Program-made: the position numbers and the translations under genes | Part shown: piece by piece, positions 1 through 64,000 of the stretch | Layout of the letters: every line of letters begins with the position of its first letter | Numbering within the stretch: position 1 is the stretch's first letter | Notes under the pieces: model-generated | Told to the model about the DNA's origin: nothing | The model's database searches: none | Seen by the model: only the letters and a program-made list of their open reading frames with translations | Origin: Pseudooceanicola nanhaiensis DSM 18065 | GTDB lineage: Bacteria > Pseudomonadota > Alphaproteobacteria > Rhodobacterales > Rhodobacteraceae | Length of the DNA: 64,000 nucleotides | NCBI RefSeq assembly: GCF_000688295.1 | Contig: NZ_JHZF01000016.1 | Span: forward strand, 62,001 to 126,000 | Direction: 5' to 3'

Positions 1-321
1 GGCACGATCAACGTCGCGGTCCGGGTCGACGGCGGCCTCGCGCCCGAGGCGCTGCTCGAGGCGATGACCATCGCGGCCGAGGCCCGCACCGCGGCGGTGA
101 TCGAGGTGGGGCTGGACCTGCCGACCGGACGGGCGACGGGCACCGGGACCGACTGCCTCGCCATCGCGGCGCCGCGGGGGGGCGCGGAATACGCGGGACT
201 TCACACCGCGACAGGCGAGGTCGTCGGGCGGGCCTGCTACGACGCGGTCCTCGCCGGCGCACGCGACTGGATGGCCTCCGTGGCGCTTCGGGGCGGGCGC
301 TCCGCCCCGAAGCGGAGCTAG
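1..321 (+). CDS. cbiZ: Adenosylcobinamide amidohydrolase CbiZ, C-terminal part (partial at window edge)
   Basis: The last 106 residues of a reading frame already open at base 1. They match the C-terminal part of CbiZ: a GTGTDC motif, then a YAGLHT-type segment and a conserved GEVVGRACYDAV-like helix. CbiZ removes the aminopropanol arm of cobinamide so the corrinoid can be reused by the de novo B12 pathway. The start lies outside the window. The stop codon TAG shares the bases CTAG (318-321) with the stop of the convergent gbcB. Its position beside two cobalamin riboswitches supports a B12-salvage context. Family assignment is from remembered motifs, not a search. Confidence 0.75.
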   Translation, partial: GTINVAVRVDGGLAPEALLEAMTIAAEARTAAVIEVGLDLPTGRATGTGTDCLAIAAPRGGAEYAGLHTATGEVVGRACYDAVLAGARDWMASVALRGGRSAPKRS

Positions 322-1388
322 ACCTCGACCGTCACCGACCCGATCGGGTGCGAGCAGCAGGCCAGGATGTAGCCGTCCGCGATGTCGTCTTCCGAGATGC
401 CGCCGTTGTGGACCATGTGCACCTCGCCCTCGAGCTTGCGGATCCTGCAGGTGCCGCAGACCCCGAAGGTGCAGCCCGAGGGGATGTTGAGGCCGGCCGC
501 CCGCGTCGCGGCGAGGATCGTGTCGGTCTCGGCGCAGGCGGTGCGCTTGCCGGAGGCGGCGAAGACGATCTCGGCCTGCGCGGCCTCGTCCGGGGTGACG
601 TCCTCGGGCAGCGGCAGCTCGGTCGCAGCGGGGGCCGAGAAGCTTTCCTGGTGATAGCGCTCCATGTCGAAACCCAGCCCCGCGAGCGCCTCGCGCACCG
701 CGGTCATGAAGGGGTCCGGCCCGCAGCAGAAGACCTCGCGCTCGAGGTAGTCGGGCGCCATCAGCCCCAGCATCAGCTGGTTGAACCGGCCCTGGTAGCC
801 GGTCCAGGGGTGGTAGCGGTCGGGCGTCTCGATCACCCATTTCAGGTCGATCCCCGGCACCCGGCTCGCCATGTGCTCGAGCCGCTCGCGGAAGATGATC
901 TCGGAAGGCGCCCGGGCGCAGTTGACGAAGACGACGTCGGGCTCGGCGCCGAGGTCGAACATGTAGGTCGTCATCGACATCATCGGCGTGATGCCCGAGC
1001 CCGCGGAGATGAAGAGATACTTCTCGGAGGGATGTTCGAGGTGGCTGAACCGGCCCGCCGGGCCGATCGCGCGCAGCCGCATGCCGGGGCGCAGGTTGTC
1101 GAGCAGCCAGCGGGTCGCGAGGCTGCCGTCCTGCGCCTTGGCGGTGATCGAGAGCGACCGCGGCCGCGAGGGAGAGGAGGAGATCGTCCAGGTCCGGTGC
1201 ACCGCGCCGCCGGCGACCGGCACCTCGAGCGTCAGGAACTGGCCCGGCTGGAAATCGAACAGCGCGCCCGAGGGCGCCCGGAAGGTGAAGGTGGCGCAGT
1301 TCGGCACCTCGGGGATGACCGAGACGCATTCCAGCATCTCGTCATCCCGCCAGATGGCCCGGGCGCGCAGCGGCGAGAGGTCGTTCAT
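318..1388 (-). CDS. gbcB: Glycine betaine monooxygenase, ferredoxin reductase subunit (GbcB-like)
   Basis: A 356-residue flavin/iron-sulfur reductase. The N-terminal two thirds is an FNR-type FAD and NAD(P)H domain (RTWTISS FAD-binding motif near residue 65, GSGITPMMSM nucleotide-binding motif near residue 130, FCCGPDPFM near 220). The last ~80 residues form a plant-type [2Fe-2S] domain with the cysteine series SGCTFGVCGTC plus a later LACC. It should pass electrons from NADH to the Rieske oxygenase encoded 5 bp upstream (gbcA), for oxidative demethylation of glycine betaine to dimethylglycine. Sibling reductases serve carnitine or stachydrine oxygenases; the betaine assignment rests on GbcA. 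It is probably cotranscribed with gbcA behind a cobalamin riboswitch. Confidence 0.85.
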   Translation of the reverse strand: MNDLSPLRARAIWRDDEMLECVSVIPEVPNCATFTFRAPSGALFDFQPGQFLTLEVPVAGGAVHRTWTISSSPSRPRSLSITAKAQDGSLATRWLLDNLRPGMRLRAIGPAGRFSHLEHPSEKYLFISAGSGITPMMSMTTYMFDLGAEPDVVFVNCARAPSEIIFRERLEHMASRVPGIDLKWVIETPDRYHPWTGYQGRFNQLMLGLMAPDYLEREVFCCGPDPFMTAVREALAGLGFDMERYHQESFSAPAATELPLPEDVTPDEAAQAEIVFAASGKRTACAETDTILAATRAAGLNIPSGCTFGVCGTCRIRKLEGEVHMVHNGGISEDDIADGYILACCSHPIGSVTVEV

Positions 1389-1393
1389 CGGTG

Positions 1394-2928
<1,535 letters not shown>

Positions 2929-3049
2929 CTGGGTTGCTTGATAGAGACCGCCCGCCGGGCGCGACGCGCCGATTGCGACTTCGGCGGCGCGTGATGCGAC
3001 GCGGACGCAAATCGGGCGGAAAATTTCTGTGGATGGTTCGGCCCATATG

Positions 3050-3079
3050 TTGACACCACCCCCCGCGTCGCCCCAAGAT
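3050..3079 (+). promoter_or_regulatory. Candidate sigma-70 promoter for the nrd operon leader
   Basis: A perfect -35 TTGACA (3050-3055) is followed after 18 bp by CAAGAT (3074-3079). This predicts a start about 7 bp later, directly before the first conserved base of the cobalamin aptamer at about 3088. The -10 is weak, so the call rests on the -35 and the placement. Confidence 0.45.
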
Positions 3080-3087
3080 GATGATGC

Positions 3088-3247
3088 TTTGGTGCCTGCG
3101 GGGTGACTCGCGGGAAGAGGGAAGACGGTGCGAAACCGACGCTGCCCCCGCAACTGTAAGCGGCAAGCCGAGGTCCGAATCCACTGGTGCAGACGCGCCG
3201 GGAAGGCGGGCCGAAGCGTCCGAGCCGCGAGCCAGGAAACCTGCCAG
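3088..3247 (+). promoter_or_regulatory. Cobalamin riboswitch in the nrdHI-metE-nrdEF leader
   Basis: Plus-strand aptamer landmarks are all present in order: TTGGTGCC start, GGGAAGACGGTGCGAAACCG, the B12-box core GCTGCCCCCGCAACTGTAA, and the terminal GCCAGGAAACCTGCC. It lies 109 nt before the nrdH ATG. B12 riboswitches in front of B12-independent isozymes (MetE, alternative ribonucleotide reductases) are established; here one leader would control both kinds at once. Expected behaviour is expression when adenosylcobalamin is scarce. Confidence 0.94.
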
Positions 3248-3293
3248 GGCGAGATAGACGACGACCGCGGGCGGAGGGCCCGGGCGCGTGACA

Positions 3294-3310
3294 GGGCACC
3301 CCCGGTGCCC
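3294..3310 (+). promoter_or_regulatory. Expression-platform hairpin after the nrd riboswitch
   Basis: GGGCACC (3294-3300), a 3-nt loop CCC, then GGTGCCC (3304-3310) form a perfect 7-bp stem between the aptamer and the nrdH ribosome site. There is no U-tract, so if it acts in the switch it more likely affects translation or pairs alternatively with the aptamer than terminates transcription. Confidence 0.5.
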
Positions 3311-3355
3311 CGGTCCCGTGTCCCCTCCTGCGCGCCAAACCCTGAGGGACAGAGC

Positions 3356-3577
3356 ATGACCATCACCGTATATTCCAAGCCCGCCTGCGTGCAGTGCACC
3401 GCGACCACCCGTGCGCTCGAGGCCCGCGGGCTCGACTTCCAGGTGATCGACCTGACCGAGGACGATGCCGCGATGTCGCTCGTGCAGGAGATGGGCTATC
3501 GCCAGGCGCCCGTCGTCGTCGCCGGCGAGGCGCATTGGGCGGGCTTCCGCCCCGACATGATCGGCCAGCTGGCCTGA
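3356..3577 (+). CDS. nrdH: Glutaredoxin-like protein NrdH
   Basis: A 73-residue thioredoxin-fold protein. It begins MTITVYSKPAC and carries the redox motif C11-V-Q-C14, with the C-terminal WAGFRPDMI segment characteristic of NrdH. It supplies electrons to class Ib ribonucleotide reductase NrdEF. The ATG at 3356 follows GAGGGACAGAGC. It is the first gene of the riboswitch-led operon; nrdI starts 4 bp after its stop. Confidence 0.94.
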   Translation: MTITVYSKPACVQCTATTRALEARGLDFQVIDLTEDDAAMSLVQEMGYRQAPVVVAGEAHWAGFRPDMIGQLA

Positions 3578-3581
3578 GCCG

Positions 3582-4007
3582 ATGCGGGGCGCGGCGCGGA
3601 TCGTCTATTTCTCGTCCCGGTCGGGCAACACCCGCCGGTTCGTGGACCGGCTGGACCTGCCCGCGCTCTGCATTCCGCGGCTGCCCGAGGCGCCCCTGCC
3701 GGAACCGGCGCTGCCCTTCGTGCTGATCACGCCCACCTTCGCCGATGGCGCGGGCCGGGGCGCGGTGCCGAAACCGGTGATCCGGTTTCTCAACGTCGTC
3801 GGCAACCGGGCGCTCCTGCGCGGGGTCATCGCCAGCGGCAACCGCAATTTCGGCGCGACCTTCGCGCTTGCGGGCGAGGTGATCGCCCGCAAATGCAGCG
3901 TTCCGGTGCTGACCCGCTTCGAGCTGGCCGGGACCGAGACCGACATCGCCCGGATCCGCGCCGGGCTGCACGATTTCTGGGCCGCGTCCGAGGCCGACGC
4001 CGCCTGA
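3582..4007 (+). CDS. nrdI: Class Ib RNR flavodoxin-like protein NrdI
   Basis: 141 residues with the NrdI flavodoxin pattern: an N-terminal YFSSRSGNTRRFV phosphate loop, a LITPTFADG strand, and the IASGNRNFGATF motif. NrdI-FMN generates the oxidant that builds the dimanganese-tyrosyl cofactor of NrdF, so its presence argues for a Mn-dependent class Ib enzyme that needs neither B12 nor much iron. It is tightly packed between nrdH and the core-MetE gene. Confidence 0.93.
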   Translation: MRGAARIVYFSSRSGNTRRFVDRLDLPALCIPRLPEAPLPEPALPFVLITPTFADGAGRGAVPKPVIRFLNVVGNRALLRGVIASGNRNFGATFALAGEVIARKCSVPVLTRFELAGTETDIARIRAGLHDFWAASEADAA

Positions 4008-4030
4008 CCCCGACCGACAGGAAAGACCCG

Positions 4031-5117
4031 ATGACCAAACCGATGTTCCGCGCCGACCATGTCGGCAGCCTGCTGCGCCCCGCTCCCGTCGCCGCCGCCC
4101 GCAACGCCGGCAAGACCGGGGCCGAGCTGAAGGCCGTCGAGGATGCCGAGATCCCCGGCCTGATCGCGATGCAGGAGGACGTCGGGCTCAAGGTCGTCAC
4201 CGACGGCGAGGCGCGGCGCGCCTTCTGGCATTACGATTTCATGGGCATGCTCGACGGGCTCGAGATGGTCGACACGAACCGCGACGCGCTCGGCTTCAAG
4301 GGCGCGACGATCTCGATCGTGCCGCAGGTGACCGGCCCGCTGTCCTTCCCGGCCGACCACCCGATGCTCGATCATTTCCGCTTCGTGGCCGAACACACGA
4401 AGGTCACGCCGAAGATCTCGATCCCCGGCCCCTCGGCGGTGCATTTCCGGGTCACGCCCGAGAACAACCTGCACAAGCCCTACGCCGACCAGGAGGCCTT
4501 CTTCGCCGCCATCGCCGCGACCTATCGCGACGCGGTCAATGCCTTCTACGCCGCGGGCTGCCGCTACCTGCAACTCGACGACATCTTCTTCGCCTATCTC
4601 GGCGACCCCGAGCAGCGCGCGATCCGCGCCGGGATGGGCCACGATCCCGACTGGCTGATCGACCGCTACGCCTGGATGCTGAACGAGGCGATCAAGGACC
4701 GGCCCGCCGACATGACGATCGGGATGCACATGTGCCGCGGCAACTTCAAATCGACCTTCGTCGCCACCGGCGGATATGACGCCGCGGCCGACGCGATCTT
4801 CAACCGCACCGACGTGGACGTCTACTTCATGGAATACGACACCGAGCGGGCAGGCGGGCTGGAACCGCTGGGCCTGCTGCCGAAGGGCGGCAAGCGGGTG
4901 CTGCCCGGCTTCATCACCACCAAGACGCCCGAGCTCGAGGACATGGACGCCCTGAAGCGGCGGTTCGAGGAGGCGTCGAAATACGTCGCGATGGACCAGC
5001 TCGGCATTGCGCCGCAATGCGGCTTCGCCTCGACCGAACACGGCAACGCGATCACCCCGGACGACCAGAAGCGCAAGCTCGAGCTGGTGGTCCGCCTGGC
5101 AGAGGAGCTCTGGGACG

Positions 5118-5125
<8 letters not shown>
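4031..5125 (+). CDS. Core-MetE (cobalamin-independent methionine synthase C-terminal-domain-only protein)
   Basis: 364 residues forming a single MetE-type barrel; the N-terminal folate-binding half of classical MetE (about 750 residues) is absent. The start is [17 protein letters not shown]. The expected zinc/homocysteine ligands are present: H233 and C235 (GMHMC), E268 (FMEYD) and C330 (APQCGF). Such core-MetE proteins can make methionine without B12, but their methyl donor differs from or is less clear than that of full MetE. It lies between nrdI and nrdE, overlaps nrdE by 8 nt, and is led by a B12 riboswitch; this strongly supports a B12-sparing role. Related proteins include YxjG/YxjH types and coenzyme M transferases, so the methyl-donor substrate is not certain. 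Confidence 0.85.
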
Positions 5126-8316
<3,191 letters not shown>

Positions 8317-8326
8317 TCCCGCCGGC

Positions 8327-8349
8327 GGGACGGGGCGATGCCCCGTCCC
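8327..8349 (+). terminator. Terminator-like hairpin after nrdF
   Basis: A perfect 10-bp stem GGGACGGGGC (8327-8336) / GCCCCGTCCC (8340-8349) with a GAT loop begins 11 bp after the nrdF stop. It lacks a long T-tract, so termination efficiency is uncertain. Confidence 0.65.
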
Positions 8350-8458
8350 GGCAGCCTTTGCGCTGCGATTAACTATTATTAACCAAAATCAGAAAGTCAT
8401 TAACGCCGGTCGCCGGAAGGGGATACACATCCGGCGCATACCCCAGCCTGTCCCGTTC

Positions 8459-9073
8459 ATGATCCTCGCCGACCCGTCCCTCAAGACCTCTGCCATCGCC
8501 AGCCTCGCGGGATACCTCTCGCGGCGGACGAACGTCTGCGTGCAGCTGCTCGACCGGTCCGGCACGATCGTGGCCGTCAGCCGCCACGGTCTGGACCTGC
8601 TGGGCCGCGACGCCGACGGCGTCTGCGGCCGGGACTGGGCGGCGCTCTGGGAACCGGCGTCCCGCCTGCGGGCCGAGGCGGCGCTCGCCGCTGCCCTGTC
8701 CGGCGAGACCGTCAGCTTTGCCGGGCGCATCGCCGGCGCCGCGGCCGTGGCGGGATGGGAGGTCGAGCTGTTTCCCTCCGACAGCGGAGAGACCGGCGCG
8801 GCAAGCGTCGTGGCGATCCTGTCGCCGTCGGAAAGACCCGATCAGGCCGAAGGCGCGCCCATGGACGCGGACCCGGCGGAGGTGCTTCGGGAAACGCTAC
8901 ACACCATCTCGAACCTGGCGACGGCAGCCAGCAGTGCCGCGAACATCCTGCGGCGGGGCGTCAATCCCGACCGCGCCCGCGCGCTTGCCGACCATCTCGA
9001 GGAAAGCGGCAGGCGGGCGGCGCGCACGGTGGAAGACCTGCGCCGGCACGTGCCGCCGGACAGGCGCAGCTAG
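8459..9073 (+). CDS. Orphan PAS-domain protein with C-terminal helical hairpin, no kinase domain
   Basis: 204 residues. Residues ~20-120 read as a PAS-like sensor (CVQLLDRSGTIVAVSRHGLDLLGRD, a typical PAS opening). Residues ~138-197 are two predicted helices containing ETLHTISN with H148, then an Arg-rich second helix. This resembles the dimerisation/phosphoacceptor hairpin of sensor kinases, but no ATP-binding N, G1 or G2 boxes follow. It faces the bacteriophytochrome kinase gene tail to tail (10 bp apart). It could be a phosphotransfer adaptor, an inhibitor of HWE kinases, or a decayed kinase; I do not recognise a named family. Confidence 0.6.
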   Translation: MILADPSLKTSAIASLAGYLSRRTNVCVQLLDRSGTIVAVSRHGLDLLGRDADGVCGRDWAALWEPASRLRAEAALAAALSGETVSFAGRIAGAAAVAGWEVELFPSDSGETGAASVVAILSPSERPDQAEGAPMDADPAEVLRETLHTISNLATAASSAANILRRGVNPDRARALADHLEESGRRAARTVEDLRRHVPPDRRS

Positions 9074-9083
9074 GGACGGCGCC

Positions 9084-11654
9084 TCACTCGCCCGCCGTCG
9101 CCCGCAGGATCGCCGCCGAGAGGGTTTCGACCGTGAAGGGCTTGGGAATGACCGGGGCCGCGGGGAAATGCGCGAGCGAGTCGCCCTGTCCGCCGTAACC
9201 GCTGGCGAGGATGAAGGGCACCTTCTGCGCCTCCAGCACCTGCGCGACCGGAAGGCTGGTCTCGGTTCCGAGGTGCACGTCCAGCACAGCGAGGACCAGC
9301 TTGTTCGATTCCGCGATCCGCAGCGCCTCGGCCACGGTGGAGGCGGTGTGCACGGTCTTCACCCCGAGATCGCCGAGGATGTCCGCCGCATCCATCGCGA
9401 TGATCATGTTGTCCTCGACGACCATAGCGACGCCCGAGAGCTTCGAGAGGTTCACCGGCTCGGGCGTCTGGCTCGGGCTCGGGGCCACGGGCGCGGGCTC
9501 CGTCTGCACCTTCACGAAGCGTTCGGGCAGAAGGAATTCCGCGCGCATGCCGGTCAGTTCGAAGGTCATCTCGGCATGGCCCTTCAGCTCGAAGGGGATG
9601 GATTTCTCGATGATCGTCGTCCCGAAGCCGCGCCGCTCGGGCGGACGGACGGCGGGGCCGCCGGATTCCGACCAGCGGATGCGGAAGAATCCGTCGCGAT
9701 CCTCTTCGATCTTCACCGCGACGCGGCCCGCGTGGGTCGAGAGGGCGCCGTACTTGACCGAGTTGGTGACCAGTTCGTGGAACACCAGCGCCATGGTCGA
9801 GAACGCCTCGGGCGCGAGCAGGATGGTCGGGCCCTCGACCATCACCCGCTCGTCTTCCCCGGCGAGATAGGCCTGAAGCTCGACCTGCAGCAGGTCGCGG
9901 AAGGCCACCGGTTTCCATTCGGTCTGGGTGAGCTGGTCATGCGCCTGCGCGAGCGCGTGGATCCGCCCGTCGATCGCGGAGGAGAAATCCTCGATCGTCG
10001 TGGCGGACTTGCGCGACTGGGACACCAGCGAGCGGATCAGGCCCAGAACGTTGCGGACCCGGTGGTTGAGCTCGGCGATCAGCAGTTCCTGCTGGTCATG
10101 GGCGCGCTTGCGCTCGGCATTGACCTCGTCCGACAGCTTCAGCACCACCTCGAGCAGCGTGACGCGGATCGCCTCGGCCGCGCGCAGCGCGGTCTGCGAC
10201 CATTGTTCGGAACGGGCGCCGACCTCTTCCTTCCAGATCTCGAAGCTCTTGCGCGGGGTGAGGCGGACGCCGAAGCCGCCGACCTCCACGGGCTTGTGCG
10301 GGTTGCCGGCCCAGTTCACCTGCCGGACCACTTCGGTCCGGAACAGCACGATGTAATCGCGCGGCGAGCGCGAGACCGGGATCGCGAGGATACCGGCGCA
10401 GCAATCGACCGCATGCGCCATCGAGGGCAGCCGCGAGATCAGGTGGTCGGTCGCATAGACGCGCGAGGCGGCGGCGGTGTTCAGGAACCGCGCGATGGTG
10501 TGGAAATCGCTCTCGGAGGGCGCGTTGCCGAGCGTGACGTACTTCCCGTCCGAGAAGAGCGCGATGCCGTCATGCGGGATCACCTTGGCGATCTCGCGCG
10601 CGATGCCGGGGAAGCCGCGCACGAGGTCCTCGCCCGAGCTGAGGCTCATCATCAGCCGGTCGTGCAGCCGCTGCGCGCGGCCCGCGGTCTCCGACACGCC
10701 TCGTGCCTCCTGCCGTTCCAGCTCGTAGGCGTAGAACTGGGCCAGCAGCTCGATCGCGGTGCGGCGTTCGTAATCGACGTAGAGCGGTTCGCGGTGGTGG
10801 CAGGCGAAGAGGCCCCAGAGCTCTCCGTTGATGACGATCGAGACCGACATCGAGGCCCGGACCTTCATGTTCCGCAGGTATTCGAGGTGGATCGGCGACA
10901 CCGCCCGCGTGACCGCCAGCGACAGGTCGAGCGGCGTGCCCTCGGGGCTGAACTGCGGCTCGATCGGGCAGACCTCGCCGTCGACATCCGAGATCAGGCG
11001 CAGAAGGCTCCGCTTGTAGAGCTCGCGCGCCTGCCGGGGGATGTCGGAGGCCGGGAAGTGCAGGCCCAGGTAGCTTTCGCTGTCCGAAGCCGCCTTGGCC
11101 TCGGCGATCACGGTGCCGTCTCCCTGGGGGCCGAACTGGTAGACCATGACCCGGTCGAACCCGGTGAGGTCGCGCAGCTGCTGCGCCGCGACCTGGCTGA
11201 CACCGGTCAGGTCGGTCTCCGCGGCGACCTTGCGCATCATCGGCGTGACGATGGCCAGCTCGTCATGATCCCTGCCGCGCGTCTTGCGCTCGAACTCGAA
11301 GACGAAGCTCAGCCCGGACTGGTGGGCGGAAATGTCGAAGAGCCGCCCGTCGCCGAAGAGGTCGAAGCCGAAGAGCCGCATGACGGCGTTCTCGTGCGAG
11401 GAGCCGCCGAGCCTCTCGCGCAGCGCTTCGACCGAGCTCGCCGGAAGGAAGCGGACGAGCGGCAGGCCGATCATCTGGTCATGCGCCACGCCCAGAACGT
11501 CGCCGGTGTTGACCGAGGCATGCTGCACGATCCAGTCGGCGGAGATGGCGATCAGCGCCCCGAAGGATTGCACGTTGCCGAGAATGTGGATCGGTTCACG
11601 GTCGCAATTGGTGAGATCTACCGGCGTGTCGGTGGAAATGAAGGAATCGTTCAT
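9084..11654 (-). CDS. bphP: Bacteriophytochrome HWE-family hybrid histidine kinase (PAS-GAF-PHY-HK-REC)
   Basis: 856 residues. The N-terminal PAS domain has the biliverdin-attachment cysteine C17 in LTNCDREPIHI. The GAF domain has PASDIPRQAR (residues 201-210). The PHY tongue has the PRxSF-type motif PRKSF (467-471). The kinase core is HWE-type: phosphoacceptor H531 in AELNHRVRNVLGL and an N box FHELVTNSVKYGALS. A receiver domain closes the protein (VVEDNMIIAMD, phosphoacceptor in VLDVHLG). It senses red/far-red light through biliverdin. ATG 11654 overlaps the heme oxygenase stop by 4 nt. HWE kinases often feed the PhyR/EcfG stress response, and an EcfG-like promoter precedes this pair. Confidence 0.93.
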   Translation of the reverse strand: MNDSFISTDTPVDLTNCDREPIHILGNVQSFGALIAISADWIVQHASVNTGDVLGVAHDQMIGLPLVRFLPASSVEALRERLGGSSHENAVMRLFGFDLFGDGRLFDISAHQSGLSFVFEFERKTRGRDHDELAIVTPMMRKVAAETDLTGVSQVAAQQLRDLTGFDRVMVYQFGPQGDGTVIAEAKAASDSESYLGLHFPASDIPRQARELYKRSLLRLISDVDGEVCPIEPQFSPEGTPLDLSLAVTRAVSPIHLEYLRNMKVRASMSVSIVINGELWGLFACHHREPLYVDYERRTAIELLAQFYAYELERQEARGVSETAGRAQRLHDRLMMSLSSGEDLVRGFPGIAREIAKVIPHDGIALFSDGKYVTLGNAPSESDFHTIARFLNTAAASRVYATDHLISRLPSMAHAVDCCAGILAIPVSRSPRDYIVLFRTEVVRQVNWAGNPHKPVEVGGFGVRLTPRKSFEIWKEEVGARSEQWSQTALRAAEAIRVTLLEVVLKLSDEVNAERKRAHDQQELLIAELNHRVRNVLGLIRSLVSQSRKSATTIEDFSSAIDGRIHALAQAHDQLTQTEWKPVAFRDLLQVELQAYLAGEDERVMVEGPTILLAPEAFSTMALVFHELVTNSVKYGALSTHAGRVAVKIEEDRDGFFRIRWSESGGPAVRPPERRGFGTTIIEKSIPFELKGHAEMTFELTGMRAEFLLPERFVKVQTEPAPVAPSPSQTPEPVNLSKLSGVAMVVEDNMIIAMDAADILGDLGVKTVHTASTVAEALRIAESNKLVLAVLDVHLGTETSLPVAQVLEAQKVPFILASGYGGQGDSLAHFPAAPVIPKPFTVETLSAAILRATAGE

Positions 11655-12205
11655 ACTGTGGCTTGTCGTCTCGCGGATAGCTGGCGGTCCGCCTCGGAGA
11701 GGAAGATGTCGAAAGCACGCAGGGCATCCTGGCAAATGCGGGCTGCGCTTTCGGATGAGGGGGGTGTGACCTCGATCCGGCGCAGGAAGGCCTTCCACGC
11801 GGCGAGGTCGGGTTCGAGTGAAAACAGGCCGGTGCGCGCATCGGGGGCAATCCGCTTGCGCAGCACCGTCAGGCCGAGTTGGGAGCCCAGCGTGACGTAG
11901 GCCACGGCGTCGGGATGGAGCCTGGGGTCATCCCCGGGCGCATCGGGGTCGGAAGGCCCGGAGGCGGAAAGCGCATCGAGCGTGCGGGCGAGCACGGGCG
12001 TCGCCTCGGCCGCGCTGCGGTCGCAGGCGCGCGCGATCCGGTCGTAGGCGCGCAGATGGATCAGGTCGAAACACGCCCGGTCGGCAGCATCGCCGAGGTC
12101 GAGTTCCATCATTCTGTGGTCAAGCCGCTCGTGGGAAGGAGCCGTCGCGGTCCGCAGGTCCTGTCTGAGTGTCCGGTCGGCAGCGCCCCGGCGTTCTGTC
12201 GCCAT
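11651..12205 (-). CDS. Heme oxygenase (BphO-like), biliverdin supply for the phytochrome
   Basis: 184 residues. The N-terminal motif APSHERLDHRM holds the expected proximal heme-ligand histidine (H25). A YVTLGSQLGL-like stretch stands where the distal glycine-rich helix lies in heme oxygenases. It would open heme to biliverdin, the chromophore of the following phytochrome. The stop overlaps the bphP ATG (ATGA at 11651-11654), so the two are co-translated. Divergence from classical HO-1 is high; assignment leans on the N-terminal motif and the neighbour. Confidence 0.8.
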   Translation of the reverse strand: MATERRGAADRTLRQDLRTATAPSHERLDHRMMELDLGDAADRACFDLIHLRAYDRIARACDRSAAEATPVLARTLDALSASGPSDPDAPGDDPRLHPDAVAYVTLGSQLGLTVLRKRIAPDARTGLFSLEPDLAAWKAFLRRIEVTPPSSESAARICQDALRAFDIFLSEADRQLSARRQATV

Positions 12206-12264
12206 ATCCTGAAAATCGCCCTTTCCGGCATCGTGTCCGCGCAGGATCTGCGGAAGTTTGTCGA

Positions 12265-12290
12265 AACACTTATTTGGCCGGAAAGGTTCC
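12265..12290 (-). promoter_or_regulatory. Near-match EcfG promoter for bphO-bphP
   Basis: On the minus strand GGAAC (12286-12290) is followed after 17 bp by TGTT (12265-12268), one base from the EcfG -10 consensus CGTT. The heme oxygenase ATG is 59 bp downstream. It is weaker than the five perfect copies elsewhere in the window. Confidence 0.4.
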
Positions 12291-12418
12291 CGCCGACTAG
12301 TGCGAATTTACCTATGTTATCCGGTCGTGTGGTAAAAAAAAGGATGAGCGGCGTCCAGACGCATCGATCCTGCCCCCGCGCACCGCATTCGGCCAAGGGG
12401 CGCCGGGGCAGGTTTCGT

Positions 12419-12443
12419 GGAACCCCCGCCCGCGGGTGCCGTT
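12419..12443 (+). promoter_or_regulatory. EcfG (general stress) promoter of the FdhF-like gene
   Basis: GGAAC (12419-12423), a 16-bp spacer, and CGTT (12440-12443), a perfect match to the alphaproteobacterial EcfG consensus. The predicted start is about 25 bp before the ATG at 12475. Confidence 0.7.
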
Positions 12444-12474
12444 GGCTGAACAGCCACCGCCGGAGGACCCCGCC

Positions 12475-14775
12475 ATGAGCCGCACGCCCGACACCCCGCA
12501 TCACGACCCCGCCGGCCAGGACGCCGACACGCCCTTCGACGACAGGCCGGCCGGTGGCTGGGGCTCGCTCAAGGGCGTCTCGCGCTTCATGGCAGAGCCG
12601 GGCCGCAAGGCCGAGGCGCTCGAGGTGCTCTCGAAGCTCAACAAGCCGGGCGGGGTGATGTGTACGGCCTGCGCCTGGACCAAGCCGGAGGGGCCGCACA
12701 AGTTCGAATTCTGCGAGAGCGGCGCCAAGGCCACCTTCTGGGAGCTGGACGGCAACCGCGCGGATGCGGCCTTCTTCGCGGATCACAGCGTTTCGGATCT
12801 GCGGGGCTGGCACGACCACGACCTCGAGAAGGCGGGCCGCCTGACCGAGCCGCTGCTCTACGACGCGGAGAGCGACCGTTACCTGCCCGTCAGCTGGGAG
12901 GCGGCCTTCGCCGAGATCGGCGCGGGCCTCAGGGCGGTCGCGCCGGAAGAGGCGGTCTTCTACGCCTCGGGCCACGCGGGGCTGGAGGCCTCGTATCTCT
13001 ACGCGCTCTTCGCCCGGGCCATGGGGCATCAGAACCTGCCGCAATCCTCGAACATGTGCCACGAAACCACGAGCGTGAACCTCAAGACCTTCATCGGCAC
13101 CCCGGTCGGAACCTGCACGCTCGAGGATTTCGACCATTGCGACGCGATCTTCTTCTTCGGCCAGAACACCGGGTCGAATTCTCCGCGCTTCCTGCACACG
13201 CTGAAGGCCGCGGTGGACCGGGGCTGCCGGATCGTCACCTTCAACCCGGTGCGGGAGCGGGGGCTGATCTCCTTCGCCGATCCGCAGAGCGCGTCGCAGA
13301 TGACCTTCGGCAAGCCGACGGAGATCTCGGAGAAGTACTTCCAGGTGCGTCCCGGTGGCGACATCGCGGTGATGGCGGGGATGATGAAATGCGTCCTCGC
13401 CGCCGAAGAGGCGCGGCCCGGGACGATCGACCACGATTTCATCCGCGACCAGACCACCGGCTATGACGAGATGATCGCCGCGGTGGCGGCGTTCGGCTGG
13501 GACGAGATCGAGGCGCAGTCGGGCCTGACCCGGGCGATGATCGAGGACGCCGCCGAGGTCTATCTTTCCGCCGACAGGGTGATCGGCATCTACGGCATGG
13601 GGCTGACACAGCACGTCCATGGCTGGCTGAACCTCGGGATGTACTGCAACCTTCTGATGATGCGCGGCAATCTCGGCCGGAAGGGAAGCGGCATCTCGCC
13701 CGTCCGGGGCCATTCGAACGTGCAGGGCCAACGGACGGTGGGCGTGGGCGAAAAGAGCGCCCACATGCCCGCGGAAAAGCTCAGGGCGCTTTTCGGGATC
13801 GACGCGCCCGAGGCCGAGGGGATGAATGCCGTTCATGCCTGCGAAGCCCTGCTGGAGGGACGCGTGAAGGCGATGATCTCGCTCGGCGGCAACCTCCTGC
13901 GCGCCATGCCGGACCGGGAGCGCATCGAGGCGGCCTGGCCCCGGCTCGACCTGTCGGTGAGCATCGCGACCAAGCTCAACCGGTCGCACCTCGCGCCCGG
14001 GCGGGTGGCCTATATCCTGCCGTGTCTCGGGCGCACCGACGAGGATGTGCAGGTGACGGGCAGGCAGTCGGTGTCGGTCGAGGATTCGCTCTCCCATATT
14101 CACGGCTCGGTCGGGATCGCGAGGCCGCCGAGCGATGCGGTCCGCTCCGAGGTGGCCATCGTCGCGGGCATCGCCGCGGCGACGCTGCCGCCGAACGACC
14201 GGCTGCGCTGGCGGGAATGGACCGGGGATTACGGGTTGATCCGAGACCTGATCGCCGAGACCTTCCCCGACGATTTCGCAGATTTCAACGCGAAGCTCTT
14301 CCAGCCGGGCGGCTTCTACCGCGGCAACCCGGTGCGCGACCTCGACTGGAAGACCGACAGCGGCAAGGCCCGGTTCACGGTGCCCACGACGCTCTCGGCG
14401 CTCGGGCAGGAGCCGGAGGCGGCGGAGCTGATGACGCTGGTGACGCTGCGCTCGAACGACCAGTTCAACACGACCATCTACGGGTTTTCCGACCGGCTGC
14501 GCGGGCTGGAGGGGAGCCGCATGATCGTGCTGGTGAACCGGGACGAGATGGCCCGGCTGGGGCTGGCCGAGGGCCAGCTGGTCACGCTGGAATGCGCCGT
14601 CGAGGACGGGGGAGAGCGCCGGGTGCCGGGCCTGAAGGTCACGGCCTACGACCTGCCGCCGAAATGCGTGGCGGGCTATTACCCCGAACTCAACCCGCTG
14701 GTGCCGCTCGGCTACCACGAGAAGAATTCGCAGACGCCCGCCTACAAGGGCACGCCGGTCCGGATCCTCGCCTGA
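12475..14775 (+). CDS. FdhF/YdeP-family molybdopterin oxidoreductase
   Basis: 766 residues, close to the E. coli YdeP length (~760). N-terminal cysteines C63, C66 and C80 suggest a short iron-sulfur site. The molybdenum-site pair C195-H196 (NMCHETTS) takes the place of the SeCys-His of formate dehydrogenase H. Bis-MGD binding stretches include FFFGQNTGSNSPR and IYGMGLTQHVHG. No Tat signal is present, so it is cytoplasmic. The substrate of this family is unsettled (formate-like oxidation or acid-stress role). The ATG at 12475 follows GGAGG. A perfect EcfG promoter lies upstream, and it faces a YegP gene across a hairpin. Function beyond the family name is inference. Confidence 0.85.
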   Translation: MSRTPDTPHHDPAGQDADTPFDDRPAGGWGSLKGVSRFMAEPGRKAEALEVLSKLNKPGGVMCTACAWTKPEGPHKFEFCESGAKATFWELDGNRADAAFFADHSVSDLRGWHDHDLEKAGRLTEPLLYDAESDRYLPVSWEAAFAEIGAGLRAVAPEEAVFYASGHAGLEASYLYALFARAMGHQNLPQSSNMCHETTSVNLKTFIGTPVGTCTLEDFDHCDAIFFFGQNTGSNSPRFLHTLKAAVDRGCRIVTFNPVRERGLISFADPQSASQMTFGKPTEISEKYFQVRPGGDIAVMAGMMKCVLAAEEARPGTIDHDFIRDQTTGYDEMIAAVAAFGWDEIEAQSGLTRAMIEDAAEVYLSADRVIGIYGMGLTQHVHGWLNLGMYCNLLMMRGNLGRKGSGISPVRGHSNVQGQRTVGVGEKSAHMPAEKLRALFGIDAPEAEGMNAVHACEALLEGRVKAMISLGGNLLRAMPDRERIEAAWPRLDLSVSIATKLNRSHLAPGRVAYILPCLGRTDEDVQVTGRQSVSVEDSLSHIHGSVGIARPPSDAVRSEVAIVAGIAAATLPPNDRLRWREWTGDYGLIRDLIAETFPDDFADFNAKLFQPGGFYRGNPVRDLDWKTDSGKARFTVPTTLSALGQEPEAAELMTLVTLRSNDQFNTTIYGFSDRLRGLEGSRMIVLVNRDEMARLGLAEGQLVTLECAVEDGGERRVPGLKVTAYDLPPKCVAGYYPELNPLVPLGYHEKNSQTPAYKGTPVRILA

Positions 14776-14792
14776 GCCCCGGGCCGTCCTGG

Positions 14793-14817
14793 CGGGGCCG
14801 CGCTTGCTGCGGCCCCG
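14793..14817. terminator. Bidirectional hairpin between convergent genes
   Basis: CGGGGCCGC (14793-14801), a 7-nt loop, then GCGGCCCCG (14809-14817) form a perfect 9-bp stem midway between the stops of the FdhF-like gene and the YegP gene. No clear T-tract on either strand. Confidence 0.55.
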
Positions 14818-14830
14818 GTTCGGACCGCGC

Positions 14831-15169
14831 TCAGGCGGTGGTCATGTCCTCGACCGTCGCCTCGGGCGCGTTCTTCATGACCGAGGCGATCCCGTTGTCG
14901 CGCGCGCTGGACGAGCTGTAGGTCTCGCTGGTGCCGATCACCTGGCCGTTCGTGGCCTTCAGGTTGAACATCGGCTTGCCGGACGCGCTGTCCTTGCGCT
15001 CGTAACGCTCGTCGACGGCCGAGTTCTTCTTGACGGAATCGATCCCGTTCAGCGCGCTGGCCTTCTGCTTGTAGCCCTCGCTCGCCAGGATGATCTCTCC
15101 GTTCCCGGCCTTGAGCCGGAACCGGTATTCGCCGGCCTTGTCGGTGTAGAGTTCGAATTTGCCAGCCAT
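14831..15169 (-). CDS. YegP / DUF1508 (UPF0339) two-repeat protein
   Basis: 112 residues made of two tandem ~50-residue DUF1508 repeats. Repeat 1 starts near residue 3 (FELYTDKAGEYRFRLKAGNG, then ILASEGYKQKASALNGIDSV). Repeat 2 has FNLKATNGQVIGTSETYSSS and RDNGIASVMKNA. These small proteins are often stress-induced, but their biochemical role is unknown. ATG 15169 was chosen because the first repeat begins two residues later; upstream in-frame codons are not conserved-looking. Confidence 0.9.
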   Translation of the reverse strand: MAGKFELYTDKAGEYRFRLKAGNGEIILASEGYKQKASALNGIDSVKKNSAVDERYERKDSASGKPMFNLKATNGQVIGTSETYSSSSARDNGIASVMKNAPEATVEDMTTA

Positions 15170-15345
15170 GCTGAGCCCTCTCCTGCATTTGTCCCTGCGT
15201 TGTTTATGCCGTCGTAACCGCCCTGTGCCAAGCAAGGATGCACGCCTGCCGGGCCGGGAGGCACGGCGGCGCGGGGTGATACGCCGTGCTCGGTGCCGCG
15301 GATTCGGCTATGCTGGGGATGAACTTGCGCGCGAGGAGGGGACCC

Positions 15346-15699
15346 ATGTACGTCGGCGCCTATGTGCTGGCCGTGAAGACGGCCGAGAAGGAGACCTACC
15401 TGCGGATCGCGCGGGAGGTGGCCGGGGTCTTCCGCGACTACGGCGCGACCCGGGTGGTCGAATGCTGGGGCGACGAGGTGCCGGAGGGCGAGGTGACGTC
15501 CTTCCCGATGGCGGTCGGGCGCGAAGCGGACGAGACGGTGCTCTTCTCGTGGATGGAGTTTCCCGACAAGGCCGCCCACGATGCCTGCATGGAAAAGAGC
15601 TTTGCCGATCCCCGGATGCGGATGGACGACGAGATGCCGCGGATCATGGACCCCAGACGCATGATCTTCGGCGGCTTCGACGCGATCCTCGACCTGTGA
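15346..15699 (+). CDS. DUF1428 (YbaA-like) protein
   Basis: 117 residues, the typical length of the family. It starts MYVGAYVLAVKTAEKE and contains the conserved FRDYGATRVVECWGDEVPEG segment and the final FGGFDAILD. The fold is a dimeric ferredoxin-like alpha/beta barrel of unknown function. ATG 15346 follows GAGGAGGGG. It is transcribed alone, divergently from the YegP gene. Confidence 0.9.
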   Translation: MYVGAYVLAVKTAEKETYLRIAREVAGVFRDYGATRVVECWGDEVPEGEVTSFPMAVGREADETVLFSWMEFPDKAAHDACMEKSFADPRMRMDDEMPRIMDPRRMIFGGFDAILDL

Positions 15700-16110
15700 G
15701 CACCGGCGACGCGATCCGGCCGGCGGCGCAGGGCTTCCTCCTCCGGGGCATCGCCGTGTCCCGCGGGCTTCTGTGCCTGCGTCGCGATGCGGTCGTGGCG
15801 CGCGGCGCCATGGTCCCTTGGCCTGGGCGCAGCGCGCGCCACCGTCGCGGATTTCCTGCCCCGGCCGGACCACGCGGGCGCGCGGTGGCGGATCGGCGGG
15901 CTGACCCTGACGACTTTGCCCTGATCCTGGTCGGCCGGCCCGAACGGAGCGGAAAGTGATGCCATCCTAAGGTATTCCACTACGGCGATGCTTGCAGTGA
16001 AGGCGGAATGTTGAGAAGGTGAAACCGCCCGCACCGGCGGGGCCGACCGTCTCCAGACGGCCCACAGAGAGACGTTCCAACTGTTCCGTCAGGTTTCTTC
16101 CTTCGACCCC
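15700..16110 (+). other. 411-bp gene-free stretch before the HWE kinase
   Basis: No gene can be supported here. A GTG-started frame (15696-15959, 87 codons) overlaps the DUF1428 stop but has an Arg/Pro-rich translation with no recognisable pattern. A perfect small palindrome (CCGTCT, 2 bp, AGACGG) lies about 60 bp before the kinase ATG and may belong to its control region. Confidence 0.4.
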
Positions 16111-17652
16111 ATGAGCTTTCTCGCCGGCTCGAGCGAGATGGCAGAGCGGACCCGCGACTTCAACTGGTCGACCCATCCATTCGGGCCGCCCGAGATATGG
16201 CCGCAATCGCTGCGCGCCGCGCTCGGCATCTGCCTCACCTCGGCCTTTCCGACGGCGATCTACTGGGGGCCCGAGTTGCGTCTGCTCTACAACGACGCGT
16301 GGTCCTCGATCCCCGGCCCACGCCATCCCGCCGCGCTCGGCGCGCCCGCGCGCGAGGTCTGGGCCGACATCTGGCATGTCATCGAACCGCAGTTCCGCAA
16401 GGTGTTCGCCACCGGCGAGGGTCTCTTCGTCGAGGATCAGATGCTGCCCATGCGGCGCTACGGGTTCGAGGAAGAGACCTACTGGAACTACAGCTTCACC
16501 CCGATCCGGGGCGAGGACGGGGCGGTGGCCGGGATTTTCAACTCGGGCAGCGAGACGACGGAGCGGGTGCTGCAGCGGCGGCGGGCCGAGTTCCTGCTGA
16601 CCCTGAGCGACGGATTGCGGCAGTCCGGGGACGAGACCCGGACACTCGCAACGACGATCCGCGAGCTCGGCACCTTCCTGCGTGCGGCGCGTGTGGCCCT
16701 CATGTCCCGCACGGGCGAGCGCGGCAGTGCCTTCGCCGCCGTCGACCAGTGGACCGACGGCGTCTTCGGAGCCTTCGACCGTGAGGTGGATGTCGACCAG
16801 CTGGGAGACCCCGGCGCGGCGCTGCTCGAGGGCCGGGTGGTCCGGCTCGACAGCGGCACAGGGGAGACCGGCGCCGAAGCGCTGCTCTGCGGGGCCTCGG
16901 CCGCCCTGCTGATCCCGTGGATGCACGACGGCCGCCTCGAGAGTGTGCTCGCCATACATTCGACGCGGCCGCGCCGCTGGACCGCCGTGGAGGTCGCGAC
17001 CGCCGAGGACACGCTCAACCGCGGCCAGACATGGGCCGAGCAGCAGCGCGCGCTGTCGCGCGAGAAGGTGATGCTGCGCGAGATCGACCATCGGGCGCGG
17101 AACCTCCTGTCGGTGGTGCGCTCGATCCTGCGGCTGACGCGGGCGGACGATGCGGAAAGCCTGCGCGACAAGGTCTCGGACCGTATCCTCGCCCTGTCCC
17201 GGACCCACACCCTGCTGGCCCGCAAGCGCTGGCACGAGGTGACGCTGGAAGATCTGATCACCCAGGAACTGGAACCCTACGGCGCACCGGAAGGGGAGCG
17301 GATCGCGGTCTCGGGACCGTCGGTCATCCTCAGCTCGGAGCGGGCCCAGTCCGTGGCGATGGTGCTGCACGAACTGGTGACGAACGCTGCCAAGCACGGC
17401 GCGCTCTCCGGGCTCGGCGGCACGCTGGACGTGGCCTGGGAGAAGCTGCCGGGCGGCGTGGTGGGCATCGACTGGCACGAGCGCGTCGATCTCTCCGAAG
17501 CCCCCTCGGCGCCCGAACGCGGGACGGGCTTCGGCTCGACCCTGCTGCCGCTGGTGGTGGAGGGGCAACTCGGCGGCACGCTGACGCGGGACTTCGCCGA
17601 TACCGGGCTGGTCTGCCGGATCACCTTCCCCGCGGCCGAGCCGGTCGAATAG
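16111..17652 (+). CDS. HWE-family sensor histidine kinase (PAS-GAF-HWE)
   Basis: 513 residues, no membrane segment. Residues ~20-155 are a PAS-type sensor (FPTAIYWGPELRLLYNDAW; ends before ERVLQRR). Residues ~160-300 look like a GAF domain. The HWE kinase core follows: phosphoacceptor H327 in LREIDHRARNLLSVV, N box LHELVTNAAKHGALS, and the WHER motif (IDWHERVD) near residue 450 that names the family. No receiver is fused. It likely phosphorylates a stand-alone or PhyR-type receiver. The signal sensed is unknown. Confidence 0.9.
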   Translation: MSFLAGSSEMAERTRDFNWSTHPFGPPEIWPQSLRAALGICLTSAFPTAIYWGPELRLLYNDAWSSIPGPRHPAALGAPAREVWADIWHVIEPQFRKVFATGEGLFVEDQMLPMRRYGFEEETYWNYSFTPIRGEDGAVAGIFNSGSETTERVLQRRRAEFLLTLSDGLRQSGDETRTLATTIRELGTFLRAARVALMSRTGERGSAFAAVDQWTDGVFGAFDREVDVDQLGDPGAALLEGRVVRLDSGTGETGAEALLCGASAALLIPWMHDGRLESVLAIHSTRPRRWTAVEVATAEDTLNRGQTWAEQQRALSREKVMLREIDHRARNLLSVVRSILRLTRADDAESLRDKVSDRILALSRTHTLLARKRWHEVTLEDLITQELEPYGAPEGERIAVSGPSVILSSERAQSVAMVLHELVTNAAKHGALSGLGGTLDVAWEKLPGGVVGIDWHERVDLSEAPSAPERGTGFGSTLLPLVVEGQLGGTLTRDFADTGLVCRITFPAAEPVE

Positions 17653-17762
17653 CCGTTCCTGCCCCGCTCTGCCCAGGCTCATGGGCCGTTGTGTCGGGGC
17701 ATTCCACCCGCGCGGCGGCTGATATAGGCTCCGGCCCGGAACAGCCTTGAAGGAGTCGCGAC

Positions 17763-20012
17763 ATGGCGGATGGCAGCGGACGGCAGACCCGGGTCACATC
17801 GAGCCACTGGGGGGCCTTCGAGGTCGACACGGAGGGGGACCGCATCGTCGCGACGCGTCCCTTCGCGGCGGACCCGGACCCGCATGACGTGCCCTCCATC
17901 GTTCCGGCGGCCGTCCACCACCGCTCCCGCGTGGCCCGGCCCTCGATCCGCAAGGGCTGGCTCGAGACCCGCACCCGCGAGGGGCGGGGCTCGGAGGACT
18001 TCGTCGAACTGCCCTGGGACGAAGCGCTCGACATCGCGGCCGAGGAGATCGACCGCATCCGCAAGACCCACGGCAACGAGGCGATCTTCGGCGGCTCCTA
18101 CGGCTGGTCCTCGGCCGGGCGCTTCCACCACGCCCAGAGCCAGGCACACCGCTTCCTGAACGCTGCGGGGGGCTATGTCGCCTCGTTCGGCAGCTATTCC
18201 ACCGGCTGCGCGCAGGCGATCATGCCGCATGTCTTCGGGGTCAATTTCATCCAGTTCCTCTACGAGCATCAGGACGGCTGGCCGACGATCCACGACAATG
18301 CCGAGACGCTGGTGATGTTCGGGGGCATCAACCCGAAGAACTCGCAGGTCAGCATGGGCGGCGTGACCGAACACGAGACCGCCGGCTGGTTCGAGAAGTT
18401 CCGCGCCAAGGGGATGCGGCTGGTCAACATCGGCCCGCAGCGCACCGACGCGCCCGAGGGCTGCGAGTGGCTGCCGATCCGCCCGGGCTCGGACACCGCG
18501 CTGATGCTGGCGCTGGCCTACGTGCTGGAGGAGGAGGGGCTGACCGACCACGCCTTCCTCGACCGCTACACCTCCGGGTTCGAGCGGTTCCGCCCCTACC
18601 TGATGGGCGAGAGCGACGGCACGCCGAAAACCCCCGAATGGGCCGCGCCGCTCTGCGAGGCCGATCCCGGGACGATCCGCGAGCTTGCCCGCCACATGGC
18701 GCGGACGCGGACGATGATTACCCTCGCCTGGTCGCTCCAGCGCGGCGAGCACGGGGAACAGCCCTACTGGATGTCGGTGGTCCTCGCATCGATGCTGGGC
18801 CAGATCGGCCTGCCGGGGGCGGGCGTGGGCTATGGCTACGGCGCCATCGGCGGGGTCGGCAAACCGCTCATCGGGCTGAACGGCATGACCCTGCCGCAGG
18901 GCGAGAACCCGGTCGGGCGCTTCATCCCGGTGGCCCGGATCGCGGACATGCTCCTGAACCCGGGCGCGGCCTACGATTTCAACGGGCGGCGCGAGGCCTA
19001 TCCCGATATCCGGCTGGTCTACTGGGCGGGCGGCAACCCGTTCCACCACCACCAGGACCTCAACCGCCTGCACGAGGCGTGGCAGCGGCCCGAGACGATC
19101 ATCGTCAACGAACCCTGGTGGACCGCCACGGCCAAGCGCGCCGACATCGTCTTCCCGGCCACCACGCCCTACGAGCGGCAGGACATCGGGCGCTCGCCGC
19201 TCGACGATTACCTCTTCTACATGCCGGCGCTGATCCCGCCCGTGGGCGAGGCGCGCGACGATTACGACATCTTCGCGGGCCTGTCCGAGCGGATGGGCAT
19301 TTCCGAGACCTTCACCGAAGGTCGCACGAGCGACGAATGGATCCCGCTGCTCTATGCCCAGTACCGCGAGAACGCGGCGGGCAAGGGGATCGAGGTTCCG
19401 ACCTTCGAGGACCTGCAGGAGCGGAACTGGATGCGCCTGCCGATCCGCGCCGAGGCGCCGAACCGCACGCTGCTCGCCCCCTTCCGCGAGGACCCGGAGG
19501 GCGCACCGCTGCCGACGCCCTCGGGCAAGCTCGAGATCTTCTCCGAGGTGATCGACGGCTTCGGCTACGCCGACTGCCCCGGCCACCCGGTCTGGCTGCC
19601 GCCGCAGGAATGGCTGGGCGCGGCCGGAGAGCATCCGCTCCACCTCGTCTCGCCGCAGCCGGGCGACAAGCTGCACAGCCAGCTCGAATGTGCGCTGGCG
19701 GATATCGAGGGCGCCCGCCCCGTGGCGCTGGCGATCCACCCCGAGGACGCGGCGGCGCGCGGGATCGCGGACCGCGAGGTCGTGAAGGTCTTCAACAGCC
19801 GCGGCGCCTGCCGGGCGCGGGCGGCCCTGACGGGCGACATCCGCAGGGGCGTGGTCGCGATGCCGACCGGCGCCTGGTTCGGCGACCCGGGCGGCAACAT
19901 CGACCCGGACGGGAACCCGAACGTGCTGACGCTGGACGTCGGGACATCACGGCTGGGGCAGGGCTGCTCGGCGCATTCGGCGCTGGTGGAGGTGGGCAAG
20001 CTGGAGGCGTGA
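17763..20012 (+). CDS. bisC: Cytoplasmic S/N-oxide molybdoreductase, BisC-like
   Basis: 749 residues of the DMSO/TMAO/biotin sulfoxide reductase family. The Mo-ligand serine is in the YGWSSAGRFHHAQ motif (S117). Other family stretches are STGCAQAIMPHVFG, AWSLQRGEHGEQPYWM, YWAGGNPFHHHQDLNRL and VNEPWWTATAKRADIVFPAT. There is no twin-arginine signal, so it is cytoplasmic, which favours biotin or methionine sulfoxide reduction (BisC) over periplasmic DMSO respiration. ATG 17763 follows AAGGAG. No cytochrome or membrane partner is adjacent. Substrate is inferred from family and localisation only. Confidence 0.8.
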   Translation: MADGSGRQTRVTSSHWGAFEVDTEGDRIVATRPFAADPDPHDVPSIVPAAVHHRSRVARPSIRKGWLETRTREGRGSEDFVELPWDEALDIAAEEIDRIRKTHGNEAIFGGSYGWSSAGRFHHAQSQAHRFLNAAGGYVASFGSYSTGCAQAIMPHVFGVNFIQFLYEHQDGWPTIHDNAETLVMFGGINPKNSQVSMGGVTEHETAGWFEKFRAKGMRLVNIGPQRTDAPEGCEWLPIRPGSDTALMLALAYVLEEEGLTDHAFLDRYTSGFERFRPYLMGESDGTPKTPEWAAPLCEADPGTIRELARHMARTRTMITLAWSLQRGEHGEQPYWMSVVLASMLGQIGLPGAGVGYGYGAIGGVGKPLIGLNGMTLPQGENPVGRFIPVARIADMLLNPGAAYDFNGRREAYPDIRLVYWAGGNPFHHHQDLNRLHEAWQRPETIIVNEPWWTATAKRADIVFPATTPYERQDIGRSPLDDYLFYMPALIPPVGEARDDYDIFAGLSERMGISETFTEGRTSDEWIPLLYAQYRENAAGKGIEVPTFEDLQERNWMRLPIRAEAPNRTLLAPFREDPEGAPLPTPSGKLEIFSEVIDGFGYADCPGHPVWLPPQEWLGAAGEHPLHLVSPQPGDKLHSQLECALADIEGARPVALAIHPEDAAARGIADREVVKVFNSRGACRARAALTGDIRRGVVAMPTGAWFGDPGGNIDPDGNPNVLTLDVGTSRLGQGCSAHSALVEVGKLEA

Positions 20013-20065
20013 CGCCTTCGCTTGCCGTCCTGCCGCCACGCCGGGCGCTGCGGGCCGGACCCCGG

Positions 20066-20542
20066 CTACCGCCGGATCAGCTCTCGCACGGTGCAGCGGA
20101 CGGACTCGCTCTCCAGCGGCATCTCCGCGAGGCTGCGCCACGCGCTCTCGTCGAAGTCGGGGAAGAAGGCGTCCGCATCCTCGACCTCCAGATCGACCTC
20201 GGTGATCAGAAGCCGGTCGGCGATGCCCAGCATCTCGCGGTAGATCCCTTCGCCGCCGATGCCGCTGATCCGCATGTGGCCTGCCGTGCGGGCCAGCTCG
20301 ATCCCCTGAGGAATCGTGGGCACGACGTGCTCGGCCAGGCCGCTGTCGCGCGAGACCACGATGTTCATCCGGTTCTTCAGCGGCTTGACCGGCAGGCTCT
20401 CCCAGGTGTTGCGCCCCATGAGGATCGCGCTGCCCGATGTCTCGCGCTGGAAGAGCTTCAGATCCGCCGGGATGTGCCAGGGGATCCGGTTGCCCTTGCC
20501 GATCGCGCCGTTCCGGGCGCGGGCCACGACCAGGGTGATCAT
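20066..20542 (-). CDS. folA: Dihydrofolate reductase
   Basis: 158 residues. It starts [29 protein letters not shown], the classic DHFR opening, with the catalytic acidic residue following [15 protein letters not shown] and the [19 protein letters not shown]-binding region are present. It reduces dihydrofolate formed by ThyA. The ATG overlaps the thyA stop by 4 nt (ATGA, 20539-20542), so thyA-folA is a coupled operon. Confidence 0.95.
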
Positions 20543-21354
20543 ACCGCCACCGCCGCCTTGATCGCGGGCGCGGGATCGTAGCCTTCGAATTCGAAATCCT
20601 CGTACCGGAAATCGAAGATCGAGGGGACCTGCCGCGCGATGCGCAGCTTTGGCGCGGGCCGCGGCGCACGCGAGAGCTGGGTTTCGACCTGCTCGAGGTG
20701 GTTGAGATAGATATGGGCGTCGCCCATCGTGTGAATGAAATCGCCGGGCTCGTGGCCTGTCACATGGGCCAGCATATGCGCCAGCAGCGCGTAGGAGGCG
20801 ATGTTGAACGGCACGCCGAGGAACATGTCGGCCGAGCGCTGGTACAGCTGCAGATGCAGCTTCCCGTCGAGCAGGCGGACCTGCCAGAGCGTGTGGCAGG
20901 GCGGCAGGGCCATCTGGTCCACTTCGCCCGGGTTCCAGGCCGAGACGATCAGCCGCCGTGAATCCGGCGTCCGGGCGATGGCCTCGACGAGGGTGGCGAT
21001 CTGGTCGACGCTGCCCGCCACCACGCGCCCGTCCTCTTCGCGCAGGACCGGGAACCGCCGCCACTGGGCCCCGTAGACCGGGCCCAGGTCGCCGTTCTCG
21101 TCGGCCCATTCATCCCAGATCGAGACGCCGTTCTCCTTCAGGTAGCGGATGTTGGTGTCGCCCGACAGGAACCACAGAAGCTCGTGCACGATGGAGCGGA
21201 GATGGAGCTTCTTGGTGGTGACGAGCGGAAATCCCTCGGACAGCGGGTAGCGGCACTGCATCCCGAAATACGAGATCGTTCCGGTCCCCGTCCGGTCCGT
21301 GGACCGGGTGCCCTGGTCCCGGACCGTCCTGAGCGCGTCGAGATACGTCTGCAT
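20539..21354 (-). CDS. thyA: Thymidylate synthase ThyA
   Basis: 271 residues, matching the usual ~264. Catalytic Cys in [10 protein letters not shown], phosphate-binding [10 protein letters not shown], and the substrate motif [20 protein letters not shown] are all visible. It makes dTMP using methylene-THF and produces dihydrofolate, which the downstream folA recycles. The 251-bp upstream gap before the OYE gene holds its promoter region; I see no other feature there. Confidence 0.96.
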
Positions 21355-21605
21355 TGCCTTCCCCTCGGCCCCTTCGTTTCACCTGGCCTCACGGCCTTCA
21401 GCACCCTCCGGCTGCCAGAGCATATAGAAGGGTTTGGCGGGCGAAGGCTACCGAAGGATCGCGGGAAATGATCACACGGCGCGGTTTCGCGACCGGTTTC
21501 GGTACGGGTCGCGCCCCTTGGGCGCCGGATGGATCGGGGCGGCACGCCGGACCGCCCGCGCATGTCGCTGCGCGGGCGTGCCCTGTCCACCGAAGGCGGC
21601 GCGGC

Positions 21606-22736
21606 TCAGACCAGTTCGGCCAGGGCCTTCGCGTCGAACCCGTCCACCGGTTGTCCGGTGCGCACCTTCTCGGGCCAGGCCGGGTCGCTCAGCAGGATGC
21701 GGCCGACGGCGATCAGGTCGAATTCGTCGCGCTCCATCCGGGCGGTCAGCTTCTCGATCCCGGCCGCGGGCGCGCTGTCGCCGCGGAAGGCGCGGAAGAA
21801 GTCCCCGTCCAGCCCGACCGAGCCCACGCTGACCGTCGGCTTGCCGGTGATCTTCTTGGCCCAGCCCGCGAAGTTCAGGCCGTCCTCGCCGTCCAGCTCG
21901 GGGAATTCCGGCTCCCAGAAGCGGCGCTGCGAGCAGTGGAAGACGTCGACGCCCGCCTCGGACAGGGGCTGGAGCCAGTCCGCCATCTCGTCCGGGCTGT
22001 GCGCGAGCTTGACCTTGTAATCCTGCTGTTTCCACTGCGACAGGCGCAGGAAGATCGGGAAATCGGCGCTGACGGCCGCGCGCATCGCCTTCACCAGCTC
22101 GACCAGCACGCGGGAACGTTCGGGCAGGCTCGGCCCGCCCCAGCGGTCGGTGCGGAGGTTGGTGCCGTCCCACAGGAACTGGTCCAGAAGATAGCCGTGC
22201 GCGCCGTGGATTTCGGCCATGTCGAAGCCCAGCCGTTCGGCCTCGGCCCCCGCCTTGGCGAAGGCGTCGATCAGGTCGGCGATGTCCTCCTCGGACATGG
22301 TGGCCCCGCGCGGATCCTCGGGCGCGACGATGCCCGAGGGGCTCTCGACCGGCGCCTCGGGCTCCCAGCCGGCGGAGCCGCGGGTGGAGCCGGTGTGCCA
22401 GATCTGCGGACCCATCCGGCCGCCCGCCTCGTGGACGGAGTCGATCACCTGCTTCCAGCCGCCGAGCGCGTCGTCCCCATGGAAGAACGGCACATGGGGC
22501 AGGTTGCGCGAGGCGGGGCGGTCGACCACGGTCCCTTCGGAGAGGATGAGACCCACGCCGCCCTCGACCCTGCGGCGGTAATACTCCGCGTTCTTCGCGC
22601 CGGGCACGCCCTCGGGCGCCATGTTGCGCGTCATCGGCGCCATGACGATCCGGTTCTTCATCTCGAGCGCGCCGACCCGGAACGGGCGGAACAGGGCTTC
22701 GGTGCCGGGGGCGGGGGTCGGGTCACTGGGCGACAT
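21606..22736 (-). CDS. Old Yellow Enzyme-family NADH:flavin oxidoreductase
   Basis: 376 residues with an FMN-binding TIM barrel: FRPFRVGALEMKNRIVMAPMTRN at the N-terminus, the IHGAHGYLLDQFLW motif, and the C-terminal GRILLSDPAWPEK FMN phosphate loop. Members reduce activated alkenes, quinones or nitro compounds. ATG 22736 lies 11 bp from a perfect 7-7-7 palindrome, a typical TetR-family (NemR-like) arrangement for electrophile-induced OYE genes. No regulator gene is adjacent. Confidence 0.88.
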   Translation of the reverse strand: MSPSDPTPAPGTEALFRPFRVGALEMKNRIVMAPMTRNMAPEGVPGAKNAEYYRRRVEGGVGLILSEGTVVDRPASRNLPHVPFFHGDDALGGWKQVIDSVHEAGGRMGPQIWHTGSTRGSAGWEPEAPVESPSGIVAPEDPRGATMSEEDIADLIDAFAKAGAEAERLGFDMAEIHGAHGYLLDQFLWDGTNLRTDRWGGPSLPERSRVLVELVKAMRAAVSADFPIFLRLSQWKQQDYKVKLAHSPDEMADWLQPLSEAGVDVFHCSQRRFWEPEFPELDGEDGLNFAGWAKKITGKPTVSVGSVGLDGDFFRAFRGDSAPAAGIEKLTARMERDEFDLIAVGRILLSDPAWPEKVRTGQPVDGFDAKALAELV

Positions 22737-22746
22737 ATCGGTCCTC

Positions 22747-22767
22747 TGAACTGTTTGGTTCAGTTCA
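22747..22767. promoter_or_regulatory. Palindromic operator upstream of the OYE gene
   Basis: TGAACTG (22747-22753), 7-bp centre TTTGGTT, CAGTTCA (22761-22767): a perfect inverted repeat directly upstream of the ATG at 22736. Symmetry and position fit a TetR-family repressor site. The cognate regulator is not in the window next to it. Confidence 0.7.
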
Positions 22768-23195
22768 CCTAGAGACTCCCGCCGCCGTTGCAAGGCGGCA
22801 TGGTGCGCATGGCGGATATGTGGCAGGCGAAACGGTGAGCCCGCGGGGGTCACGGCGCGGGGACCCGGCCCGGGATCGGCCCTGACCACGCCGGGCCGTG
22901 CCATCGCCGTTTCGTGTCCGCCCGCCGTGAAATCTGGTGCACTCGGTGTTGCCCCTTACTTGGCGTAATAGGACGTGACTGCAGTGTCACCGTAGCATCG
23001 GTCGCATTGCTGATGCACTTGCTGCGGACGGACGGGGTAGACCTTTGTGCAGATGCGTGACGCGCCTGAGCCGGCAGGAGTATCGGGCTTCGCGTCACCC
23101 GGCCCGAGGGGCGGAAAGAATGACGGTCCGTCTTCCTTCCGGTATCTACACTCAATGCAGGTTCATGCGTCCGCGCGGACAATGAGTTGAGACCC
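22768..23195. other. About 430 bp without a supportable gene at the start of the metal region
   Basis: No convincing coding pattern on either strand. The sequence from about 22,920 is less GC-rich in style than its left neighbour. It marks the junction between the core-type thyA/OYE block and the metal-resistance block. I found no direct repeat, integrase or tRNA end here. Confidence 0.4.
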
Positions 23196-23226
23196 TTGAA
23201 CCTACAGTCGCTGTAGATCGTATATC
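23196..23226 (+). promoter_or_regulatory. MerR-family-type promoter (19-bp spacer with internal dyad) for the P1B ATPase
   Basis: TTGAAC (23196-23201), a 19-bp spacer, and TATATC (23221-23226). The over-long spacer contains a perfect dyad CTACAG-TCG-CTGTAG (23202-23216). The 19-bp spacer with a central dyad is the hallmark of promoters that MerR-family activators (ZntR, CadR, PbrR, CueR) untwist. No intact MerR gene is adjacent; the only MerR-like sequence in the window is a truncated fragment at 31.7-31.8 kb. Confidence 0.75.
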
Positions 23227-23260
23227 GCCATCCGAGCGGGACTCACGACGGAGAAAGATC

Positions 23261-25552
23261 ATGGCCGACCGAAGCGCAGGACAACGCGAATGGCGCGTGA
23301 CGGGGATGGATTGCGGATCCTGCGCGGCCAAGGTGCGCGGCGCGGTCGAACGTCTTCCGGGTGTCGCGGAGGTGGAGGTTGCGCTGATGGCCGAACGACT
23401 GCGGCTGACACTGGACGAAGCGCAGACCTCGCCCGAGGGCGTCGAGAAGGCCGTGCGCGGGGTCGGCTTCGGCATTGCGCCCTGGGGGGCGCGGCCGGAG
23501 AAGCCCACGGGGGGCTTCGTGCTGCCGGACGGGGCGTTTCCCGGAGCGGCCGAGCCTTCGGAGGCCGAGAGTGGCACCGAGGCAGCAACGCCACCGTCCG
23601 AGGAGGCCACCGCTCCCTCGTGGTATGGAACCGCCAAGGGCCGGCTGGTGCTCGGCACCGGCGCGCTGCTGGGGGTGGCCTGGGCGTCGCGGCTCTTTTT
23701 CCCCGCCGAGATCGCCCATTGGGCTTTTGTCCTCGCCACGCTGATCGGCCTCGTCCCCGTGGCGCGGCGTGCGTTCGCCATGGCGCGTGCCCGGATGCCC
23801 TTCACCATCGAGATGCTGATGACGATCGCCGCCGGCGGCGCTCTGGTGATCGGCGAGGCGGAGGAAGCCGCGCTGGTCGTCTTCCTCTTCGCCCTGGGCG
23901 AGCTGCTGGAAGGCGTCTCGGCGGGCAAGGCACGCGACAGCATCCGGGCGCTTTCGAAACTCGTGCCGAAGACGGCGCGGCTGGAGGTGGGCAGCAGGAC
24001 ACGCGAGGTCTCGGCCGACAGGCTCCAGGTGGGCCAGGTCGTGCAGGTCCGGCCCGGCGACCGCGTGCCCTGCGACGGGGAGGTGATCGACGGCACCTCG
24101 GGCGTCGACGAAAGCCCGGTGACCGGCGAGAGCGTCCCGAGCCTCAAGGAGCCGGGCGCCGAGGTCTTCGCCGGGTCGATCAACGCCGAGGCGCTTCTGC
24201 GCGTGCGGGTCGCCAAGGCGGCCGAGGACAACACCATCGCCCGCATCATCCGCCTCGTGGAGGAGGCCGAGAGCGCCCGCGCGCCCACCGAGCGCTTCAT
24301 CGACCGGTTCAGCCGGGTCTACATGCCCGCCGTGGTCGGGGCCGCGCTGCTGGTGGCGGTCATGCCGCCACTGTTCTTCGGGCAGCCCTGGGGCGAATGG
24401 GTCTACCGCGCGCTGGCGCTCCTGCTGATCGGGTGCCCCTGTGCGCTGGTGATCTCGGTGCCCGCCTCGATCGCCTCGGCGCTTTCGACCGGGGCCCGCA
24501 ACGGCCTGCTGATGAAGGGTGGCGCGGTGATCGAGGCCGCGGCCCGCACCACCCATGTCGCCTTCGACAAGACCGGGACACTCACGCATGGCAAGCCGCG
24601 CGTGACGGACGTTTCGGTGCTGAGCGGAAGCGTGGACGACCTCATGGCGCTCGCCGCCGGGGTCGAGAGCGGCGCGAGCCACCCTCTCGGACAGGCGATC
24701 TGCGCCGAGGCCGAAAGGCGGGGCGTGGACGCGGCGGCGGCGACCGGCGGCCGCGCGCTTCCCGGCAAGGGGGCTGAGGCCTCCATCGACGGCGCGATCG
24801 TCAGCGTCGGCTCTCCGCGGCTGGCAAACGAGCGCGGCGCGCTCACGGACGACCTGCGGACCCGCGTGTCGGCGCTGGAAGCCGAGGGCAAGACGGTTGT
24901 GATCGTGCTCTGCGATGACGTGCCTCGGGGCCTCATCGCGCTCAGGGACGAGCCGCGCGCCGATGCGGCGGATGCGGTCGCGCAGCTGCGCGACCTTGGC
25001 ATCTCTTCGATCATGTTGACCGGCGACAATCCACGCACGGCGCTGGCCATCGCTGAGGGGCTCGGGATCGCGCATCGCTCCGAACTCATGCCCGAAGACA
25101 AGGTGAAGGCGATCCGCGATCTGACGACGGACGCCCGCGTGATGATGATCGGCGACGGGATCAACGACGCGCCGGCGCTCGCTGCCGCGCATGTGGGCGT
25201 CGCCATGGGCTCGGGCACCGACGTGGCGCTCGAGACGGCCGACGCCGCGATCCTGCGCAACCGCGTGACCGATGTGGCGGCCAAGATCCGCCTCGCCCGG
25301 GCCACCATGTCGAACATCCGCCAGAACATCGCCATCGCGCTCGGGCTCAAGGCGGTCTTCCTCGTGACCACCGTGCTCGGGATCACCGGCCTCTGGATCG
25401 CCATCCTCGCGGATACCGGCGCCACGGTGCTGGTCACGATGAACGCGCTCCGGCTGCTGCTCTTTCGGCCGTCCGGCGCGGGATCCGTGGCAGAACCCAC
25501 CTCAAGACATACATCTGATGCAACGTCAGAGAGCGCATCCGCGACCAGCTGA
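23261..25552 (+). CDS. Heavy-metal P1B-type ATPase (ZntA/CadA-like Zn/Cd/Pb exporter)
   Basis: 763 residues. N-terminal metal-binding domain with GMDCGSC (residues ~15-21); a Pro/Ser/Glu-rich linker; eight-helix transmembrane core; actuator TGES; ion-selectivity motif CPC in LIGCPCALVIS (P1B-2 type would select Zn/Cd/Pb); phosphorylation DKTGTLTHG; hinge GDGINDAPAL. It pumps divalent soft metals from the cytoplasm. It is driven by the MerR-type promoter just upstream and is followed 12 bp later by a DUF411 gene, probably in one operon. Zn/Cd/Pb preference rests on lacking Cu-type features and is moderately sure. Confidence 0.93.
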   Translation: MADRSAGQREWRVTGMDCGSCAAKVRGAVERLPGVAEVEVALMAERLRLTLDEAQTSPEGVEKAVRGVGFGIAPWGARPEKPTGGFVLPDGAFPGAAEPSEAESGTEAATPPSEEATAPSWYGTAKGRLVLGTGALLGVAWASRLFFPAEIAHWAFVLATLIGLVPVARRAFAMARARMPFTIEMLMTIAAGGALVIGEAEEAALVVFLFALGELLEGVSAGKARDSIRALSKLVPKTARLEVGSRTREVSADRLQVGQVVQVRPGDRVPCDGEVIDGTSGVDESPVTGESVPSLKEPGAEVFAGSINAEALLRVRVAKAAEDNTIARIIRLVEEAESARAPTERFIDRFSRVYMPAVVGAALLVAVMPPLFFGQPWGEWVYRALALLLIGCPCALVISVPASIASALSTGARNGLLMKGGAVIEAAARTTHVAFDKTGTLTHGKPRVTDVSVLSGSVDDLMALAAGVESGASHPLGQAICAEAERRGVDAAAATGGRALPGKGAEASIDGAIVSVGSPRLANERGALTDDLRTRVSALEAEGKTVVIVLCDDVPRGLIALRDEPRADAADAVAQLRDLGISSIMLTGDNPRTALAIAEGLGIAHRSELMPEDKVKAIRDLTTDARVMMIGDGINDAPALAAAHVGVAMGSGTDVALETADAAILRNRVTDVAAKIRLARATMSNIRQNIAIALGLKAVFLVTTVLGITGLWIAILADTGATVLVTMNALRLLLFRPSGAGSVAEPTSRHTSDATSESASATS

Positions 25553-25564
25553 AAGGATACACCG

Positions 25565-26032
25565 ATGACCATGACCCGCCGCGCCATGATGGCAGTCACC
25601 GCAGGCTTCGCCGCCTCCGCTCCGCTCGCGGGGGCAGCCCAGGGCGGCCCCGCGATCCACGTCCTGAAGGACCCGAATTGCGGATGCTGCACTTCCTGGA
25701 TCGAGATCCTGCGCGAAGATGGCTTCTCCGTCACGACCGAGCGCAGTCTCGGCACGCTGCTGATGCAGCACAAGCTCGAGAACGGCATCCCGCAAAACAT
25801 GACGTCGTGCCATACCGGTGAGATCGAGGGCTACATGATCGAAGGACACGTGCCGGCTGCCGACATCCGAAGACTGCTTTCCGAACGCCCGGATGCCGTC
25901 GGCCTTGCTGTCCCCGGCATGCCCTACGGCTCGCCCGGCATGGGTCCCGAGGCCGAGCGTGAAGCCTATTACGTCTTCCTGATCCGCAAGGACGGTCGCA
26001 CCGAGGTGTTCACGAGCTACGCCGCCGCCTGA
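25565..26032 (+). CDS. DUF411 periplasmic metal-binding protein
   Basis: 155 residues. The N-terminus MTMTRRAMMAVTAGFAASAPLAGA is a signal peptide with a near twin-arginine start. The mature part has the DUF411 signature NCGCCTSW (Cys residues near 42-45) followed by a thioredoxin-like strand pattern, LENGIPQNMTSCHT and the GHVPAADIRRLL helix. DUF411 proteins accompany copper, silver and other soft-metal resistance genes and probably bind metal through the CxCC cluster. It is coupled to the P1B ATPase upstream. Confidence 0.88.
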   Translation: MTMTRRAMMAVTAGFAASAPLAGAAQGGPAIHVLKDPNCGCCTSWIEILREDGFSVTTERSLGTLLMQHKLENGIPQNMTSCHTGEIEGYMIEGHVPAADIRRLLSERPDAVGLAVPGMPYGSPGMGPEAEREAYYVFLIRKDGRTEVFTSYAAA

Positions 26033-26080
26033 CACCCTGCGCTCCAGGCGACGGGCGGTCCGGGTCGGCGGGCAGGGGCG

Positions 26081-26329
26081 TCAGGCCTCTGCCGGCTCCG
26101 GAGGATCGGCGGGATCGAGCCGCGGGTGGGTCTCCTCGGAGAGCCAGAACAGAAGCCCGCCGGAGAGGAACATGGAGCCTGCGACGAACCAAAAGGCCGG
26201 CTCGGCCAGGCCGGTGAGGCTGGCGGCGAGGCCGAGCCCGAGGCCGCCGATCGCATAGCCGAGGTCGCGCCAGAAGCGGTAGATGCCCACACGGGGAGGA
26301 GGGGGTGTCCGGAATTTCGCCGCAGGCAC
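26081..26329 (-). pseudogene. MFS transporter, C-terminal remnant
   Basis: Only the last ~75 residues of a major-facilitator protein remain: YRFWRDLGYAIGGLGLGL, a membrane helix, FWFVAGSMFLSGGLLFWL, and the EETHPRL tail seen at the end of many MFS exporters. The upstream ten or so helices are absent, and the frame begins abruptly about 55 bp from the neighbouring gene. It is a deletion remnant, pointing to recombination inside the metal region. Confidence 0.7.
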
Positions 26330-26383
26330 TGAGGGCGGGGAGCTGCCATGCGCCGCATTGGGCGCGAATGGCAGCTCCTGACG

Positions 26384-27025
26384 TCAGCTCGCGTCCTTGA
26401 ACTCGGCGTATGCGCCGCGGACCCGGAGTGTCACGGTCACCTCTGTGCTGTCGCGGTTGCGCCAGAACCAGCCGTGCTCGCCGTCGAAGTCGGCGACGAT
26501 CTCGCCTTCGCCTCCGGTCGAGCCGCGGCCCTTCTCGTAGGTGACGGAATCGCCGCCGCCGTGACCGTGCAGGTCGAAGTTCACCCGCCCGCCTTCGACA
26601 ATCATCAGGTATTCGGCGGTCTGGCCCTCTTCCATCACCAGCTTCCATTCGGCGGAGTCACCAGGTGCCAGCGTGAAGGTGATCTCATCCCGCCACGCTT
26701 CGCTCTCTTCGGCCGGTGTGGCCTCCTGAGCGTGAGCGGCGCCCACAAACAGGCCGAAGATATCGTTCAACAGGCTCGACTGCTCGCCTTCGGTCTCCAT
26801 CATTTGCCGGTCCATCTCGGCCTCTTCGGCAAGCTGGGTCTTGATCTCGCCCATCTCGGTGAGGCCGAGCACGCCGCCGATACGGGTCGGGTCGATGCCG
26901 TATTCGGCGGGCAGGACCACGGTGACGAGGATCGCCACGGCCGAGACGCCGGCGATGACGGTGGATCTCAGAAGCTGCGCCGAGCTGGGCAGCTCTTCGA
27001 GCGAGGGGCGGTTGGAATTGAACAT
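26384..27025 (-). CDS. Single-pass transmembrane anchor protein of the HupE-like metal operon
   Basis: 213 residues. One membrane helix near residues 20-40 (STVIAGVSAVAILVTVVLP), a linker with a second hydrophobic patch (~85-100), then a soluble beta-rich domain (~110-213) containing FDLHGHGGGD and WFWRNRD. Proteins of this type are seen beside HupE/UreJ-like permeases and are usually called transmembrane anchor proteins; no function is established. It is third in the minus-strand operon, 22 bp after the permease. The His/Gly loop could touch metal, but this is inference. Confidence 0.65.
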   Translation of the reverse strand: MFNSNRPSLEELPSSAQLLRSTVIAGVSAVAILVTVVLPAEYGIDPTRIGGVLGLTEMGEIKTQLAEEAEMDRQMMETEGEQSSLLNDIFGLFVGAAHAQEATPAEESEAWRDEITFTLAPGDSAEWKLVMEEGQTAEYLMIVEGGRVNFDLHGHGGGDSVTYEKGRGSTGGEGEIVADFDGEHGWFWRNRDSTEVTVTLRVRGAYAEFKDAS

Positions 27026-27047
27026 GTCGTGTCTCCTTGTCTGAGTT

Positions 27048-27770
<723 letters not shown>

Positions 27771-27827
27771 GTGGGTCTCCCTGGATTGTCCGTTGTTGCG
27801 CTGTGATCTGCCCGTGACGGGCAAGGC

Positions 27828-28199
27828 TCATGCGCGTGGCGGACGCTCCAGGCGGAACACGGGGGGGGCCCAGTGGGCCAGGGCATAGCCATGCCAGAGG
27901 GCGCGCGTCTCGACCGGCACGGTGTCGCGCCGCGCCGACATCAGCGCGGCATGACTGTGGTCGTGATCGGCGACTTCGTGGCTGTGCCCGTGCATCGCCC
28001 AGACCAGGTCTTCCTCCAGTCCGTGGGAGTGGCCATGTTCGGCGATCATCTCCGCATGGTCCTGCAAGGTCTCGATGACCTGCGGCACATGCGACGCGTG
28101 CGGTGAGACGGTCCAGAAGGTCAGGGCCAAGCAGATCAGCACGGCGAAGGACGGCGCTCCGATCCGCGTTCCAACCCGCTTTTTGATCGCCTTCTGCAC
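27828..28199 (-). CDS. Small His-rich membrane-anchored protein (putative metal-binding)
   Basis: 123 residues. A membrane helix or signal (residues ~17-32) precedes a segment with three His clusters: HGHSHG near residue 55, HGHSHE near 70 and HDHSH near 79. The C-terminus is basic. I do not know a named family. HxH clusters are typical of nickel, cobalt or zinc buffering. It is the first gene of the minus-strand operon and starts 40 bp from the palindrome shared with the sensor gene. Confidence 0.65.
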   Translation of the reverse strand: MQKAIKKRVGTRIGAPSFAVLICLALTFWTVSPHASHVPQVIETLQDHAEMIAEHGHSHGLEEDLVWAMHGHSHEVADHDHSHAALMSARRDTVPVETRALWHGYALAHWAPPVFRLERPPRA

Positions 28200-28238
28200 T
28201 GCCCTTGTCCCTCGTGATGCGTCTTGGCGGCATCTTGC

Positions 28239-28262
28239 GGTATCCCCCTCGGGAGGATAGCC
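28239..28262. promoter_or_regulatory. 24-bp palindrome, likely operator of the CsoR/RcnR-family sensor
   Basis: GGTATCC...GGATAGCC spans 28239-28262 with a C-tract and G-tract in the middle (CCCCC/GGGAGG). The A/T-flanked G/C-tract inverted repeat is the pattern bound by RcnR, InrS, DmeR and CsoR proteins. It sits between the divergent starts of the His-rich gene (28199) and the sensor gene (28270), so it can serve both directions. Confidence 0.75.
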
Positions 28263-28269
28263 ATCGCTT

Positions 28270-28527
28270 ATGACAGAACCGCATGTCCACGCAAGTCACC
28301 CCAGGGTCGCGTCCCGGCTGAAACGCGCCGAGGGGCATCTCCGTTCGGTCATCGCCATGATCGAGGAGGGTCGGCCCTGCCTCGACGTCGCGCAGCAGTT
28401 GCAGGCGGTGGAGCGGGCCGTGCGCAATGCCAAGCAGGCCCTCATCCACGATCATATGGATCATTGCCTCGACGGCGACGATGCCGGCGACCGGAACGAG
28501 TTGAAGGCCATCTCCCGCTATCTCTGA
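28270..28527 (+). CDS. CsoR/RcnR/InrS-family metal sensor with nickel-type H-C-H-C fingerprint
   Basis: 85 residues, an all-alpha DUF156 repressor. In the family W-X-Y-Z fingerprint the spacings give H5 (W), C37 (X), H62 (Y) and C66 (Z): X to Y is 25, X to Z is 29, and W to X is 32, as in the nickel sensor InrS. RcnR has H-C-H-H, and copper CsoR lacks the W histidine. The helix RVASRLKRAEGHLRSV is the DNA-contact region. It probably represses itself, the downstream MFS gene (8 bp gap) and the divergent His-rich operon through the 24-bp palindrome. Nickel is favoured; cobalt or copper remain possible. Confidence 0.82.
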   Translation: MTEPHVHASHPRVASRLKRAEGHLRSVIAMIEEGRPCLDVAQQLQAVERAVRNAKQALIHDHMDHCLDGDDAGDRNELKAISRYL

Positions 28528-28534
28528 GGGGTCC

Positions 28535-29854
28535 ATGCTCGAAATCCTCGCCGACCGCACCTACCGCCACCTGTTCCTGGCCCAGGTGGTCGCTCTTCTC
28601 GGCACGGGCCTCGCCACGGTGGCGCTCGGACTCTTGGCCTACGACCTCGCCGGCGACGGCGCGGCGATGGTGCTGGGCACGGTCTTCACGATCAAGATGG
28701 TCGCCTATGTCGGGATCGCGCCGGTCGCCGGTGCCTTCGCCGACCGGGTGAACCGCCGTGTTCTGCTGGTCGCGTTGGACGTGATCCGAGCCGGGGCGGC
28801 CCTCTGCCTGCCCTTCGTGACAGAGGTCTGGCAGGTCTACGTGCTTATCTTCCTGCTGCAATCGGCCTCGGCCGCCTTCACGCCGACCTTCCAGGCGACC
28901 ATCCCGGATGTCCTGCCCGAGGAGGCGCGCTACACGCGTGCACTGTCGCTCTCGGGACTGGCCTATGACCTGGAGAACATCGTCAGTCCGACGCTCGCGG
29001 CGCTGCTGCTGGCGGTCATGAGCTACAACACCCTGTTCCTTGGCACGGTGGCGGGCTTCGCCGCCTCTGCCCTGTTGGTGGTGTCGGTCCTGCTGCCCAA
29101 CCCCAGGCCTTCAGAGCCGCGCGGCATCCACGACCGGACAACGCGCGGCATCCGCATCTACCTCGCCACGCCGCGCCTGCGCGGATTGCTGGCGCTGAAC
29201 CTTGCGGCCGCGTCGGCGGGAGCGATGGTCCTGGTCAACACGGTGGTGCTGGTCCGAGGGTCCCTCGGGCTTCCGGAGAGCGCTCTCGCCTGGACGATGT
29301 TCGCCTTCGGGTCCGGGTCCATGCTGGCGGCACTGATCCTGCCGCGCATTCTCGACCGGATCTCCGACAGGCCGGTGATGCTGGCCGGTGCCGTGCTGAT
29401 GGTGGCCACCCTCTTGGGGCTGGCCGCGAGTGTCGCGCTGTCCGGCCTGGGCTGGCCCCTGCTCCTGGGGGCGTGGCTTCTGGTGGGCCTGGGATATTCG
29501 GCGGTGCTCACGCCCTCGGGGCGGCTGCTGCGGCGGTCGTCGCAGCCTGAGGACCGCCCGGCGGTCTTCGCCGCCCAATTCGCCCTGTCCCATGCCTGCT
29601 GGCTGGTGACCTACCCGCTGTCCGGCTGGCTCCTGACGCAATTCGGGACGGTTGCGGCCCTGGTCGTGCTTGCGGGGCTCGCAGCCCTCGGCGCGGCAAT
29701 CGCGCTACGGATCTGGCCAAAAGACGACCCTGAGGTGATGGAGCACACGCACGAGAACCTGCCGCTGGACCACCCGCACCTGAAGGGCCACCGCCGGCAC
29801 GCGCACAGCTTTGTGGTCGACGACCAGCACCCCCGATGGGCCTCGCAGCTCTGA
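28535..29854 (+). CDS. MFS metal exporter with His-rich C-terminus (NreB-like)
   Basis: 439 residues, about 12 membrane helices of the MFS type (GTGLATVALGLLAYDLAG, ADRVNRRVLLVALDVIRAG). The cytoplasmic C-terminal tail (~405-439) is rich in histidine (EHTHENLPLDHPHLKGHRRHAH), the hallmark of NreB-type nickel exporters. It follows the sensor gene by 8 bp and should be co-regulated. It likely removes excess Ni (or Co) from the cytoplasm. The stop is followed by the IS remnant. Confidence 0.8.
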   Translation: MLEILADRTYRHLFLAQVVALLGTGLATVALGLLAYDLAGDGAAMVLGTVFTIKMVAYVGIAPVAGAFADRVNRRVLLVALDVIRAGAALCLPFVTEVWQVYVLIFLLQSASAAFTPTFQATIPDVLPEEARYTRALSLSGLAYDLENIVSPTLAALLLAVMSYNTLFLGTVAGFAASALLVVSVLLPNPRPSEPRGIHDRTTRGIRIYLATPRLRGLLALNLAAASAGAMVLVNTVVLVRGSLGLPESALAWTMFAFGSGSMLAALILPRILDRISDRPVMLAGAVLMVATLLGLAASVALSGLGWPLLLGAWLLVGLGYSAVLTPSGRLLRRSSQPEDRPAVFAAQFALSHACWLVTYPLSGWLLTQFGTVAALVVLAGLAALGAAIALRIWPKDDPEVMEHTHENLPLDHPHLKGHRRHAHSFVVDDQHPRWASQL

Positions 29855-29911
29855 CCAGGCGGCCGGTCTGCACCGCATCCGCGGCGGCATGCCGGGCGAA
29901 GCGCAGGCCCG

Positions 29912-30000
29912 ACCGACGATGCCCGCGAGCGGGTCCAGGCATGGCAGCACGACTACATCACCACCGACCTCACTCGGGCCCGGGGAACCCCGACGCGGGC
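29912..30000 (+). mobile_element. IS3-family transposase, frameshifted C-terminal remnant
   Basis: In one frame 29915-29956 reads DDARERVQAWQHDY; after a single-base frame shift the next bases read HHRPHSGPGNPDA. Joined, they give the conserved end of IS3-group OrfB transposases (DARxxVxxWxxDYNxxRPHSxLGxLTP). No other part of the element, and no terminal inverted repeat, was found. The rest of the 333-bp gap (29855-30187) holds nothing I can identify. It is direct evidence of past IS activity in this region. Confidence 0.6.
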
Positions 30001-30187
30001 CCGCAGGGTGGTCCACAGGTACAGGCCCCTCGACGCAAGACCTCTCTCCGTGCCGAGCGGAGGTCGCATCACGCCTGCATTGGGTGAGACACGCGACCTG
30101 CCCGGGCAGTGTCCTTTCGCGGACAGGTCCCAAATCGGCTTCGACGGGCAAATGACCTCGTCATCCGGGGGGTGAAGGTGGGGCAGC

Positions 30188-31600
30188 CTACGGTACTTGC
30201 TGCGCCGGGATCTTCTCGCGTGCGGGCGCGGAAGACGGCTGCTCGATCGGAAGTTCGAGCCTGTACCGAATACCCGTCCGGTCGAAGCTGAGCTCCGAAT
30301 GGGCACCGGTTTCCATCGCAACAAGGTCCTCAAGCAGGCGCGAACCGAAACCCTTTCTCGACGCGGGCTTCACGGCCGGACCGCCCGTCTCCCACCAGAC
30401 GATCTGCAGGCGGTCGGAACCGTTCTCGCTGACGCGGTTCCAGCCCAGTTCGACGCGACCTTCGACACATGACAGCGCACCGTACTTGACCGCATTCGTG
30501 GCCAGCTCATGCAAGACCAGTCCGACGATCCGCGCATAGCGCTCTGGCAAGCGGGAAGGAGGTCCGGAGATCCGGATGCTGTCCGGGCGGTCGACGAGAT
30601 ACGGTTTCAGCACCGCCTCGACGAGCCCTTGCAGGTTGGTACTGCTCGAGGATCCGTAAGCGGACATCCCGACGGTCGTCGCCAGCGCGCGCAGCCGCCC
30701 TTGGAGAGTGGTCTTGTAACTGGCTGCGTCCCCGGTGGCGCTGGTCTGCGAGACCAGCGAGTTAACCAGGCCAAGCAGGTTTTTGATCCGGTGGTTGAGT
30801 TCCTGGATGACGAGTTGCTGAAATTCTTCTTCCCTCGCCTGATCGGTCACGTCCCGGACCAGCCCGGTGCCCCTCACGCCTTCCGGCGTTTTCTGAAGGA
30901 CCCCGGTGCCTTGCACGCGCATCACCTTCCCGCCCGGGTGAAGAACACGGTAGACGAGATCAAAGGTGCGGCCACTCTCCGCGCAGGCTTCAAGTTCACT
31001 GCACACCGCGGCCCGGTCCTCCGGGTGGATATGCCGGCGCCACGCCTCGGCCGTTGTCTCGTGCGGGGTCAGACCCAGTATCTCGCGGCCCCGCGGATCC
31101 CACTCGGCAATGTCGGCACCCGTGTCCCAGACCCCCCATCCGAGCCGGGAGGCGTTCGTGGCGAGTGTCAGGGACTCCATCGCGCGCCGCAACTTGTCTT
31201 CGCTCTCCCGCTGTTCGGTCACATCCGTGTTGACGCCGACCATCCCGAGGAACTCGCCGGTCTCGGAGAAACGGGGCTCAGCGACGGTCCTCAGGATCCG
31301 GTACACGCCATCGGCGCGACGATACCGGGCCTCAACCTGCATCTCGGTCTGGGTCTCCATAGCCTTTCGGAATGGTTCGGCCAGTTGGGCGACGTCTTCG
31401 GGATGCAGCGAGTTGGACCAGTCGAAATTGGGAATGTCTTCCAAGGCGACGTCCCAGAACTCTCGCTGCATCCTGTTCAGGAAGATGCATTTGCCCTCGG
31501 CGTCACCAAGCCAGAGCATCGCGGGCGCGCCTTCAATCACGGTGCGGTAAATCTGCGGCGAGTTAGCCTCGGCGTGCTTCTCGAATTCCTTCCAGGGCAT
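30188..31600 (-). CDS. HWE-family sensor histidine kinase (PAS-PAS-HWE)
   Basis: 470 residues, soluble. Two PAS/PAC modules: residues ~15-130 (MLWLGDAEGKCIFLNRMQREFW ... VGVNTDVTEQ) and ~140-255 (ending VRDVTDQAR). The HWE core has phosphoacceptor H270 in IQELNHRIKNLLGLVNSLV, the N box LHELATNAVKYGALS, and the WWETGG motif in the WxE position. ATG 31600 is set by a perfect GGAGG seven bases upstream. It lies inside the metal region between the IS remnant and the mer scar; whether it responds to metal or was there before is unknown. Confidence 0.9.
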   Translation of the reverse strand: MPWKEFEKHAEANSPQIYRTVIEGAPAMLWLGDAEGKCIFLNRMQREFWDVALEDIPNFDWSNSLHPEDVAQLAEPFRKAMETQTEMQVEARYRRADGVYRILRTVAEPRFSETGEFLGMVGVNTDVTEQRESEDKLRRAMESLTLATNASRLGWGVWDTGADIAEWDPRGREILGLTPHETTAEAWRRHIHPEDRAAVCSELEACAESGRTFDLVYRVLHPGGKVMRVQGTGVLQKTPEGVRGTGLVRDVTDQAREEEFQQLVIQELNHRIKNLLGLVNSLVSQTSATGDAASYKTTLQGRLRALATTVGMSAYGSSSSTNLQGLVEAVLKPYLVDRPDSIRISGPPSRLPERYARIVGLVLHELATNAVKYGALSCVEGRVELGWNRVSENGSDRLQIVWWETGGPAVKPASRKGFGSRLLEDLVAMETGAHSELSFDRTGIRYRLELPIEQPSSAPAREKIPAQQVP

Positions 31601-31718
31601 GCAGACCTCCATTGCTGAAGCTTGGCAAGATCGGACTGTACAAAAGAGCGGCCGGGCGAAACAAGAAGAAGGCAGAGGCATCGCGACATTCCCCGCCAAG
31701 GGAAGCCCCTCGTGATCC

Positions 31719-31823
31719 CGGGCCGACGCTCTCGTCGTATCGGATCGTCTCCGGATTGCAGCCGGTCATCCGGGCGAGATCCGAGCGCTTCAACTCGCTC
31801 GCGGGAGCGTGACTGTCGGCCAT
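31719..31823 (-). pseudogene. merR: merR, N-terminal fragment
   Basis: The first ~35 residues are a MerR-type DNA-binding start: ELKRSDLARMTGCNPETIRY followed by DESVG, where intact MerR proteins have YESVGLL. After that the frame loses all similarity and runs on to 31563 without the second helix-turn-helix half, the dimer helix or the metal-binding cysteines. It points away from merA as in normal mer operons, but only 11 bp separate its ATG from the merF fragment, so the shared operator-promoter is gone. Confidence 0.7.
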
Positions 31824-31834
31824 CGTGTTGTTCC

Positions 31835-31930
31835 TTGATCCTCGTGCTGCTGCCGGCGCTGGTGGTGTTCATCGGCATAACCCTCTACGCGCTCTGGCGG
31901 CGCCAACGCACCGATCGAAGAGAGGCTGAC
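31835..31930 (+). pseudogene. merF: merF, C-terminal fragment
   Basis: About 32 residues (VLLPALVVFIGITLYALWRR then a basic tail) correspond to the second membrane helix and C-terminal end of the mercuric-ion transporter MerF. The first helix with its Cys pair is missing, there is no start codon, and the frame runs without a stop into the merA ATG at 31931. It forms one side of a deletion junction whose other side is the merR fragment. Confidence 0.65.
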
Positions 31931-33346
31931 ATGGAAAACTGCTGTACCCCCAGGGGCGGGCCCTGCGACCTCGCCGTGATTGGCGCCGGATCGGCCGGGT
32001 TTTCGGCCGCCATCACCGCTGCCGAAGCCGGGGTACGGGTGGCCCTGATCGGCGACGGGACCATCGGCGGGACATGCGTCAACCTCGGCTGCGTGCCCTC
32101 CAAGACCTTGATCCGCGCGGTGGAGGGCCTGCATCACGCCAGTGCCGCGAATCGGTTCGACGGTATCAAGGCCAGTGCGCGCGTGACCGACTGGGCTGCC
32201 ATGGTGGCGCAGAAGCAGGCGCTGGTGGAAGAGCTGCGTGCGGCGAAATACGCCGATGTGCTGCCGCGCTACGAGGACATCACCTATGTCGAAGGGCGCG
32301 CCCGGTTCGACGACGCCGGTGGATTGACCGTGGACGGAGCCGCCTTCCCGGCGGCGAAGGTGGTCATCGCGACCGGCTCCCGCCCGCATGTGCCGGCGAT
32401 ACCGGGGATCGAGACCGTCGGCGCGCTCGACAGCACTTCGGCGCTGGAGCTGACTGAACTGCCCGCCTCGATGCTGGTGCTGGGTGCGGGCTATATCGGC
32501 GTGGAGCTGGCGCAGCTTTTCGCGCGAGCAGGGGTTTCGGTCACGCTGATCAGCCGTCGCGGGGTGCTGCCCGAGGCGGAGCCGGAGGTCTCGGAGGTGC
32601 TGGAGCGATACCTCGCCGACGAGGGCATCCGACTGGTGCGGACAGGAGAGTACCGCCGGGTAGAGCAGCAGGAAGACGGCATGGCGCTTCATCTCGCGGA
32701 AGGTGGAGTGATTCAGGCCGAGCGGCTCCTGCTTGCCACCGGCCGTGTGCCGAACAGCGATGGTCTGAACCTCGCCGCCGCGGGCATCGAGACAGATGCG
32801 CGCGGCGGGATCGTCATCGACACCCATATGCGCACGGCGAACCCCTGGGTCTGGGCCGCCGGCGATGTCACCGGGCGGGACCAATACGTCTACATGGCCG
32901 CCTATGGCGCCAAGATCGCCGCCCGGAACGCCGCAGCGGGCGAGACGCGCAGCTACGACAACCGCACGATGCCCTGGGTCGTCTTCTCCGATCCGCAGGT
33001 GGCGGGCGTCGGCCTGAGCGAGGCGCAGGCCCGCGCCGCGGGGCGCGAGGTGGTCACTTCGGTCCTGCCGCTCGCCGCCGTCCCGCGCGCGTTGGCGGCC
33101 CGAGATACGCGCGGGCTGATCAAGCTGGTGGCGGAGGCGGGCAGCAAGCGGCTGCTCGGGGCGCAGATCCTCGCCCCGGAGGGCGCCGACAGCATCCAGA
33201 CGGCGGCGATGGCGCTGAAAGCCGGGCTCACCTATGATGAGCTGGGCGACACCATCATGCCCTACCTCACCACCGTCGAGGGGCTGAAGCTCGCCGCCCA
33301 GACCTTCGAGAAGGACGTGGCCGCCCTGAGCTGCTGCGCCGGGTAG
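31931..33346 (+). CDS. merA: Mercuric reductase MerA (short form without N-terminal HMA domain)
   Basis: 471 residues. FAD site [18 protein letters not shown], redox pair [15 protein letters not shown](P) site [20 protein letters not shown], dimer interface, and the mercury-binding C-terminal vicinal cysteines in ALSCCAG. A short Cys-Cys N-terminus (MENCC) stands in place of the MerP-like domain. It reduces Hg(II) to Hg(0). ATG 31931 follows GAGAGG. The gene looks intact although the operon's regulator, promoter and transporters were deleted, so how it is transcribed is unclear; a promoter in the merR fragment or upstream would be needed. Confidence 0.9.
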
Positions 33347-33378
33347 AGCGCACGAGAACCACGGGACAGCGAACGCCT

Positions 33379-33708
33379 ATGACGACCGTTGCCGCCTATA
33401 TCGGCGCCGCCCTCGCCGAGATCGCCGGATGCTTCGCCTTCTGGGCATGGCTGCGGCTCGACAAGCCGGTCTGGTGGATCGGCCCCGGCCTGGCCTCGCT
33501 GGCCCTGTTTGCCTACCTGCTGACGCTGTCGGGCAGCGCCGCCGCCGGACGGGCCTACGCGGCCTATGGCGGCATCTACATCGCGGCCTCGCTGCTGTGG
33601 CTCTGGGCTGTCGAAGGCGTGCGGCCGGATCGATGGGACCTGATCGGCGTCAGCCTCTGCCTTCTGGGCGCCGCCATCATCATGGTCGGCCCGCGCGCGC
33701 CGGTCTGA
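33379..33708 (+). CDS. YnfA-family (UPF0060) small membrane protein
   Basis: 109 residues, four predicted helices, with the family pattern [20 protein letters not shown] near the N-terminus and [20 protein letters not shown] in the middle. Related to small multidrug-resistance-type transporters; function uncertain. It starts 32 bp after merA and is often found with metal resistance genes, so may be cotranscribed. Confidence 0.9.
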
Positions 33709-33943
33709 AAAAGCGAGGTTCGATCGCCTCGGCGCGGGATCGGACCGAATTGTGGTTGCTGGTGAGCCTCAAGGTCGGTCCAAGGAAATCCTGCGACCAG
33801 CCCATGGTCCGAGCCTCGGCGCCTGCGAGGACGACCGTTGTTACTCTCCTCGACATGGCGGGATCGCGGTGACGTCGGGCAGAACTGGCGTCAGCGATGG
33901 CGCCGTATCCTCAGCGTATCGCCGCCGACAGGTCGGACTCCCC

Positions 33944-33969
33944 GGAACATGCCTCCCTGCCTGCTCGTT
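33944..33969 (+). promoter_or_regulatory. EcfG promoter of the CBS-domain gene
   Basis: GGAAC (33944-33948), 17-bp spacer, CGTT (33966-33969): a perfect EcfG match, ending 29 bp before the ATG at 33999. The preceding 235 bp back to the YnfA stop hold no gene I can support. Confidence 0.7.
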
Positions 33970-33998
33970 TTCGGACATAGCAACCGAAGGAGGAAATC

Positions 33999-34433
33999 AT
34001 GCAGGTGCAAGACATCATGACATCCAAGCCGACCTGCTGCGGGCCCGAGGATTCGATCCAGGACGTGGCAAAAGCCATGACGGAGAATTCCATCGGCGCC
34101 ATCCCGGTGATCGATGATGACGGTCGGCCAGTTGGTATCGTTACGGACCGGGACATCTGCTGCCGCGCCGTTGCAGAAGGAAAGGGCGCCGATACCAAGG
34201 TATCGGATGTGATGTCGGAGGATGTCGTGACGACCTCCCCCGACGAGGATCTCGACAGCTGCTGCAACAGGATGGAGAAGACGCAGATCAGGCGCGCCGT
34301 CGTGACCGATAGCGAAGGCAAATGCTGCGGAATGGTGGCCCAGGCAGATATCGCTCGGCGCGCCGACGGCTCTGAAACCGCGGAGCTGGTGCAAGAGATC
34401 TCGAAGCCATCGGGACGGAGCGGCTGCTGCTGA
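33999..34433 (+). CDS. CBS-pair protein with five vicinal cysteine pairs
   Basis: 144 residues containing two CBS domains (DIMTSKP... GIVTDRD and VMSEDVVT... GMVAQADIA). The protein is unusual for its five Cys-Cys pairs: TCCGP, DICCRA, SCCNRM, KCCGM and the C-terminal GCC. CBS pairs usually bind adenosyl ligands; the cysteines suggest metal or redox sensitivity. ATG 33999 follows AAGGAGGAAATC, a strong ribosome site, and a perfect EcfG promoter. It sits in the metal region but has core-like stress regulation. The exact role is unknown. Confidence 0.85.
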   Translation: MQVQDIMTSKPTCCGPEDSIQDVAKAMTENSIGAIPVIDDDGRPVGIVTDRDICCRAVAEGKGADTKVSDVMSEDVVTTSPDEDLDSCCNRMEKTQIRRAVVTDSEGKCCGMVAQADIARRADGSETAELVQEISKPSGRSGCC

Positions 34434-34623
34434 GGTCGTGTTTCAGCTTCCGGCGGCAGGCCCGGTGCCCCGCATCTGGCAAAGGGACCACCCACCATAT
34501 GGAATAGCCAGGCGGCCGTCCTGAAGGATGGCCGCTTGGAGGGAGCTGTTTGGCCGCAGGAGGCGTATCGAATTAGAGGATTGGGATCATTGTCCGGATC
34601 CTTTCGGTGTCGGCCAGTCCCGA

Positions 34624-34655
34624 TCCCGACCCGGCATTTCCAGACCGGGTCGGGA
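34624..34655. terminator. Hairpin between the CBS gene and the EF-hand gene
   Basis: TCCCGACCCGG (34624-34634), 10-nt loop, CCGGGTCGGGA (34645-34655): a perfect 11-bp stem in the 239-bp gap between convergent genes, without a T-tract. A second weaker hairpin (GCGGCC/GGCCGC) lies near 34,512-34,535. Confidence 0.5.
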
Positions 34656-34672
34656 AACGGATATCGAAGGCG

Positions 34673-35230
34673 TCAGTTGCCGGACGGCATCCGGTCGCTC
34701 ATCATGCCCGGTGCCCCGGGCATCCCGCGCCGCATCTCCATCCGCCGAGCGGGCGCCCCCATCTCGGTCTCGGTGATCCTTCCGTCGCCGTCGGCGTCGA
34801 GATGCTGAAACCGGTCCACCGTTGTTTCGCGGGTCACCGCCGCGTGCAGGGCCTCGAATTCGGCCAGCGACAATTTGCCATCGCCATCGGCATCGAACTC
34901 GGCGAGACGGGCCAGCATCGCCGAACGCGCAGCTTCAGGTTCGGGATCTGCCGCCAGACCGTCTCCCATCCCGCCCGGCGCCATCATCATGCGCATCATG
35001 TCGCCGTCCATCATCGACAATCCGCCGGCCGGACCGGCGTCCATCATTCGGCCATGCATCTGCATCATCATCCGCATCATGTCGTGCATCATCTCGCCCT
35101 GGGGGGCTGCGGGTCCGCTGTCGTTCGCGAGCGGTCCGCCGGAATGACCATGATGGCTATCGGCGGCGGCATGGCCCGCGGCGACAATCGAGAGGCTCAT
35201 CGCGGCTGCGAAGGTGGTTATCGTCTTCAT
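34673..35230 (-). CDS. Secreted Met/His-rich EF-hand protein
   Basis: 185 residues with a signal peptide (MKTITTFAAAMSLSIVAAGHAAA). The region ~45-90 is very rich in methionine and histidine (MMHDMMRMMMQMHGRMMD, then MMDGDMMRMMM). Two canonical EF-hands follow: DADGDGKLSLAEF (~112-124) and DADGDGRITETEM (~145-157). EF-hands bind Ca; Met/His-rich segments commonly bind Cu(I) or Ag(I). The combination suggests a periplasmic metal buffer. I do not know a named family. Confidence 0.72.
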   Translation of the reverse strand: MKTITTFAAAMSLSIVAAGHAAADSHHGHSGGPLANDSGPAAPQGEMMHDMMRMMMQMHGRMMDAGPAGGLSMMDGDMMRMMMAPGGMGDGLAADPEPEAARSAMLARLAEFDADGDGKLSLAEFEALHAAVTRETTVDRFQHLDADGDGRITETEMGAPARRMEMRRGMPGAPGMMSDRMPSGN

Positions 35231-35493
35231 GTCTGGTTCCTTGTCTATGGTTCGGTGACTCTGCGGCCCGGGTGGACGGTGCCATACCTGCTTGGGCTCA
35301 GAGCTGTCGGTTGCTGAATCTGCAGGGGTGAACGTGTCCGTTGCGATTGCTGACGGACGGCGTGGATCGCCCCAGGGGGCGGAAGCGCCGACGCTACCAA
35401 GCGGGACGTTTCAGCCCGTGAGGCCGCTGAGGACCCGTCGTGCCCGGAGGTCAGGTTCGAGGAGCGGACGACAGTCTCCCGCGCGGCGCGGTA

Positions 35494-35853
35494 TTATCCG
35501 ATGCGGGGAGGCCGCAAGAGCTCGCAAGTCCGAGATGACGCTCCAGGGAAATCGACGATCGCGAAATCGGCATCGCGCGTCTCTGGTGCCGGCAGAAGGA
35601 GCGTCGCTGACGGAAGCGCCGCTAGGCAGACGGCGCCGCCGCCGCAATGTGTCTCCGAAGCGAGGACTCCGATGTCCTGGTGCGAGCCGTCATGGTCCAC
35701 GTCCTCAAGGAAGCCCGTGTGCGGCACCGCGTCGTCGACCAGGAAGCCTTGGGCGTGCAGCGACGTTCCGAACCCGACGACAAGCAGCACGGTGACCAGC
35801 GCGAGGGCGCGGGTCACTGCGTGGAGCAGGCCAAGCGGGCTGGTGCGACTCAC
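35494..35853 (-). CDS. Hypothetical small exported protein
   Basis: 119 residues with a hydrophobic N-terminal segment (residues ~13-35, ALALVTVLLVVGFGTSLHA) that could be a signal peptide or anchor. The rest carries an acidic/His stretch (DVDHDGSHQD) and HCGGGAVC with two cysteines. Similar small proteins occur in metal-resistance clusters, but I do not recognise this one. Some chance it is not a real gene. Confidence 0.45.
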   Translation of the reverse strand: MSRTSPLGLLHAVTRALALVTVLLVVGFGTSLHAQGFLVDDAVPHTGFLEDVDHDGSHQDIGVLASETHCGGGAVCLAALPSATLLLPAPETRDADFAIVDFPGASSRTCELLRPPRIG

Positions 35854-36260
35854 ATCGTTCTCCGGTTCTCTCCGACTGACATTCCTTCTGGACGTCCCCG
35901 CAGGATGTCTCCTTGACGCAGATCAAAGGTTACTGCCCTTGCGGATCGCCGCGGTGAAGCTCTTCGCGCCGTCTATCTTCTGGCGCACCATGATGGTACC
36001 CAACCGGGTCTCCTTTCGGGAAATCGTTGCCGATGGTCGGGAGATCGAACCGGACGGCGCGCGGCGGCCGGAAATCTGTCCAGGGTTCGATATCGCGTCG
36101 ACGCACCCGGCGGAGACCTCGCCTTCGCAGCGATGAGGCCGAGGCTCCGAAGGAACTGGAGGGCGGTGCAACACTTCGGGTTTCGGCGCAACATTTGTTG
36201 CAACACCCCCGAAAATGGGGGCAAAAGGCCCGGAAATCGAGGATAATCGTTCAGGTGACC
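35854..36260. other. 407-bp gap before dusA with GCAACA repeats
   Basis: No supportable gene. At 36168-36205 the hexamer GCAACA occurs three times, and one copy forms a perfect inverted repeat GCAACA-TT-TGTTGC (36188-36201) that overlaps the 10-bp palindrome TGTTGCAACA. Next to it is a CCCCC/GGGGG hairpin. The cluster starts ~55 bp before the dusA ATG, so it may be the dusA control region or a protein-binding site at the edge of the metal region. Confidence 0.5.
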
Positions 36261-37289
36261 ATGAGCGCAGAGCCAGGAAAACAAGGGGTTTCGGATGTCC
36301 GGCGTGCCGCGCGCCTAAGCGTGGCACCCATGATGGACTGGACCGACCGGCATTGCCGCTTCCTTCACCGGCTGCTCAGCCGCGAGACGCTGCTCTATAC
36401 CGAGATGGTGACGGCGCCCGCCCTGGTGCGGGGCGGCGCGGTGCATCTGCTGGACTTCTCGCCCGAGGAACATCCGGTCGCGCTGCAGCTCGGCGGGTCG
36501 GACCCGGCGGAGCTGGCCGAGGCGGCCCGGCTGGGCGCCGCGGCCGGGTATGACGAGATCAACCTGAACGTCGGATGCCCCTCGGACCGGGTGCAGTCGG
36601 GCACCTTCGGGGCGGTGCTGATGAAGCAGCCCGACCTGGTGGCCGAGTGCGTGGCCGCGATGCGCGCGCCCGTCGATGTCGAGGTCACGGTGAAGTGCCG
36701 CATCGGCGTGGACGAGCAGGAGCCCGAGGAGGTGCTGCCGAATTTCCTCGGGAAGGTGATGGCGGCGGGCGTCCGGCGGGTGTCGATACATGCGCGCAAG
36801 GCCTGGCTTCAGGGGCTGAGCCCGAAGGAGAACCGGGACATCCCGCCGCTCGACTACCCGCTGGTGCTGCGGATGAAGCGGGCGTTCCCGGAGCTCCATG
36901 TCTCGATCAACGGCGGCATCGCCTCGCTCGCGCAGGCGCGGGATCTGCTGGACCAGGGGCTGGACGGGGTGATGATCGGGCGCGCGGCCTACCACGCGCC
37001 GACCGATGTCCTCGCGGCCGCGGACCGGGTGATCTTCGGCCAGGAAGTGCCTGACAGCGACCCGGCCGAGGTGGTGGCCCGGATGCTCCCCTATATCGAG
37101 GCGCATCTCGCGGCGGGCGGCAAGCTCGCGCAGGTGACGCGGCACATGCTCGGGCTCTTTGCGGGCCAGCCGGGGGCGCGGCTCTGGCGGCGCGTGCTCT
37201 CGGAGGGGGCGCACCGCCCCGGCGCGGGGCCCGAGCTGGTGGAGCGGGCGCTTGCCGAGGTGGCGGGCGCGACCCCGGTCGGCGCCTAG
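36261..37289 (+). CDS. dusA: tRNA-dihydrouridine synthase DusA
   Basis: 342 residues. Start region SVAPMMDWTDRHCRFLHRLL is diagnostic of DusA; the catalytic cysteine is in NLNVGCPSDRVQSG; FMN-binding stretches VKCRIGVD and GVMIGRAAYHAP follow. It reduces uridines in the tRNA D-loop. The 5' end of dusA is a known target for a class of genomic-island integrases, and here the metal region stops just upstream; no integrase or repeated dusA end was seen. The TAG stop shares CTAG with the convergent exporter gene. Confidence 0.95.
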   Translation: MSAEPGKQGVSDVRRAARLSVAPMMDWTDRHCRFLHRLLSRETLLYTEMVTAPALVRGGAVHLLDFSPEEHPVALQLGGSDPAELAEAARLGAAAGYDEINLNVGCPSDRVQSGTFGAVLMKQPDLVAECVAAMRAPVDVEVTVKCRIGVDEQEPEEVLPNFLGKVMAAGVRRVSIHARKAWLQGLSPKENRDIPPLDYPLVLRMKRAFPELHVSINGGIASLAQARDLLDQGLDGVMIGRAAYHAPTDVLAAADRVIFGQEVPDSDPAEVVARMLPYIEAHLAAGGKLAQVTRHMLGLFAGQPGARLWRRVLSEGAHRPGAGPELVERALAEVAGATPVGA

Positions 37290-38467
37290 GCGGCGGCTTC
37301 CGCCCGGCGCGGCAGGCTGATCAGCGTCAGGGTGAAGCTGATCGCCGCGCAGAGCGCGATGGCCACCAGCATCGGCGTCGCGGTGCCGTCGAAGAAGAGC
37401 CCGGAAACCACGATCATCACCCCGCCCGCCAGCATCTGCAGCGTGCCGCCGAGCGACGAGGCGAGCCCCGCGATGTCGCCGTGATCGTCCAGCGCCAGCA
37501 CCATCGTCGTGGGGATCACCAGCCCGAGGCAGGCATTGCCGCAGAACAGGAGCGCCGTGATGACCGGCAGCGAGGCGAAGCCCGCCAGCGCGACCAGCGC
37601 GAGCGTGCCGGTGAAGAGGAAGAACCCCGTCACCGCCAGCCGCACCACGCGCCGGATCCCGAAGCGCGCGCCGAGCATCGCGGCAACCTGCGAGGCACCG
37701 AAGAAGCCGACCGCGTTGATCGCGAAGGCCAGCGAGAACCCGGTCGGGCTGAGCCCGAACTGGCCGGTGTAGACGAAGCTGGCCGAGGCGATGAAGACGA
37801 AGAAGCTCGCCATCCCGAAGCCGCCGATGAACGTCAGCCCCATGAAGGCCGGGTCGGTCAGCAGCACCTTCGCCCCGCGCCGCATGGAGGCGAGGTTGAC
37901 GGGCACCCGCCGCTCCTTCGGCAGGGTCTCGGGCATCACGAAGAGCGCGAGCACGAGGTTCACGGCCGCCAGCGCGGCCAGCACGCCGAAGACCATGCGC
38001 CAGCCCGAGACCGCGATCACCGCGGAGCCCGCGAGCGGCGCCAGCATCGGCGAGACCGAGATCACGAGCATGAGCATCGCCATCAGCTTCGTCGCCTCGG
38101 ACCCGGTGTAGCGGTCGCGGATCACGGCCCGCGTCACCACCATCAGCGCCGCGCCGCCCAGCCCCTGGAAGGCCCGCCACAGCATGAGCGAGGTCGCGTC
38201 GCCGGCCGCCATCGCGCCGACGGAACCGGCAAGGAAGACGGCGAGCCCCAGCACGATCGGCGCCTTGCGTCCGGTCTGGTCGGCCATCGGGCCGTAGAAC
38301 AGCTGGCCGAGGCCGAAGGTGACGAAATAGGCCGTCAGCGTCGCCTGGATCTGCGCCTCGGTCGCGTTCAGATCGCCCGCGATCCGCGGCAGGGCGGGCA
38401 GGTACATGTCGATCGCGAAGGGACCGACGAGGCCCAGAAGGCCCAGGATGATGGCGAGCCGAAGCAT
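37286..38467 (-). CDS. Bcr/CflA-family multidrug MFS exporter
   Basis: 393 residues, 12 predicted helices. The family start is recognisable: LLGLVGPFAIDMYLPALPRIAGDL, then TLTAYFVTFGLGQLFYGPMADQTGRK with the MFS motif A. Members export bicyclomycin, chloramphenicol or sulfonamides; substrate here is unknown. ATG 38467 was chosen because upstream codons run into unrelated sequence. It ends tail to tail with dusA, sharing the CTAG bases. Confidence 0.88.
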   Translation of the reverse strand: MLRLAIILGLLGLVGPFAIDMYLPALPRIAGDLNATEAQIQATLTAYFVTFGLGQLFYGPMADQTGRKAPIVLGLAVFLAGSVGAMAAGDATSLMLWRAFQGLGGAALMVVTRAVIRDRYTGSEATKLMAMLMLVISVSPMLAPLAGSAVIAVSGWRMVFGVLAALAAVNLVLALFVMPETLPKERRVPVNLASMRRGAKVLLTDPAFMGLTFIGGFGMASFFVFIASASFVYTGQFGLSPTGFSLAFAINAVGFFGASQVAAMLGARFGIRRVVRLAVTGFFLFTGTLALVALAGFASLPVITALLFCGNACLGLVIPTTMVLALDDHGDIAGLASSLGGTLQMLAGGVMIVVSGLFFDGTATPMLVAIALCAAISFTLTLISLPRRAEAAA

Positions 38468-38663
38468 GGAAGGTCCTTCCCGACAATAGGGGGCCCGAGG
38501 GGGCGGGGGCAAAAACCGCGCCTGATTACGGAAGTGTCGGACACTTGCCAATCGCGCATTCCCGCACGCCCGCGGATGCTGCTGTGCAGCGATCGGCGGA
38601 CGGCTTGCGGGCTGAGCGGAAAAGTGGTTCAGCTGGCGGCAGTTAGGGCAGGAGGCTGAGGCG

Positions 38664-39491
38664 ATGGACGATCCCGCGGTGCTGGGCATGATGGTGGCGT
38701 TGCTGGCGCTGATCGGCGCCTTGGCCGGGGTGCTGGCGGGCCTGCTCGGCGTGGGCGGGGGCATCGTGCTGGTTCCGGCCTTCTTCTACGCTTTCACGAC
38801 GCTGGGCTTCGCCGGGCCGAACCTCATGCAGATCTGTCTGGCCACCTCGCTGGCGACGATCATCGTGACCTCTCTGCGCTCGCTGCAGTCGCATCATAGG
38901 AAAGGCGCGGTCGACTGGGACATCCTGCGAAGCTGGGCGCCGGGCATCGTGCTGGGCGCGATCGCGGGGATGCTCGTGGCGACGCTGGTGCGGTCGCTGG
39001 CGCTGCAGGTTCTCTTCGGGGTCCTGGGCATCGTGGTCGGCCTCTACCTCGCCTTCGGCCGGGCCGAATGGCGCCTTGGCGACGAGATGCCGCGCGGGAT
39101 CAGACGGCTGCTGATCTCGCCGATGGTCGGGTTTCTCTCGGTTCTCATGGGCATCGGCGGGGGCAGCTTCGGCGTGCCGCTGATGACGCTCTACGGACGG
39201 CCGATCCACCGGGCCGTGGCGACCGCCGCGGGCTTCGGCGTGACCATCGCGGTGCCCTCCGTGACGGGCTTCCTGTTCTACACGCTGCCCGAGGGCCAGC
39301 CCGTCCCGCCCTATACCCTGGGCGCGGTGAATCTGCCGGCCTTCGGGCTGGTGATCGCGATGACCCTGCTGACGGCGCCGCTCGGCGTGAAGCTGGCGCA
39401 TGCGACCGACCCCAAGCCGCTGCGGCGCATCTTCGCGGTCTTCCTGCTGCTGGTGGCGCTGAACATGCTGCGCAAGGCGATATTCGGCTGA
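38664..39491 (+). CDS. TauE/SafE-family sulfite exporter-like membrane protein
   Basis: 275 residues with eight hydrophobic segments and two copies of the family glycine motif: GLLGVGGGIVLVPAFF (~29-44) and LMGIGGGSFGVPLM (~162-175). TauE/SafE proteins move organosulfonates, sulfite or sulfoacetate outward. ATG 38664 follows GGAGGCTGAGG. Transcribed alone. Substrate inferred only from family. Confidence 0.88.
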   Translation: MDDPAVLGMMVALLALIGALAGVLAGLLGVGGGIVLVPAFFYAFTTLGFAGPNLMQICLATSLATIIVTSLRSLQSHHRKGAVDWDILRSWAPGIVLGAIAGMLVATLVRSLALQVLFGVLGIVVGLYLAFGRAEWRLGDEMPRGIRRLLISPMVGFLSVLMGIGGGSFGVPLMTLYGRPIHRAVATAAGFGVTIAVPSVTGFLFYTLPEGQPVPPYTLGAVNLPAFGLVIAMTLLTAPLGVKLAHATDPKPLRRIFAVFLLLVALNMLRKAIFG

Positions 39492-39590
39492 TCCCGGCAA
39501 GATAATTCCCGCAGAACGCCCAAGCCGTGCCACGATAGGGTCAGATTTCCCGCCGACATATCCTGTCTGAACAAGCTGGAAACCGGCCCA

Positions 39591-40511
39591 ATGATCGAGC
39601 TCCTCATCGTCTTCGTCCTTGCGACGATCGGCATCTACTTCACCACCACGACGCCCGAGTCGATGGATCGGAAGAACGTGGATGACGATTTCTACGACGA
39701 GGGCGCGCCGGAGGACGAGGGCGGCATCGGCATCCTCGGCATCGACGTCGGCAGCAAGCGCAAGCACATCCGCAAGGCGCGCATCGCCGCGCGCGAACGC
39801 GTCGCGATGCTGCGCCGGACGCCGGAGCCGGTGGCGGATGCGACCGTGTCCGATGCCGAGACCGACGCCGCGATCCGCTCGGTCCTGACGGGGGCCGAGT
39901 GGGACGAGGGCGGCGCGGGCGTCGCCCCGGCTGGCGCCGAAACCTACGATGAAGACGAGGAGAGCGACGCGCCGATCCCGCCGCTGGTGGCCCGGAACGC
40001 GACCGCCGCCCCCGCGACGGCAGGGAGCGGTCCCGACCGCGCGGCCGAGCCGGCGGAGATCGCCGAAACCGAAGGCGCACCGGAGCCGGTCTCCGCGACC
40101 GCGCCGCCGCCCGAGGAGGACCGGGAGGGTGCCGCAGCCGACGCGGCGGCGGCAGACACCCCCGGCGAGGACGAGGATCCCGATTTCGACGCGGCGATCA
40201 GCGCCGCGATCCGGGCCGAGTTCGAGGAACAGCAATCCGACCGCGCCACCGCCGCGCGCGCGCCGCGCCGGGGGCCGGATCGGGCGGGCCCGCCGGTCAT
40301 CGACGAATTCGACCCCGACGAGGACCAGATCGTGATTGGCTACAGCCCGGACGAAGCCGGCGACGGCCGCATCGGGATCTCGGAAGACCCGACATGGCCC
40401 GGGACCGCGCGGGTGACGCTGGGCGGCAAGGTGGTGGCGCTGGTGCCGGGCGGCTACGGGCTTGTCCAGCCCTACCACATCGAGCTGCGACCGCTTCACA
40501 ACGCGGCCTAG
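39591..40511 (+). CDS. Hypothetical membrane-anchored acidic protein
   Basis: 306 residues. One N-terminal membrane helix (IELLIVFVLATIGIYF), a short conserved-looking block (GIGILGIDVGSKRKHIRKARIAARERV), a long disordered acidic Ala/Pro/Glu-rich middle (~90-235), and a structured C-terminal ~70 residues with the acidic loop FDPDEDQIVIGY and TWPGTARVTLGGKVVALVPG. The loop resembles Ca-binding repeats, but only one copy is present. I do not recognise a named family. The stop shares CTAG with the DUF1289 gene. Confidence 0.7.
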   Translation: MIELLIVFVLATIGIYFTTTTPESMDRKNVDDDFYDEGAPEDEGGIGILGIDVGSKRKHIRKARIAARERVAMLRRTPEPVADATVSDAETDAAIRSVLTGAEWDEGGAGVAPAGAETYDEDEESDAPIPPLVARNATAAPATAGSGPDRAAEPAEIAETEGAPEPVSATAPPPEEDREGAAADAAAADTPGEDEDPDFDAAISAAIRAEFEEQQSDRATAARAPRRGPDRAGPPVIDEFDPDEDQIVIGYSPDEAGDGRIGISEDPTWPGTARVTLGGKVVALVPGGYGLVQPYHIELRPLHNAA

Positions 40512-40744
40512 TCCTTGCGGTGAAGCCGTCCCTGGCGGCCGCCCCGGCGGCGCACGAGGCGGGCGCGGCGTTCGGGCAGCGCCTCCATGATCTCGGCCCG
40601 TTCCGCATCGCTGTAACGTGACCACATCGCGATCTCGTCACGGGTGCGCAGACAGCCTGCGCAGAGCCCGGCCTCGGGGTGGATCATGCAGATCTTCACG
40701 CAGGGCGATTCGATGCCGGAGCGCCGCCAGACCTCGTCGGTCAT
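40508..40744 (-). CDS. DUF1289 small cysteine protein
   Basis: 78 residues with the DUF1289 pattern SPCVKIC then [21 protein letters not shown], four cysteines likely to bind zinc or an iron-sulfur cluster. C-terminus strongly basic. Its ATG overlaps the ruvX stop by 4 nt, so it is third in a ccmI-ruvX-DUF1289 operon. Function unknown. Confidence 0.88.
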
Positions 40745-41217
40745 GAGGCCCCCCGCATGTGCCGGAGCCGGTCCAGCGCGCCCTGGAGGATGTAGCCCGC
40801 CGCGACATGGTCGATGACCTCGGCCCGCTTCCGGCGCGAGGTGTCGGCCTCGAGCAGCGCGCGTTCGGCGGCCACGGTCGAGAGCCGCTCGTCCCAGAAG
40901 GCGGTCGGTATCTCCAGCACCTGCCGGAAATTGCGCGCGAAGGCCCGGGTCGACTGGCAGCGCGGCCCTTCCGAGCCGTCCATGTTCCGCGGCAGGCCGA
41001 GGATGATCCCGCCGATCTCGCGCTCCTTCAGGAGCGCCGCCAGCGCCTGCGCGTCGAGCGTGAACTTCTTCCGCCGGATCGTCGTGATCGGCGTCGCGAC
41101 CGACAGCAGGCGATCCGAGACCGCCACGCCGATCGTCTTGTCGCCGAGGTCGAGCCCGGCGATGGCCCGCATCGGCGGCAGCTCGGCTGCGAAATCCTCG
41201 AGCGTCTCGTGTATCAT
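40741..41217 (-). CDS. ruvX: Holliday junction resolvase-like RuvX (YqgF)
   Basis: 158 residues, RNase H-like fold: [25 protein letters not shown] holds the first catalytic Asp, [17 protein letters not shown] the middle motif, and [17 protein letters not shown] the DERxST motif. It acts in pre-16S rRNA 5' processing and possibly recombination. Coupled to ccmI by a 4-nt overlap (41214-41217). Confidence 0.93.
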
Positions 41218-42428
41218 CCGTCGACCCCCGCGCGCGTGCCCGCCTCGCGGATCAGTGCCAGCGCCTGTTCGTCGCCCGCGAAGATCTCGAGCGCTTCCGC
41301 ATGGATGGCCCGCGCGCGCTCCAGCTCGCCCAGAACGCCGTAGGCGCCGATCAGCCGGGCCCAGTCCTGCGGCGGGCCGCCCTCGGTCGCCAGCCGGTCG
41401 GACAGGCCCGAGACCATGCCGCGGATCATCTCGGCGCGGTCCTCGTCGCTCATCTCGCTGGCCGCCTCCACGTCCTCGGCCGAGGGGCCGCGCGGCGCGG
41501 GGGCTGCGGCGGGCGGGTCGTAGGGCACGCCAGCGAGCCGCGCGGCGTCGCCGATCTGGGCCCGGATCGGGGCGATCCAGGGCGCGTCCTCGGGGCCGCG
41601 GCGCAGCAGCGCCTCCCAGATGCGGAAGGCGAGGTCGGGCCGCCCGGTCTGCCAGCGCGACAGCGCGATGTAATAGAGCGCGGCCCCGTTGTCGGGCGCG
41701 CGGGCCAGCGCGGCATTCAGTGCCGCCTCGGCCTCGGGCGAGACGTAGCCGCCCGCGGCCAGCACCATCATCTCTCCGAGCGCGAGGTAATCCTGCGCGC
41801 GGGCCCCGTCGCCGAGCGCTTCGACCACGCGGGCCTGCGCGGCATGGGCGGCGGCGAAATTGCCCAGCGTCGCCTCGTTCCGGGCCAGCAGCCGCAGCCC
41901 CTGGACGTCGTCCGGACGCTCGGCCACGGCGGTGCGGAGCTTGTCCATCAGCGCGGCGAAATCCGCCTCGACCTCGGGCGCGGGGCGGGGGGGCACCTCC
42001 GCCTCGGCCTCGGCCTGACCGGGGCGGTTGGCGGCGCGTTCGTCGGCCCGGGCCAGGCGTTCGGCCAGCGGAAGGTCCGGGTAGCCCGGCGCGCCGAGCA
42101 CGGCGTAAAGGCCAAGCGAGCCCGCGACCAGCACCAGCCCGAGCCCGGCCAGCGCCAGCGGAGAGCTCCGCCGTGCCGTGGCCGCGGCCCCCTGCGCCTC
42201 GGCATCCGCGGCGAGCAGGCGGCGCGAGACCTCGTTCCTGAGCCGCGCGGCCTCGTCTTCGCCGATCACGCCGCGCGCCAGGTCGCGGTCGACCTCGGCC
42301 AGCTGCGCCCGGTAGACGGCCACGTCGGCGCCGCCCGGTTCGTCTGCGGCACGCGCGCGCAGGGCGGTCGCGGCGATGAGGCCTGCGACGGCGAAGGCAA
42401 GGGCTGCGGCGATGATCCAGAAGAGCAT
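41214..42428 (-). CDS. ccmI: Cytochrome c maturation protein CcmI
   Basis: 404 residues. Two N-terminal membrane helices ([19 protein letters not shown], and [22 protein letters not shown] near 95) flank the cytoplasmic loop with [17 protein letters not shown], the CcmI signature. The C-terminal half is TPR-like ([21 protein letters not shown]). It chaperones apocytochrome c for heme ligation. ATG 42428 follows an AAAGGAGTAT ribosome site. Heads the ccmI-ruvX-DUF1289 operon, as in other Rhodobacteraceae. Confidence 0.9.
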
Positions 42429-42599
42429 GGATACTCCTTTTGCGACCGATCCTTTACCGTGGCCGGGCCTTTGGAAAAAGGGCAAATGGCCGCGCCGTGA
42501 TGCCATGTCGCAAAGGTGATGTGACATGACGCTCCCGGCCCGGTCCGATCTTCGCTATCGGTCCAGAAAGCCGCTCAGAACCACCGGAGTCGTCCGCCC

Positions 42600-43847
42600 A
42601 TGAAACGCTATTCCGCCTTTGCCATCGCCCGGGAAGCCCTGCGCCATCACACGGGCTGGGAACGCGCCTGGGCCTCGCCCGAACCCCGGAAACGCTACAA
42701 GGTGATCATCGTCGGCGCCGGCGGTCACGGGCTGGCCACGGCCTATTACCTTGGCAAGAACCACGGCATCACGGATGTCGCGGTGATCGAGAAGGGCTGG
42801 CTTGGCGGCGGCAACACGGGGCGGAACACGACGATCATCCGGTCGAACTATCTCCAGGACCCGTCCGCGGCGATCTACGAGAAGTCGCGCGACCTCTACG
42901 AGGGGCTGAGCCAGGATCTGAACTACAACATCATGTTCAGCCCGCGCGGCGTGATCATGCTGGCGCAGACCGAGCACGAGGTGCGCGGCTACCGGCGCAC
43001 CGCGCATGCCAACGCGCTGCAGGGCGTGACGACCGAGTTCATCAGCCCCGAGCGGGTGAAGGAGCTTGTGCCGATCATCAACCTCGACGGGCCGCGCTAC
43101 CCGGTCCTCGGCGGGCTCTGGCAGGCGCGCGCCGGCACCGCGCGGCACGACGCGGTGGCCTGGGGCTATGCGCGGGCGTGTTCGGCCATGGGGATGCACA
43201 TCATCCAGCAATGCGAGGTCACCGGCGTCCGCTCGGAAGGCGGCCGGGTGACGGGGGTGGAGACCACGAAGGGCGAGATCGGCTGCGACAGCCTCGGCAT
43301 CGTGGTTGCGGGCCATTCCGGCGTGCTGGCCGAGATGGCGGGCTTCCGGCTGCCGATCGAATCGGTGGCCCTTCAGGCGCTGGTCTCGGAGCCGATCAAA
43401 CCCTGCATGGACGTGGTCGTGATGGCCAACACCGTGCACGGCTACATGTCCCAGTCCGACAAGGGCGAGATGGTGATCGGCGGCGGCGCGGACGGCTACA
43501 ACAACTACACGCAGCGCGGATCCTTCCACCATATCGAGGAGACCGTGCGCGCCCTGGTCGAGACCTTCCCGATGATCTCGCGCCTCAAGATGCTGCGGCA
43601 ATGGGGCGGGATCGTCGACATGACCGGGGACCGGTCTCCGATCATCTCGAAGACGCCGCTCGGCGGGTGCTACATCAACTGCGGCTGGGGCACCGGCGGG
43701 TTCAAGGCGATCCCGGGCTCCGGCTGGGCGATGGCAGAGATGATGGCGAAGGGCGCGCCGGGCGCGCTCTGCGCCGAGTTCGGCATGGACCGTTTCCGCG
43801 AGGGCCGTTTCATCGACGAGAGCGTCGCGGCGGGGGTCGCGCACTGA
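42600..43847 (+). CDS. soxB: Sarcosine oxidase beta subunit SoxB
   Basis: 415 residues. FAD-binding VIIVGAGGHGLATAYYLGKNHG (~36-57), covalent-FMN/FAD family segment GGGNTGRNTTIIRSNYL, and the C-terminal GCYINCGWGTGGFKAIPGSGW. It is the flavoprotein subunit of four-subunit sarcosine oxidase, which converts sarcosine to glycine with formaldehyde passed to tetrahydrofolate. In this locus it is separated from soxD-soxA-soxG by 1.35 kb containing an opposite-strand gene, a stress-promoter gene and a predicted sRNA. Confidence 0.94.
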   Translation: MKRYSAFAIAREALRHHTGWERAWASPEPRKRYKVIIVGAGGHGLATAYYLGKNHGITDVAVIEKGWLGGGNTGRNTTIIRSNYLQDPSAAIYEKSRDLYEGLSQDLNYNIMFSPRGVIMLAQTEHEVRGYRRTAHANALQGVTTEFISPERVKELVPIINLDGPRYPVLGGLWQARAGTARHDAVAWGYARACSAMGMHIIQQCEVTGVRSEGGRVTGVETTKGEIGCDSLGIVVAGHSGVLAEMAGFRLPIESVALQALVSEPIKPCMDVVVMANTVHGYMSQSDKGEMVIGGGADGYNNYTQRGSFHHIEETVRALVETFPMISRLKMLRQWGGIVDMTGDRSPIISKTPLGGCYINCGWGTGGFKAIPGSGWAMAEMMAKGAPGALCAEFGMDRFREGRFIDESVAAGVAH

Positions 43848-43864
43848 TGGCCTTGCGGCCCGAC

Positions 43865-44278
43865 TTATTCCGCGGCCACGCGCCGCGTCAGCCGGCGGTG
43901 CCGGTCGGTCAGTTCGCTGATCTCGCGCAGCGCGTCGCGCTGAAGGTTGAGCGGCGTGGGCGTGCCCGCGACAAGGTCGTCCTGGACGTCGTCCAGCAGG
44001 CCGCCCATGGGCAGGACCGCGTAGGCGTTGAGGCCCAGCCGGAGCGCCGGCTCGAACCGCTCGTGCCGGGGGATCGTCGCGGCGAGCCCGCATTCCGCGC
44101 GGCCGAAGAACAATGCGCGGGCCGGGGCGATGCCGTCCGGCGGCATCGCGAGATAGGCGAAGAGGCCGGGGCTGTCGGGCAGGTGCTGCAGCGAGGGGCA
44201 GAGCGTGAAGGCGTAGATGCGGCCGGACGCGCCGCCAAGGTGGATCTGCCGGGCAAAGGCGGTCTGCGTGTCGGGCAT
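43865..44278 (-). CDS. Hypothetical protein inserted downstream of soxB
   Basis: 137 residues, soluble, no signal or membrane helix. It starts MPDTQTAFARQIHLGGASGRIYAF and has ARALFFGRAECGLAAT and an Arg-rich C-terminus. I do not recognise a family. It is convergent with soxB (17-bp gap). The ATG at 44278 is preferred; an upstream in-frame ATG would extend into the divergent promoter region. Confidence 0.6.
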   Translation of the reverse strand: MPDTQTAFARQIHLGGASGRIYAFTLCPSLQHLPDSPGLFAYLAMPPDGIAPARALFFGRAECGLAATIPRHERFEPALRLGLNAYAVLPMGGLLDDVQDDLVAGTPTPLNLQRDALREISELTDRHRRLTRRVAAE

Positions 44279-44426
44279 GGGACGGCTCCGCATATTGAGA
44301 GGATGTGGAAAAAGCCTACCGGATTCCGGGGTCCCTCCAACATCTTGCGGCTCGGGATTGGCGTCTGCCGACACTTTGACGTGAAAGTGACAAAAATATC
44401 CGCAGATGATTGCGGGACCATAGGCG

Positions 44427-44452
44427 GGAACCCCCGGTGCACTTGCGGCGTT
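44427..44452 (+). promoter_or_regulatory. EcfG promoter of the small membrane-protein gene
   Basis: GGAAC (44427-44431), 17-bp spacer, CGTT (44449-44452): a perfect match, ending 35 bp before the ATG at 44488. Confidence 0.72.
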
Positions 44453-44487
44453 TGCCGGCGAGTTCACACATCAACGGAGGTCCTCCC

Positions 44488-44835
44488 ATGGCCGAACACC
44501 ACTATCACGAAACCAAAGAGGTTCGTCCCGCATCCACCGGCACCAGCACCGGCACCATCGCGTTCATCGTCGGCGGCCTCGTCGTCGCGGTCGGCCTCAT
44601 CCTGTTCTGGGTCTTCGGCGGTTCGGACATCGAGACCGGCGCGGCCGGTGGCGGCACCGATGTCGAGATCAACGCAACCTCCGACAGCTCGGCCGGCGCG
44701 GCCGCTGACGAAGGCACCGACACCGGCGCGGCCGCAACCGCGGACACCGGCTCGTCCGACGCCGCTGCCGGCAGCAGCGCGACGACCGGCGATTCGGGCG
44801 TTGCGGCAACGGCTGGCGCAGACAGCGGCAACTGA
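44488..44835 (+). CDS. Small membrane-anchored Ala/Gly/Thr-rich stress protein
   Basis: 115 residues. A His-rich N-terminus (AEHHYHETKEV), one membrane helix (IAFIVGGLVVAVGLILFWVFGG, ~29-50), then a low-complexity tail of Ala, Gly, Ser, Thr and Asp that should project into the periplasm. No known domain. The ATG follows GGAGG, and a perfect EcfG promoter lies upstream, so induction in general stress or stationary phase is expected. Confidence 0.72.
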   Translation: MAEHHYHETKEVRPASTGTSTGTIAFIVGGLVVAVGLILFWVFGGSDIETGAAGGGTDVEINATSDSSAGAAADEGTDTGAAATADTGSSDAAAGSSATTGDSGVAATAGADSGN

Positions 44836-44903
44836 TCGCAATTCCGTCTCCGGCGGAGTGGAAGGGCGGGCGCGTGGCGTCCGCCCTTCGTGCTGTTCGC
44901 GAC

Positions 44904-44974
44904 TTTGCAACGTTCCCGGCGCGGTTTTGCAAACCCCGGATCGCCTTTGCAAAGCGGCCGTAGCGCCTTTGCAA
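44904..44974. repeat. Four TTTGCAA repeats spaced about two helical turns
   Basis: TTTGCAA begins at 44904, 44926, 44946 and 44968, giving spacings of 22, 20 and 22 bp, so all copies face the same side of the helix; a partial TTTGCA follows at 45001. The core TTTGCAAA is self-complementary. The motif is like that reported for ScfR/RamB-type acyl-CoA regulators (PccR), but the spacing differs. The array lies just upstream of the EcfG promoter of the predicted sRNA and ~230 bp before soxD. Confidence 0.7.
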
Positions 44975-45014
44975 ACTCCGTCCATCGGGGCGCATGATTT
45001 TTTGCAGGGCGGCC

Positions 45015-45040
45015 GGAACTTTCCGTTCGCCTGTGACGTT
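45015..45040 (+). promoter_or_regulatory. EcfG promoter of the predicted small RNA
   Basis: GGAAC (45015-45019), 17-bp spacer, CGTT (45037-45040): a perfect match. Unlike the other copies, it is followed not by a start codon but by ~90 nt and a strong intrinsic terminator, so the product is probably a small RNA. Confidence 0.68.
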
Positions 45041-45046
45041 TCTCCG

Positions 45047-45160
45047 TCACTGCCTGGGAAGATACTGACCCTGCGGGTCTGCCCCCAACGGGATTGCCAG
45101 TTTTCCCTTGTCCCTTACCTGTCCCCTCGGGCGGAGGCTTTGAGCCTCCGCCCCTTTTTT
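45047..45160 (+). ncRNA. Predicted EcfG-dependent C-rich small RNA (GsrN-like architecture)
   Basis: A transcript of about 110 nt is bounded by a perfect EcfG promoter and an intrinsic terminator with a T6 tract. Inside, GACCC-TGC-GGGTC (45067-45079) makes a 5-bp hairpin; the rest is an open C-rich stretch with several CCC runs (GCCCCC, TTTTCCC, GTCCC, GTCCCC) able to pair with Shine-Dalgarno sequences. No start codon with a ribosome site precedes the terminator. The plan resembles Caulobacter GsrN, an EcfG-class-controlled C-rich sRNA; homology is not claimed. Alternatively it is an attenuated leader of soxDAG. Confidence 0.6.
45129..45160 (+). terminator. Intrinsic terminator upstream of soxD
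   Basis: GGGCGGAGGCT (45129-45139), loop TTG, AGCCTCCGCCC (45143-45153), then CTTTTTT: a perfect 11-bp stem with a T6 tract, the most classical terminator in the window. It lies 44 bp before the soxD ATG. Confidence 0.9.
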
Positions 45161-45203
45161 CGTTCCGTTCCCGGGGGTTCCGGGCGCGGGCTGGAGGTGT
45201 GCC

Positions 45204-45533
45204 ATGCTGCTTCTTGAATGTCCCTATTGCGGCGTCGCCGGGGAAGAGACCGAATTCCACGGCGGCGGCGAGGCGCATCTCAAGCGCCACGGGCCCGAGA
45301 GCTCGGATGCGGATTTCGAGGGCTATCTCTTCCATCGCGAGAACCCGAAGGGCGTGCATCTCGAACGCTGGCGGCATGTGAACGGCTGTGGCAAGTGGTT
45401 CCACGCGGCGCGCTGCACGCGCACGCTCGAGGTCTTCGGGACCTACACGGCGCAATGCTCCGAACCGCCGCAGGAGATCCGCGACAAGATCAGTGCGAAA
45501 CGTCCCGGCTGGACGTGGCGGGAGTTCTCGTGA
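45204..45533 (+). CDS. soxD: Sarcosine oxidase delta subunit SoxD
   Basis: 109 residues with the zinc-binding start LLECPYCG and the conserved ENPKGVHLERWRHVNGCGKWFHAARCT block. It binds zinc and stabilises the heterotetramer. First gene of soxD-A-G; because a strong terminator lies 44 bp upstream, the operon needs its own promoter downstream of the terminator, read-through, or regulation at that terminator. Confidence 0.94.
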   Translation: MLLLECPYCGVAGEETEFHGGGEAHLKRHGPESSDADFEGYLFHRENPKGVHLERWRHVNGCGKWFHAARCTRTLEVFGTYTAQCSEPPQEIRDKISAKRPGWTWREFS

Positions 45534-45564
45534 TGCAGGCAATGATGAAGAAAGAGGTCGGGGC

Positions 45565-48500
45565 ATGAGCACGCGGCTTTCCAGGGGCGGGCGGCTGCTG
45601 AACCGCGGCGCCCGGGTGGGGTTCACCTTCAACGGCAAGCGGATGAGCGGGTTCGCGGGCGACACGCTCGCCTCGGCGCTGCTGGCCAACAATCAGATGC
45701 TCGCGGGGCGGAGCTTCAAGTACCACCGCCCGCGGGGCGTCGTCGCCTCGGGGGCCGAGGAGCCGAACGCGCTGATGGGGCTGGGCGCGGACGGCACCTT
45801 CGAGCCGAACCAGCGCGCGACCACGCAGGAGCTGTTCGAGGGGCTTGCCTCGGAAAGCCAGAACCACTGGCCGAGCCTCGATTTCGACGTGGGCGTGGTG
45901 AACTCCAGGCTCTCGCGCTTCTTCCCGGCCGGGTTCTATTACAAGACCTTCATGGGCCCGCGCGCCTTCTGGAAGCACATCTACGAGCCGGTGATCCGGC
46001 AGTCCGCGGGCCTCGGCAAAGCGCCGAAGGACCGCGATGCTGACCGCTACGAGCATTTCTACGCCTTCACCGATGTTCTCGTGATCGGCGGCGGGCTGGC
46101 CGGCCTGACGGCCGCCAAGGCGGCCGCCGAGGCCGGCGCCAAGGTCCTGCTGGTCGAGCAGACCGCCCATTGGGGCGGCCGCACCATGGTCGACGGCGGA
46201 GAGATCGCGGGCGGCGCGGCCGAGGCGCATGTCGAGGCGCTGGTCACCGCGCTCGAGGCCATGCCCAACGTCACCATGCGCAACCGCTGCATGGGCGCGG
46301 GCGTCTACGATCACGGCTACGCGCTGGCCTACGAGCGGCTGACCGACCACGTGCCGGGCCATGACGGTCCGCGCCATCGTCTGTGGCGGATCCGGGCGGG
46401 CCAGATCGTGACGGCGACGGGCGCCATCGAACGCCCGCTCAGCTTCGCGGGCAACGATGTGCCTGGGGTCATGCTGGCCTCCGCCGTGCGTGACTATGCG
46501 ACCAACTGGGCGGTCTCGCCCGGCGACCGGACGGTGGTTGTGACGAACAACGACGACGCCTACCGCACCGCGCTGACGCTCAAGGCGGCGGGGCTCTCGG
46601 TCCCGGTGATCCTCGATGCCCGCGCGGGCGGCGGCGGCGCGCTGGCCGAGGAGGCCCGGGCGGCCGGCATCCGCGTGGAAAACGGCAAGGGCATCGCCAA
46701 GGTGGAGGGCGGCAAGCGCGTCACCGGCGTCGCCATCTGCCACCAGGCGGGCGAGGGCGCGGTGCTTGAGACGATCTCCTGCGACGCCGTTGCCATGTCC
46801 GGCGGCTGGTCCCCGGTGGTGCACCTCTGGTCGCATTGCGGCGGCAAGCTCACCTGGGACGAGGCGGGCGCGATGTTCCGCCCGAACGCCGAGCAGGCCC
46901 CCACGGGCGCCGATGGCGCACCCTTCGTGATCCCGGCGGGCAGCGCGGACGGTGAATTCTCCCTCCCTGCCATCCTCGCCAACGCCCGCGCCGCCGGCCT
47001 CGCCGCCGCGCAGCGCACCGGAGCGACCGCCGAGGCGGAGGCCGCGCCAGAGGCCACCGCCAGGGACGAGACCCCGATCGAACCGGTCTGGATGATGCCG
47101 CAGGGCGCCGGCAGGGAGCTGCGCGCCAAGGCCTTCCTCGATTACCAGAACGACGTGAAGGTCTCGGACGTCATGCTCGCCGCGCAGGAGGGCTACGAGA
47201 GCGTCGAACACGCCAAGCGCTACACCACGCTCGGGATGGCGACGGACCAGGGGAAACTCTCCAACATCAACGGGCTGGCGGTGCTCTCGCAGAGCCTCAA
47301 CACGCCGATCCCGCAGGTCGGCACGACGACCTTCCGCCCGCCCTACACGCCGATCTCAATGGGCGCCATCGCGGGCGAGGCGCGGGGCGAGATCTTCCAG
47401 CCCCTCCGCCGCACCCCCATGCACGCCTGGCACGAGGCCCACGGCGCCCATTGGGAGCCGGTCGGCCACTGGCGCCGCCCCTATTGCTACCCGAAGGCCG
47501 GGGAGAGCCACCAGGACGCCGTCGCGCGCGAGATCACCCAGACCCGCAAGGCGCTCGGCCTGCTCGACGCCTCGACGCTGGGCAAGATCGTGGTGAAGGG
47601 GCCGGACGCGGGGAAATTCCTCGACATGCTCTACACCAACATGATGAGCACCCTGAAGCCGGGCAAATGCCGCTACGGGCTGATGTGCTCGGAAAACGGG
47701 TTCCTGATCGACGACGGCGTGGTGGCCCGCTGGGACGAGGAGACCTTCCTCTGCCACACGACCACCGGCGGGGCGGAACGCATCCATGCCCATATGGAGG
47801 AATGGCTCCAGACCGAATGGTGGGACTGGAAGGTCTACGTCGCGAACGTGACCGAGCAATATGCCCAGATCGCCGTGGTGGGCCCGAAGGCCCGCGAGGT
47901 GATCGAGGCGCTCGGAGCCGAGGGCATGGACAGCCAGACCTTCCCCTTCATGGCCTGGGAAGACCGCACGGTCGCGGGCATCGCGGCGCGGATCTACCGG
48001 ATCTCCTTCTCGGGCGAGCTTTCCTACGAGATCGCGGTGCCGGCGTCTCAGGGCCTTGCCCTCTGGGAGGCGCTGCACGCGGCGGGCGCCGCGCATGGCG
48101 TCATGCCCTACGGCACCGAGGCGCTGCACGTGATGCGGGCCGAGAAGGGCTTCATCATGATCGGGGACGAGACCGACGGGACGGTGATCCCGCAGGACCT
48201 CGGGCTGCACTGGGCGATCTCGAAGAAGAAGGACGACTACCTCGGCAAGCGGGCGCAGCAGCGCGCGCACATGACCGACCCGTCGCGGTGGAAGCTCGTC
48301 GGGCTCGAGACGCTCGACGGCTCCGTCCTGTCCGAGGGCGCCTATGCCGTGGGGCAGGGGACCAACGCGAACGGCCAGGCCAGGGTGATCGGCCGGGTGA
48401 CCTCAACCTACCACTCGCCGACGCTCGGACGGGGCATCGCCATGGGGCTCGTGCTGAACGGGCCCGACCGGATGGGCGAGGTGATCGACTTCGGCAGGAT

Positions 48501-48576
48501 CGACGGCGGCCGCGTGCCGGCGCGGATCGTCGATCCGGTGTTCTACGACAAGGACGGGGAGAAGCAGAATGTCTGA
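45565..48576 (+). CDS. soxA: Sarcosine oxidase alpha subunit SoxA
   Basis: 1003 residues, the normal size. Domains in order: an N-terminal 2Fe-2S-ferredoxin-like fold without cluster (GFTFNGKRMSGFAGDTLASALL), a FAD/NAD-binding region (VLVIGGGLAGLTAAKAAAEAG near residue 173), and a C-terminal aminomethyltransferase (GcvT-like) half that hands the methyl carbon to tetrahydrofolate (ALGLLDASTLGKIVVKGPDAG, FLDMLYTN). ATG 45565 lies 31 bp after soxD. soxG begins within its last 8 bases. Confidence 0.95.
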   Translation: MSTRLSRGGRLLNRGARVGFTFNGKRMSGFAGDTLASALLANNQMLAGRSFKYHRPRGVVASGAEEPNALMGLGADGTFEPNQRATTQELFEGLASESQNHWPSLDFDVGVVNSRLSRFFPAGFYYKTFMGPRAFWKHIYEPVIRQSAGLGKAPKDRDADRYEHFYAFTDVLVIGGGLAGLTAAKAAAEAGAKVLLVEQTAHWGGRTMVDGGEIAGGAAEAHVEALVTALEAMPNVTMRNRCMGAGVYDHGYALAYERLTDHVPGHDGPRHRLWRIRAGQIVTATGAIERPLSFAGNDVPGVMLASAVRDYATNWAVSPGDRTVVVTNNDDAYRTALTLKAAGLSVPVILDARAGGGGALAEEARAAGIRVENGKGIAKVEGGKRVTGVAICHQAGEGAVLETISCDAVAMSGGWSPVVHLWSHCGGKLTWDEAGAMFRPNAEQAPTGADGAPFVIPAGSADGEFSLPAILANARAAGLAAAQRTGATAEAEAAPEATARDETPIEPVWMMPQGAGRELRAKAFLDYQNDVKVSDVMLAAQEGYESVEHAKRYTTLGMATDQGKLSNINGLAVLSQSLNTPIPQVGTTTFRPPYTPISMGAIAGEARGEIFQPLRRTPMHAWHEAHGAHWEPVGHWRRPYCYPKAGESHQDAVAREITQTRKALGLLDASTLGKIVVKGPDAGKFLDMLYTNMMSTLKPGKCRYGLMCSENGFLIDDGVVARWDEETFLCHTTTGGAERIHAHMEEWLQTEWWDWKVYVANVTEQYAQIAVVGPKAREVIEALGAEGMDSQTFPFMAWEDRTVAGIAARIYRISFSGELSYEIAVPASQGLALWEALHAAGAAHGVMPYGTEALHVMRAEKGFIMIGDETDGTVIPQDLGLHWAISKKKDDYLGKRAQQRAHMTDPSRWKLVGLETLDGSVLSEGAYAVGQGTNANGQARVIGRVTSTYHSPTLGRGIAMGLVLNGPDRMGEVIDFGRIDGGRVPARIVDPVFYDKDGEKQNV

Positions 48577-49141
48577 GCCTGTCACGCCGCTCGGCGGCGC
48601 GGTGCACGAAGGGGCGGCACGGGTCGCCGAGATGCCCCGCCGCGGCATGATCACCCTGCGCGGCGATCTCGGGGACCCGGCCTTTTCCGAGGCGGTCGCC
48701 GAAGTCGCGGGGCTGGCGCTGCCCGGCCGCGGGCGGGTCTCGGCCGAAGGCGAGACGCGCCTCGGCTGGATGTCGCCGGACGAGCTGATCCTGATGCTGC
48801 CCGCCCCCGATGTCGCGGCGGTGCTGGACCGTCTCGCCGGGGCCCTCGGCGGGGTCCATCACCTCGCGGTGGAGGTCACCGACGCCCGCGCGCTCTTCGC
48901 CGTCTCGGGCGAACCGGCGGCGGTGCGCGAAAGCCTCGCCAAGCTCGCCCCGGTGGATTTCTCCCCCGCCGCCTTCGAGCCGGGGACCTTCCGCCGCAGC
49001 CGCCTCGCTCAGGTGCCGGCGGCCTTCTGGTGCGAGCCCGACGGCAGCTTCGGCGTGATGTGCTTCCGGTCGGTCGCCGAATACGTCTTCAAGGCGCTCT
49101 CGGTCTCGGCCGCGTCGGATGGCCGGGTCGGGATGTTCTGA
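48569..49141 (+). CDS. soxG: Sarcosine oxidase gamma subunit SoxG
   Basis: 190 residues, typical for SoxG, a GcvT/YgfZ-like small subunit. Recognisable segments are RGDLGDPAFSEAV, LGWMSPDELILMLP and the C-terminal FCEPDGSFGVMCFRSVAEYV-like stretch. It overlaps soxA by 8 nt and completes the operon. The 272-bp gap to sodB contains no gene I can support. Confidence 0.92.
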   Translation: MSEPVTPLGGAVHEGAARVAEMPRRGMITLRGDLGDPAFSEAVAEVAGLALPGRGRVSAEGETRLGWMSPDELILMLPAPDVAAVLDRLAGALGGVHHLAVEVTDARALFAVSGEPAAVRESLAKLAPVDFSPAAFEPGTFRRSRLAQVPAAFWCEPDGSFGVMCFRSVAEYVFKALSVSAASDGRVGMF

Positions 49142-49413
49142 AACGCCCGCCTCCTCAAGGGGTTGCCGCGGCGGGTCAAGGCGCCCGCCCGGCGGAAGCG
49201 CTGGCCCCACCGGGTGATCCTTCCCGCGACATGCCGGGGGCCCGGGCGCAGCGCCACCCGAGCGCGCCCCGCTCCGCGGGTTCCGCGCAAGGCCTGTGCG
49301 GAGGTCCACACCCCTGCGGCGCCTCTCTTCACCGGGGCCGCCCTTGACCTTCCGCCGCGAGGAGTAACATGTAGGGGCAACACCCTCTGACCAAAGCCGA
49401 AAGGATAGTCATC

Positions 49414-50013
49414 ATGGCCTTCGAACTTCCCGATCTGCCTTACGCCCACGACGCCCTCGCCGACCTGGGCATGTCGAAGGAGACGCTGGAGTACCACCAC
49501 GACATCCACCACAAGGCCTATGTCGACAACGGCAACAAGGCGATTGCCGGCACCGAGTGGGAAGGGAAGTCCGTCGAAGAGATCATCAAGGGCACCTACG
49601 ATCCCAAGGCCGTGGCCCAGAACGGCATCTTCAACAACGCCTCGCAATACTGGAACCACAACCAGTTCTGGGAAATGATGGGCCCGGGCGAGAAGAAGAT
49701 GCCCGGCGAGCTCGAGAAGGCGCTGACCGAGGCGTTCGGCTCGGTCGACAAGTTCAAGGAAGAATTCTCCGCCGCCGGCGCGGGCCAGTTCGGCTCGGGC
49801 TGGGCGTGGCTGGTCAAGGACAGCGACGGCAGCCTGAAGGTCACCAAGACCGAGAACGGCGTGAACCCGCTCTGCTTCAACCAGACCGCGCTGCTCGGCT
49901 GCGACGTGTGGGAACATTCCTACTACATCGACTTCCGCAACAAGCGCCCGGCCTACCTGTCGAACTTCCTCGACAAGCTGGTCAACTGGGAGAACGTCGC
50001 CTCGCGCATGTGA
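49414..50013 (+). CDS. sodB: Fe/Mn superoxide dismutase SodB
   Basis: 199 residues. Metal ligands are in YHHDIHHKAYV (first His), NNASQYWNHNQFW (second His, with the Fe-type Gln three residues before), and CDVWEHSYYIDF (Asp and third His). The ASQ before YWNH favours the iron form, but cambialistic use of Mn is common in relatives. Cytoplasmic, no signal. Its own transcription unit with a strong terminator. Confidence 0.94.
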   Translation: MAFELPDLPYAHDALADLGMSKETLEYHHDIHHKAYVDNGNKAIAGTEWEGKSVEEIIKGTYDPKAVAQNGIFNNASQYWNHNQFWEMMGPGEKKMPGELEKALTEAFGSVDKFKEEFSAAGAGQFGSGWAWLVKDSDGSLKVTKTENGVNPLCFNQTALLGCDVWEHSYYIDFRNKRPAYLSNFLDKLVNWENVASRM

Positions 50014-50043
50014 GCCGACGACGCCCGACCTGATCGCGAGACA

Positions 50044-50072
50044 CGCCCGCCGGGAGACCGGCGGGCGTTTTT
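50044..50072 (+). terminator. Intrinsic terminator of sodB
   Basis: CGCCCGCCGG (50044-50053), loop GAGA, CCGGCGGGCG (50058-50067), then TTTTT: a perfect 10-bp stem with T5, 30 bp after the sodB stop. Confidence 0.9.
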
Positions 50073-50174
50073 CGTGCCATCCATGCGGCGAATGCGCCGG
50101 CGTGACGGCCCCCGGTTTCCGCCGCCGTCCGGGATGTGTATCATCGGCCAAAACACACGGCAGGAGGGCATCCC

Positions 50175-50591
50175 ATGAACGCATTCACCTCGACGGCTCT
50201 GGCGGGCGCGGCCGCCCTGGCCCTGGCGGCCTGCACGCAGGACAGGATGCCCGACCGCACCGACGGGGCGGCGTTCTTCGCCGAGAACTGCGTCTCGTGC
50301 CACGGGGCGGAGGGGCGTGGAGACGGCCCCCTGGCCGCGGAGCTGACCCCGAAACCCACGGACCTGACCACGCTCAGCGCAGGCAATGGCGGCACCTTCC
50401 CGGCAGCACGCGCGCTGAGCTTCATCTACGGCGATCCGGGCGACAGCCACCTCGCGCGGGTGATGCCCGAATTCGGCCCCGTGATGGCCGAGGACCTCGT
50501 CCCGGTCGAGATCGACGGCATCCTGACGCCGACGCCGCGGGAACTGGCCGGGCTGCTGGCCTATCTGGAGAGCATCCAGGTCGAGGGCTGA
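50175..50591 (+). CDS. Lipoprotein-type class I cytochrome c
   Basis: 138 residues. Signal with lipobox LAAC (Cys ~20) after MNAFTSTALAGAAALALAA; heme-binding CVSCH (~40-44), followed by GAEGRGDGPLAAEL; a likely axial Met in ARVMPEFG (~102). ATG 50175 follows AGGAGGGC. A small monoheme electron carrier anchored to the membrane; partner unknown. Confidence 0.88.
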   Translation: MNAFTSTALAGAAALALAACTQDRMPDRTDGAAFFAENCVSCHGAEGRGDGPLAAELTPKPTDLTTLSAGNGGTFPAARALSFIYGDPGDSHLARVMPEFGPVMAEDLVPVEIDGILTPTPRELAGLLAYLESIQVEG

Positions 50592-50728
50592 TCGCGCGGG
50601 CCTCTCGTCCCGGGCAGGGGCGCAAAAGCGACGCCGCCTGCCGGAATTCGCGCGGGCCGGGGGAACCGCCGCGGCGCCACCGGATTGACTCGGGTCGGGC
50701 GGACCGGCGGCGAGGCGAGGGCAGTCGG

Positions 50729-51052
50729 ATGTACGGCAATTTCTTTCAGGTCGCGATGCAATGGCAGGCGGCGAGCGTGAGCGCGGCGCAGATCGGCATC
50801 GCGGCCGCGAGCGTCATGCAGGCGCGGATGATGCAGATGGCGCTCGGCACCATGAAGCCGGAAGAGGCGACCCGCATGATGCTCGAGAAGCCCTCGACCT
50901 TCATGCGCTCCACCGAAGGCGCGGCGCGCGCCGCGGCCGCGAACCGCGGTCCTGCCGCGGTGGCAGAGGCCGCGCTGGCCCCCTACCGCACGGCGACACG
51001 CGCCAATGCCAGGCGGCTCGGCGCCAAGACGCCGCTGAAACGGCGCCGCTGA
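50729..51052 (+). CDS. Hypothetical small Met/Ala-rich helical protein
   Basis: 107 residues, predicted mostly helical, rich in Ala and Met (VMQARMMQMALGTMKPEEATRMML), with a basic C-terminus (KTPLKRRR). No signal or clear membrane helix. I do not recognise a family; conserved-looking EKPSTFMRS segment. Stand-alone gene between the cytochrome and an acyl-CoA dehydrogenase. Confidence 0.65.
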   Translation: MYGNFFQVAMQWQAASVSAAQIGIAAASVMQARMMQMALGTMKPEEATRMMLEKPSTFMRSTEGAARAAAANRGPAAVAEAALAPYRTATRANARRLGAKTPLKRRR

Positions 51053-51140
51053 CGCATCCCCGCAAAAGGCGCGCGCGCTGTTGGAACCGGCCGCCGCGCT
51101 CCCTAGTCTGACCGTCAGTCACGGGACGAGGAGGGATGTG

Positions 51141-52298
51141 ATGGATGCGACGACAGAGGGGTCTGGGCAGGAGGCGCAGGTCCGGGACCTGCTGCGCGAG
51201 GCACGGGATTTCGCCGACAGGGTGATCGCGCCGCGGGCGGAAGGCTGGGACCGCGAGAACGCCTTCGACACGGACACCCTGCGCGAGGCTGCGGCGCTTG
51301 GCTGGTTCGGCCTTCAGGTTCCGCGCGACAGGGGCGGGATGGGCTTGCCGTTCTCGGCCAAGTCGCAGCTGGTCGAGATCCTCGCGGGCGCGGATTTCGG
51401 CTTTGCGCTCTCGCTCGTGAACACCATGAACATCGGCTACAAGCTGGCCCGCGACGCGCCGCATCTGGCCGAGCGCTACCTGCCGGACCTGCTGAGCGGC
51501 CGGCGGCTGGCCAGCACCGCGCTGACCGAGCCGGGGGCGGGCACCGATTTCGGCGCCATCGTCACCACCGCCACGCGCGACGGGGAGAGCTGGGTGCTGG
51601 ACGGCGGCAAGGCGTGGATCATCAACGCCGCCGCCTCCGACGTGATCCTTGCCTATGCGCAGACCGAGCCGGGCAGCCGCGGGGCGGGCATCGCGGCGTT
51701 CCTGATCGACGGGCAGCGCGCGGGGTTCCTTAGGCGCGCGCCCTTTGCGCTGAGCGGGCAGCATTCGATCGGGGTGGGCGGCTTCGAGCTGCAGGGCTAC
51801 CGCGCGGCGGCGGACGAGATGGTGCAGGCGCCGGGGCAGGCCTTCCGCTACGCGCTGAACGACATCAACGGCGCCCGGACCTACGTGGCCGCGATGTGCT
51901 GCGGGATGGTGGAGGCCGCCCTGAAGATCGCGAGCGCCTACGGCAGGCGGCGCGAGACCTTCGGCCGGCGGCTGGTCGAGCATCAGGGCTGGAGATGGGC
52001 GCTCGGCGATGCCGATGTGGACCTCGCCGCGGCGCGCGCGCTGGTCCGGGCCGCCGAGGCGCGGGTGGATGCCGGCGCCGAGGCCCGGCACGAGGCCGCG
52101 CGGGCGAAGATCTTCGCCACCCGGATGGCGGAGCGACACCTGCCCGCGCTCGGCCAGCTCATGGGGGCCGAGGGGCTGAGCGCGCGTTATCCGTTCGGAC
52201 GCCACATGCTGGGCGCGAAGATCTCGGGGCTGGTCGATGGCTCGTCCGAGATCCTGCTCGAGGGGCTTGCCATGCGCTTCGCGAAGGAAGCGGGCTGA
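51141..52298 (+). CDS. Acyl-CoA dehydrogenase family protein
   Basis: 385 residues with acyl-CoA dehydrogenase segments: GWFGLQVPRDRGGMGLP, ALTEPGAGTDFGAI (FAD-facing TEPxxGSD-type motif), KAWIINAAASD, and the C-terminal VDGSSEILLEG. The catalytic-base position in the usual YEGT motif is Asp here (D366, VDGSSE) rather than Glu, and the alternative helix-G Glu is not evident. ATG 51141 follows GAGGAGGG. No adjacent beta-oxidation or electron-transfer genes, so the substrate is unknown. Confidence 0.85.
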   Translation: MDATTEGSGQEAQVRDLLREARDFADRVIAPRAEGWDRENAFDTDTLREAAALGWFGLQVPRDRGGMGLPFSAKSQLVEILAGADFGFALSLVNTMNIGYKLARDAPHLAERYLPDLLSGRRLASTALTEPGAGTDFGAIVTTATRDGESWVLDGGKAWIINAAASDVILAYAQTEPGSRGAGIAAFLIDGQRAGFLRRAPFALSGQHSIGVGGFELQGYRAAADEMVQAPGQAFRYALNDINGARTYVAAMCCGMVEAALKIASAYGRRRETFGRRLVEHQGWRWALGDADVDLAAARALVRAAEARVDAGAEARHEAARAKIFATRMAERHLPALGQLMGAEGLSARYPFGRHMLGAKISGLVDGSSEILLEGLAMRFAKEAG

Positions 52299-52354
52299 GG
52301 CAGGCCCGGCGCTTGCTCCCGGGGTCGGGACAGGCCGCGCGGGCACCAACGTGA

Positions 52355-52385
52355 AAGGCCGCGGTGCTTTCGCATCCGCGGCCTT
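52355..52385. terminator. Bidirectional hairpin between convergent genes
   Basis: AAGGCCGCGG (52355-52364), 11-nt loop, CCGCGGCCTT (52376-52385): a perfect 10-bp stem between the acyl-CoA dehydrogenase stop and the hydrolase stop. Short A/T stretches flank it on both sides. Confidence 0.7.
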
Positions 52386-52418
52386 CCCTTTCTGCGGTTA
52401 CGCCGTGGTCCCGGCAGC

Positions 52419-53717
52419 CTATTCGGCGCTCCGCTTCTCGAGGCGGAGGGCCTTGGCGGTCCGGTCGCCGAAGCCCTTCCAGTAGGTGTTGTCCTCCTTG
52501 GGCTGGCCCGACTCGTCCACCGACCAGACCCCGTCCTCGGCGTTCTCCACGAGGTCGAAATAGGCGGCCTTTTCAGCCTCGCCCTTCAGGTGCTGGTCCA
52601 TGAAGGCGGTGGCGAAATGCTGCAGGACGTTGTTCATCCGCGTCGTGTCCCAGACCGCGTCCGCGTAATGGTCGAAGGGCGCGTAGCCCAGCTTTTCCGA
52701 GACGGCGTAGCTTTCGGCGGGCGCCGGCATCGGCGCGGCGGCGTTGTGGTTGGCGCCTTCGAAGGTCAGCAGGATTCGGTCGGTGCCGGTCGTCTCTTCG
52801 AAGATCTGCCGGATCGCGTCGTATCGGGAGACGTCGTCCTGGCTGCCGGCGACCAGCAGCAGCGGCTTCTCGAGTCCCTTCAGGCTTTCGGCGTCGAAGA
52901 AGTCGCGATTGCGGCCCCAGGGGCCGATGGCGACGATGGCCTTCACCCGGGGATCGACCAGCTCGGACAGCTCCGCGCTGCCCGTGGCATTGCGGTCGAG
53001 CAGGTCCTGCGGCGGCACGAAGGCCTCGGGCCCCTCGCGGGTCACGGCCTCCTGGCCGAGCCCGCCGCCGCCGAAGATCAGCGCGCCATAGCCGCCCATC
53101 GAATAGCCGATGACGCCGGTCGATTCGACATCCGTGATCGCGCCGATCTCGTCGTCGAGCCCGGCCATGCTCTCGATGATGAAGGCCTGGTCGAGCGGGC
53201 GGTTCACCAAGGTCGAGGTGAACTTGTTCTGGTCGTCATAGGTGCTGTCCGGATGATCGGCGGAGACCACCACATAGCCCTTGGTGGCGAGGTTCTCGCC
53301 GAGATGGCTCATCAGGAACCGGTTGCCCGGGTAGCCGTGCGAGATCAGGATCAGCGGGAAGCTGCCCTCGGCCGGGGCGGCGTCGCGGGCGGCCTGCCCG
53401 GTCAGCGAGACCTGCGTGACGCCGTCGCGCAGGAAGACATTGTCGTAGGTGCCGCCCGGCGTCGTGCCCTCGGCGGCGGGATACCAGACCTCGACCGTGA
53501 TCTCGCGGTCATGGGTGGGGACCTCGCCCTCGGCCGTGGCATTGACGACATCGGGGCGGCCCGCGTCGGTGAAGGTCATCGTGCGGACGCCGATCACGTG
53601 GTCGCCGGGCGCGGCGAGTTCGGGGGCGTCGGGGCGTTGCAGGTCGATCCGGTTCTCGGCCATCAGCGGTGTCGTCACAAGGGCCGCGGCGGTGGCGGCG
53701 GCGAGTATCCTGTTCAT
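52419..53717 (-). CDS. Secreted alpha/beta hydrolase (dienelactone hydrolase / PAF-acetylhydrolase-like)
   Basis: 432 residues with a signal peptide (MNRILAAATAAALVTTPLMA). LILISHGYPGNR forms the oxyanion region, the nucleophile elbow is GYSMGGYGA, a later acidic residue follows LLLVAGSQDD, and the catalytic His is in FEGANHNAAAP. It is exported to the periplasm. Substrate not evident; esterase, lipase or acetylhydrolase activity is possible. Transcribed alone, divergent from the stress operon at 53.9 kb. Confidence 0.8.
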   Translation of the reverse strand: MNRILAAATAAALVTTPLMAENRIDLQRPDAPELAAPGDHVIGVRTMTFTDAGRPDVVNATAEGEVPTHDREITVEVWYPAAEGTTPGGTYDNVFLRDGVTQVSLTGQAARDAAPAEGSFPLILISHGYPGNRFLMSHLGENLATKGYVVVSADHPDSTYDDQNKFTSTLVNRPLDQAFIIESMAGLDDEIGAITDVESTGVIGYSMGGYGALIFGGGGLGQEAVTREGPEAFVPPQDLLDRNATGSAELSELVDPRVKAIVAIGPWGRNRDFFDAESLKGLEKPLLLVAGSQDDVSRYDAIRQIFEETTGTDRILLTFEGANHNAAAPMPAPAESYAVSEKLGYAPFDHYADAVWDTTRMNNVLQHFATAFMDQHLKGEAEKAAYFDLVENAEDGVWSVDESGQPKEDNTYWKGFGDRTAKALRLEKRSAE

Positions 53718-53854
53718 CTGGGCTCCTCCCTGAGTTTGCGGGGCGAGCCTGCCCGTTCGTGATCGTTTTCTCAAGATGAGTCGGGCATCGTGTTCGTTTC
53801 TGTTCGCATTTGCGTTCGGATCGGCGCGGGGGCGCTTTCCCCCGGTCCGGGGAC

Positions 53855-53880
53855 GGAACCCCGGACGGACCGCGACCGTT
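53855..53880 (+). promoter_or_regulatory. EcfG promoter of the 53.9-kb stress operon
   Basis: GGAAC (53855-53859), 17-bp spacer, CGTT (53877-53880): a perfect match, ending 29 bp before the ATG at 53910. Confidence 0.75.
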
Positions 53881-53909
53881 TCCCTCTTGAAGGAAAAAGG
53901 AGCATCATC

Positions 53910-54149
53910 ATGGCCGAGAGACACCGTTCGGAAGATCACAGCCGCGAGACCGACGATTTCGTGGATGACGACCTGGAAACCCCGTCCCACGGCGGTCGCG
54001 CGCAGGGCAACCTGGAGCGTGACGTCGGCACGAGGGACGAGAAGAAGCGTGCCGAGAAGAGCAACCCGGGCACGACCCGCGTGACCAAGTCCGACGAGGA
54101 AGGCGAAGGCAACCTCGGCGGGCTTCACGGCACCGGGAAGGAGGACTGA
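53910..54149 (+). CDS. Small hydrophilic charged protein (stress-type)
   Basis: 79 residues, almost all charged or small (ERHRSEDHSRETDDF, GNLERDVGTRDEKKRAEK, EGEGNLGGLHGTG), with no hydrophobic core, so probably disordered like hydrophilin or KGG-type stress proteins. ATG 53910 follows AAAAAGGAG. Its stop is 1 bp before the next gene. A perfect EcfG promoter precedes it. No biochemical role known. Confidence 0.72.
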   Translation: MAERHRSEDHSRETDDFVDDDLETPSHGGRAQGNLERDVGTRDEKKRAEKSNPGTTRVTKSDEEGEGNLGGLHGTGKED

Positions 54150-54150
54150 C

Positions 54151-54606
54151 ATGACCGAGCTCAAGACAGGCACCTGGGTGCTGGTGGCCGACAGCGAGAA
54201 GGCGCTCTTCCTGGAGAACATCGCCGACGGCGAGGACCCGCATCTCGTGGTGCGCAGCGAGGAGAGCCAGGAGAACCCCTCCGACCGCGAGCAGAGCGCG
54301 AACCGCCCCGGGCGCGTGCAGGACACCGGCGTCGGCCAGCGCTCGGCGCTCGCAGACACGGACTGGCACCAGCTGGCGAAGGAGCGCTTCGCGGCCGATC
54401 TGGCCGACATCCTCTATCGCAAGGCGCATCGCGGCGATTTCGACCGCATCGTGCTGGCCTGCGCGCCGCAGGTTCTGGGCGCCCTGCGGCCTGACCTGCA
54501 CAAGGAGGTGAGCGCGAAGGTGGTGGGCGAGGTGCCGAAGCTGCTCACCAATCACACGCTCGACAAGATCGAGGCGATCCTGAAGGACGAACTCGCCGCG
54601 GCCTGA
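54151..54606 (+). CDS. Host attachment family protein
   Basis: 151 residues with the family pattern TWVLVADSEKALFLEN at the start, a variable loop (NRPGRVQDTG), FAADLADILYRKAHRGDFDRIVLACAPQVLGALR, and the final LLTNHTLDKIEAIL. The family was named from host-attachment studies in plant-associated bacteria, but it folds like eRF1/Rossmann domains and its general function is unclear. Co-transcribed with the small hydrophilic protein (1-bp gap) and so likely under EcfG control. Confidence 0.85.
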   Translation: MTELKTGTWVLVADSEKALFLENIADGEDPHLVVRSEESQENPSDREQSANRPGRVQDTGVGQRSALADTDWHQLAKERFAADLADILYRKAHRGDFDRIVLACAPQVLGALRPDLHKEVSAKVVGEVPKLLTNHTLDKIEAILKDELAAA

Positions 54607-54624
54607 TCCGGCCGCGGCACCAGG

Positions 54625-54715
54625 GACATCCGGGCCGGGCATCGAGCCCGGCCCGGATGTCGGGGGGCTGTCTGCCCCCCGGGACCCCCCGAGGATACGT
54701 GACCAGAGGAAGGGG
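54625..54715 (+). repeat. Composite intergenic repeat, copy 1 (palindrome plus GGATA...AGAGGAAG tail)
   Basis: A perfect 16-bp inverted repeat (54625-54640 / 54646-54661) with loop ATCGA and arms containing GGGCCGGGC. It is followed by a C/G-rich spacer and the tail GAGGATACGTGACCAGAGGAAG. Copy 2 at 60741-60811 has the same centre GGGCATCGAGCCCGG and a similar tail. The palindrome also acts as a likely bidirectional terminator between the host attachment gene and the LOG gene. Confidence 0.65.
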
Positions 54716-55264
54716 TCAGAGGCGCTCGGCCAGCAGGCTCATGAGGGCGGGGACGTCGGGGACGGTGTCGACCATGTCGCGCAGGGAGGGCGCGGCGAAG
54801 CCTTCATCGACCACGTGGTCGAGCAGCGCGTTCAGCGGCGCCCAGTAGCCTTCGGTGTCCAGAAGCACGATCGGTTTTCCGTGCAGGCCGAGCTGGCGCC
54901 ATGTCAGGACCTCGAAGAATTCGTCGAGCGAGCCCGCGCCGCCGGGCAGCACGACGATAGCGTCCGAGTTCATGAACATCACCTTCTTCCGTTCGTGCAT
55001 CGTCTCCGTCACGATGAACTGCGAGAGGTCGCGCTTGCCGACCTCCATCTCCATCAGGTGCACCGGGATCACGCCGAAGGTCTCGCCGCCCGCCGTCTGC
55101 GCGGCGCGGGCGGTCAATCCCATGAGCCCGACATCGCCGGCGCCGTAGACCAGCCGCCAGCCGGTGTCGGCGATCGCCCGGCCGAGATCCTCGGCCGCGG
55201 CCGCATAGGCGGGGTTCGCACCGGCGCGCGCGCCGCAGAAGACACAGATGGAAGTCGTTGCCAT
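54716..55264 (-). CDS. LOG-family protein (cytokinin riboside 5'-monophosphate phosphoribohydrolase type)
   Basis: 182 residues. Rossmann start ICVFCGARAGANPAYAAAA, the YGAGDVGLMG loop, and the catalytic PGGAGSLDEFFEVLTW motif (family consensus PGGxGTxxE; Ser replaces Thr here). It hydrolyses nucleoside monophosphates to base plus ribose phosphate; in bacteria the physiological substrate is often unknown. ATG 55264 immediately precedes the conserved start. Confidence 0.92.
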   Translation of the reverse strand: MATTSICVFCGARAGANPAYAAAAEDLGRAIADTGWRLVYGAGDVGLMGLTARAAQTAGGETFGVIPVHLMEMEVGKRDLSQFIVTETMHERKKVMFMNSDAIVVLPGGAGSLDEFFEVLTWRQLGLHGKPIVLLDTEGYWAPLNALLDHVVDEGFAAPSLRDMVDTVPDVPALMSLLAERL

Positions 55265-55387
55265 TCGGGAGTTTTCCTTCGCCGGGAGGGGGCCTGCAAG
55301 GTAACAGGGTTTTGACCCCTGATAGCCTTGTTGATATAGGTGCTCAACCGCGGACCCCGGGGACGGGCCGCCAGCAGGGGAACATGG

Positions 55388-57379
55388 ATGAGCAAAGAGC
55401 CCGGGCAGGGGAGATGGCCTGTGGCCGTTGCGGCCGGGGTGGTCGCGGCGGCGGTCATTGCCGTCGTGGCGTTCTATCCGCAGCGCGACCTGCACGAGGC
55501 GGCCGATGCCGGGGCGAAGGCGCCCGGGATGCGGGCGGCGCTGCCTGCGGAGCCCGGGGAGTCCGGGGCGGACCCGTCTGCGCCGGGTGAGCCGGCCGAC
55601 GTGGCGAGCGCGGGGGAGGACCCTGCGGTGGATCCGGGGGCCGCGGTGCTGGCGCCCGAGCCGCCGGAGACGGCGGCGCGCGGTCCCGCGGCGGAGGCCG
55701 GTCCCGAGGCCGGGGCGGGGCCCGCCGGGCCCGCCGCGCCCGAAGGGGGCGACACGAAGGCCGGTCTTCCCGATCTTCCCGAGCCCCCGCGCTTCGACGT
55801 GGTGCGGGTGGAGGCCGACGGCTCGGCCCTCGTCGCCGGCTATGCGGAGCCCAACTGGAAGATCGCGGTCGAGCTCGACGGGGACGAGGTCAGCCGCGAG
55901 ACGGTGAACGGGCAGGGGGCCTTCGTGGCCTTCGTCCGGCTGGGTCTGGCCGATCAGCCGCAGGTGCTGACCCTGGCGATGTACGGGCCGGAGGGACAGG
56001 GGCCGGTGGCCTCGACCGACCGGGTCATCCTGTCGCCGCGGGCCCGGGTCGCCGGGACCGATGCGCCGGAAGCGTCCGGGCAGGATGCGCCGGTGGACGT
56101 GGCGATCTCGGACCCTCCGGGGGCGCAGCCGACGGACGCGGTGCCGGAGGTGGCGGCGGGGCGCGGCGGGGAGCGCTCCGGCGACGGGGGCGTGACGGTC
56201 GTGGCCGCTCTGGAGCCTGCGGGGGCGGCGCCGGGCGCTGCGGCAGGGGGCGGCGAGACGGCGCCCGAGGCGGGAGAGCCGGCAGGGTCGGACGCCATGG
56301 CGGAGGCCGCGGAGGCCGCGGCGGGTGGCCGCGAGACGGTCGCGGCGGATACGGAGAAAGCTGCGGCGGCGAGGGGGAGTGCGTCCGTGACGCAGGAGGC
56401 TGCAGCGGCGGAGATCGATACGAAGGCTGCGGGACCGGAGACGGACCCGGCAGGGACAGAGGCGGCAGGGAAAGAGACCGCGGGCTCGGCACCGGAGGCC
56501 GCGGCGGCAGAGATCGAAACGGCGCGCGCCGGAACCGGGACGGCGGCGACCGGCCCGGACGGAACCGGCGAAACGGCCCGGGCCGAGGGCCCGGCAGGCG
56601 GCGTCGCGGCAAGCGAGGCAACGGGGGGCACGGCTGGCGCCTCGGGCGACGGTGCGGTGCCTGCGGCGGGGTCCGATGTGGTGGCCGCGGTCGAAACCGG
56701 CACTGCGGAAGGAGCCGGAGCGGCGACGGCGCCGGGGGCCCCGGCTGCATCGGGGGGCGCGCCCTCGGCAGAGGTCTCCGCGCAGGCCGGTGTGCCCGGC
56801 CCGGACCTCGAGGCGCCGGAGGCGCCGACTGCCCCCAAGGTGATCCTTGCGGGCGAGGCTGGCACGCGGGTCCTGCAGGACCCGGAGGCGCCGCCCGCGG
56901 TGATGGACGAGGTGGCGATCGACACCATCTCCTACACCGAGGCGGGCGCGGTCGAGCTGTCGGGCCGCGGCCGTCCCGAGGGCAATCTCCGCGTCTACCT
57001 CGACAACCGGGCCGTCATCGACGGGCGGATCGACGAGGACGGCACATGGCGGACCGAGCTGCCCGACGTGGACCAGGGGCTCTATGCGCTGCGGGTCGAC
57101 GAGATCGACGCCGAGGGCAAGGTCCGTTCGCGCGCCGAGACGCCCTTCGAACGGGAGAGCGAGGCGGAGGTGCGCAGCGCGCTGCTCGCGCAGATGCGCA
57201 ACGGGGTGATGCAGGTGACCGTCCAGCCGGGTTTCACGCTCTGGGCCATCGCGCGCGAGAATTACGGCGACGGGGTGCAATATGTGCAGGTCTTCGAGGC
57301 GAACCGCGACCGGATCCGCGATCCGGACCTGATCTATCCGGGCCAGATCTTCGAGGTGCCGGGGCAGGCGACGGAGTAA
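55388..57379 (+). CDS. Membrane-anchored LysM protein with long disordered region
   Basis: 663 residues. A single N-terminal helix ([19 protein letters not shown]), a disordered Ala/Pro/Glu stretch, an Ig/Big-like module (~140-225: [18 protein letters not shown]), a ~250-residue low-complexity Ala/Gly/Thr/Glu region, a second similar module (~510-605: [16 protein letters not shown]), and a C-terminal LysM domain ([19 protein letters not shown] ... [10 protein letters not shown]). Probably links the inner membrane to peptidoglycan. A frame-shifted or overlapping minus-strand gene is not supported. Confidence 0.85.
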
Positions 57380-57533
57380 TGCGCGGTGCCGGGAGGGGCG
57401 CCGGATCCGGCTCTCCGAGGGGAGGCGCTTTTGCGGGGAAATGAAGCGCGGAGGGGCGACGCCGAGGCGGCCGTCGCGCGCGCACCGTAGGGGGGTCGAG
57501 GGTCGTTTCAGCCCGGCCACCCCGCCGCCGCCC

Positions 57534-57902
57534 TCACTCCCGCGGTGGCAGGACCAGGGCGGAGGTGCGGTGGCCCTCGTGAGCGCGGCGGGCGAAGCAG
57601 CAGTCGCGGATCTCGGGGTCGCCGCCGCAGCAATCGTGCAGCAGGTAGTGGAAGAGCGTGCCCATCCGGTGCCGGTCCAGGTGATAGATGACCTGACGGC
57701 CTTCACGGCGCGCCGCCACCAGCCCGGCCTGTTCCAGGAGCTTGAGGTGGAAGGACAGGCCCGAGGCCGAGACCTTGACCGCCCGGGCGATCTCGCCCGC
57801 CGGCGCGCCCTCGGCGCGGTGCGGGACGAGGAAGCGGACGATGTCGAGCCGCGTCTCGTGCGCGAGCGCCGAGAGGGCGGCGAGGGCTGGACTCCGTTCC
57901 AT
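57534..57902 (-). CDS. ArsR-family transcriptional regulator with C-terminal Cys pairs
   Basis: 122 residues. Winged helix: LAALSALAHETRLDIVRFLV, GLSFHLKLLEQAGLVAARREGRQVIYHL. The C-terminal helix holds HDCCGGDPEIRDCCF, two vicinal cysteine pairs that could bind a soft metal or arsenite, not in the usual alpha-3 ELCVCDL position. Divergent from an Atm1-type ABC exporter (90 bp), so it may regulate it, but this is inference. Confidence 0.85.
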   Translation of the reverse strand: MERSPALAALSALAHETRLDIVRFLVPHRAEGAPAGEIARAVKVSASGLSFHLKLLEQAGLVAARREGRQVIYHLDRHRMGTLFHYLLHDCCGGDPEIRDCCFARRAHEGHRTSALVLPPRE

Positions 57903-57992
57903 TGTTCAACTACTCATGAAACGTTGAAATTACCCTCGTGATACCCCGGATCATTCCGTCCGGCAAGAGCGGGGTGGCAAAGCGGACAGGCC

Positions 57993-59813
57993 ATGCGCAA
58001 GGGACGATCCACCATCACCACGACCGACATGCCCGAGAACGGCTGGGCGATCATCCGGCGGGTCGGTCCCTATCTCTGGCCCGAGGACGAGCCCTGGGTG
58101 AAGCACCGGGTGGTCTGGTCGCTGGTCGCCCTGCTGGCGGCGAAGCTGATCGCCATCGCAACCCCGGTGTTCTTCAAGGGCGCGGTGGACGCGCTCGCGG
58201 GCGAGGGGGGCAGCGCCGAGTGGATCATCACGCTCGGCGCCGTCGGGCTGACGGTGGCCTACGGGGGCGCGCGGGCGCTGAACGTGGTGTTCCAGCAGCT
58301 GCGCGACGTGATCTTCGCCAAGGTGGGGCAGCGGGCCTTGCGGAAGCTGGCGCTCGAGACCTTCGAGCATATCCACGCGCTCTCGATGCGGTATCACATC
58401 ACCCGGCGGACCGGGGGGCTGAGCCGGATCATCGAGCGCGGGGTCAAGGGGGTCGATTTCCTGCTCCGCTTCATGCTGCTGTCGATGGGGCCGCTGATCC
58501 TCGAGCTGTTCCTCGTGGCGATCATCCTCTGGTTGGTCTTCGACATCCGCTACCTGCTGGTCGTGGCGGGCGTGGTCGCGGCCTATGTCCTCTTCACCTT
58601 CAAGGTGACGGAATGGCGGGTGAAGCTCCGCAAGGAGATGAACGACCAGGATACCGACGCGAACCAGAAGGCGATCGATTCGCTGCTGAACTTCGAGACG
58701 GTGAAGTATTTCGGCGCCGAGCGGCGCGAGGCCGCGCGCTACGACGTCGCGATGGAGCGCTACCAGGTGGCGGCGCTGAAGACGGCCTATTCGCTGGCGT
58801 TCCTGAACGCGGGACAATCGGTGCTGATCACCGGCGGGCTTGTCGGCGTGATGGCGATGGCGGCGATCGGGGTGCAGTCGGGCGAGCTGACCGTGGGCGA
58901 TTTCGTCATGGTCAACGCCTACATGCTCCAGATCACCATGCCGCTGAACTTCCTCGGCACCGTCTACCGCGAGATCCGGCAGGCGCTGGTCGACATGGGC
59001 GAGATGTTCGGCCTGCTCGACCGGCCGGCCGAGATCCGGGACAGGCCGGGCGCGCCGGCGCTGCAGGTTTCGGGCGGCGAGGTGACGCTGGAGGACGTGC
59101 GCTTCGCCTACGAGCCGGAGCGCGAGATCCTGAAGGGGATCACGATCCGGGCGCGGCCGGGAGAGAAGGTGGCGATCGTCGGTCCCTCGGGGTCGGGCAA
59201 GTCGACCATCGGGCGGCTTCTGTTCCGGTTCTACGACGTGACCGGCGGGGCGCTGAAGATCGACGGGCAGGACGTGCGCGAGGTGACGCAGGAGAGCCTG
59301 CACGACGCGATCGGCGTGGTGCCGCAGGACACGGTGCTCTTCAACGACACGATCCGGTACAACATTGCCTACGGGCGCGAGGGCGCCTCCTTCGAGGAGG
59401 TCCAGGCGGCGGCCCGGGCGGCGCAGATCCACGAGTTCATCGAGACGCTGCCCGAGGGCTACGACACGGTCGTGGGCGAACGGGGGCTGAAGCTCTCGGG
59501 CGGGGAGAAGCAGCGCGTGGGCATCGCCCGGACGTTGCTCAAGGATCCGCCGATCCTGCTGCTGGACGAGGCGACCTCGGCGCTGGACACCGAGACCGAG
59601 CGGGGCATCCAGACGGCGCTGGCGCGGGCCGGGCAGGGGCGGACGGTGCTGACCATCGCGCACCGGCTCTCGACCGTGGCGGATGCCGACCGGATCGTGG
59701 TGCTCGAGGCCGGGCGGATCGTCGAGGAGGGAACGCATGCCGAACTGCTGTCGCAGCAGGGCCGCTATGCCGGGCTCTGGTCCCGCCAGCAGGCCGAGGA
59801 CGAGGCGGCCTGA
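57993..59813 (+). CDS. Atm1/HMT1-type ABC half-transporter
   Basis: 606 residues: six-helix permease domain then ATPase. The NFETVKYFGAE stretch (~228-238) is the Atm1-family hallmark. ATPase motifs: Walker A GPSGSGKST (~393), Q loop, signature LSGGEKQRVGIAR, Walker B ILLLDEATSALD, H loop TIAHRLST. Atm1-type proteins export glutathione-linked or persulfide compounds and confer heavy-metal tolerance. ATG 57993 chosen; earlier in-frame codons lie in the divergent regulator's promoter region. Confidence 0.92.
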   Translation: MRKGRSTITTTDMPENGWAIIRRVGPYLWPEDEPWVKHRVVWSLVALLAAKLIAIATPVFFKGAVDALAGEGGSAEWIITLGAVGLTVAYGGARALNVVFQQLRDVIFAKVGQRALRKLALETFEHIHALSMRYHITRRTGGLSRIIERGVKGVDFLLRFMLLSMGPLILELFLVAIILWLVFDIRYLLVVAGVVAAYVLFTFKVTEWRVKLRKEMNDQDTDANQKAIDSLLNFETVKYFGAERREAARYDVAMERYQVAALKTAYSLAFLNAGQSVLITGGLVGVMAMAAIGVQSGELTVGDFVMVNAYMLQITMPLNFLGTVYREIRQALVDMGEMFGLLDRPAEIRDRPGAPALQVSGGEVTLEDVRFAYEPEREILKGITIRARPGEKVAIVGPSGSGKSTIGRLLFRFYDVTGGALKIDGQDVREVTQESLHDAIGVVPQDTVLFNDTIRYNIAYGREGASFEEVQAAARAAQIHEFIETLPEGYDTVVGERGLKLSGGEKQRVGIARTLLKDPPILLLDEATSALDTETERGIQTALARAGQGRTVLTIAHRLSTVADADRIVVLEAGRIVEEGTHAELLSQQGRYAGLWSRQQAEDEAA

Positions 59814-59879
59814 CCGGGGCCGGTGCGCGGCGCTCGCTCCCTCCGGGAGCCTCGCCCCGCCCGCCGTCCCGTGGCGCCT

Positions 59880-60719
59880 TCAGGCGGTGGCGGTGACGAT
59901 GTTGATCGTGGCGGGGATCCGCAGGCCGTCCGGGCCGACGTAGGGGCCGAGAGCCGCGCGCAGGGTGTCGAGGATCGCGGCGCGGTCCGTGTCGGTGCCG
60001 TCCATCGCGCGCATCATGCCGGGGATCGGGCCGATCCCGGCGGCGAGCGCGATGGCCTCGTCGAGATCCGCGAGGGGGAGGGTGGTGTCCTCTGGTGTCA
60101 CCGAGACGCCTGTCCAGCCGGCGGCCCCGAGGATGCGGCGCACGCGGGCCGGGTCGCGGAAGGCGAGCGGGCCTGGGGCGTCGGGATCGCCCTGCGGCGG
60201 CGTGCCGAGGCGGTCCGTGGCGGCGGCGCGGGGCAGGGCGAACCAGGGGTTCCGCGCGGCCTCGGCCCAGGTGGCGCAGGCGAGGCGGCCGCCGGGGCGG
60301 AGGGCGGCACGGATATTGGCGAAGGCCGTCACGGGATCGTCGAAGAACATCACGCCGAAGCGCGAGAGGCAGAGGTCGAAGGGCGGGGCTTCGGGCCGTT
60401 CGGACTGGATGTCGAGGAGGGCTATTCCGGCGTTCGGGGTGCCGGCGAGCGTCTCGCGGGCACGGGCGGCGAGCGGTTCGGAAATGTCGAGGCCGAGGAC
60501 GCGGCCCCGGGGCCCGACGGCGCGGGCCGCGGCGAGGGTGGTCGCGCCCGCGCCGCAGCCGATGTCGAGCACGGCCTCGCCGGGGGCGGGGCGGGCGGCG
60601 TCCATCAGGCGTGCGAGGACATTGGACTGGAGGCGGTCGAGCAGCGCCTGACGGTCGGCCCAGAGCCGCCCCGGGGCGGCGTTCCAGAAGTCGCGTTCGG
60701 ATTGGTTCGGGGCGGGCAT
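59880..60719 (-). CDS. SAM-dependent methyltransferase (class I)
   Basis: 279 residues. SAM-binding VLDIGCGAGATTLAAARAVG (~50-69), an acidic post-motif LGLDIS, and RFGVMFFDDPVTAFANIRAALRPGG typical of UbiE/Methyltransf_11 proteins. ATG 60719 follows GAGGAGGAGACC. Substrate cannot be told from sequence. It follows the RND pump gene on the same strand but after the composite repeat. Confidence 0.85.
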   Translation of the reverse strand: MPAPNQSERDFWNAAPGRLWADRQALLDRLQSNVLARLMDAARPAPGEAVLDIGCGAGATTLAAARAVGPRGRVLGLDISEPLAARARETLAGTPNAGIALLDIQSERPEAPPFDLCLSRFGVMFFDDPVTAFANIRAALRPGGRLACATWAEAARNPWFALPRAAATDRLGTPPQGDPDAPGPLAFRDPARVRRILGAAGWTGVSVTPEDTTLPLADLDEAIALAAGIGPIPGMMRAMDGTDTDRAAILDTLRAALGPYVGPDGLRIPATINIVTATA

Positions 60720-60740
60720 GGCGGTCTCCTCCTCGCGCGG

Positions 60741-60811
60741 CGCGGCCCGGGCATCGAGCCCGGCCCGCGCCGGCCTCCGGCGGGGATATTTATGGCAAGA
60801 GGAAGCAGGGG
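60741..60811 (+). repeat. Composite intergenic repeat, copy 2
   Basis: An imperfect palindrome centred on GGGCATCGAGCCCGG (around 60749-60763), then CGGCCTCCGGCGG and the tail GGATATTTATGGCAAGAGGAAG. Same order, strand and centre as copy 1 at 54625-54715. Both lie in gaps directly 5' of the end or start of a minus-strand gene. Confidence 0.6.
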
Positions 60812-60846
60812 ACGCCACGCCTGTTCCGGGCGCGGCGCCGGGGTTC

Positions 60847-63800
60847 TCACTCGGCGGCCTTCAGCCGGCCCGTGCCCTGGGCGACGATCCGGGCCTCGGG
60901 GCCGTCGTCGTCCCAGATGATCTCGGGCGATCTGACCCGGCGGGCGGCGCGGCGGAGCGCCCAATCCTCGGCGGCGCGGCTGCCGCGGCCGAAGGAGAGG
61001 CGGGCGAGCAGGCGCGCCATCCAGCGGAGGTAGGTGCCGGCCCAGACCCGCAGCGCGAGCATCGAGGGCGTGAAGACCAGCGTCAGCACCGTCGCGATGC
61101 CGAGGCCGAAGACGACGGCCGTGGCCAGCTGCTTCCACCAGAGCGCGGTCGGGCTGTCGATCGAATAGCCGCCGCCGAAGAAGTCGAGGCTGAGGCCCAG
61201 CATCATCGGGGCGAGGCCCGCCATCGTGGTGATCGTGGTCAGCAGCACCGGGCGGAGCCGGTCTTCGGCGGTGCGGATGATCGCCTCGATCCGGGGCATG
61301 TAGCCGGAATATTCCTGGTAGGTGTCGATCAGCACGATGTTGTTGTTCACCACGATGCCGGCCAGCGCGACGATCCCCGTCCCGGTCATGATGATCGAGA
61401 AGGCCTGGTCCATCACCAGCATCCCGATCAGCACCCCGGCGGTGGAGAGCACCACCGCCAGCAGCACCAGCACCGAATTGTAGAACGAGTTGAACTGCGC
61501 CAGCAGGATGATGAACATCAGCGCCAGCGCGGCGGAGAAGGCGGTCATCAGGAACTGTTCGGATTCGGCCTGGTTCTCCATGTCGCCGGTCCATTCCCAC
61601 TCGATCCCCGCGGGCAGGTCCGCCTCGGTCTCGAGCCAGGTGGAGAGGGTCTCGATCCGTTCGGCCGGGGTCATCGGCGCCTCGTTCCCGCCGGGCCCCT
61701 CGACCGTCAGGCCGGGCGCGACGCCGGCCTTGATGTCGAAGAACCGTTTCTGGCCGATGCGCTTGATCTGGGCGAGCTTCGCGACGGGTTCGCGGGTGAT
61801 GAAGTTCGACAGCGGCACGAGGCCGTCCTGCGTGCGCACCTTGAGGCTGTCGAGGGTGGCCAGGACCCGGTCCTGTTCGGGCAGGCGGACGCGGATCTCG
61901 ACCTCCTCGTCGGAGCTGTCCACCGACATCGTGTCGAGCAGCAGGCCCCGGGTCACGAGCTGGACCATGGCGCCGACGACGGCCACGTTCGCGCCGTAGC
62001 GGCCGGCCTTCTCGACATCGACGTCGATCTGCCAATCGATGCCGGGCAGGGGCAGCGTGTCCTCGACCAGGGTCAGGCCGCGGGTCTCGTCGAACTTCGC
62101 GCGGACCTTCTGGGTGGCGGCGATCAGCTCGTCCCAGTTGTCGCCCTTCACCCGCAGGTGCAGCGGCTTGGCCGAGGCCGGGCCCATGGCGGCGTTCAGG
62201 ATCTCGACCTTGATGCCGGGGATCGTCTCGAGACGCTCGGTGAGCTCGGCCAGGACGACGTCGCCGTCGAGCTCGGAGCGGTCCTTGCGGTCCTCCCACG
62301 GCACGATCTCGAGCTGGATCTGGCCCACGGTGTCGAGCGGCGGTTGCGCGCCGCCGGTGTTGGTGTCGAGCCCGCCCTCGCCGGCAAAGGCGAAGGCCGA
62401 AAGGACGCCGGGATGGTCGAGCACCATCGCCTCGGCCTGCTGCACCAGCGCGTCCTTCTGGGCGAGCGAGAGGTTGCCGCGGGCGCGGACATAGACGATG
62501 GCCTGTTCGGGCTCGCTCTCGGTGAAGAATTCGACGCCCTTGCTGTTGGCCCCGTAGGTGGTGAAGGTCATCACCACGAAGGCGACGACGGCCGCGATGG
62601 TCACCAGCGGCATCACCGGGTTGGCGGTGAGCGCCTTGATGAACCAGCCGAAGGGGGTCCGGCGGTGGCCCGCACGGATCCGGGACCGGCGCCAGTGGAG
62701 CTTGGCCGACCCGAGCGTGATCGAGGCGAAGGCGCAGGCGGCGAGGAAGAGCACGAGGCCGGGCAGGTGCGCGAGCGGGCCCTGCGAGATCTCGTCGGTG
62801 CCGGTCAGGTAGCCCGGGTTGATCGAGAGCATCGCGCCGAGGAACATCGCGTAGATCGCCACCGGCACGAGCGCGGCGCGGACGAGCCAGGGCAGGCGGC
62901 GCTGCATCCAGGCCGAGGCCCGGCCGAAGGCGCGCGAGATCCGGCCCGAGACGCCGCCGACGACCGGCAGGTAGATCATCACGACGATCAGCGAGGCGCA
63001 GAGCACGAAGATCAGCGTCACGGGGAGCATCCCCATGAACTCGCCCACGACGCCGGGCCAGAAGAGCATCGGCAGGAAGGCGCAGAGCGTGGTCGCGGTG
63101 GACGAGATCACCGGCCAGAACATCCGCTTGGCGGCCTCGACATAGGCGTGCATCGGGCCGGTGCCCGCGGCGATGCGGGTGTCGGCGTATTCGGTGACGA
63201 CGATCGCGCCGTCGACCAGCATGCCGACGGCGAGGATCAGGCCGAACATGACGATGTTCGAGATCGTGATGCCCATGATCCCGAGCAGGACGAAGCAGAG
63301 CAGGAAGGAGGTCGGGATCGCGAAGCCGACAAGCAGGGCGGGGCGCGGCCCGAGGGCGGCCAGCACGACGATCATCACCAGCGCGATGGCGGTCAGGACC
63401 GAGCCTTCGAGCTGCTGGACCATGGAGCCCACCACCCGGCTCTGGTCGTTGGACGTGCCGACGTTGACGGCGGATCGCAGCTCCTCGGGCCAGTCGGCGG
63501 AGGCGTCGCGGACGACCTGCTTCACCTCGTTCACGGTATCGATCAGGTTGTAGCCCTTGCGCTTGACGACCTGCAGCGCGACCGTCGGTTCCCCGTCGAA
63601 CCGGGCGGTGCCCTTGCGGTCCTCGAAGGTCAGGCGGATGTCGGCCAGCTCGCCCAGAGTGACGGTGCGGTCGCCGTTGCGCTTCACCGGCAGCGCATAG
63701 ATGTCGCGGGGTTCGTCGAAGCTTCCGGGGATCTTGACCGAGAAGGTGCCGCCCTCGCTCTCGATCTCGCCCGCGGCGATGAGCTGGTTGTTGTTGGTCA

Positions 63801-64000
63801 CGACCGAGATCAGCTCGTCCGCGGTGACGTTGTAGGATTCCAGCCGCAGCGGGTCGATGATGACCTCGACCATCTCCTCGCGGTTGCCGGCGATCCCGGC
63901 CTCGAGCACCGCGTCGAGCGCCTCGACCTTTTCCTGCAGCGCCTTGGCGACGTTCGTCATCGTGCGTTCCGGCACCTTGCCGGTCAGGTTCACGATGATG
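60847..64000 (-). CDS. RND efflux pump inner-membrane transporter (AcrB/HAE1-like), partial at 5' end
   Basis: About 1050 residues are present and the frame runs off the right edge, so the N-terminus is missing. Features: porter-domain beta/alpha repeats, the transmembrane block VDGAIVVTEYADTRIAAGTG with the proton-relay Asp environment, ISSTATTLCAFLPMLFWPGVVGEFMGMLP, and a second half with IMTGTGIVALAGIVVNNNIVLIDTYQEY. It would export hydrophobic compounds together with a membrane-fusion protein expected upstream, outside the window. Ends 127 bp before the methyltransferase ATG. Confidence 0.93.
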   Translation of the reverse strand, partial: IIVNLTGKVPERTMTNVAKALQEKVEALDAVLEAGIAGNREEMVEVIIDPLRLESYNVTADELISVVTNNNQLIAAGEIESEGGTFSVKIPGSFDEPRDIYALPVKRNGDRTVTLGELADIRLTFEDRKGTARFDGEPTVALQVVKRKGYNLIDTVNEVKQVVRDASADWPEELRSAVNVGTSNDQSRVVGSMVQQLEGSVLTAIALVMIVVLAALGPRPALLVGFAIPTSFLLCFVLLGIMGITISNIVMFGLILAVGMLVDGAIVVTEYADTRIAAGTGPMHAYVEAAKRMFWPVISSTATTLCAFLPMLFWPGVVGEFMGMLPVTLIFVLCASLIVVMIYLPVVGGVSGRISRAFGRASAWMQRRLPWLVRAALVPVAIYAMFLGAMLSINPGYLTGTDEISQGPLAHLPGLVLFLAACAFASITLGSAKLHWRRSRIRAGHRRTPFGWFIKALTANPVMPLVTIAAVVAFVVMTFTTYGANSKGVEFFTESEPEQAIVYVRARGNLSLAQKDALVQQAEAMVLDHPGVLSAFAFAGEGGLDTNTGGAQPPLDTVGQIQLEIVPWEDRKDRSELDGDVVLAELTERLETIPGIKVEILNAAMGPASAKPLHLRVKGDNWDELIAATQKVRAKFDETRGLTLVEDTLPLPGIDWQIDVDVEKAGRYGANVAVVGAMVQLVTRGLLLDTMSVDSSDEEVEIRVRLPEQDRVLATLDSLKVRTQDGLVPLSNFITREPVAKLAQIKRIGQKRFFDIKAGVAPGLTVEGPGGNEAPMTPAERIETLSTWLETEADLPAGIEWEWTGDMENQAESEQFLMTAFSAALALMFIILLAQFNSFYNSVLVLLAVVLSTAGVLIGMLVMDQAFSIIMTGTGIVALAGIVVNNNIVLIDTYQEYSGYMPRIEAIIRTAEDRLRPVLLTTITTMAGLAPMMLGLSLDFFGGGYSIDSPTALWWKQLATAVVFGLGIATVLTLVFTPSMLALRVWAGTYLRWMARLLARLSFGRGSRAAEDWALRRAARRVRSPEIIWDDDGPEARIVAQGTGRLKAAE

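Follow-up and report, generated by a model that had tools for sequence, protein, structure and literature searches.

A putative EcfG-controlled small RNA gene before soxD in Pseudooceanicola, best read as an mRNA for a small membrane protein that lost its reading frame

The window, which is the whole 64,000-nucleotide stretch of Pseudooceanicola nanhaiensis DNA that was analysed, carries an EcfG-type promoter and an intrinsic terminator directly before soxD, and the question raised by this locus is what lies between the two and where it came from. A preliminary description had predicted an EcfG-controlled, C-rich small RNA. The present analysis points, with rather more confidence than doubt, to a small-RNA gene of the EcfG stress response that would derive from an EcfG-driven mRNA for a membrane protein of approximately 50 aa between soxB and soxD and would act in trans as an antisense RNA. 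The features of the locus, in window coordinates, are as follows.

44427 to 44452, plus strand: promoter of the upstream paralog, EcfG-type GGAAC-N17-CGTT, whose first G precedes the ATG by 61 nt
44488 to 44835, plus strand: upstream coding paralog of 115 aa, in which one hydrophobic segment was recognised by eye and whose tail is rich in A/S/G/T
45015 to 45040, plus strand: promoter of the small RNA, EcfG-type and exact (GGAAC at 45015-45019, N17, CGTT at 45037-45040)
45049 to 45160, plus strand: predicted small RNA of ~111 nt with its 3' end in the T run
45050 to 45062, plus strand: box 1, CTGCCTGGGAAGA, the conserved RNA 5' end, whose GGGAAGA is able to pair with TTTTCCC of box 2
45063 to 45100, plus strand: variable middle, holding an unconserved hairpin, at the position of a 52-aa ORF in genomes G003 and G011
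45101 to 45123, plus strand: box 2, TTTTCCCTTGTCCCTTACCTGTC, conserved, in which CCCTTACCTG is predicted to be unpaired and is the candidate seed
45129 to 45160, plus strand: intrinsic terminator of 11 pairs and T6, with two-sided changes at two pairs across species
45204 to 45533, plus strand: soxD, sarcosine oxidase delta subunit, with the start codon 43 nt past the terminator T run

The gene order is soxB, the 115-aa membrane-protein gene, the small RNA, soxD and soxA. The placement between soxB and soxD given in the preliminary description was thus right on the soxD side, but soxB lies one gene further up with the gene at 44488-44835 intervening. The 115-aa paralog reached no Pfam or NCBIfam family above the cut-off. 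The exact EcfG promoter (GGAAC, spacer of 17, CGTT) and the 11-bp terminator with T6 were read directly as had been claimed; the terminator stem at 45129-45153 has 11 pairs, nine of them G-C, and a loop of 3, followed by C and T6 (45155-45160). Together they enclose ~111 nt, the RNA start (45049 or 45050) being placed by promoter spacing and conservation. The claim of ~110 nt free of a reading frame also held, as no long ORF was found inside the RNA; mechanical ORFs cross it, and none was seen, by inspection and not by a formal test, to be kept across species. The hairpin described for the body is present as GACCCTGCGGGTC, but it belongs to the variable middle and lacks conservation; it is the two boxes that are conserved.

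Just upstream of the RNA promoter, the motif TTTGCAA(A) occurs four times at 44904-44975 with spacings of 22, 20 and 22 bases (about two helical turns). The motif had 7 matches on both strands against 1.25 expected, a number reached in 0 of 100 shuffles, and the array was absent from the same place in 11 relatives checked; we take it to resemble the sites of short-chain fatty acyl-CoA regulators (PccR/RamB). The window also holds a pair of cobalamin riboswitches that lie back to back, one on the minus strand (2747-2943) and one on the plus strand (3073-3262).

The promoter string by itself is weak evidence, since an exact match is not rare. GGAAC-N15-19-CGTT had 5 matches in the window against 1.77 expected, with 3 of 100 shuffles showing as many, and GGAAC-N16-17-CGTT had 85 matches genome-wide, compared with 31 when reversed. 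What sets the promoter above chance is that a GGAAC-type site is present at the same gene in 21 of the 22 Pseudooceanicola genomes. Twenty of these sites precede soxD, and the 21st, in G007, lies near sodB with AGTT for CGTT (by eye). In the ten species where the gene has no ORF, GGAAC is kept in 10/10 and CGTT in 9/10, the exception being G006 with TGTT. Box 1 begins 35 bases past the first G of GGAAC in all ten as well as in G003 and G011.

The genome has phyR, nepR and an ECF sigma gene adjacent to one another, which supports the earlier assignment of the promoter to the EcfG type: nepR is beside phyR, the sigma gene is next to nepR, and EcfG-type sites are found on both strands between nepR and phyR. 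NepR was identified by Pfam, PhyR by Pfam and NCBIfam, and the ECF sigma gene by models not named EcfG. The remaining genus genome, G020, has two soxD loci, neither with a GGAAC-type promoter, and gave no NepR match, while G014 has the RNA and no NepR match in an assembly that is 66% complete.

The locus was found by blastn in 13 of the 22 genus genomes. Mean pairwise identity among the ten ORF-less species was 94% for box 1 and 95% for box 2, compared with 60% for the 100 bases upstream, 48% for the middle, 57% for the stretch before soxD and 61% for the promoter spacer. These ten species were found through the boxes, and a separate pass over the genus soxD loci was also run. Both boxes were present at every genus locus with a promoter before soxD and without an ORF (G008 being read from L007), and the separate pass found no promoter lacking both the ORF and the boxes.

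A homolog search, proposed in the preliminary description as a check, was carried out with a covariance model built from the ten ORF-less RNAs. The model scored at least 50 bits in 14 of 22 genus genomes, namely the ten ORF-less species, which match by construction, and four loci of the form with an ORF at 50-54 bits. Five more genus genomes had a match at E ≤ 0.01 with a best score of 34.6 bits or less, at the ORF-form gene in G002, G018, G009 and G010 and at SorX in G020. Among 295 family genomes, 54 had a match at E ≤ 0.01 and only two, both drawn from Pseudooceanicola, scored high; the best score outside Pseudooceanicola was 36.1 bits. None of 15 outside-genus matches inspected contained either box 1 or box 2 in full, the nearest being L038 with CTGCCTGG and CCCCTACCT, and presence of the RNA throughout the family was rejected on this score and this inspection. 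The exact 21-base pattern of box 2 was found in seven named records of a genome-contig collection: five Pseudooceanicola (P. batsensis among them), one Oceanicola sp. and Primorskyibacter flagellatus. By model and pattern, the putative small-RNA gene is found strongly only in Pseudooceanicola, and the suggestion of an RNA particular to this lineage agrees with its limitation to one lineage within the sample of 295 family genomes and with the 21-base pattern.

In the minimum-energy folds, GGGAA or GGGAG of box 1 with up to three further bases pairs with the UUCCC end of UUUUCCC in nine of the ten ORF-less RNAs, and the tenth (G012) shows a variant of this stem. In all ten predicted folds CCCUUACCUG is unpaired and lies 5' of the terminator, consistent with the exposed CCC-rich stretch of the preliminary description. 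Two-sided changes across species support the terminator and occur only there; none was seen in the helix between the boxes, so that this helix is predicted from energy and conservation.

No Rfam family reached its threshold at the window locus. The RNA shares with suhB/mmgR (RF00519) and SorX (RF02784) a C-rich stretch before a G+C-rich terminator, and sub-threshold matches were obtained with both, but membership in either family is very improbable. For suhB the score was 25.4 bits at the window locus and 29.0 bits at the best of 13 loci, below the gathering score of 41; sites elsewhere in Pseudooceanicola genomes, unrelated to this locus, reach 23-32 bits. SorX gave 21 bits at two relatives and at most 21.4 bits at these loci, below its gathering score of 46.6, and SorX proper exists separately in the genus at 54-56 bits. 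When nine loci with weak model matches were put to Rfam, four were above the SorX threshold and two more matched SorX below it. The four (L092, L096, L087 and L049) belong to three genus members and one family member.

A close parallel is GsrN of Caulobacter, which, in the available part of the source, has a C-rich loop in its 5' part that pairs with G-rich sites and a promoter rule of GGAAC and CGTT at a spacing of 15-17; its relatives were found by BLASTn only in Caulobacteraceae, usually near ecfG-nepR-phyR, C. crescentus excepted (PMC5869019). The present RNA is likewise ~100 nt, with a general-stress sigma promoter (exact and conserved GGAAC/CGTT, spacing of 17) and an exposed C-rich stretch. 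It differs in that its gene is in the sox region, on contig 16 of the draft assembly while nepR is on contig 15, in that its unpaired C-rich stretch is not a 5' loop but lies 3' of the stem, between stem and terminator, and in its homology, through position, promoter and the boxes at the flanks, to a small-protein mRNA. Because genome place and architecture differ, the RNA was set apart from GsrN on these grounds, and the kinship with GsrN suggested earlier was not upheld. A GsrN-like mode of action with the C-rich stretch as antisense is proposed by analogy.

The form with an ORF suggests where the RNA came from. Ten genus genomes (G002, G003, G004, G009, G010, G011, G015, G018, G019 and G021) carry GGAAC-N17-CGTT before soxD. 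Behind this promoter lies an ORF with its ATG 61 bases downstream of GGAAC; its product of 50-55 aa has a single hydrophobic segment and ends in an acidic tail, for example EPEIQIDLP. An eleventh ORF form is the gene near sodB in G007, whose ATG is also 61 bases after GGAAC (by eye) and whose ORF is followed by TGTCCCTTACCTGTC. The 52-aa ORF of G003 and G011 sits exactly between the boxes, in the order box 1, ORF, box 2 and terminator, an arrangement that by its sequence is intermediate between the mRNA and the ORF-less RNA. Neither CTGCCTGGG nor TCCCTTACCTG was found in the ORF form of G002, G004, G009, G010, G015, G018, G019 and G021. The ORF-less RNA shares its promoter and 3'-UTR with this homologous mRNA, and its best reading is an EcfG-driven mRNA from which the ORF has been lost. 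This mRNA ancestry is a new point that the preliminary description had missed.

Each of the ten ORF-less species, like G003 and G011, has the longer paralog upstream. Its promoter (GGAAC, YGTT) with the ATG 61 bases after GGAAC was found in 8 of the 10 ORF-less species and in G003, the distance in G011 being 64 bases; the pattern gave no promoter site in G016 and G017. For the remaining eight ORF genomes that have a soxD locus, the pattern picked up no long paralog over a distance of 1.5 kb.

Across the wider family, the 50-aa protein as query matched 47 of 295 genomes. Among the best 30 loci, 27 had an EcfG-type site upstream by a pattern that also allowed spacers of 15-18 and TGTT. Twenty of these 27 sites were 58-61 bases before the ATG chosen by script, and among the other seven, L199 and L208 show an ATG at 61. 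By neighbourhood, 27 of the best 30 loci were near soxB or soxD and three near sodB only. NepR was matched in 42 of the 47 protein-positive genomes compared with 97 of the 248 other family genomes (Fisher P 6e-11, uncorrected for relatedness). The small membrane proteins themselves, without a name so far, are ~50-120 aa long with a LAFILGAVVVVLAG-like core (loci L194-L223) and lie beside soxB/soxD or sodB; a curated Pfam or NCBIfam cut-off was reached by 0 of 6 proteins of this type. In some relatives within the family (loci L196, L210 and L220), no terminator was seen by eye between the EcfG-linked ORF and soxD, so that the EcfG transcript could run into soxD and the stress promoter may also drive soxDAG there.

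By this distribution the coding form looks old and its EcfG link general, and loss of the ORF is therefore the likely direction of change. The number of losses is less clear from the trees. The rpoB tree placed 9 of the 10 ORF-less species together in a group that also contains G020, and G001 stood separately on a branch without support. In the Sox protein tree rooted on relatives, from which G007 and G020 were left out and to which the SoxB part added only 44 columns, the ORF-less species did not form one clade, and more than one loss, or a different history, is therefore possible. Deletion between short AGACGG repeats, one ahead of the ORF start and one at its end, may have removed the ORF. 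When join points were scanned with two parents and six ORF-less RNAs, these repeats were often part of the best joins, although not in every pair, and repeat-mediated deletion is thus offered as a conjecture.

The proposed mechanism starts from an ancestral EcfG-driven mRNA for a membrane protein of ~50 aa between soxB and soxD. In the downstream copy of ten of the 22 species the ORF would have gone, while the promoter, 5' end, 3'-UTR and terminator would have remained. Under stress, PhyR would free EcfG from NepR and the freed EcfG would transcribe the RNA; box 1 would fold onto UUUUCCC, and the exposed CCCUUACCUG would pair in trans with G-rich mRNA sites. Pairing with ribosome-binding sites, as the preliminary description had envisaged, received no support in two limited tests. 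GGTAAGGGAC-N0-14-ATG, which places the long seed complement ahead of a start codon, had 9 matches in the 22 genomes (three at the RNA locus and six elsewhere) against 17 for the reversed control. For the long paralog, soxD and soxA (start sites from 12/12, 12/12 and 7/12 genomes, respectively), pairing of the RNA with the region around the start was no better than for single-base shuffles, with a lowest z of -1.1. In G006 and G008, a membrane-protein gene, apparently the same in both (L255 and L251, ~1501, minus strand), starts within GGGGTAAGGGACATG, a 10-base complement of the candidate seed; this is a weak lead, the overall count being at or below chance.

The main rival to a trans-acting RNA is a cis element only, in which an EcfG-driven, early-terminated transcript insulates or attenuates soxDAG with no job in trans. 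The position of the terminator, which ends 43 nt before soxD and follows box 2 in 10/10 ORF-less species, would suit such an element, as would the family relatives without a visible terminator between ORF and soxD. Insulation needs only a terminator, however, and the 94-95% identity of the boxes is left unexplained; in G007, moreover, the ORF form with box 2 adjoins sodB and not soxD. A cis role alone is rather unlikely. Even less probable is a pseudogene in decay, a gene that once encoded the small protein and still keeps its promoter and ends through recent common descent. The missing ORF, the coding paralog upstream and a middle that is free to vary are what such a remnant would show, but decay would not spare near-invariant boxes beside sequence of ~50-60% identity, nor a GGAAC kept in 10/10 species.

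A further alternative, tentatively possible and compatible with the best explanation, is a dual-function ancestor in which the RNA role predates the loss of the ORF and the mRNA of G003 and G011 serves as message and regulator alike. In these two genomes the ORF has a box on either side, and G007 has TGTCCCTTACCTGTC downstream of its ORF, whereas the eight ORF-form genomes without either box sequence speak against it and imply that the RNA role was gained within the genus or lost there.

Known RNAs offer partial parallels to an mRNA-derived regulator. In the available part of the source, Type I 3'UTR-derived sRNAs are transcribed from an internal promoter that lies inside the ORF or directly behind it, MicL being driven by a stress sigma factor (PMC7821165). 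As far as that part goes, MicL-type RNAs resemble the present one as trans-acting RNAs with a pairing region from an mRNA 3'-UTR and a stress sigma factor, features proposed here, but differ in that here the mRNA's own promoter would make the RNA, the ORF being missing. SgrS/SgrT is a dual-function RNA with an ORF and a pairing region, and some lineages have one or the other. The present case is similar in both respects but differs in that the ORF encodes a membrane protein found family-wide and the coding form looks older by outgroups. No title among the matches listed in the literature search describes an mRNA-to-sRNA conversion of this kind (PMC13192938 and PMC7821165, each in the part available). 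The searches likewise found nothing on EcfG with small RNA in Rhodobacteraceae or on sarcosine oxidase with EcfG, and the titles found for Pseudooceanicola small RNA concern Argonautes, salinity and coral bacteria.

Overall, the origin of bacterial small RNAs is hard to see because they change fast. Judged by sequence, living species include all three forms: a plain mRNA, an mRNA that carries the RNA boxes, and an RNA without the ORF. It is an evenly balanced proposal that a stress-induced regulatory RNA arose here by ORF loss in a small-protein mRNA, the protein job remaining with the upstream copy and the RNA job falling to the downstream copy. Since a single genus holds coding, intermediate and non-coding forms under the same kind of promoter, the step from message to regulator could be tested by exchanging the forms between species. 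In addition, an EcfG-linked small membrane protein without a name is widespread in the family beside the sarcosine oxidase genes. Finally, the RNA may represent a post-transcriptional arm of the general stress response in Rhodobacteraceae.
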